The position numbers were made by a program, and so were the translations under genes. A stretch of 64,000 nucleotides of DNA from Norana najaformis (Eukaryota; Annelida; Clitellata; Crassiclitellata; Hormogastridae): the NCBI GenBank assembly GCA_964023275.1, contig OZ029918.1, positions 36,045,063 to 36,109,062 of the forward strand, given 5' to 3'. The stretch's first letter is position 1. The number at the start of each line of letters is the position of its first letter. A model generated the notes under the pieces. That model was not told the DNA's origin. It did no database searches and was given only the letters and a program-made list of their open reading frames with translations. Below, piece by piece: positions 1 to 64,000 of this stretch.

Positions 1-43
1 GGAATGAGAATTAGTGCGGGGAAAGAAAATAAGTCTGGAATTA

Positions 44-420
44 CAAAGATATGTATATGTATGTATGTATATATGTATGTATGTATGCACATATGTATGT
101 ATGTATGTATGTGTGTATGTATGTATGTATGTAAGTATGTATGTATGTATGTATATATGTAAGTATGTATGTAATATGCATGTATGTATGTATATATGTA
201 AGTATGTATGTATGTAAGTAAGTAAGTATGTATGTATATATGTAAGTAAGTATGTATGTATGTATGTAAGTATGTATGTATGTATATATGTAAGTATGTA
301 TGTATGTATGCATGTTTTATATGAATGTATGCATATATGTATGTAAGTATACATGTATTCATGGATGCATGTATGTATGTATTTACGTATGTAGGAATGT
401 ATGTATTGTGTGTGTGTGTA
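44..420. repeat. (TATG)n microsatellite
   Basis: Nearly uninterrupted GTAT/TATG tetranucleotides with scattered TAAG and TGCA variants, ending in a short GT run. The long Tyr/Val/Cys/Met and His/Thr/Ile/Tyr reading frames here are translations of the repeat, not genes. Confidence 0.95.
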
Positions 421-1257
421 TCCTGACATTTTGTCGGGACTTTAAACTTTTTAGGAAAGCTTTCGTTATTGATAACTAATGGTAGCATTTGAAACTCTCT
501 GTAAGTCATTCCTAATGTATATACCTGTATTAAATAACACTCTTCAAACTATTGCGATTTTCAAATGATTAAATAGCACTAACTGCAATTTTCAAATTAT
601 TCATGCAAAACAGCTTTTTCTCTAACAGAAATTTTCAAATACGTGCAAAACTATTATTCACTTATTTTCTAATTGGGAATTTTCAAAATCACACAAAACT
701 ACTTATTCTCCAACTCTAATCTCCAACTTCACTCAGAACTGCTTATTCCTTCTAATTCCCACTAAACCCTGTTGGCGAACCTACAGAAATCACACGGAAA
801 CTAATTGTCACAATTCAGGTATATTATTATTATCTTACCTGTATTACCATCTGCATCAAGCACCTGTGCAGTCGGTTGTAAAAACCTGCCATATACAATC
901 CCAGACAACACCAGAAGGTCCGGACTTCAGATGGTAATTAGCCAATGCTTTGTACGGGTGACCGAGTGCGTCGACATTAGCGTCTTAGTGCGGCTACTCG
1001 GCTGCCCAATAAAAGATGACCAGTGACCGGAATGAGCCTATGGTGCAGCTTATTAACGCTAACGGCGTACTTACTTGCTTACCGCTGGAACTGTTGCCAC
1101 TGGTAACCGGTTTTATTGCGCTGCGCGGCGTAAAGAACAGGATGGCGGCTCCGGTTAACGACGCTGTTCGTAACGAAGACGATTTGCATTGGCCCTTTCT
1201 TTATCCCCGTATCCGGGTTTCGGACTGACTCTACCTGGTACGGAAATGGCTTCTGTT
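421..1257. other. gene-free spacer
   Basis: The first half is AT-rich and contains several degenerate copies of a phrase like AATTTTCAAAT. From about 800 the base composition is more balanced. Two short plus-strand frames (805-1026, 1016-1228) have no recognisable domain or splice context. I see no supported gene. Confidence 0.5.
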
Positions 1258-1385
1258 GCCTTACTTACTTACTTACTCACTTACTTACTTACTTGCTTAT
1301 TCACTCACTCACACACAGTCAGACGCTCACTCACTCACTAACTCACTTACTCACTCACTCACTCACTCACTCACTCACTCACTTA
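1258..1385. repeat. (CTTA)n/(CTCA)n microsatellite
   Basis: Tandem CTTA followed by CTCA tetranucleotides, interrupted by a short CACA run. Confidence 0.9.
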
Positions 1386-1493
1386 CTTATAGTTGGAACT
1401 GTTGCCATTGGTAACCGGTTTTATTGCCCGGTGCAGGATTGTCACCAGTCGTTAGGTATGAAATAGGTACCTCGTCCCTTGTTACCTTCACTC

Positions 1494-1650
1494 TTGGAGC
1501 CTGTCTGGCTCTTGGATCTTGACCTGGAACCGAGCCCTTCTTGCCTATCGATTTTGTTTTGACTGAGCGCCTGTGATCAAGCTGGATCCTGCGATCTAGC
1601 CTTCGTAGGGCGCTGCAGAAATCTTGAGTTCACGATTACGATTACGACTG
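1494..1650 (+). mobile_element. LINE family A 3' end, GATTAC-tailed
   Basis: A 5'-truncated copy of a repeat found more than ten times in the window. It carries the blocks CTTGGATCTTGACCTGGAAC, GATTTTGTTTTGACTGAGCG and GGGCGCTGCAGAAATC and ends in ACGATTACGATTACG. Full-length relatives at 25146 and 56925 include the end of a LINE-like reading frame, which is why I call this a LINE 3' end. Confidence 0.75.
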
Positions 1651-1674
1651 GAGTGAGGATGTGGGGTTGGGCTT

Positions 1675-1830
1675 CCGCTGTAGGATGCGCGATGTTCTGA
1701 AGCATACTGAGCTCTTAACCAACAGGCCAGGGGTTGAAATCCCCATCAGGGATGGTAGATTTTCGAGAGTTATCTTTCACTTGCGCTTCCTAGCGGTAAT
1801 CGTAATCGTAATCGTAAACTTCGCGAGGAA
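1675..1830 (+). mobile_element. tRNA-derived SINE fragment
   Basis: A box-B-like GGGTTGAAATCCCC at about 1732 is preceded by a tRNA-like stretch and followed by unrelated body sequence and an (AATCGT)n tail near 1795-1820. Divergence from a real tRNA and the repeat tail argue for a SINE. Confidence 0.5.
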
Positions 1831-2019
1831 ATCACAACCTACGCCTCTGGCTTTTGTTCTTTGATCTTTCTGCCTCCGATTATTTATGTTGCTCCTTTGT
1901 GGAGCTTTTCTAAAACGCGGCGTTCTTTACTTCATATATCTCAAGAGGCTGAGTGGCATTTCATGCTCTTGGCTTTCTCTTCTAACGATCGACGGAAGAA
2001 ATCCATTTATATGAGTCTA

Positions 2020-2470
2020 CGAATAGATGGACGAACGGAAGGACGGATGGATGGGATGACTGACTGAATGAATGAATGACTGACTCACTGACTGACTAAC
2101 TGACTAGCTTGCTTGATTACTTTATGACTGACTGACTGAGTGAATGAATGACTGTCTGACTAACTGACTGATTTGCTTACTGACTGTATGACTGACTGAC
2201 TGACTGACTGACTGACTGAATGAATGAATGAATGAGTGACGTATGGACGGGCGGACTGATTGGTGCGTGGGTTTATGAGTGGGTAGATGGATGGATGGAT
2301 GGATGGATGGACGGACGGACGGACGGATGGATGGATGGACCTGGGTGGACTGACGAATGCCCCAGAAGATGCGTGGGTGAGTCAGTGGACGGACGGAAGA
2401 ACGGATCGATCGGTCGATGAACCAACTGGTAGATATAGGAGCCGGTTGATCAGTGGATCAGTAGATTGAT
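2020..2470. repeat. (GACT)n/(GAAT)n/(GGAT)n compound microsatellite
   Basis: Tracts of GACT, GAAT, GGAT and GGAC tetranucleotides grade into one another. The Trp/Met/Asp/Gly-rich frames at 2232-2469 are repeat translations. Confidence 0.9.
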
Positions 2471-3054
2471 GGATGAATCGCTTACTTCCTGACTCACATT
2501 CGACAGGAATTCCAATCAGCTGCACGGAAGGACCATCATGAGTTTGTTAACCATCCGACTGCAGACAACCCCCTCCCCTTCGCTTTTTTATTGATCACCA
2601 AATTATAAAAAACACAGTACTTTGTGAAGACTTTATCAATGAATTCTGCTCGCAAAACGGAACTCGACGAATGTTTCTGTCGGGAAATTCCCAGAGTCCC
2701 TTGCATTGTGTCGTTTCAGGACTTCCGATTTGAATTGATTCGAATCTACTCCACTTTTGAGAAGTTCTCAGCGCTGTTTAGAGGTTCATAAAGGCGGTAT
2801 ATAAATGCTTTGATACACACATACATGCATACATAAATGCATGCTTACACATACATACATATATACATACGTGTGTGACGTGTGAAAGCGGACGTTGATA
2901 TGACGTCTGGTTTGTCCATTAACAAGTGAATAGTGTTAGATTCATAGGAGGTTAATGACGAAAAATTGTTGCTATTTGCGACTTCCGGTAAAAAAAACTA
3001 CCGGAAGTAAAACTGTAGGTCCCAGCGCCACATGGCGACATACCCCATTCAATT
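2471..3054. other. gene-free spacer with a degraded SINE or LINE end
   Basis: A GGCGGTATATAAATGC motif near 2792 marks the 3' end of a short retroposon, followed by ACAT repeats to about 2870. The rest shows no gene. Confidence 0.45.
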
Positions 3055-3104
3055 ATCAATTACTTACTTGCCTACTTACCTACCTACTTAATTCCTTACT
3101 TCCG

Positions 3105-3205
3105 TACTTACTTGAAGTGAGTTGTTTTCTTGAGGAGGCTCTATATCATTGTGCAATTACGATAATGATAACGGCGCTATAGAAATCATTACATTAGATT
3201 ACTTC
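3105..3205 (+). mobile_element. LINE family B 3' end
   Basis: The sequence ATGATAACGGCGCTATAGAA followed by an ATTAGATTAC tail matches the terminal block of the copy at 50795-51200. Confidence 0.55.
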
Positions 3206-3585
3206 CTTACTTATTTACCAACCTACCTACCTTCCGACCTACCTACCTACAAAATACTTACCTACCTACATACATACCTGCCTACCTACATGCATACATA
3301 CATGCCTACTTACCTACCTACATACCTACCTACATACATACATACATACACATCTACCTACCTACATGCATACATACCTACTCATCTACCTACATACCTA
3401 CCTACCTACATACATACATACATACATACGTACATACATAGGTACATACATAGATACATACATAGATACATAGATACATACATAGATACATACATAGATA
3501 CATACATAGATACATACATAGATACATAGATACATACATACATAGATACATAGATACATACATACATACATACCTACTTACACAC
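3190..3585. repeat. (ACCT)n/(ACAT)n and (ACATAGAT)n array
   Basis: Tetranucleotide array that becomes an 8-bp ACATAGAT repeat from about 3440 to 3555. Confidence 0.92.
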
Positions 3586-4697
3586 AATGGTCGTGGTAGA
3601 ATGCAACGACAGATGGTCATACGATTGCTCAATTAACATCGTGAAATTGGATCAGCTTCTTCGAGCAGCCAGCCCACCTTTCCCTTCCACCTGTTCCTCC
3701 CACCTTTCTCTTCCCTCCCTCTTCCCTCCAGCGACGGCTCTTCCTTCCCTCTTCCTCGAATCCCTTCCCGCAGACGACATCAGCTCGCATTTAATCTCGT
3801 CAGGCGACCAGCGACGTCCAACTGGCTGCCTTCCTCAATGCATAATAATCTCCTCTTTCTATGATAACATTATTGCCTTGACGCGGAACGCACCGTCGTC
3901 GCCATTCCTACTTTCTGTTCGATCCTGACTTCTGACTTTCTCGTCGCCGGCGTTTCCATTTATATGGAAACCTCAATTAGCGCTTTTTCCTCCCGGATAA
4001 TGACAAATTCTCAATGGCTCATTATCCCACGGCTCTGATTTGTTTCGTCCTGAAAGGCTTCCAATCCATCCGTCCGTCGTTTTCTGCTGCTGCTCGGCTC
4101 ATAATTATGTAAATGAGGTTCTTATTTCTTTGTCTTCTTCGTCATGTGATCCGCCATATTGCCTGAGATTCAAAGGAAGCCTACGACTGTCTGTTCGGCT
4201 CATATTGCATTTTCACCCAGGGTTATTATGTATATATATATATAAATATATAAATATATTATATATACATGATGAGTTCTATATTATACTATGTAGTGTT
4301 TTTTATGTCAGATGTAGTAAATACATATTCCATATTGTAAATCATCTATTATAAATAATTTAGACACAAAAATTAAGTATTGTATATTTAGATATATACA
4401 GTATATGTATATATGCACATATAAAAATATATATGGATGTATGTATATATGGATGTATGTTTATATATCTAAATCTTGCAGTTTTCTAAAGCTGGATCTT
4501 TTGAAGCTTCTTATAAATATTACAGATAATATGATTCACATAAAACCTGAACTTCACTTTCCAATGGGCTCTTACCTTTCCTTAATTTATCTTACCTCAC
4601 TTCAACACAAGAGGTAAGGCAAGCCTCTGAGAGGCTCTAAAAGATGATGTAGAAATGTTATGTTCTGTTAGCTTGGTACATACATCTTTTCGAACCT
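3586..4697. other. gene-free spacer
   Basis: A C/T-rich section (3660-3760) is followed by AT-rich DNA with TATATA tracts (4210-4460). No conserved domain or exon-like coding block is visible on either strand. Confidence 0.5.
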
Positions 4698-4880
4698 TAC
4701 CTTGCCTTGCCTTGCCTTGCCTTGCCTTGCCTTGCCTTGCCTTGCCTTGCCTTGCCTTGCCTTGCCTTGCCTTGCCTTGCCTTGCCTTGCCTTGCCTTGC
4801 CTTGCCTTGCCTTGCCTTACCTTACCTTACCTTACCTTACCTTACCTTACCTTACCTTACCTTACCTTACCTTACCTTAC
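4698..4880. repeat. (CCTTG)n(CCTTA)n pentanucleotide array, left flank of the LTR element
   Basis: About 24 CCTTG units switch to about 13 CCTTA units and stop exactly where the LTR-like sequence begins. The CCTTA type resumes at 8207 on the far side of the element, which suggests insertion into a pre-existing array. Confidence 0.95.
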
Positions 4881-5569
4881 TGTACTGAAAGAAATGTTTT
4901 TGCTTGTGGGTCCTGCGATGCGATGGATCGCTGGTGAACACAAGTCTCCTTTCAGGATATGGTGGCGAGCGGTGCTATTGATATGGCTTTATCTTCGGGG
5001 GACTTTAGGCCTTTAACAGCACGCGGGTTCGTGAATGGATCAGTCCGACCGTACAGAGACAACACCGATTCTTTCTTTCGCACGTATATTACACGTATTT
5101 ACACCGTATTTACAACAAATTCAGCAAACTCAGAGTCTATGATTCGCATCGGCCTATTTAGTCTAGCGAGGTCCGTTTAAGAGATACAGGTTTATTATCT
5201 TTCTTCTGTTCTCCGGAACCTAACGCCTCTTTCGACCGTTGTTTAGCGAATGCCTTCTTCGCTTCGCACCCTTCCTTAACTTTCCCCTTCATCTGTCAAT
5301 CACCCAAATTCTCCCTTTCGCCATCCGATCAGCATCCCTCTGCTCCGCCTTTCTCTCTCTCTCTCATTCTCTCACTCTCCCTCTCTCTCGTTTACTTCTA
5401 CCTGTCAACTACGGGCGTCCTATCCGCCTCTCGTTAATTACATCCCACTGTTCCCCAGTGTTCCGTGCAAATTAATTACATAAACACAATAGCTAAATTG
5501 TCGGACGTAATACAATCTACAATATGCAAAACCCTAAAATCCTCATTGTTTTTACAACTTTTCACTACA
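4881..5569 (-). mobile_element. LTR of the Gmr1-like retrotransposon (3' LTR of the minus-strand element)
   Basis: Read on the minus strand it begins TGTAGTGAAAAG directly after a polypurine tract and ends with CAGTACA against the CCTTA array, so it has the TG...CA ends expected of an LTR. An AATAAA-type signal (ACCTGTATCTC context, about 5190) lies in its second half. Positions 5056-5569 are repeated in inverted orientation at 7693-8206. The 3' border at 4881 is inferred from the TG/CA rule and the resumption of the pentanucleotide array; the second copy stops earlier and so cannot confirm it. Confidence 0.75.
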
Positions 5570-5581
5570 TCTCCCCACTTC
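5570..5581 (-). other. polypurine tract of the LTR element
   Basis: GAAGTGGGGAGA on the minus strand lies immediately 5' of the LTR TG, which is the normal site for priming plus-strand DNA synthesis in LTR elements. Confidence 0.75.
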
Positions 5582-5932
5582 TGAAGCTGACGGCACCCCG
5601 CAGTAGCTTCGGAAAGTACACAGTTGGCTTTCTTTAGGTGGGCAAACAGTTTAATTTAACGCTGATTTATTTACAGAAGCACAGACGAGCATCGAACGGC
5701 GTTAGGTTTAATGTCTTTCAAAGCCGTACGTCAGCGAACTCGCCAGGCGATTTAGTTACAAGTCTACGTATCTATAACAGAAAGCACAAACAAAACCAAA
5801 AACGAGTAATATCGTTCAAATACATAATAATATAATCGTGTAACACTTTAAGATTTAACTACTCAGCTAATTACGTAAGTTTCTAAGACAACATATCAGA
5901 ATGAACTAAAACATGTTACTGCGTAATGATAT
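5582..5932 (-). mobile_element. 3' untranslated region of the LTR element
   Basis: This lies between the pol stop codon and the polypurine tract. No open frame of note. The part nearest the LTR (5582-5614) belongs to the inverted repeat shared with 7648-7680. Confidence 0.6.
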
Positions 5933-7627
5933 TTAATTCGTCATATACGCTCTAGATAGTCCATCTGCCAGCGAATTATGTTTCCCCGGGACATAATTGA
6001 TTTCCAGGTTGTACCTTTGAATTGCCAGGGCCCATCTAGTGAGTCGTGGATTGTGGTTTGCCATGGTCTGGAGAAACTTTAAACAGTTGTGATCAGTAAA
6101 AACTTGCACTCTTGTGCCATACGTGTATTGCTGAAAATGGTTTAGGGACCAGACCACGCACAACAGTTCTCGTTCGACCGTACTCATACTGGCCTCCCTG
6201 GGGATTAATTTTCTACTGGCATAGGCAATCGGCCGCTCTACCCCCTCTTCGTCTAATTGTGCCAATACAGACCCCACCCCTGTTCCCGATGCATCGCATC
6301 TGAGTATAAAGGGCTTTTGTATATTGGGAGGTGTTAGCACTTTGTCTGAAGTGAGATCGAATTTCAGGGTGTTAAAAGCCTTATCAGCTGCCTCCGTCCA
6401 TTTCACTTTGTCTGGTTTATCTTTGCGGATTAATTCCGTTAGCGGCGCAGCTTTGCTGCCAAAATCTGGGATAAAACGGTTGTAAAAGTTGCCCATGCCT
6501 AGGAAAGCTCTTACCTGCCGCTTTGTTTTCGGGATTGGGTAATCAGAAATGGCCTTCAGTTTATCGGGATCCGGTTTCAAATACCCATTTTCTATCAGGT
6601 GTCCCAGAATTTTTATTTGCTTTTTGGCAAACTGGCACTTTGATAGTTTAGCTGTTAGATTGGCTTGCCTTAACCTGGTTAAAATGTCACGTACATGTTC
6701 TAAGTGCTGCTCCCAGGTGGCTGAAAAAATAATAAAATCGTCGACATGGGCTGCAGCATAGTCTTCGGCACCACGTAGCACTAAGTCCGCCAATCGCTGA
6801 AAACACTTGCTGGAATTTCTAGCACCATTTGGAAGCACAGTGTATTGGAATAGTCCAAAGGGCGTTCTAAATGCTGTATAAGGGCGACTAGCTTCGTCGA
6901 GCTCTACCTGGAAGAAAGCCTGCTGTAGATCTATGCCTGTTATGAACTTAGCACCTGCTGCTTTGTCCAGTATAGCTCGCATGTCGCTTGCTGGATATTC
7001 GTCGGCTATTGTTATTGAATTCACTTGCCTTAAATCTGCACATATGCGAATGCTATTGTCCTTCTTCCGTACACATACAATTGGTGACGCAAATGGAGAT
7101 TCTGATGGTTCAATAATTTGATCTTCGATCATCTGCTCGATCTGTCTGTGCACCTGTTCACGCAAGCTCTCTGGAATTTTATAGAATTTTGGGGCAATAG
7201 GCTTGTCCGTGTTTACCCTGATCGTATGTTTCATCAGTTTCGTCCTGCCTAACCTCCCTGCGAATCTATCTTTAAATTCATTCAAAATGTCGTCCAGCTG
7301 CTTCTTCTGGTCTTTTGAAAGACCCTCGGCATTGTATTGTAACTCTTCTGCTTTCTCTTCTTCATCGTCCATGCACCCTAAGCTTTCGAATTGGTCTTCG
7401 CATGGTTCTGCAGTTAAGATGACATTTACCTGAGGAATGCTGGGGTCTGATTTCCGGGCATGCCATAATTTTAACAGGTTTATGTGATAAATTTTTGGGC
7501 CTTTTTCTGTCATTATTTCATAATTCACACTAGATAATTTTCTGCTCACTACGTAAGGTCCTTCCCACTTGGCCAATAATTTGTTCTCTGTGGAATGTCG
7601 TAAGAGTAACACTTCTTGTCCAGGTTC
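5933..7627 (-). pseudogene. Ty3/gypsy-type pol fragment with integrase C-terminus upstream of RT and RNase H (Gmr1-like order)
   Basis: A 559-codon open frame without internal stops. Residues about 1-60 are the GPY/F module at the end of integrase (KLLAKWEGPYVV, then YHINLLKLWHA). Residues about 115-300 are reverse transcriptase (PFASPIVCVRKKDNSIRICADLR, positions 7107-7039; AAAHVDDFIIF as the catalytic block). Residues about 300-420 are the RT thumb and connection (FLGMGNFYNRFIPDF). Residues about 425-555 are RNase H (ILRCDASGTGVGSVLAQ; STVERELLCVV; VFTDHNCLKFL), then a stop. Integrase lies before RT, the reverse of ordinary Ty3/gypsy and typical of Gmr1-like elements. Gag, protease and most of integrase are missing: the frame is cut at the palindrome at 7628. 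The YxDD box reads HVDD. It lies in the same orientation as the LTR at 4881-5569. Non-functional as it stands. Confidence 0.9.
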
Positions 7628-7703
7628 TTTTCACTACATCTCCCCACTTCCGAAGCTACTGCGGGGTGCCGTCAGCTTCAGAAGTGGGGAGATGTAGTGA
7701 AAA
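7628..7703. repeat. palindromic LTR-edge/polypurine junction
   Basis: Positions 7628-7650 (an LTR start and polypurine tract on the minus strand) are the inverse complement of 7681-7703 (the same on the plus strand), with a 30-bp loop that itself contains a GAAGCT/AGCTTC inverted pair. The truncated pol starts directly beside it. Confidence 0.85.
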
Positions 7704-8206
7704 GTTGTAAAAACAATGAGGATTTTAGGGTTTTGCATATTGTAGATTGTATTACGTCCGACAATTTAGCTATTGTGTTTATGTAATTAATTTGCACGGA
7801 ACACTGGGGAACAGTGGGATGTAATTAACGAGAGGCGGATAGGACGCCCGTAGTTGACAGGTAGAAGTAAACGAGAGAGAGGGAGAGTGAGAGAATGAGA
7901 GAGAGAGAGAAAGGCGGAGCAGAGGGATGCTGATCGGATGGCGAAAGGGAGAATTTGGGTGATTGACAGATGAAGGGGAAAGTTAAGGAAGGGTGCGAAG
8001 CGAAGAAGGCATTCGCTAAACAACGGTCGAAAGAGGCGTTAGGTTCCGGAGAACAGAAGAAAGATAATAAACCTGTATCTCTTAAACGGACCTCGCTAGA
8101 CTAAATAGGCCGATGCGAATCATAGACTCTGAGTTTGCTGAATTTGTTGTAAATACGGTGTAAATACGTGTAATATACGTGCGAAAGAAAGAATCGGTGT
8201 TGTCTC
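7693..8206 (+). mobile_element. inverted second LTR copy (truncated)
   Basis: This is the reverse complement of 5056-5569 over the same 514-bp length with no indel seen; a 78-aa frame inside both copies is identical. It begins TGTAGTG after a polypurine tract and carries AATAAA near 8068. It stops at TTGTCTC, where CCTTA repeats take over, so about 175 bp of the other copy are absent. Its orientation is opposite to that expected for the 5' LTR of the pol fragment. Confidence 0.85.
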
Positions 8207-8463
8207 CTTACCTTACCTTACCTTACCTTACCTTACCTTACCTTACCTTACCTTACCTTACCTTACCTTACCTTACCTTACCTTACCTTACCTTACCTTA
8301 CCTTACCTTACCTTACCTTACCTTACCTTACCTTACCTTACCTTACCTTACCTTACCTTACCTTACCTTACCTTACCTTACCTTACCTTACCTTACCTTA
8401 CCTTACCTTACCTTACCTTACCTTACCTTACCTTACCTTACCTTACCTTACCTTACCTTACCT
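8207..8463. repeat. (CCTTA)n array, right flank of the LTR element
   Basis: About 50 almost perfect CTTAC units. The motif lacks the G-rich pattern of telomeric repeats. Confidence 0.95.
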
Positions 8464-8760
8464 CAGCAATGTATATTACCACTTACAGAAGATATCATCT
8501 GGATGTAAAAGCATGAACTACATTACACATTGAATGTTTGGAGTACAATTAACCTCCCAGTTGAGCGAATCATTGAGGCGTTCTTAGATCGACTGGCGCA
8601 ATATAAACCGATGTTGTTCTTTGTCAGTGTCTGAGGCCGTGCAATCAACTGTTCCTTGGAGACAATTTGTGCGAAGACGCCTGCCGCCTACCGGTGAGTA
8701 GCCTAACTATCGCTCCATCTGACGAGACTTCATACAGCGCCTTTTCTAAGGCCCTCATCC
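8464..8760. other. unique spacer
   Basis: No repeat, coding block or RNA gene recognised. Confidence 0.4.
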
Positions 8761-9475
8761 AGTCATATACATGTATATGCACTTGACGCATACAGAGCCC
8801 ATTCATGCACGCTTACGTGCCACACACACTGGCCACATACACACATAAATACATGCACACATACATATATATATACATACATACATACATAACTACATGC
8901 ACACATACATACATATATAAATACATGCATATATACATACATACATATATAAATACATGCATATATAGATACATACATATATAATACATACATACACATA
9001 TTCACATACACACATACCTACATATACACATACATTATACATTATACATACATACATACATGCAGACAGACATATATACATACATACAGTACTTACACAC
9101 ATACATATATAGATACATATACACATGCATTAAACATACATACATACATACAGACAGACAGACATACATACATGCAGACAGACATATATACATACATACA
9201 GTACTTACACACATACATATATAGATACATATACACATACATTATACACATACATTATACATACATACACACGTTCATCTTCGACGTACATACATGCATC
9301 TATATATACATATATATGTATATATACGTACATATATATATACATACTATACATGCATTCATTCATTCTTTCTTTCTTTCTTGCACACATGTATTCAAAG
9401 GCACATATATACGAACATACGTATTCGTTCATTCATTCATTCATTCATTCATTCATTCATTCATTCACACGTGCA
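8761..9475. repeat. (ACAT)n and (ATTC)n microsatellites with an internal duplication
   Basis: ACAT-rich DNA in which a block of roughly 115 bp (about 9050-9130 and 9165-9240, sharing CAGTACTTACACACATAC) is present twice. It ends in (ATTC)n tracts at 9353-9385 and 9427-9470. Confidence 0.9.
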
Positions 9476-11080
9476 CTCATACAAGCGGCTGAAATAGACG
9501 GACGTGGATTCATTGAATTGTCTTTGAGAAAAACTCGACTTGACATCCACCTGGTGGCTAAACGCGCGTTCCTAATGAATGCATCGGTCGCAAATGTTCT
9601 AAACGTTCCTGCGTTAACCGACCAGCTCCAAGCATCCTCAGTTCGTCTTGTCTCATTTAAAAGCTTTACCATCGCTTCGGGTCCAACCCCCACAAAAGCT
9701 CGCTGACAAATAAGGCCCATCTGGTCCTGTCTTATTACCCTAATCAGTCCCTTCCTGACCGCACTGCGCAAGTATTCCGACAGGAGAACATCAGCCCTGG
9801 CCGAGCCGAGGAGAGCCGAGCCGGGCCGGGAGGAGCCGAAACGGAAAGCTATCTATTTGCATAAAGTCTAATGGAATTCTTCGGAGTAATGGGATTGGCG
9901 AAACTCGGAATGGAGGCAAGAACGGATGACATGCATTTCAAAGGGGAATGACGTCCCACCCGTCAGACGACTAAGTGATATCTATGGCCGCCGACTGCAC
10001 TGTTGGTCGGTTGCTGGAATCAACAACCGATCCACAGAACGCCGCTTTATATAGGATCGATGCAACAAAAGCAAGCTTAGTTCAACACTCCACCCGTTTT
10101 CCTTTGCGAGGACAGGTTAAGCAAACACCCGCCGTCAGAGCCTCCGAATACTACGTTGTGGAAGGAAGACGGCGACTACCCTTCTGGGAGAAAAGGGGGG
10201 TTCTGAAATCTGATTATACGTCTGCGCTGCTCCCGGTTTTGTTTGACAAACGAAAACCCCATTTCCGCGAACGTCTAGTGTGGCCGACAAGCAAGCCATA
10301 AACGTACAATTTTCCGGAAATATCTTGCCGACGTCGAATTCCGCGCGTCGTGAAATGAAATTAACCGATTCAAATTATGTCTGTAAGTCGGGCGGGTTGG
10401 CCGAACGCGACGCGGCCATAACTGCGACCGAACTGCGTGGATCCACCCCATCTTCGGCCACTTCGATCGCTGCCGGTGAGCACGGTAATCAGATTGTCGC
10501 TTGTAACGGCAATCATCAGATGGTTATATGTTTTCGGGCGGTGCTCTCTGCTTGCTCCCGTCCGCTGAGAATCCAATTCGACGACCGTGTTCTGCGGGCG
10601 GCCCCGTCTGGTTCAAATATTTGCCGCGGATATTCCCAGTTGAGGTCGCCGGTGTAGGCGATTGATTTTCGGCTCCATCCGCGCGTCGTGCAAACGTTGA
10701 ATGGTAATTTGTCAAGGCGTATTGCGAGGCACTGACCTTTCCGTTAATTACCTGGATTAATTAAAACGAGAATCGCGTTTCATCCGCCGCGAATAAATTG
10801 ACCTGTTTCGTTTAGGTCTGCTCTTTAATCAGGTGAACGCACACGACTGGTTTGTGGGACGCACGTGGCAGACACGTGTGTTTCCATCGGAACACATACT
10901 AAATGTAAATGTACACGTTTTTCTGTAGCGACCGTGTGGCCTCGACCCCGCTCAGTGTCTGGTAGCAATGACAGACGCAAATGTGGCTGAATCTGTAATG
11001 TCTAGAAGTAGCCAACGCTTATGAGAGGTTCTTTTAAGGTTCTATGTAAATAATAAATGTTCAGATACTTACCTACATGC
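9476..11080. other. complex, GC-richer unique region, no gene recognised
   Basis: The only long stretch in the first 14 kb without simple repeats. It contains GAGCCGAG/GCCGGGCC repeats near 9800-9840 and several overlapping frames (9975-10301 plus, 10280-10657 plus, 10370-10715 minus) with no domain. It lies upstream of anosmin on the same strand side and could hold promoter elements or 5' exons, but I could not identify the expected signal peptide or CxxxC-rich block. Confidence 0.4.
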
Positions 11081-11419
11081 CTAACTAACTACCTACATAC
11101 ATACATACAGTAAGAAGGAAGAAAGAAAGACAGACAGACGGATAGACAGACAGGCAGACAGACACATAAAGAAGCGGACAGATTGAGCGAGAGAAGCAAG
11201 GGAGAGCGAAATGGATAGAGATAAAGATAAAGAGAGAGACAGAGAAAGAAAGACAGATACAGAAACAGATAAAGCGAGAAAGAGAGACAGAGAGAGCGAG
11301 AGAGAGAAAGAGAGAGACAGACAGAGAGCGAGAAAGAGATAGACAGACAGAGAGCGAGAAAGAGATAGACAGACAGAGAGCGAGAAAGAGATAGACAGAG
11401 ACAGAGAGAGCGAGAAAGT

Positions 11420-11475
<56 letters not shown>
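11081..11475. repeat. (GACA)n/(GAGA)n microsatellite
   Basis: Purine-rich GACA and GA repeats; the Ser/Leu frames on the other strand are translations of it. Confidence 0.92.
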
Positions 11476-11478
<3 letters not shown>

Positions 11479-12050
11479 CCAGATCGAGGGACCCGCTGAT
11501 ACATGTTAATCTTTTCCGACGATTCCATCCGATGACCAACGACCCTGCTCTTCCAGTGGAGATGTCTCTTTCCAACCGGGTCGCCTAAAAGGTCATATAC
11601 GTCTTGGCCGACTTCCGCAGCGGGCGACCCACTCATCGCCTCCTTTCTCGCATCCTTCCTCTCAGCTTCAGCAGCTGATGAATTGACTGCATCTTCCGTC
11701 GTCGACTGATGGCGTTTATCTTCGACGCCGAAATTCCCCCGGGTGACATCACGTGACACCACGTGACAAATCTGACGGCACGTGGTCCGGTGACGCAAAA
11801 TCAATAACCTCGTTAGTAGAGGCGCCCAAGGCGCTGGCTTAAATCCATGGGAAGCCGGCGGACCCAGGAGAGTAAGGGCGGATCCTGGGCGGCCCATGCC
11901 GGGGAACAAGAGCATTTGTCTATCTGTACAATTCTGAATCGGCCACTAGCGGGGAGGGTGAGGTATTTGCAGAGGAAGGAAAGGATTACATGGTTCATAG
12001 AGGTCAGCAAAATGCAATGGAGTAATTTACCCTATTTTGTCTCACCTTAC
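11476..12050. other. unique spacer
   Basis: Balanced composition with CACGTGAC-like motifs repeated near 11750-11790. No exon or gene supported. Confidence 0.4.
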
Positions 12051-12256
12051 TTTACATTACATTAACTTGACTTAGATAAGGCAAGATACTACTACCACTA
12101 CAACTACTACTACTACTAATAATAATAATAACTTGCATGACAGGGCCTTAGCCTACTTTACTTGAATCTGCCTTACCTCATGTTACCTTGCCTCATATTA
12201 CCTTACCTTACCTTCCTGACCTGACCTGACCTGACCTTACCTTACCTTACCTTACC
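12040..12256. repeat. CTTAC/CTGAC-rich degenerate array
   Basis: Pentanucleotides of the CCTTA and CCTGA type with an embedded ACTACT tract. Confidence 0.8.
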
Positions 12257-12479
12257 TAGAAATCTGTAAACCCATACATTTCTCAACGGGCTTTCCTGGT
12301 TTTGGGGTGAACTTCGGCGAGTCACGTTCTTCATCTGATGTAAAACTCGGATGATTATAATTACTGTTCGCTCATTCAGTAGTTTTTCAGTTTTTAAAAG
12401 ACTCCCCTGTGAATAAATTCGTTCCCTCAACTTCGCTTTCATTTCAGCTCTGTGGAAATGTCGAGTTTACGATTACGAT

Positions 12480-12810
12480 TTTGATGCTGAAACTAGTGCC
12501 ATTGCTTAAACTGGTGTTAGTTGCGTAGTAAAGTGGTGTCAGTAATTCCATAAACTGGTGTCTTACACTTAAACTTGCGTCTTTTGCTTAAATTGGTGTC
12601 ATTCGCTCAAGCTGGTGTCATATGCTTAAACTGATATCATTGCTTAAACTGGTGTCATATGCTTAAACTGGTGCCATATGCTTACACTGGTGCCATATGC
12701 TTACACTGGTGCCATATGCTTACACTGGTGCCATATGCTTACACTGGTGCCATATGCTTACACTGGTGTCATAATTATGCCGAAACCGGTGTTATTTGCC
12801 TAAACTAGAC
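12480..12810. repeat. 19-bp minisatellite
   Basis: Tandem units resembling ATATGCTTACACTGGTGCC. The centre (about 12655-12765) is nearly perfect and the edges are degenerate. Confidence 0.85.
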
Positions 12811-14104
12811 GCTGGCACCATGATTTTACAAGCCGACCAACCCGTTCGCAGCTGTAGGAACATCGGTTCTGACGTTCGATGCTAAGTGAGAAATTTTTAT
12901 GCGACCGTCACGTTCAGCGGACCGAGACGAATGCAGGCGTTTCATTCGGAGTTTGCCGAATCGATGAATTGCCATTTCACGCTGCTATGGATCCGCCTGA
13001 ATAAGGCATTCACAGCCTCGCATTTAAAATTTCTGAAAGCCCAGATGCAACGACGATCGTCCGAAAGAAGGGAAGACCGTTCGAAACGTGTCGTTCTGGT
13101 CGAGGCGGTAAAAGGTGCGAAGTGTCGGGCGCCTTTGTCTTTCAGACAGGCGGATCATCACAGGCGGAGCGGCACATCAAAGACCGTTTGTTTACCGTGG
13201 GAGAATCTTTAGAAGTCGCCGAACGGGCGATTCGACGGTGTCGGCTTCCTTGGTTCTGATCTGCACCTGGATGGGTTTTGTTCGCAGGTGGAAGGCGGAA
13301 GATGGAACACTGAGACGCTTCACACCTTTCGTTGTTCGATGCCTCCGTTAATGAGCGATGCCAATAATCTGTCTTACCTGTCCGCGAAAGCGCTCGATTT
13401 TCGATGACGTCAGTTTTTTGTGTATTCCGTTCTGCCGTTTGTTCGGAAGACATTCGTAGCTTGATGGGAATCTTACGGGAGGCTCTATATAAATGCTGAT
13501 TACAATACGTTAATCTTAGAAGCAAGCGTGACAAAGCATTGTGATGCATTTAAATGACATTTCCATCACTATTGTAATGTATGTAATGTAATCATTACAC
13601 TTACATTACAATTACATCACTATTATCATTACTCCTGATACCCATAATAATGATAACAACGAAATGATGGTAATGTAATATTAATCTATAATATTTTACA
13701 CAATAGCACTGTATGCATGAACCAAGACACTGGATATAGCGCCTTCTAAATACCTCACAAAAATAAAATTAGGTATAAACCAAAAACAATAGTGATCACC
13801 ATAATCATCATCATCTTTATCGTCGTCATAATCATCGTCAACAACAACGCCATCATCACCTCAGCCTTCAGCCGAGGGCTAAAATTCATACTTTGGCTAT
13901 AGTCATCACTTCGTTTAAGGACCTCTTGACAGATAGACTGCTTGCTTGAAAATTTTCCTTTTAACTTGGCTTCCTGTTAGATGGGCCTCTTGATAAAATA
14001 TTCTCCTGCTATTGAAGCCCTATACTGTATTGTCATCCTGTAAGATAGACCTATTTCTAAACTGATCTCTTGAATAATATTATCCTCTTACCATTAAGGC
14101 ATCA
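12811..14104. other. unique spacer with one retroposon end
   Basis: GAGGCTCTATATAAATGC near 13470-13490 followed by TTACAAT marks a SINE or LINE 3' end. AT-rich ATTAC motifs continue to about 13640. The frame at 12886-13212 has no recognisable domain. Confidence 0.4.
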
Positions 14105-14525
<421 letters not shown>

Positions 14526-14739
14526 TAGAAGTAGTTTCTGTTTAGCAACGCTGTGTCATAACGAAGATGATTAGTGTTGCCCTCCTCCTCCTCCTTTATC
14601 AAGGCTTCGAACTAGCACCACCAGACAAAGGAAGCTAGATTCCTCCTAGCAGCTGCCGGTCGGCTGAAAGCTCCTTCGAGTTCCTGTTCCTCTTTCCGTA
14701 AGCATTCGAAAACCAGTCTGTTTGATCGTGGTCTTGTCT

Positions 14740-14818
14740 GTTCAGCTCTGGAGTACCTCAGAGAAGAGTTTCTCTTGACGAGGCGCTATATAAATTCCTG
14801 ATTACGATTACAGTAGCT
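14740..14818 (+). mobile_element. short retroposon 3' end, GATTAC tail
   Basis: Ends GAGGCGCTATATAAATTCC then GATTACGATTAC, about 25 bp before the first recognised anosmin exon. It links the GCGCTATATAAAT core directly to the tail type of LINE family A. Confidence 0.6.
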
Positions 14819-14842
14819 TCTGTTGTGACTCTTATCTTCCAG

Positions 14843-38357
<23,515 letters not shown>

Positions 38358-38560
38358 CCGACTGCATGCGAGTGTAACTTACCAAAGGCGGACCAGTGGA
38401 GCAGAGGGCAATACCACCCAATTTGAGTTTGGACGCCAAGTCTTTTTTGGCTGTTGCATTCTCACACTACTTAGGGCGAGGGCCGAGGATTGATTAATAA
38501 ACTTGGAAAGTAAAACAGATAATAGAAATCTGGGAAACTAAAAAAAACAAATAAAATGTC
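38358..38560 (+). other. probable anosmin 3' untranslated region
   Basis: AATAAA occurs at 38496 and 38550 after the stop codon. The actual cleavage site cannot be told from sequence alone. Confidence 0.5.
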
Positions 38561-41500
38561 CTGAAAACCCGGGAAACTATGGTAAAGATTCTCAAAAATC
38601 TGTGAAACTACGGTAAAGATCCTAGAAATCTGGGAAACTATGGTAAACTCCTAAACATCCGGAAAACTAAAAAAGTCGTCATAAAGATGAGAACTAAAGA
38701 AAAAGTTATCTAAAAATATCGCCTTGCCCTCCTTGCCTTCCTTCTTTGTAAAGTTTTCAGTCCGCCATTAACTGTGACCGCATATACGTTTTCCAAAAGT
38801 GGTGATATTAATTCAAGAATTCTCGCGATTTGTATATAAGCAACTATTAAAATATGGCGTCCGTCTGATCAAGTCCAGAATTGTAATCTGCAGGTTTTCC
38901 GTTTGTATTTATTAGCGCTGTGCTGACTCACAAAAGGGTTGTTTCACTTACAAACCTGCATGTTCGTTAATAATATTTCTTATTAGATGCGATAAATGCC
39001 GCTAAGAACTTCACATTTTGTAACATGATGTATTACTATTATGATGCCGTATGTTGTACTGGTGTGCTGTTTCATTGCCAACTGTTGTAGCGTATGAATG
39101 TACGAACGTGTGGTAAGAGTTGATATTTTTATGCGTTTATAACTGTGCTAAAGATCAAATCACTTGGAAGCGTTATGCTACGTGCAAAACGATTGTCGGC
39201 AAGTTTTGTGGTTTAAGCAGATGTGCAAATTATTATGCCGAAGATACTGATGGTAATGACGACATGAAAGGTATTTTGGTAATTTACGGTTTGGCCAAAT
39301 GTGCAAAAAGATTATTATGTCGAAGATGCCAAAGTACTGCAACAGTGTGTTGGCCTTCTTTGCGTCAAACATTCGGATATAGTGTGGACGCTGTGTAATT
39401 ACTGTCGTTAAAATCGTTTTCAATAAGAAATATATGAACCCCACAAATTGTAACATTTGTGACTGCAGTATTTGGCATTGCTTTGACTGTTAAGTGTTTT
39501 GGTAATATCAGATAAGGCAATGCATTTGAAAATACAGAATCTGGAAATTTAATGTATATCACCAGACCTCATAGGCCTACTTGTGATTTTTGGAATGTGA
39601 TTTTGCTCAGGAGCAGTCATCGATTGATGCGTTGTGTATTATGACAACGGTGCTGTAGAAGTTTCCCAGTTAGATTGGAAACACATTTAATCTATGTTCT
39701 TTTAGCCATAAACCCATAATTTAAAGACTGCTGCATGTTCACAGAATAAGTACCCCATTTCTGTATGAAATTGGAGCAAAGTACCAAAGTAATCTATGAG
39801 GAAAGATTGGATGGTCTTGTGGGGGAAAGACAGGTACACAAACTTCAGCACAGCACGTTTGTGAGATACTTATTAAGTGTTTCGATACATGTGTATACAT
39901 ACTTTGAATATGTATAGTTAACTTTAAATTGCATGATTGATCAAAAGTCCATCCGTACCAAGGACATTATATTACGAACGTGTTTTTGTAGCCTGCTTTT
40001 TTAAGAAAAAAATTTATGTACATTAATTAAGACAAAGAAACTATTAAATGTCACTTACCACCACACTGATATATGTCCTTGAAGTCCCCCAAAAAACAGT
40101 GTACTATGATTGACTGTGAACTTGTGAAGGTGTCAAGTGCGAGCACACCAATTAAATGTTGATCGTAATTGTATTTGATAGTAACTGTACTCATAGTTTG
40201 TACCGTAATTGTAAGCATAATGTGGAATGTAATTTTACGTGTAACTTGCAAGTGCATACTGCATAGTACCAGGCTGTCCATCCGTAAACTGTACATAAAC
40301 AAGACGTATAATATTTCAGTGATTTGTAAATAGAATTGATTTATTATGAATCTGTAATTTGAGGAACTGAAGAATCTGAGTTTGCTTTTCTAGATCGAGT
40401 GTTTTCGTTCACAGAGTTTGACATTTTGTTGGTTATTTTGGTAGTTTTTTGTTTTGTAACTTTGATAAAAGTCTGTGCTGACAATTGAAGATAATTATGA
40501 CTGCATAAAATCCTAACGACTATTTTATCTTTGCTTTTGTTCCGAGGAGAATTTGACGAAAGGTGAATCCAGGGTTGGGCCATTCTGGCCAATCTGGCCT
40601 GGCCCAACCCCACCCGAGTCTGGGAGGATCAAACCAATTCCTTGGACTCTACATGTGTTTGTGAGAGACCATCAGTGGTGACTTTTCCAGTTATCTGAGC
40701 AGTGTTTAATTACAGATGAAAGTTTCTGTTCTTAACAAACTCCATTTAGGTTCATGTAGGCAATGTTTCTGAGGTAACTAAAAGGCGCTATATAACCTAA
40801 CTGACCGGTTACATACATACATTACACCAATGAAACTTTGGGCAAGGTCTGCACTGAGCCGAACTGTGAGCAATACAGAAAGTCGTTTTTCCAACTGGCA
40901 TCAGTCAACAAGGCATCATCAGTCAAAGGTTGCTGCAAATGAAAATCGCAATCAAAATCATAATCCGTTGGAGAAGCCAGGTCGAATTACATAACAAAAT
41001 AAAAAACTGACAGTTGTGACATTAATTCAACGTTTATCTTTGCATTAATTTTAACAGCTAAATCAAGATTATGCCAAACATTAGTAATTCATAATTGAGC
41101 AATTCGATAAAGTGTTTCACAATCGGTGAATGTATTAAATTCAAATAAATACTGTATTTGTCAGTATTTTTCCCAAAAATTATAAATCATCGAAACAGTT
41201 TTTATTGTTTTGGCTTTGGCCGCACTCCAGCGCTCAATAAATCATCACATTGTTATTATTAATGGTTTTTACTACAGTTTTACTTGAAATCACCACTGAC
41301 TGATGCCTCGTGTTTTGACAACAGCGTTGTATAGAAGAGATTAGATTTACATACTACCGGTAAGTTCTTAAATCAAGAAAAGAACAAATGTTGGACTATT
41401 TGTTCATTACAAAATAAAGCATTAAATTCAACGGGCTTGAGGCAGAAGGGTCAAACCCTGGCAAGAAAACAAATGTACCACTCTCTAACTTGTTCTCCCT

Positions 41501-42189
41501 GTAATTCACCTCCACCAATCTTAGCTAAAGTAAAAAGCCCATAGAAAACTCATAAGCGAAAAATGAAAAGTCAAAGACCACACAGAGTGATGAACCTTTT
41601 GATAGAAAAACACACTCATAAAAAGAAATAGGTTCATAATAAAAAAACATCCCAAGGGTTCACAGTGCGATGGATCTTTGACTGGAAAAAGTGCAGGCAG
41701 GACAAAACACCCTTGTATGAAAACAGAAATAGCCAAGGAACTTCGCAGGGTGGTGGACCTATGAGGAAAAAATACACTACATTTGCACATCAAATTAATA
41801 TTCTCATTATTCAATAAACAAACATCACATGTAAATGCATTTACAACGTCTCAAGAAACAACAACAACAAAGGCGTAGTTTCATCAGACACTTGAAAGAC
41901 GGTGACCACAAAAGCTAACTTGACAGACTAATTAAACCAGCACCAAAGAAATTATCCCAAAAGGTTGCAGGTTCAACCCCAGAGTTGAACAGAAGAGACA
42001 TACGTCTATCTGAACCATAACACCTAAATATCTCCAACCATTTAACAAAACGAAGATTAACAACAGTAGGAATATCATTTGCAAGAAATCAAAATACAGA
42101 CCAGTTAAAAACAGCACCACAAACGTTTGCTGGGAAGGTGCAGGCTCGACCCCAGAGTCAAACTATAACGACCTGCAGAACTGCCTAAT

Positions 42190-42335
42190 ATGAGTTCATG
42201 TTATAACGAGGGGTCATGTTATAACTAGGTCGTGTTATAACTAGGTCATGTTATAAGCAGGTCATGTTATAACTAGGTCGTGTTATAACAAGGTTGTGTT
42301 GTAACTAGCTCATGTAATAACGAGGTCAAGTTCCG
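42190..42335. repeat. about 17-bp minisatellite
   Basis: Imperfect units of AGGTCATGTTATAACT. Confidence 0.85.
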
Positions 42336-42869
42336 ATCCCAGTGCCCAACCATGTTATATCAGAATCTGTGTTAGAATTAAGTAATAAGTCTGTGGTGTA
42401 ACCGTAAGACAGTAAGATCCGAAATCACAGGGCAATGCCTCAGAAAAAATGCACTTACATGGAAACATGGGATATTAAAACCAAAATTCATGTTTACATT
42501 ACACTGTACCGTATTTCAATGTAATGTGTAAATGTAAAGTAAAGCATTATGTGGCAAAGCATTGCACTTCTAAATCGGCAAGATAAGTTAACAACAAAAA
42601 CAAAGCCCAAGACCTTTGTCGTAACAGGTCCACTGAATGTGTCATCATGTGCACTCATGCCACTAACCATACGACATCCAAACAAGATTCTGGATTATGG
42701 CACAATCCTGTGTTTCTAACTTTGATCCTGTGTTACTAACTTTGATCCTGTGCACCTTCTGTCAATCATACGTTCAGTATGGTCAACATGATCATAATAA
42801 AAGATTAATTGCTGTCCTTTTATCCATTATTATTCCACCCCTCCCCTAGGAGGGATTAAGCCAGTCAGA

Positions 42870-43050
42870 AGGAGAGACAGATTTTTTCTGCATTTATTAA
42901 GCACCACTATCTACAGACTAAGCATCAACTGATGCTGCTGAACAATTTGTAAATGAAGGACTTGCTCAAGATCCCCCCTACACAGAAATCATTTCAGCAG
43001 AGGATCGAACCCATACTCACCCAGATCAATCACCTTTAATTAATGACAAC
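42870..43050 (-). mobile_element. tRNA-derived SINE with LINE-like end
   Basis: On the minus strand, box-B-like GGGTTCGATCC near 43010 is followed by about 130 bp of body and then GGTGCTTAATAAATGCAG, a degenerate form of the shared 3' core. Confidence 0.55.
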
Positions 43051-43359
43051 CACATATGCATGGTACAGCTGTGTCTGATGGTGAACTTTGGTTCTGCCCA
43101 CAAATAATATGTGAGCAAACACGGTTGTGTACTGGGGTAGAGTTTTCAAAGTGGTACAATTTTTGGCAGTTGCTTTCAAGGCCCATAGCCAACAGGAAGC
43201 AAAAGGGGATTCTTCCCAGAAGGGACATCATGCCCAACTAGCATGCGAGGGTCTCATAAAAGTGATCTCCGTTATGCACCTGCGTTTCTATTATGATCAA
43301 TGTTCATCAGAAAAAATCAGTAATCTTTTCTTATAATCACTGATTTTAACTGTTACGTA

Positions 43360-43640
43360 CATGCATTTCTATTATGATCAGTGATCATTACGAAAGATCA
43401 GTGACCTTTTGTTAAAACATCAATGATCATAACAAAACATCAATCATCATAATAAAACATCAATCATCATAATAAAAGATCAGTGATCATATATTACAAC
43501 TGCTATGTACTTTTGTTATAGTTATTGATTATAACCATTACATACATGCATTTTAATGATCATAATGGAAGATCAATGATTTTTTCTTAAAATATCAATG
43601 ATTATAACAAAAAATCAGTGACCTCTTCTTAAATCATTGA
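43360..43640. repeat. degenerate ATCA-rich tandem repeat
   Basis: Repeated TGATCATAACAAAACATCAA-type units downstream of the galactosidase stop. Confidence 0.75.
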
Positions 43641-43699
43641 TCAAAACCATGATCATAAAAAATTCCTCAAACCCAGTCTCTTAGGCAAACAGTTAACAT

Positions 43700-45667
43700 T
43701 TAGCGATGCTTTGCCTTGTCTAGAATCGGCGCAGCGACAAACTCCAATTTGTTATTAGGCTTTTCGAGTTCAAAAACGATGATTTCATTGCGGCCTTTCC
43801 TGAGAAATGGTTTCGGAACGTACAGAGTCTGCTGTGGACCGATGTTCCAGTATCTACCGATGTTGAAACCGTTAATGAGGACAATTCCTTTCGTCCAGCG
43901 CTGCATGTCAAGGAAAGTGTCTTCCACGCTGTCTGCGTTCAGAAAGCCACGGTAAAGCGATGGAGACGATTCGGCAGCGTAAGACTGCCATGACTTTGAC
44001 TGCTGAACTTCCAAAACAAATTTGTCTGAAAAGTCGAGGGAAATCTGCTGCCATGGCGTCAATGTTTTTCCATCCAGTTCCACCTTGCCCTGAAGTCCGC
44101 AGTGCTGGCCATCCAGCGTTTTAAAGTTGACACGGCCCATGTTTTCAACCAAAATATCCAGAGTGTTAATTTCCTTCTGCAGTGCGTCCAGCTTGATCGT
44201 TTGTTCCACTACAGCATCTGATCTGCTGTGGATGACTGTCAGCAATTTCCCATTTACAAATATCTGAGCTCGATCCTGTAGCCTCACTTCAAGTCTCAGC
44301 GACTTGCCCGAAGTAAACAAGTGTCTGTAGAGAATCCAACCGTACCCCTGACCATTACCATCATCGATGTTTAAGAACTCCATAAACAACGGCTGGACAG
44401 ATGTCGTCAGCTTGCTAGGCACCAGCCTGATGACATCTTCCAGTCGAAGGATTTCCGTGATGGCAACTTCTCCAAACGCCATCTTTGGAGAATTCGGAGG
44501 TACGGGTGGTAGAGGTTTCTCAACTAGACCGTGTTTCAGAAGCAACTTCCGAAATGCCACGAACTTAGTGGGATGGATGTCACCATCCTCCGAAATTGGG
44601 GCATCGTAATCGTAGCTGGTAACCGTTGCCAGGTTGGTCTTGCTGTTGGCATTTGCTCCGTTCAAGAAGCCAAAGTTCGTTCCACCGACAAACATGTAGA
44701 AGTTGATCGAGGCCTTACGCGACAGAATCGTGTCGATCTTCTCCGTGAATTCCTCCTCTGGCATTTCGTGATGATCTTCACCCCAGTGGTCAAACCAACC
44801 AGGCCAGAACTCAGTCACCAAGAGTGGTTTGTCTGGTTGGAACTTCTCAAGGGCGTCCAAAGCCGCCGTAGGATTTTTGTTAAAATTCACTGATGTCAAG
44901 AAACCGGGCAGCGCGCCCTCGAAAAGACTGTCCTTGCCATCCGAGGTAAACAGCAGCTCGTAAATTTCGTGGTGATCGTAAAGTCCTTGGAGAAACTGGA
45001 GATATTCAAGGTCGTGGCCGTAGCTTCCAAATTCGTTTTCAATCTGAAATGCCATGATTGGTCCACCATTCTTATAGGCATACTTTGCCAAGAGGGGCAG
45101 AAGCTGGTTGAAATAGCGCTCCACGTGATCCAGGTAGGGCTTGTACTTGGATGTTCGTACCGACATGTTGGCATCGCGTAGGAGCCATGAAGGCAGCCCC
45201 CCGAATTCCCACTCGGCACAGATATATGGTCCTGGCCGCACGATCAGATGCAGTCCCACCTTCTGAACAAGCTCAATGAATTCGGGGAGGTTAAACAGTC
45301 CCCTGAACTCATACCTACCACGAACCTGCTCGTGAAGATTCCATGCGACGTATGTTGTTATGGTGTTCAGTCCGGCGGCTTTCATTTTCTCCAGTCGATC
45401 AAGCCACTGTTGCGGGTGAGTACGGAAATAGTGGAACGAACCGCCGAGAATTCTAAATGGTTTGCCGTTGAAGTAGAAGTTTTTGTTGTAGGCAACAAGG
45501 CCTCGGTTGTCATTATCCGGACACTTATCTCCCCTGCAGCTGGACTGGTCAGCATGGAAGCGCACCTCGGGATCCTCCACGACCGGCAAATTTGCCATCT
45601 TCCAACCAATAAGTACAAGAGTCACGATTAAAACTGCAACCGCCACTTTCTTAATCGTCATTCTCAT
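43700..45667 (-). CDS. GH35 beta-galactosidase-1-like protein, single coding exon
   Basis: Complete 655-codon frame. It is predicted to hydrolyse terminal beta-galactosides by a retaining mechanism. Residues 8-22 are a hydrophobic signal or signal anchor after two lysines; the rest would be lumenal or extracellular. The TIM-barrel starts near residue 60 (GKPFRILGGSFHYFR). VRPGPYICAEWEFGGLPSWL spans residues 143-162. QIENEFGSYG holds the acid/base Glu212 and LLVTEFWPGWFDHWG the nucleophile Glu286. Beta domains follow, with IVLINGFNIGRYW and IGPQQTLYVP near the end. It resembles the GLB1L2/GLB1L3 branch more than lysosomal GLB1. Animal homologues usually have many introns, so this could be a retrocopy that stayed intact, although an upstream non-coding exon is possible (AG acceptor-like ACACAG 3 bp before the ATG). 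Several short opposite-strand frames are shadows. Confidence 0.95.
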   Translation of the reverse strand: MRMTIKKVAVAVLIVTLVLIGWKMANLPVVEDPEVRFHADQSSCRGDKCPDNDNRGLVAYNKNFYFNGKPFRILGGSFHYFRTHPQQWLDRLEKMKAAGLNTITTYVAWNLHEQVRGRYEFRGLFNLPEFIELVQKVGLHLIVRPGPYICAEWEFGGLPSWLLRDANMSVRTSKYKPYLDHVERYFNQLLPLLAKYAYKNGGPIMAFQIENEFGSYGHDLEYLQFLQGLYDHHEIYELLFTSDGKDSLFEGALPGFLTSVNFNKNPTAALDALEKFQPDKPLLVTEFWPGWFDHWGEDHHEMPEEEFTEKIDTILSRKASINFYMFVGGTNFGFLNGANANSKTNLATVTSYDYDAPISEDGDIHPTKFVAFRKLLLKHGLVEKPLPPVPPNSPKMAFGEVAITEILRLEDVIRLVPSKLTTSVQPLFMEFLNIDDGNGQGYGWILYRHLFTSGKSLRLEVRLQDRAQIFVNGKLLTVIHSRSDAVVEQTIKLDALQKEINTLDILVENMGRVNFKTLDGQHCGLQGKVELDGKTLTPWQQISLDFSDKFVLEVQQSKSWQSYAAESSPSLYRGFLNADSVEDTFLDMQRWTKGIVLINGFNIGRYWNIGPQQTLYVPKPFLRKGRNEIIVFELEKPNNKLEFVAAPILDKAKHR

Positions 45668-46302
45668 ATTCTGTGTGCTCGAAACTTTAGCACACCCTTA
45701 TTTAAGGAAGAACGACAACTGCAAACTAACACTTTAATGATAACGATCGATGCGGCGCTATACAATACTCCAGAAGGGTCGAGTTCATTTGGACGTATTT
45801 ACGTCAGAAATCTCCTTTTATCTACAGCGTTATTTTTGTCAGTTCTCGCATCTTTTTAATACATACGCAAAGCCAGGCAATTAAAATCTAGTTAATATTA
45901 CACACAATCGATATTAAAACAAAAACAATAAGTTGCCTGTTACGAGTACTTACTTGTTTGTGGGGATAAGAAAATCAGATGCACCAAAAGTCAGCCGCTG
46001 AGTTACTTCCTTAAAGATTCGAAGCCTATAAAAATTTACTTTCGAAACACTGTACCGCGTGTAAGTATAACTGTAACTCTGTAAACCAACGAAATTCTCA
46101 GTACAACACAAAACTAGTATCCGGGAGACCAGCTTATATACCGCTAATCAGAAGATCCACTAAAGCAGGATGTGGGTCAATTTTGAAGATCGGTGATTAT
46201 TATATATCCTTGGGTCAATTTCTGTAACAGGTCAAAATCCAGAGCGGTCAAGAGGTCTATTGCCCGGGAACTGCACCTGAACTAATTTGCCTCATCGATT
46301 TT

Positions 46303-46530
46303 ATCTTCATAATCGTAGTTCCGAGATTTCTACAGCGCCCAACGAAAGCCACGTCGCGGGGACCAGCTTATTCACAGGCGCTCAGTCAAAACAAAATCGA
46401 TATGCGAAAGGGTTCGGTTCCAGGTCAAGATCCAAAAGTCAGACAGAGAGACAGCGTGACAGCTACGGGGGGGATGGTGTTTGGGATTGGAGCGGAGAGA
46501 TAAGAGGAAGAAGAGGTCTTGCCTGTGAAA
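46303..46530 (-). mobile_element. LINE family A 3' end
   Basis: Reverse orientation: TTTCTACAGCGCCCAACGAA, GGTTCGGTTCCAGGTCAAGA, then the ORF-proximal part up to about 46530. Confidence 0.75.
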
Positions 46531-46671
46531 TCGTGGTTATTCGTTTTATTCATATGGTCGCAGAAGGAAAGGGAATTTTAATTAAGTTCCTTGCCTACTT
46601 GGATATTTGTACTCCCGTCGTTAGATGTCGCATGCGGTGTTTCCACTTTTTAAATTCGATGGCGCGAAGTA

Positions 46672-46895
46672 GTTAATCGTAATCGTAATCTCGAGACTTC
46701 TACAGCGCCCAGCGAAAGCTAAGTCGCGGGAACCAGCTTATACACAGGCGCTCAGTGAAAACAGAATCGATAGGCAAAAGGGTTCGGTTCCAGGTCAAGA
46801 TCCAGAAGTCAGACAGTCGGACGGCTACGGTGGATGGTGTTTGAAATTGAAGCGAGAAGAGTGATAAGGAGAAGAGGAAGAATCAGGATAAGATT
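46672..46895 (-). mobile_element. LINE family A 3' end
   Basis: Second reverse copy about 370 bp from the previous one, with the (AATCGT)n tail intact at 46676. Confidence 0.75.
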
Positions 46896-46989
46896 TTAAT
46901 AATTATAATCTTGTTATTTTCTAAGAGCTGGACTAAAGTTGTGCTCGGGAAAGCAGTTTATTTACCCGAACTAAACCAAAGCAATTTAC

Positions 46990-47290
46990 CAGCTCACCAA
47001 CCCTGTGTTTCTGTGCAGGCTTTGCTTTCAAAACTGTCAAACTGAAATCAGTACTTTTAGAAAATCCCGATTCCCGCTGTTCTGCTGACCTTTCTCGCCG
47101 CATCAGTTCCAATCGCCATCCACCGTTACCCGTCAGCCCGTCTACCTGTCGGACTTGGAACCGAACCTGACCATATACCAGCCTCACCTATTTTGTTTCT
47201 GACTTAGGGCCTATAAATAGGCCTACGCCAGCTGGTTCCGGCGATTTTGGTTTTATGGGTGTTGAAGAAATCTGAAGATTGAGCACTGTA
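46990..47290 (+). mobile_element. diverged LINE family A 3' end
   Basis: Recognisable CGCCATCCACCGTTACCCGT, CTTGGAACCGAACCTGACC and GAAGAAATCTGAAGATTG blocks, more mutated than the other copies. Confidence 0.5.
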
Positions 47291-48327
47291 TGACTACAAT
47301 CGCAACTAGAATTGGACCAGTCGGACTGAAACTGGCCCAACTCTAGGCGTAATCGCAACCATCTAGGGCTAGCGCAGTCCGTACACACGAACCGTAAATG
47401 GCGTGGCACCCATTCAAACGGGAAGCGGTGGTGAAGGATCTCATCAGATAAATTCATGGAAAAATGAACAGGGTCGAGGCCTTACGGTCGCTATAAAAAA
47501 ACAGGTGCCAAGAGTTCTAAACGCAATTTCATTAACTTATATATTTCTTAAATTTACATAATGTTCAACATTAATTGATAACACAGTAACCTGCTGTGTA
47601 CTGAAGATTTGGGCCAAAGTCCTTAAATGCGCAATCATGAAGCTTGAGCTCGCGCACTCATTTTAAAAGGCAAGCATGGATACACTGCGTCAGTTACCAC
47701 ATCTTGAACGGCTCTACCAACAAATTCTAAATATCAAATGACACCAAGATTTGAATCCCAGACGCACAGCTGGAAAGGCTGCAGTATTTTTATGTGAAAG
47801 AATCTCTGTTGCAATCTGCCTCCAATAAATCATCGTACAAAACTAAATTCAACAAAAAATCTTAGCACCCATACGAGAATACTATGGATATGTGCATAAC
47901 GTTAAAAATACTCTATAACACTGAACTCTAATGTACAAGAAATCTGTATAGCATTGATACTTAGCTTTCATTGGGTGCCGTAGAAATCTTGAGTTTATGA
48001 TTACAATTTTTTACGATTACGATTACCTGTAACTAACTGGTACTCTTGTTTCAAATAGAGTCATTATTATAGTCAGTTTGGACAAGTACGTAAAGTTAAT
48101 ACTCTAAACATCTAATAGCAATGTACAGAAAATCTGTGTTGCATCGATACACATGTACCTTTCACTACTTGGTTGCTACGCTGTCAGTTTGGTTACACCT
48201 GCAATGATACAAGTATTAGGGGAATGTTCTAAATGGCTCACACTATTAGTTACAATTGTATGATTTCTAAACATGTCATGTCGTAACTACAGTTACACTT
48301 TGATGCAATCAAGTCGTCTTTTTGGCT

Positions 48328-48449
48328 TTACTTGTTCTCACAAAGGACCTGGTCGAATTTGTCGAGGAATATCTCTGCGTGGTGCGGCTGGAAAATGAGG
48401 GATGGTCTCAGACGAATTACTAGATCTGAGCTGCCTCCGATCTGGATGC
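48328..48449 (-). CDS. ABAT: ABAT exon 12 (last), with stop
   Basis: Acceptor TTTTGTTCTAG. Encodes [20 protein letters not shown], then [19 protein letters not shown] and TAA. Confidence 0.93.
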
Positions 48450-51400
48450 CTAGAACAAAATTCATGCAACATGTCAATAAGTGTATTTCTGGTAACTTGG
48501 CTCAGTGATATGGTGGCCAACTGACTCAAAATGCAGGGGGTAGGTTTGAGCCACCCAGCAGAAGTAGTCACAAAGTCAAGGGAGCAGAAATAGTCACAAA
48601 GGGAGCTGAAATAGTCACAAAGCAAAGGAAGCAGAAATAGTCACAAAGGCAGCTGAAATAGTCACAAAGTCAATGGAGCAGAAATAGTCACAAATGCAGC
48701 TGAAATAGTCACAAAGTCAATGGAGCAGAAACAGTCACAAAGGCAGCTGAAATAGTCACACAGCAAAGGGTGCTGAAATAGTCACAAACTGAAGCATTTG
48801 GTCAGAATGTCCAGCTTGTGTGTGGTCAACTAAAATGGGGCCAGGCCAACTGAATGATTCAATAACACACCTTTGTTTTTGAGCGCCTTGACAAGCTTGT
48901 CACGATGGGCTCCATCACGAGCGTCGACTCCACCCATTGCACCTTGCATGCGTACATTAAGTATCTGACCACTGTAGGTTTTCTGCAAGTAATCAAATAA
49001 CAATTTAAACTCTCTATACAAATGTCCACACGTGCACAAATATTTTATTTATTTATTCTTTTATTTATTAAGGCACTTATAAAAAAATGCGTGCAATGTC
49101 AGTACACCCGAATTTCAGGTGCGGATGTACAAGTATGTTTGCTAGAGGCCAAGATGGAATCATGCAAAAGCCAGGTAAGCCTAGCACATGCTTCTTAGGA
49201 GTTTGCATAGAGGCACATGAAGAAGTGTGTTACCTTTACCTACATGATTCTGAGGTATTTCTAAAGATGCCTGCAAAAAACTGTTATCTTTACCTTCATG
49301 TTTCTGAGCAGTTTCTATAGATGCCCACAAATAAGTTTGTTACCTTTACCTACATGCTACTGAGGTGTTTCTATAGATGCCTGTAAACAAACTGTTACCT
49401 TTACCTACATGTTTCTGAGGTATTTCTACAGATGCCTGCAAACAACTATGCAACCTTTACCTTCATGCTTCTGGGAAGTTTATATATAGATGCCCACTAA
49501 TACGTATGTAACCTTGACCTTCATGTTTCTGAGAAGCTTCTATCACCTTGTCACCTTGTGCTGTCAGCTCTTTGAGCTCTAGCGACCGTCATGATCAATC
49601 TTCTCCATTTCTTTCTTTCCAATGTCGCGTCCCTTAGTTGTGCCAAGTTCATTCCAGTTGCTTCGTGTATCTTGTCCATCCATTTTTTCCTTGGTCTCCC
49701 TTGTTTTCTCTTTCCCTCTCCACAAGCCAGCATCATTTCTTTTTCCAATCCATCTGATCTCATAACATGTCCAAAGAACCTCAGCTTTGATTTTAGCACT
49801 GTTTGTTGTAACGTCTCATCTTGCTCAATTCCAATCGCCCTGCGTACCCATTCATTAGTCCTTTTCTCCGTCCATGATGTTCTCAGCATCTTCCTCCATA
49901 TCCACATTTCACAAGCATTGATTTTTTTCTCTATTTTCTTGGTCATTGTCCACGTCTCACTGCCGTATGTTACTGTTGGTATAATCAAGGCCCTCACCAA
50001 TCTTTTTTTCGTGTCTGTGCTCACATGTTTGTCTTTCCATATTTTTTAATATTTAAGCTTCTATAGATGCCTACAAATAAATGTTACCTTTACCTTGTTT
50101 ACCGCAAAGCATACCTGTAGCTCTGTTATTCCATCGACCAACTTCTTGCCAGTTATTGTTGCATTCTCCAGCAGTTTCTCCTCTTTTATGGCAGCTACTA
50201 ACTGCTCAAGAAGGATCACCTTGACTGGATCTCCCATCCATGTATTAAACACCCGGTAAGCCTGAACATAACAAAAGACAACCATCCGTTAAAAACTTGT
50301 CTTATAGTTCATAAGGTATTACATTTAAATCAGCCGACCTGTCTCTGCTCCTTGCTCACCTCTTGCACAAAAAAACATTGCACTCGATCAGTGGTTGCTT
50401 TGACTCTTGTTGCGCGTTGCACCAAAGTAATCACAATCGTAGTCGTAAACTCGAAATTTCTATAGCGCCCAATGAAAGCCAAGTCATGGGAACCAGCTTA
50501 TTCACTGGCGTGCTTGGTCAAACAAAAATCGATAAGCAAGAAGGGTTCGGTTCCAGATCAAGATCCAAGAGTTGGGCAAGCAGACAGTCAGACGGCTACG
50601 GTGAGTGGTTTTGGAGCAATTGGATCTGCAGGATAAAAAAGGTGGAAGGTCAAACAAAAATCAATAGGCAAGAAGAGTTCAGTGCCAGGTCAAGATCAGT
50701 TATGCAGACAGTCAGACGGCTATGGCGGACGGTGTTTGGAATTGGATCTATAGGATGGATAAGGGGAAGAAGAGGAATGTAGCGTTGGGCTCTTAGGCAT
50801 TCTCGGTGGCTGCTCCAAGGCTTTGGAATTAAATTCCCCATTGAGTGCACTCTGTTAGTTCTTTAAAGCCTTCAGATCTAAACTTAAGAATTGTCTTTTC
50901 AAATTGCTTATCCACCATAGCCTGAATTTTGCTTTTTCTTGCCTATTAAATTTCAGATAGTAGTGGAAAAGGATCTCGAATGTTGTGGTTTTGGGCTCAG
51001 TACTGCATGGAGTAAGACCCAGGGCAGAAAGGCGTGGCATCACATCATCGATATGGCTATGCTCAACTAGAGTATGCCCTCCCGAGAGATATTTCGACCA
51101 GGCTTCTCCAACGGAATCTGATTTCTGTCTCTCGGTTTCACTTGAAACAACCACTAACCGATGCTTTGTGCATCATGATAATGGTGCTATAGAAGTCATC
51201 AGAATACAGATAGGTTACTTACCTCAGTAGGCATAAGTTCATCGGTGAAGTAGAATCCTCCAGTCAGCATCTTCTTACTAAACGTGACGATGTCTGGTGG
51301 AGACGGAAGGTTCCAGGTCTCATGGTGCCACATGCGACCAGTGGCTCCACCACCCGTCTGTACCTCATCCACCATGTAGTAGACGCCTTGCTACGAACAG

Positions 51401-54400
51401 GAAACAAAACAGGTCTTCAGATCTATGCCCGGCTCGCTCATAAGACAACATACTGACTGAATGAGTGACTGATTCACCAAATGATTAGACGAATAACTAA
51501 TCTAATCTAAAGACTTCTATAGCGCCGTTATCACAATGCCCATGGTATCAGTCGATGGTCGCTCCAAGTCAAAATCACAGTCTAAAAATCATAATCCATT
51601 GGAAAAGCCAGGTGGAATTCCAATAATTCAGAGAACCCAGAAGGCAGGCTATGGTGGGTAATCAAGTTGGAATAGCTGTGTCTTAAGTTTATACTGACTA
51701 AACTGACTAACGGACTTACTCACTTACTGACTGACTAACTGTCTGTCTCATTAACTGACTGACTGGCTGAATGAACGACTCAAAAATAAAATAAAAAATG
51801 AATAAAAAATGAAAAATAAATTTTAAAAATGAATAAAAAATTACCCGATTAACTAACTGTCTAGTCAGCTGACTGATTCCTGCATCAGAAAATTAAACTA
51901 GACAATTACACCATGCTTACTCATCAAAATCAATTATGCAAGAACCAGACTGTGTCTTCAGTTTCACTTATGATGTCCAGAAACTCCTGTCCACATTCAT
52001 CATTTCATAATTGTTTAAAATTTTCATTATCTAAAAATATTCCTGTTGCATATTTGAGAAAAACAGCAGCATCTCAAGATAAACCTGGCTACGAAGCGTT
52101 AGCGACTTCAATTACTCAGCCTCGGCATATGAGGGACTGGTGTATCGTCAGTGTACTCATTTTATGTCCGCGTTTGCAATGGGGCACAAGTTGACCTGAA
52201 ATCTTGAAACATCTTTCTGCCCTGGATGCACTTGAACCCTTGAACTTTGGGGTCGACAGTTCAGCATGCTAACCAATAGGCTATTGAAACTCGTTTTACC
52301 TCTTTGCAAAGTTTTTGCAGTCCGCGGAAAAAGTCCGGGTGAGCGTGATTGTCGCCTCCCTCGCCTTGAATCGGTTCCACGAGGACCCCAGCAACTGGAA
52401 CGCCCCGCTTGTCCATTTCGGCAATCTTCTGTCTCACCTTAAACGCAATTCAGATCCAAACAAAACTTACACACAGACAAAATTTAACTCTAAACAAATT
52501 CTGAAAGAAAATTAAATCAAAACCAAATTAGAAACTGAACTAGTTTTAGAGTCAATCAGTCAGTCAATCAGCATTCAGTTTTCATTCTTGTTATATTTCT
52601 GTATATAATAAGCACCACTCCACATAAACAAAGCATCAATAAACAAACTTCCACCAGAATTACGACAATTAATTGATCCATCTTACAAACTCACCATCAC
52701 TTCAACCCTAGCAATCTGTGTGTCGGTCTTCCAATCAAAACTCAAAACATTTCTTTTTTTCAGTTCCTATCCTGACTCCTCTTCTTCCCCTTATCCACTC
52801 TGCAGATCCAATTCCAAACACCACCCACCATAGCCGTCTGCCTGCCCCATGAATTTTGACTTGGAACTGAACCCTTCTTGCCTATCGATTTTGTTTTGAC
52901 TGAGCGCCTGTGAATAAGTTGGTTCCCACGACTCGGCTTTCATTGGGCGCTGCAGAAATCTCGAGATTACGAATCGTGAAGGACTTGATATAGGGCCCTA
53001 TACAGCAACTGTCTCAGAGGCATCTCAAAACTGCACTCTCTGTGTTGTAACTTCTAAGGTGAGCACTCAAACCAGTTGGCTACCATGTCACACAAGTCAG
53101 TCAGCAAGTACAATCGCTGAATAAACTGTTAGCTAAATGCCCCAACAAAGAATTTAATCAGCGCTTTTGACAGATGCTTGAAAGGCGCTATATAAATGCT
53201 TGTTACATTACATTAAACAAAAAGTCAGAGTATTTTCTACCAGTTCAATGCAGCGCGTTGCTTCGGCCTTGTTCTCAGCCTCATGCTTGTCGATTGGGTA
53301 TTTTGATTTTGGAAAGTCGACAAACGGCCAATCGAGATGGACAAAATCCAGCTTATGCTGCCACTTTGTATGAGTTACACTCAGACAACCTACAGCAGAA
53401 ACAACGTCAACGATACTTCAACTCAAACTAAACCAATCCACAAACCAAAACTAACACCCCGTTACTCACCTACTGTTCGTTACCTGATCACTTACCAGTT
53501 GTTACCTGGCCATTTACCAGTTGCTTCATTGTCATTTACCAGTTTTTGCTGCTTATTTTTGTTATCTGGTCATTTACCAGTTGTTTCCTTGTCATTTACC
53601 AGTTGTTTCCTTGTCATTTACCAGTTGCTCCCTTGTCATTTACCAGTTGCTTCCTTGTCATTTACCAGTTGTTACCTGGCCATTTACCAGTTGCTACCTG
53701 GTCATTTGCCAATTGCTTCATTGTCATTTACCAGTTTTTGCTGCTTATTTTTGTTATCTGGTCATTTACCAGTTGTTTCCTCGTCATTTACCAGTTGTTT
53801 CTTTGTCATTTACCAGTTGCTTCCTTGTCATTTACCAGTTGCTTCCTTGTCATTTACCAGTTGCTTCCTTGTCATTTTCCAGTTGCTTCCTTGTCATTTA
53901 CCAGTTGCTTCCTAGTCATTTACCAGTTTTTGCTGCTTATTTTTGTTACCTGATCATTTATCAGTTGCTACCTGGTCACTTACCAGCAGCTGCTTTGTCA
54001 TTTACCAACTTTTCCAGGTCATTTTTGTTATCTGGTCATTTATCAGTCATTTCTTGGTCATTTAACAGTTGTTTATTGGTTATTTACCAGTTGCTACCTG
54101 TTCACTTACAGTGAACTAATCACTCGAGTTGTAGCCTGGCCACATACTGTTGTTTCCTCATCACTTTCCAGTTGCTATCAGTCATATACCAGTTGTTACT
54201 TGGTCATTTACCAGCTGTAACTTAATGGCTTACCAGTTGTTCTGCCATGGAAAGCCTTCGTAAAGGATAGAATTGACAAATGTGGACATCCCGGGAGTTG
54301 GTTCGTAACGGCCGTCCGAATTTCCTCGTCTGATACGGGTCGGCCACCTCGCTTCTTCCGCTACAGAGAACAATATTCTGCGTCAGCAGCCAAAATCGAC

Positions 54401-56277
54401 ATTTATAGCCCTAAACATTTATATTAAAAATCACTACATAATATAACAAGATAACACTATAAACTTCTGTAGCCTTCCTATACATAGGTAAGATTAGATT
54501 AGATCAGACACCAACAGTTTATCGACATCCTATGGCATCAGAGGCCATTGATGTTGACAGAAAAAAATAATTGTACAGTTCTCAGTTTTTCTTTTCTACA
54601 TAAGCAAGTATCTAAGTATATAAGTAAGTAAGCAGCTAATTAATTAAGTAAGTGGCCAAGTAAGTAAGTAACACTACTTAGGTAGTTATTAAGCAAAACT
54701 GAATCATAATCTCAGATTTCCTCAGTGCAGGAAAACGCAAAGTCGCACGAAACAGCTTATTTGGAGGTGCTCAAAAAACTACGATAAACTTGAGTAGCCT
54801 ACTACATGAGCAAGTAAGTAAGCAAGTAACATTACTGACACAGTTTATAAGCAGAAATATTATATAGCTGTAGTTGATACTTAAAACTAGTGAGGAGCAA
54901 ACCATGTATGCCATGAAGATCATCTTAAAGGCATTTTCGTTCGAACACGATCCACATCCCATTGTCTGGACATGCTTCAGACCAGGTGGCGCCACCTACG
55001 ATCCAAAAAACAACAGTAAAGTAAAGTATCCCATATCCTACAAGTGAGACGTCCTTTCTTTAGGCCCTTGAGCCAGCAGTGGATGAATCCCAAGGTCCTG
55101 GATGCGGGGCCAGTGCATCGCAGGACTTGCCGTTTACTTCCCAACTTACGCCAGTACCAAATTACACTGCTTGGTGACAGAGGCACGGTGTGCGCAAAGA
55201 ACTTGCCCAGGATTGTTAAACGGAATCGAACCCGCAACCGCATGATCATTGACCAAGCACGTTACTAATAGACCACTGTCACACTAAAACAGGCTCTGCA
55301 CGAATTCATCATTTCCAGTTTAGTACGCTTCGAGATGTTCATATAGAGCATTTTAGGAAACACAACAAGACGATGATTCTACCAACCCAGCTCATTAACT
55401 GTAACATTCGGTAGTGTGCTGGGTCTGCAATCCAACGATTGTGGGTTTGAATCTGCTGAGCAGACATCATGCGACAACCCTGAGCAAGTTGTTCATTCAG
55501 ATTGTCTTGCACCTCAGATGTGCAAAAGTGTTGCAAACGCTTATTAACCCTTTTGCCTATCGATTTTGTTTTGACTGAGCGCCTGTGAATAAGCTGGTCC
55601 CCGCGGTGCGGCTTTCGTTGGGCGCTGTAGAAATCTCGGAATTACGATTACGATTACTCACTGTTGCATTTCTGTGCTCAGTCAAAAGACCTTTAGACCT
55701 GAGGACTCAAAGCCCGTGAGGGGTTTCTCTAGAGGCAAGTTTAAACAAGTGTTATCGGGAAAGTTTTTATATATCCAGCCCTGGTCTAAAAACAGTTCAA
55801 CGGTTGAAAGGTTTAGACAATCTCATCTTGGCCGTACAAATACTTGAAATAACATCCAGAGACAGAGAGAGAGACAGAGAGAGAAAGACATGGTGCAAGA
55901 GACAACAAGACAGAAGTGAGAGACAAGGGACAAGAAAGGAGGAAAGAAAGACAGATTGGAAGGACAAAGCAGAAGACAGAGGAGGGGTGTGAGTGAGAGA
56001 GAAAGAGAGAGACAGTAAAAGAAAGAAAGAGGGACAGGTACAGTCAGGGTGACAGAGACAGAAAGATATAAAGATAGAGAGTCTGAGAGAAAGACCGAGG
56101 GAGAGGGAGAGAGACACAGTGAGAGAGAGAGTGAGAGAGAAAGACAGAGACATAGAGATATAAAGATAGAGATATAAAGAAAGAGATAGACAGTCTGAGA
56201 GAGATAGAGAGAGACAGACAGAGAGACACACATAGACACACAGAGACAGAGGAAGAGAGAGACACAGAGAGACACAA

Positions 56278-56320
<43 letters not shown>

Positions 56321-56347
56321 CACACACAGACACACAGATACAGAGGA

Positions 56348-56380
<33 letters not shown>

Positions 56381-58646
56381 GACCGAGACACAGACAGAGA
56401 CAGAGATTGAGACAGAAAGAGAGGCCGAGACATAGAGACAGAGAGACACACAGGATTATATTATCTATCGGATATCATCAGTACAGACGGATAGCAGAGC
56501 CGAGCGCAGACGGTCGACCCAGTCCTTCGACGGTAGATTGCCGAGCGCCGGTCTATTCGCCAGATGAACCTAACAGTTCAATCAATGTCACACAATAACA
56601 ACTCAGTGTGCTCCAACCGAAAATTACTTTGCACTGCGCTTTTTTAGAGGATTTTTAAAGCCTCTACGCAAATGCCTTGATATGTAACCTGCCACACAGT
56701 GCATAGTCCATAGGTGCATTGGCAGGTCCTGAAAAGGTGCTATTTAAAGTCTGTGCACATACATACACACGTTCACTGCTTATCCACAACTATCCACAAA
56801 CACACACACATATATATATATAAACATGCACATATACACACATACATACTTACGTATACATACAACACAAACACATACATACATACATATACACATAAAT
56901 ATAAACTCATCATACAAACTCACCGATGCTCCACCGCTTGCAATTTCTGCTTCGGCCTTTCACTCAAAACTGAAAACATTCCTCTTCCACAGATCCTATC
57001 CTGACACCCCTTCTTCCTCTTATCTGCCTCTGCTCTCCAACCCCAAACATCACCCACCGTAGCTGCCATGCTGTCTCTCTGCCCGACTCTTGGATCTTGA
57101 CCCGGAACCGAACCCTTTTGCCTATTGATTTGTTTTGACTGAGCGCCTGTGAATAAGCTGGTCCCCGCGGCGTGGCTTTCGTTGGGCGCTGTAGAAATCT
57201 TGGGATTACGATTACGATAAATATACATACATACATAACATAGGTCTACATACATACATATACATATATATACATATAAAGACACATATATAACATACAA
57301 GGACTTCATTCTGCCTATCCACCAAGACCTGTAATTTGTGGCTTACAAGACAATAAAAATAGCCTAGTGGTTAGCATGTTGGAATGTCAACCCAGAGAAC
57401 AGGGTTCAAATCCCCATCAGCACAGAATAACTCAAGCAACTAAGGAAAATGTAGCCACATATAATAGCTAAGCAAACTGGCGCTATATAGACGCCTGAAT
57501 ACATTACATTTGCTTTACATTTTCCTTGGCAATTTAGCCACAGGATTACAGAAAGTCAAGATGATGGTGATATTCCAAAGTAAAACCAACTCACAAGATT
57601 TTTGGGGTCCTTCATCGCGTTCACAAAACGTGGGTGATTGTATCCTAGAATAGTACAACACACAAAACCACATCAGAAACTGACATACTTACTTACATAC
57701 AAACCTACATAAACACACATGGCTATTATTTAGAGGTCACCCCACTCCTGTGTATGTATGTGTTTATGTATGTATGTATGTATGTATGTATATGTTTATG
57801 TATGCATGTATGTATATATATGCGTGTATGTAATGTGTTTATGTATGTATGTATGTACGTATATGTGTTTATGTATACATGTATTTATATACGTATGTGT
57901 ATGCAATGTGTGTTTATATACGCATGTATGTATATATGCATGTGTTTATGTATGTATGTATATATGTGTTTATGTATGTATGTATGTATGTATATATGTA
58001 TTTATGTACGTACGTATGTATGTACGAATGTATGTATGTATGTATGCATGTGTCTGTAGGTGTGTATGTAAGTATGTATAACTGTATGTGCATATATGAT
58101 CACTTAGCCACCTGCTCTCATATGCCGAGGCTAAGAAAACTTCCTAGTACTGGCACGTGAAAGCTGGCTTCTCTTGCTACTCCTCATTATACAGAGTTTC
58201 TGTTGTATGTTTTAATTTTATGTTAGATCTGTTTATATGTTTTTGCTTGTTTTTCTGTTACATTTGTTTATCAGTTTAATTTATAAACGAGGCATTGTTT
58301 ACGTATCACGGATCAGGCGTGACAGACGATCCTCAGGGGAAGGGTATGTTTGTAATAGCGCATTTCTATAGCACCAGTTACGAATCTCTCAAAGGCGATT
58401 ATTAAATGGAGGTCACTCCACCTCTGTTTATGTATCCATATATGTATGCATGTGTGGATATGCATGTATGTGCGTAAGCATGCACGTGTATGTGTGCAAA
58501 TGTGTGTATGCATGTGTATGTATGTATGTATGTATGTATGTATGTATGTGTGTGTACATGTATGTATGTATGCATAGAGGCATGTATGTATGCTGCTGTA
58601 TCCATGAACGCATGCATGTATGTTTGTGCACATGCATATGTGTATA

Positions 58647-58734
<88 letters not shown>

Positions 58735-60987
58735 TCAAAGCATTTATATAGCGCCTATTGAAGGAACCTGTCAAGGGAGGGTATTATTTAGAGGCAGTGT
58801 GATTACGAAAGTGGTTGAGCTTGTGGCGCCATCTGCGTTGGATTTCGGCGTTGGCTGTGTTTGCGACCTGGAGAAGAAGGAGGCAGCGTCTTCTTTCCAT
58901 AGGGGACCTCAATTGGAATTATTTTCAATTAAAGACCCGTTCCAGTATTGATCCGTCCATTTTTGCTCTTTTCACTCATCCACTGGTCGTTTTCAAACAC
59001 CCAGTGCCAGGGTGGCAGAGGTGGAAGGCGGAATGGAGAGGAGGTAGGGAGACAGACAGATAGACAATGGTACAAAGGAAGTCAGAGAGACGGAGAGAGA
59101 ATCATGGAAGGAGAGGGATGCAGGAAGGGAGAGAAGCAGGCAGAGAATGGGAAATAGGGAGGGCCGGGAAGGTAAGAGGCAGGGAGAAAGAGAGACAGTG
59201 AGACAAGAAGGATCAAGAGAGGAAGAGAGGGAGACACAGGCAGTGAGACAGGCAGTGCGACAGAGGAGGCAGAGAAGCTACAAGAGGGCAGGCAGCGATG
59301 TATGCATGCAGATAGGCAGGCAGAGATAGAGGGATCGACAGCGAGGCATGGATGCTAGGAACGAGGCAGATAGTGTGATCTAAGATTATTAGGCACCGGA
59401 TGAGAGCCCTGGTATATTCCGGCATTTTCCAGCTGTTTCCCGCCAGCTCTGTAAACAACCTGCGGACAGACGGATGGCTGGCAGAGGGTGTATTCCACAG
59501 CTGCCCTGAGTACGCCCCGAGTGTACACGAGCAGGTTGACTGATTACTCTTCCCGTGTCTCTTAGTCGAATTGTGTTCGGAGCACACTCAGAGCGTACAT
59601 GGACTGCATACAGAGTCTTATCGAGCTCTGGCAGGGCTGAAACTTGAGAAGGGTTTAGCCGATGGGAAAAGCCACGAAGGTCTAGTATCTGGACCCCCTT
59701 GGAAAAGCTCAGGTTGACACGCCATCTAGTGAGACAATATCCAGCTGCCGTTGGAACTTAAATGTAAAATATCCAAATAAACGAAGACGAAATATGTTTA
59801 TATAAGACCTGAATAAAAACTGGCTAAAAATTTATTGTAATCGTAATGTTTTGTTACACTGCATTTGTTACATTGAACAAATGCCTGTGTTCAATGTAAA
59901 GCACTTGATTCATCAGCGCTGCGTCAAGTCAGAGGGGGTGTCCAGAGAAACCATGTACAGAACAAGATCTGGTTGCCAGGAGACCAGAGAGAGGGAAAGA
60001 GACAGAGGGGCTGTTGCAAATGGGTTGAGAGAAATGGGAAGGCAGCAGATTGGAAGGATCGGGGTAATGTTTCCAGCTCGAAAAATCTTGCCAAGAGATG
60101 TTGAAGCAATCTGTACAAAATGGGGTTAAATTTTAAACCAAATAAGAACAGAATATAAATAGAGATCTTGCCAAGCGGTGCTGAGGCAATCTGCGTGTAG
60201 ACATCGAGAAGAGTGTTGCCATCTACGTCGACCAAGTAATTGCCCAGACTCCTTTCGTAATCAACGAACAACTGAATCGCATGACTGTCCTGCAGAATTT
60301 CAGCAAAGGTAAGGTAACGTAAGGTACTCGATTAGTTATTACATGCCTAAGAATTACAACACTTATGATAATAATAATAATACTACAAGTAAGTACTATG
60401 AATCAACGATGATGATGATGACGACGACGACGACGACGATGATGATGATGACAATGAAAACAATGATGATAACAATTTACAAGCATGACGATGATTATTA
60501 GTTATAATGAAGATACCCTGAGTACTGTGAATCAACTCTGATGATGATGATGATGACGACGACGATGATGATCAATATGATGACGACGACGATGATGATC
60601 AATACAATGATGATGATTATCGATGATTATGATTACAGTTATAATAACGACACCCTTATTATTGCAAATCAACTTCAATGACCAATGATGACTGTTCCTG
60701 ATGAATATGTAACAATGACAACGATGACGATGTTGATTTTGAAGATGACGGTCATGACTTGACGACGCAGTCCGCTGTCAGAAAACCACAAAACCATAAC
60801 CACAACCACAATGGTTGTCTCACCTGAATGTTGGACAGTTCCTTGATAAGTTGGATGGATTTTGGTCCTGGGATGTCGGTCTTGACGACTGGTCCTTTGG
60901 GTTCGTTCGGAACTGCAGAGACCACGCTTCGTGAAGCGGTCAACGCTGGAACAGTCTGACGAGGCCACCGTGTCAAGTGCCTTGTCC
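48328..60987 (-). CDS. ABAT: 4-aminobutyrate aminotransferase, mitochondrial, 12 exons, start exon missing
   Basis: PLP enzyme of the GABA shunt: transfers the amino group of GABA to 2-oxoglutarate in the mitochondrial matrix. Exons in transcription order: 60987-60824, 60289-60172, 57644-57595, 56569-56489, 54995-54903, 54360-54234, 53389-53241, 52437-52300, 51390-51223, 50261-50115, 48982-48871 and 48449-48328. All phases agree and give 488 residues to TAA (human precursor 500). Landmarks: presequence-like [46 protein letters not shown] with the two cysteines of the [2Fe-2S] site known in mammalian [51 protein letters not shown] with the PLP lysine (second of the pair); [30 protein letters not shown]. 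The 5' limit of the first exon listed is inferred from an upstream in-frame stop and a TTGCTCTAAG acceptor. The ATG exon was not identified. Confidence 0.94.
48560..48795. repeat. GAAATAGTCACAAAG-based tandem repeat
   Basis: Units of about 22-45 bp such as GCAGCTGAAATAGTCACAAA in ABAT intron 11. Confidence 0.85.
48871..48982 (-). CDS. ABAT: ABAT exon 11
   Basis: Acceptor TTACTTGCAG, donor AAAG|GTGTGT. 37 codons including [20 protein letters not shown] and KLVKALKNK. Confidence 0.92.
49220..50100. repeat. about 57-bp minisatellite in ABAT intron 10, split by a LINE
   Basis: Units contain TTACCTTTACCTACATG, TTCTGAGG and TTTCTATAGATGCCTGCAAA. Five to six units lie at 49220-49543 and one continues at 50065-50100 beyond the inserted LINE. 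Confidence 0.85.
49534..50064 (-). mobile_element. 5'-truncated RTE-like LINE with 10-bp target duplication
   Basis: The 158-codon frame 50024-49551 is the C-terminal end of a non-LTR retrotransposon [68 protein letters not shown]. It ends in a short GACAAGGTGACAAGGTG tail. AAGCTTCTAT is present on both sides (49534-49543 and 50055-50064). Assignment to the RTE-type group rests on these motifs only. Confidence 0.85.
50115..50261 (-). CDS. ABAT: ABAT exon 10
   Basis: Acceptor TATGTTCAG, donor CTACAG|GTATGC. 49 codons: [20 protein letters not shown] up to DGITELQ. Confidence 0.93.
50428..50790 (-). mobile_element. LINE family A 3' end with internal duplication
   Basis: Reverse orientation. 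The block GTCAAACAAAAATCGATAAG to GACGGCTACGG occurs twice (50515-50605 and 50648-50730), giving a longer copy than usual. Confidence 0.7.
50795..51205 (+). mobile_element. LINE family B 3' end with ORF2 C-terminus
   Basis: One frame reads AAPRLWN, then [18 protein letters not shown], like the conserved AAPRLWNxLP...FKxxLKTxLF end of CR1/L2/Jockey-type RT ORFs, with inactivating stops. About 240 bp of 3' UTR follow, ending CATCATGATAATGGTGCTAT then AGAAGTCATCAG. This copy defines family B. Confidence 0.75.
51223..51390 (-). CDS. ABAT: ABAT exon 9, PLP lysine
   Basis: Acceptor TGTTCGTAG, donor ACTGAG|GTAAGT. 56 codons: [20 protein letters not shown] and [20 protein letters not shown]. Confidence 0.94.
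51498..51625 (-). mobile_element. LINE family B 3' end
   Basis: AATCTAATCTAAAGACTTCT then ATAGCGCCGTTATCACAATG in reverse orientation. Confidence 0.65.
52090..52287 (-). mobile_element. tRNA-derived SINE abutting an ABAT splice donor
   Basis: On the minus strand, TAGCCTATTGGTTAGCATG (box A region) and GGTTCAAGTGC (box B region) precede a body with ATGAGTACACTGACG and CTCATATGCCGAGGCTGAG. The head starts about 12 nt after the donor of exon 8. Confidence 0.65.
52300..52437 (-). CDS. ABAT: ABAT exon 8
   Basis: Acceptor CGTTTAAG, donor AAAGAG|GTAAAA. 46 codons: [20 protein letters not shown], then [12 protein letters not shown]. Confidence 0.93.
52690..52975 (+). mobile_element. LINE family A 3' end, long copy
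   Basis: Starts in the ORF-end region (TTACAAACTCACCATCACTT), passes through TTCCAAACACCACCCACCAT and ends GGCGCTGCAGAAATCTCGAG then ATTACGAA. Confidence 0.75.
53150..53220 (+). mobile_element. short retroposon end
   Basis: TTGAAAGGCGCTATATAAATGCTTG followed by TTACATTACATTA: the core with an ATTAC tail, 20 bp from exon 7. Confidence 0.6.
53241..53389 (-). CDS. ABAT: ABAT exon 7
   Basis: Acceptor CTGCTGTAG; completes the Gly of HGRTTG. Encodes [20 protein letters not shown], then [14 protein letters not shown]. Donor GAACTG|GTAGAA. Confidence 0.93.
53480..54233 (-). repeat. about 22-bp splice-donor minisatellite behind ABAT exon 6
   Basis: About 30 or more units, on the minus strand resembling CAACTGGTAAATGACAAGGA. 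The first unit is the real exon 6 donor itself (ACAACTG|GTAAGCC). Longer TTTTGCTGC-containing variants recur near 53545, 53733 and 53927, showing higher-order duplication of about 190 bp. Confidence 0.93.
54234..54360 (-). CDS. ABAT: ABAT exon 6
   Basis: Acceptor TTCTCTGTAG, donor ACAACTG|GTAAGC, phase 1. 42 codons: [20 protein letters not shown], then [20 protein letters not shown] and TT. Confidence 0.94.
54903..54995 (-). CDS. ABAT: ABAT exon 5, iron-sulfur cysteines
   Basis: Acceptor GGATCGTAG, donor TACATG|GTTTGC. 31 codons with [20 protein letters not shown]; the CGSC pair matches the cluster-binding cysteines of mammalian GABA-T. Confidence 0.94.
55030..55275 (-). mobile_element. tRNA-derived SINE
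   Basis: Minus strand: TAGTAACGTGCTTGGTCAAT and box-B-like GCGGGTTCGATTCCG, followed by a body of about 170 bp. Confidence 0.65.
55385..55530 (+). mobile_element. tRNA-derived SINE
   Basis: GGTAGTGTGCTGGGTCTGC and box-B-like TGGGTTTGAATCTGC at about 55440. Confidence 0.55.
55548..55655 (+). mobile_element. LINE family A 3' end, short
   Basis: GATTTTGTTTTGACTGAGCG, GGGCGCTGTAGAAATCTCGG, then ATTACGATTACGATTAC. Confidence 0.75.
55855..56455. repeat. (GA)n/(GACA)n purine-rich microsatellite
   Basis: About 600 bp of GAGA/GACAGA in ABAT intron 3; Ser/Leu frames on the opposite strand are its translations. Confidence 0.92.
56489..56569 (-). CDS. ABAT: ABAT exon 4
   Basis: Acceptor GAACTGTTAG, donor CTATCC|GTCTGT (weak). 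27 codons: [27 protein letters not shown]. Confidence 0.92.
56760..56915. repeat. (ACAT)n/(ACAC)n microsatellite
   Basis: Follows a short retroposon end with GGTGCTATTTAAAGTC at 56737. Confidence 0.85.
56925..57218 (+). mobile_element. LINE family A 3' end with ORF2 C-terminus
   Basis: The best preserved coding end: [20 protein letters not shown], then [20 protein letters not shown] and a stop. The 3' UTR ends GGGCGCTGTAGAAATCTTGG and ATTACGATTACG. Confidence 0.8.
57357..57530 (+). mobile_element. tRNA-derived SINE, most complete copy
   Basis: Box A region TAGCCTAGTGGTTAGCATG (57359), box B GGTTCAAATCC (57404), body, then CTGGCGCTATATAGACGCCT and a TACATTACATT tail. It shows a tRNA head joined to the common 3' core. 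Confidence 0.8.
57595..57644 (-). CDS. ABAT: ABAT exon 3
   Basis: 50 bp. Acceptor ACTATTCTAG, donor AATCTT|GTGAGT. Completes Gly and adds [16 protein letters not shown]. Confidence 0.92.
57740..58095. repeat. (GTAT)n microsatellite
   Basis: GTAT with TTTATG variants in ABAT intron 2. Confidence 0.92.
58435..58735. repeat. (GTAT)n then (TA)n microsatellite
   Basis: A GTATGCAT-type block followed by about 40 TA units (58650-58732) that serves as the tail next to the reversed core CATTTATATAGCGCCTATTG. Confidence 0.92.
59030..59345. repeat. GA-rich degenerate repeat
   Basis: AGGCAGAGAGA-type purine-rich DNA without a clean unit. Confidence 0.75.
60072..60115 (-). repeat. partial duplicate of ABAT exon 2 end and its GC donor
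   Basis: On the minus strand, CAGATTGCTTCAACATCTCT then TGGCAAGAT mirrors the end of exon 2 (CAGATTGCCTCAGCACCGCT then TGGCAAGAT). It lies about 80 bp farther into the intron. Confidence 0.8.
60172..60289 (-). CDS. ABAT: ABAT exon 2, GC donor
   Basis: Acceptor AAATTCTGCAG. 39 codons: [20 protein letters not shown], then [19 protein letters not shown]. The only junction giving the required Gly-Tyr-Asn with exon 3 uses the donor CTTG|GCAAGA, a GC-AG intron. Confidence 0.92.
60385..60625. repeat. (GAT)n/(GAC)n trinucleotide array
   Basis: Two GATGAC blocks share TGAATCAAC flanks about 135 bp apart, so the array includes a duplication. Confidence 0.88.
60824..60987 (-). CDS. ABAT: ABAT first recognised exon: presequence end and mature N-terminus
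   Basis: Donor ATTCAG|GTGAGA. Encodes [20 protein letters not shown] (basic, no acidic residue, like a mitochondrial targeting peptide), then [20 protein letters not shown]. The upstream limit at 60987 is the TCTAAG acceptor that skips an in-frame TAA; an ATG exon must lie further upstream. Confidence 0.75.
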
Positions 60988-61359
60988 CTTAGAGCAACAG
61001 ATAACAGTGTCCTCTGTTTAAACAATGGTAACTTGTTAAGGTAAGTGCAAAGAAGTTGTTAATTAATCATTTATAAATAAAAATATGGGACTCTTCATCT
61101 TTTAATCTTCCAAACACAAACAAGAATTAGCTACTGAATAATTAATTAGCCTTCATTCAATGCCCTCGAAATTGAACCCAACAGCACTAAGTGGCTAATT
61201 CAGTCCAGGAGTCAGATTTTAAAATGCAAATTGATGTCTTATCAGTGGTTTCTCTTATCTGTAACCTTTTTACAGGTGCAAGAAGTAATCTACTCTGTAC
61301 ATTTACATAGATATACACTCGTTAATACATTTGATCAGCCAGATAGCCATATTAATGCT

Positions 61360-61362
61360 TAG

Positions 61363-61393
<31 letters not shown>

Positions 61394-61675
61394 CATACAT
61401 ACATACATACATACATACATACATTCATACATACATCCATACATACATTCATTTCTACATACAAACATGCATTCATACATGCATACATACATGCATGCAT
61501 GCATAAATACATACATACATACATTCATACAGACAGACATACATACATACATTCATACATACATGCATACATACATGCATACATACATACAGACATCCAT
61601 ACATACATACTAACATACATACATTCATACATACATGCATACATACATACATACACTCATACAGACAGACTTGCC
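61360..61675. repeat. (ACAT)n microsatellite
   Basis: Pure ACAT to about 61425, then ACATTCAT/ACATGCAT variants. Confidence 0.93.
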
Positions 61676-61686
61676 TACCATGCAAA

Positions 61687-61786
61687 AGCTATGGCTGGTA
61701 AGCACACACACTATCACCTGGTTAGAACACTGATGGACATACCATTAGACTGACTAGATTGGCCTCATTATTAGTAAGCTGTTAAG

Positions 61787-61860
<74 letters not shown>

Positions 61861-61962
61861 GTATAACAGTTTACTAATAATGAGAGCATATGCCGTAGTC
61901 TAATGGTATGTCTATCAGTATTCTAACCAGGTAATAGTGTGTGCTCTTACCAGCCACAGCTA
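61687..61962. mobile_element. TA-centred palindromic element (MITE-like)
   Basis: Arms 61687-61790 and 61860-61962 are inverse complements along their length (for example GGACATACCATTAGACT with AGTCTAATGGTATGTCTAT), separated by a pure TA run. No coding capacity. Confidence 0.8.
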
Positions 61963-61963
61963 C

Positions 61964-61964
<1 letters not shown>

Positions 61965-62042
<78 letters not shown>
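61965..62042. repeat. (TA)n(GA)n microsatellite
   Basis: TATATA switches to GAGAGA at 62001. Confidence 0.93.
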
Positions 62043-62045
<3 letters not shown>

Positions 62046-62227
62046 ACTAGGTTCTATTATCCTGGTTTTCTCACTGATAAGCGGCATCCTAATTGACTGC
62101 CTCTCCCTCTAGTTTGGCAAACAGCCCATCTAGACAATCACCAGACAACCACCAACTTATTTTCATGTCCTTGTAATTTCATTGGATTCATTATTTTCCG
62201 ATTGCTATTAGCACAGCCATTTTGCTA

Positions 62228-62445
62228 ATACACGCAAGATAACCCAGTGGTTAGCGCTGGACTCTCATCCGTGAGGACAGAGGTTCAATTCCCCACCATG
62301 GCAGAATGATGCTTGGATACGTTCATCTCCACTTGCGCCCCCTAACGAACAAGAATGAGTACATCGGCAGTCGGTGGGGAGATCACGCAGCAAGGGTGAG
62401 GACTGACCAAAACCGTCAAGTGCCGAAGCTAAGTAAATAAAGTCA
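62228..62445 (+). mobile_element. tRNA-derived SINE, different body
   Basis: GATAACCCAGTGGTTAGCGC (62239) and box-B-like GAGGTTCAATTCCC (62279) precede a body ending GTGCCGAAGCTAAGTAAATA. Confidence 0.7.
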
Positions 62446-62539
62446 CTAATATTTCACACCCTTGGCTGCATCTCGGGAAGGAAGGAAGGAGCCGCTGTTG
62501 TTATGTTGCTAGACACTTGTGTAATGTAGTGTGTTAACG

Positions 62540-62705
62540 ATGGATTCCAATTCCAAACACCACCCACCGTAGCCCTCTGCCTGCCTGGATCTTGACCTGG
62601 AACCGAACCATTCATGTCTACCCATTTTGTTTTGACTGCGCGCCTGTGAATAAGCTGATTCCCACGACTTAGCTTTATGTCGGCCCAGTAGAAATCGCTG
62701 GCAGA
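62540..62705 (+). mobile_element. LINE family A 3' end, tail lost
   Basis: TTCCAAACACCACCCACCGT, GGATCTTGACCTGGAACCGA and GTAGAAATCG; no GATTAC tail. Another short retroposon end (GGTGCTATAAAAATCGC plus ATTACAATTACC) follows at 62830-62860. Confidence 0.7.
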
Positions 62706-62869
62706 AAATCCTGGCATTACGCCACATTCACTGCCAAATGCTGCAAGATAATTTTGTCTAATAATATGTCCCATGTTTATCAAGGTTTTGTTTTTGGGTC
62801 CGGAGCACCTCTGAGAGTTCCCCTTGAATAGGTGCTATAAAAATCGCAATTACAATTACCAAAAGCACA

Positions 62870-63700
62870 GTTACGTGTAAGCAAAAAGCAGCAACAGTGT
62901 CTGGTGAAAAGCCTCACTAACTGTGAGATACACCAGACGATTTATGTATACGAACATGTTAGTAACATGAGTGTCCAATACTGGCCGTGTACTATAAATA
63001 GCTTGACCCTTGGATTCTGACCTGGCACTAAAACCGACTTGGGACTTGATATAGCGCCGGCAATTAAGCTTGTCTTCCTGACGTGGCTTTTGTGCTGTAC
63101 ACAGACATTTTGGAGATTTATACCCTAGACTTTAGATGACTTTACCAAATCAAAATGTCACAGTTGGGCATTTATACAGCTCTAGGTCTAAGGTATGTCC
63201 ATAAATTCTAAAGCTTTTATAGCAATGGATAGTTCGATAAGGTTTTAAGTTGATTACAAAGCCATAAACTATAAACCCAAAATGTTAAACATGCACACAT
63301 CATCTCAACATTTAGTTGCAAAGTTTGCTCAACAATTTACTACACATGCTTGAAGATTATTAAGTATTGTAATGTAATGTAAAGCATCCAGACATTTATA
63401 TAGCGCATTTAACACCTTTTGAAGGTGCCCTCATTAGCTTGTTAAGAAAGAGGAGTTCATCTACAGGATAATGATGCCTGAACGGCCAGAAACGTTTCCA
63501 CAGTCTCTTAATAATGTTGCTAAAGCAAAAGATAGACCGGAGTTGACATTGTCAAAAATCATGTCTAGTTGCCACAGGCACTAATGTGCCCAGAATGTTG
63601 CAAGCCAGATTTTATCTAGCTGTAAAAACTCTTGCCCTGCCAGTTAAGCCAAAATGAATACATCAGTGCACAAAAAGTACTTAAAAAGCACTAGCTATAT
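62870..63700. other. gene-free sequence
   Basis: Mostly unique AT-rich DNA with reversed cores TATAGCGCCGGC (63049) and ACATTTATATAGCGCATTT (63388). The missing ABAT start exon could lie here, but I see no convincing candidate. Confidence 0.4.
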
Positions 63701-63740
63701 TATATATATATACACATATATTATACATACATACATACAT

Positions 63741-63832
<92 letters not shown>

Positions 63833-63850
63833 ACATACATACATACATGA
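63700..63850. repeat. (ACAT)n(AC)n microsatellite
   Basis: ACAT units, then about 35 AC dinucleotides (63757-63827), then ACAT again. Confidence 0.93.
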
Positions 63851-64000
63851 GCCTACATTTGCTAATTCTACAGTTATTACCTTTTTTCAAATAACCGACT
63901 TTTATTGCCCTCGAGGCTATCTGCTGAATTAACACAATGACGTCAGGAAATTTTCTCCATATTTCTCTTATTTGATGATGTGATATTCGCTTTAATGCAG

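Follow-up and report, generated by a model that had tools for sequence, protein, structure and literature searches.

A minisatellite in register with a 5' splice site of ABAT fills most of the following intron in an annelid

The window, as the whole stretch of 64,000 nucleotides analysed is called here, carries exons of ABAT on its minus strand and parts of a WAP/FN3 gene on its plus strand. The latter spans 14822-36399 with at least eight candidate exons, one intron of ~15 kb and two arrays at splice junctions. Pfam returned WAP at 22.1 bits and one fn3 domain at 34.4 bits, both above cut-off, and further fn3 pieces below it; the gene is presumably an anosmin and is called anosmin-like. Farther along the minus strand, downstream of ABAT, a 665-aa stop-to-stop frame at 43700-45697 (-) was read by eye as beta-galactosidase-1-like. 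An ABAT exon ends at 60172 (-) with an apparent GC donor CTTG/GCAAGA (a slash marks the splice border throughout), and the next exon was not recognised in the window. We take the exon expected there to be the NHP..NRPALGILPP part of ABAT.

The ABAT exon named exon 6 in the initial annotation was delimited by tblastn with pig GABA-T (Table 1). At its border, ...HGRT[T]G/CLSVTHTK is aligned to HGRTMGCLATTHSK of the pig protein, giving the pattern HGRT-x-G/CL..TH.K. The authentic donor is thus AACAACTG/GTAAGCC, with the border at 54234/54233 on the minus strand. At the codon of the exon end that is covered by the repeat, HGRTTG is found here and HGRTMG in pig.

Table 1. Positions of the ABAT features and of the repeat arrays near splice junctions in the window
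Feature	Position	Strand	Remarks
ABAT exon (exon 6 of the initial annotation)	54234..54360	-	Ends ...CAGAACAACTG; last 8 nt are part of unit 1; tblastn with pig GABA-T
Acceptor of ABAT exon 54234..54360		-	TTCTCTGTAG/CGGAAG
ABAT 5' splice site GT (CTG/GTAAGC), predicted	54232..54233	-	Frame and homology; PWM 9.57, U1 duplex -8.0 kcal/mol
Donor-anchored minisatellite, ~36 x 22 bp, 192-bp higher-order repeat	53466..54241	-	
ABAT intron, 844 nt, 27 donor-like sites of at least 6 bits	53390..54233	-	
Downstream ABAT exon, start 53389	53241..53389	-	Pig GABA-T homology
56-bp GGTAAAGGTAACA minisatellite in another ABAT intron	49186..50096	-	First copy ~20 nt past donor 50115; not exon-spanning
Anosmin-like intron of 672 nt, mostly 20-bp GGTAAGGTATATGTTAACAA units	31054..31725	+	Donor TACAAG/GTAAGGTACAAGTTAA in register; 40 donor-like sites of at least 6 bits
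Acceptor-spanning array, 5 x 46 bp (97%)	34865..35094	+	TTTTCTTGTTCCAG/GAGAACTTCCTGACCTTGACTGACCTGA; true acceptor and exon start lie in the last copy
Exon-intron junction in second copy	15690..15860	+	ACAGATTGCTCAG/GTAAGCAAGGTAGGA at ~15690-15717, repeated at ~15832-15860

About 30 units of ~22 bp had initially been described as following this donor. The sequence, TRF and wraparound alignment confirmed the array and its modal unit of 22 bp (CAACTGGTAAATGACCAGGTAA), and raised the number of units to ~36; the array also starts not at the donor but 8 nt inside the exon, at AACAACTG. It covers 768 of the 844 nt of the intron (91%), and the final 76 nt, with the CTGCTGTAG acceptor, lie outside it. 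Its higher-order period was found by TRF. Units 11, 15, 24 and 33 are truncated to 16 bp, and units 6 and 7 are short and degenerate. The donor belongs to unit 1 and stands in register, although this unit shares 68% identity with the unit consensus and its exonic match is just 8 nt. Towards the exon the units are degenerate, and many of the distal ones have an identical counterpart in the array, as expected where units at the edge escape homogenisation. The array shares the layout of the mirages of amphioxus considered below, in that its units run across the exon-intron boundary and the boundary copy would be the functional site, the use of which is predicted from homology.

Register was assessed by scoring the 22-mers of the window against a profile derived from 29 other units of the ABAT array cut as 22-mers. 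The 22-mer that contains the donor scored 10.0, a value matched or exceeded by 4 of the 126,316 window 22-mers outside the array and by none of the 237 that carry GTAAG at the equivalent position. The 22 nt of exon just before it scored -25.9, which marks the limit of the array. A search of the 608-Mb genome that passed over simple repeats and words of very high frequency returned the array itself and a single match of 67%; within that search the unit is therefore specific to its locus, as in mirages. The 67% match is an A-rich GGTAAA array (L034, C2:45073191-45073525) in an intron of a BRSK-like gene, recognised by a KA1_BRSK exon, and runs antisense to the gene. These data, with the 8 exonic nucleotides and the in-register donor of unit 1, support the earlier proposal that the array was seeded at the exon border.

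Donor-like sites were scored with a donor PWM and by duplex energy with the U1 5' end. The sense strand of 54245-53460 contains 27 sites of at least 6 bits, the true donor included, as compared with 3.1 expected from the density in the window and 4.7 ± 2.0 in 200 dinucleotide shuffles of the array; at the same threshold its antisense strand contains none. Hence, the proposed ladder of U1-binding sites that begins at the true donor is real, but most of its interior units carry CTG/GTAAAT, which is weaker (PWM 6.98, U1 duplex -5.3 kcal/mol) than the true CTG/GTAAGC. By PWM score, three other sites exceeded the true donor, those at 53983 and 53495 (10.81) and at 53469 (10.57). By U1 duplex energy, 8 of 58 GTs, among them the true donor, reached -8.0 kcal/mol or stronger.

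The further suggestion that the array forms a field of redundant donors did not hold. Joining any of the 26 alternative sites to the next ABAT exon gives an in-frame stop, and the frame is kept at 1 of the 27 sites, the true donor. With an open frame, and thus a usable mRNA, at 0 of the 26, these sites are not redundant donors. Neither was preferential conservation of the donor positions, as a functional decoy or redundant array would have, found by column conservation: in the nine exon-proximal profile units the GT columns (G 0.67, T 0.78) are no better kept than the T, G, A, C columns 12-15 (0.89). No sign of selection was thus found in the unit columns.

The anosmin-like gene includes a second donor-anchored array, which contains 27 GGTAAG. 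The flanks of its donor fitted a 7-unit profile better than did those of the remaining 103 GGTAAG in the window, of which 65 lie in (GGTAA)n, but just 3 exonic nucleotides recur in the exact-copy test. Nine of the 40 donor-like sites in the intron tie with the true donor and one is stronger; the true donor alone keeps the frame (1 of 40). The other junction array of the gene is an acceptor-side version of the mirage anatomy. Each 46-bp copy consists of a polypyrimidine-CAG stretch and 28 exonic nucleotides, and the fifth and last provides the acceptor at 35066, in the frame VTQ/ENFLTL. The long intron of the gene holds a 53-bp minisatellite at 27567-28360 (15 copies, 92% identity).

To place these junctions among the others of the window, 17 donors and 16 acceptors were mapped, and recurrence within a junction's own intron was defined as a match of at least 15 of 22 positions. 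Two donors, 54234 (12 matches) and 31053 (4), and one acceptor, 35066 (4), recur. In addition, donor 15702 has one second copy in its own intron, and the GC donor at 60172 has one own-intron match, fewer than its probe finds elsewhere. The remaining mapped donors and acceptors of the window showed no own-intron recurrence at this threshold. The 54234 probe gave 7 further matches beyond other donors, which are put down to the 1 kb past exon end 54903 extending into the array.

In the other ABAT intron with a minisatellite (Table 1), the rest of the 56-bp array sits past an inserted retroelement-like fragment at ~50055-49545 (-). By eye this fragment reads as non-LTR type; it has ATAGAAGCTT on both sides and splits the minisatellite.

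Similar arrays elsewhere in the genome were sought through tandem CAGGTAAGT. Thirty loci were hand-picked from 55 clusters in the 100 matches listed of 122, ten of them because their copy numbers were high; one locus is represented twice, by its copies L040 and L054. An exon-like donor stands at the start of the array in 10 of the 30 (L036, L039, L042, L047, L048, L050, L051, L053, L055 and L058). Of the other 20, L046 had a copy score within the control range, and the rest showed no recognisable exon where the array begins. The copy score is the length of the recurring exonic suffix plus the number of identical bases at intronic positions +1 to +12, for the best copy within 700 nt. The ten anchored loci scored 15-32, the ABAT donor 14, the anosmin-like donor 13, a Kv-channel exon 12 and L046 10, as compared with 7-11 for the 14 GT donors of the window that served as controls, save the two-copy donor 15702, which scored 18. 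Since the loci were selected for repeating CAGGTAAGT, part of the donor similarity arises by construction (9 points where the donor is CAGGTAAGT). A cut-off of at least 5 exonic or at least 9 intronic bases was reached at 4 of the 14 control donors and is too lenient; hence the summed scores were used.

Three of the anchored exons gave Pfam matches above cut-off. In the EGF_CA exon 10 exonic nucleotides recur (23-bp unit, 9 copies), in the Peptidase_M14 (carboxypeptidase) exon 22 (33-bp unit, 2.8 copies), and in the nuclear factor I exon (NfI_DNAbd_pre-N) 5 (23-bp unit, 14 copies). The recurring tail is 16 nt in L039 and 13 nt in L048, and 4-5 nt in six loci including nuclear factor I. The open frames of L036, L039, L048, L050 and L051 had no match in Pfam, nor did that of L039 in PDB; L047 (Tektin) fell below the Pfam cut-off and L055 is too short for the scan. 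Open frames are weak evidence of an exon. The same anatomy at other exons, with 10-22 exonic nucleotides recurring in the units of some, adds to the case for seeding at the border.

L046, where a distance of 16 nt separates the end of a 7tm_2 exon from the first CAGGTAAGT unit, was considered as a donor-anchored locus but dropped, its score lying within the control range. The array of L044 begins ~43 nt past the apparent donor, and that of L038 ~300 nt past a dynein exon (AAA_7). On the opposite strand, L082 is a donor array with a 20-bp unit at the Kv-channel exon mentioned above (BTB_2, 1e-29; KCNC1 in PDB, 2.6e-4), and copying there is confined to the intronic side (intronic 12/12, exonic 0). 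L083 extends to a Slit-like acceptor, with which just 26 nt of the unit align. Among 19 clusters of triple TTTTGCAG, sampled for the acceptor motif (C1:55589343 by its end portion alone), no clear exon was seen by eye at the last TTTTGCAG, beside which open frames reach up to 91 codons.

Minisatellites of this layout recall the mirages of amphioxus, for which Canestro 2002 is said to be the original Adh paper. Mirages, as presented in the available excerpts, are minisatellite-like duplications of exon-intron boundaries in Adh3 and the globins BflGb6 and BflGb9, with PGBD5 and TnC as cited there; their units range from 10-72 bp (Adh3) to ~150-160 bp (globins) and lie on the donor or the acceptor side, and many copies carry splice signals, which is suggested to be harmless to splicing (PMC3087553, PMC3902484). 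Like them, as far as those excerpts go, the ABAT and anosmin-like arrays consist of tandem units over a donor or acceptor junction. Unlike them, the units here are mostly intronic, the ABAT copies number ~36 and fill nearly all of the intron, and several loci come from one genome, probably of another phylum. Tandem duplication over a splice boundary is known to add splice signals, including in the potato RdRp case (excerpts of PMC3443670 and PMC4974935). The present arrays likewise add splice signals, but their donors lie inside an existing intron. In the excerpt of PMC12783039, the first introns of earthworm metallothionein genes contain large minisatellites whose monomers average 178 and 181 bp; these too are annelid intronic minisatellites, for which no junction-spanning units are described in that excerpt. 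No report of minisatellites at annelid splice junctions was found among the papers listed by literature searches that leave out most subscription journals, nor were mirages outside lancelets described in the parts of those papers that were available. The ABAT array is a large form of splice-boundary minisatellite, a kind already known, and probably stands in a new phylum.

The likeliest origin of the array is a local tandem duplication across the exon-intron junction followed by expansion. The duplication would have taken in the donor together with the end of the exon on one side and the start of the intron on the other, and unequal exchange or slippage may then have expanded the duplicated unit to most of the intron. 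Such a history would account for the register and the exonic tails, for a unit confined to its locus and for the degeneracy of the units next to the exon. The array itself would be passive. Its exon-proximal donor would remain with the exon and be chosen by exon definition and 5' proximity, and use of a downstream copy would lead to the in-frame stop, so that rare mis-splicing would be cleared by nonsense-mediated decay. We propose that use of the exon-proximal site is what makes the array tolerable; the likely filter is that just those arrays survive that keep a working site at the exon-side edge. Given similar copying at other genes, the ABAT array seems to be one instance of an accident of repeat growth that recurs, and not a special splicing device.

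This explanation does not need donors to be hot spots. Of 264,000 bp sampled, 8,990 (3.4%) belong to minisatellites; at this density chance alone would bring about 1 of 33 junctions into contact with an array, and the 3 of 33 found are no clear excess. Splice donors may still be recurrent birth sites of minisatellites, through a process tied to the junction, such as U1 binding or R-loop formation on transcribed DNA, or duplication tolerated only there, by which 5' splice sites become ladders of donors as strong or stronger, though we think this rather unlikely. A donor-like motif occurs in 11 of 68 minisatellite units, as compared with 3.9 expected from mononucleotide shuffles only; these 11 count the ABAT array twice and both anosmin-intron arrays and are treated as weak. 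Genome-wide motif counts gave no excess over reversed-motif controls, either for tandem CAGGTAAGT pairs (122 against 239, a control that looks inflated by TGGATGAA-type microsatellites), for single CAGGTAAGT (7,076 against 7,378) or for triple TTTTGCAG (67 against 199).

The order of events could also have been the reverse, an intronic minisatellite coming first and its edge being written into the exon end by conversion or slippage. The residue that differs from pig at the repeat-covered codon indicates that this position tolerates change. However, the repeated tail of the carboxypeptidase exon lies inside the above-cut-off Pfam match, and that of the EGF exon partly so, which makes the exon the likelier source there and the reverse order improbable. 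We consider it just as improbable that the whole intron was born by tandem duplication of an exonic segment with a proto-splice site. Published work presents that model for tandem genomic duplication (PMC3443670), and it has been suggested for the mirages of amphioxus (PMC3087553), as the excerpts of both papers have it. The share of the ABAT intron taken up by the array suits it; against it, the last part of the intron and its acceptor stand outside the array.

Still less probable is a ladder kept by selection for U1 recruitment, decoy competition or protection from premature cleavage. Its donor-like sites of at least 6 bits all lie on the sense strand, and sense-oriented ladders occur in two genes of one window. 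Yet the donor columns are not preferentially kept in the exon-proximal units, most interior units have the weaker GTAAAT, the GGTAAA array of the BRSK-like intron is antisense to its gene, and the acceptor-spanning array of like kind repeats a 3' splice site instead. That an unrelated, independently placed satellite landed next to the donor by chance is highly improbable despite the abundance of GGTAA-rich tracts (triple GGTAAG 20,274 times genome-wide, 5,395 reversed), given the in-register unit 1, which no other GTAAG context equals, and the lack of a further close copy in the genome search as filtered above.

The excess of triple GGTAAG was set aside as evidence for enrichment at donors, as many of the 100 matches listed are (GGTAA)n-like tracts. 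Such pentanucleotide tracts read as tandem donors and are common genome-wide; in the window they lie at 4816-4876, 8207-8462 and 12172-12256 (-).

The same anatomy at several genes of a probable annelid, with tens of donors per intron, would make this a wider route for the growth of introns and the gain of cryptic sites. The arrays are also ready natural substrates for the question of how one donor is chosen among many of equal or greater strength. If donors were indeed birth sites, the introns that offer a natural test of how the spliceosome chooses the first donor could number in the hundreds.

An amphioxus host, at first suggested by the mirage literature, was dropped, as two observations lean towards an annelid. 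The genome gave 29 matches to the erythrocruorin-linker family PF16915, which is presumably annelid-restricted (best E 8.1e-32; the 14 control genomes are prokaryotic). L009 and L010, both on C15, were read by eye as degenerate nuclear mitochondrial copies with the order ND2-COX1-COX2.
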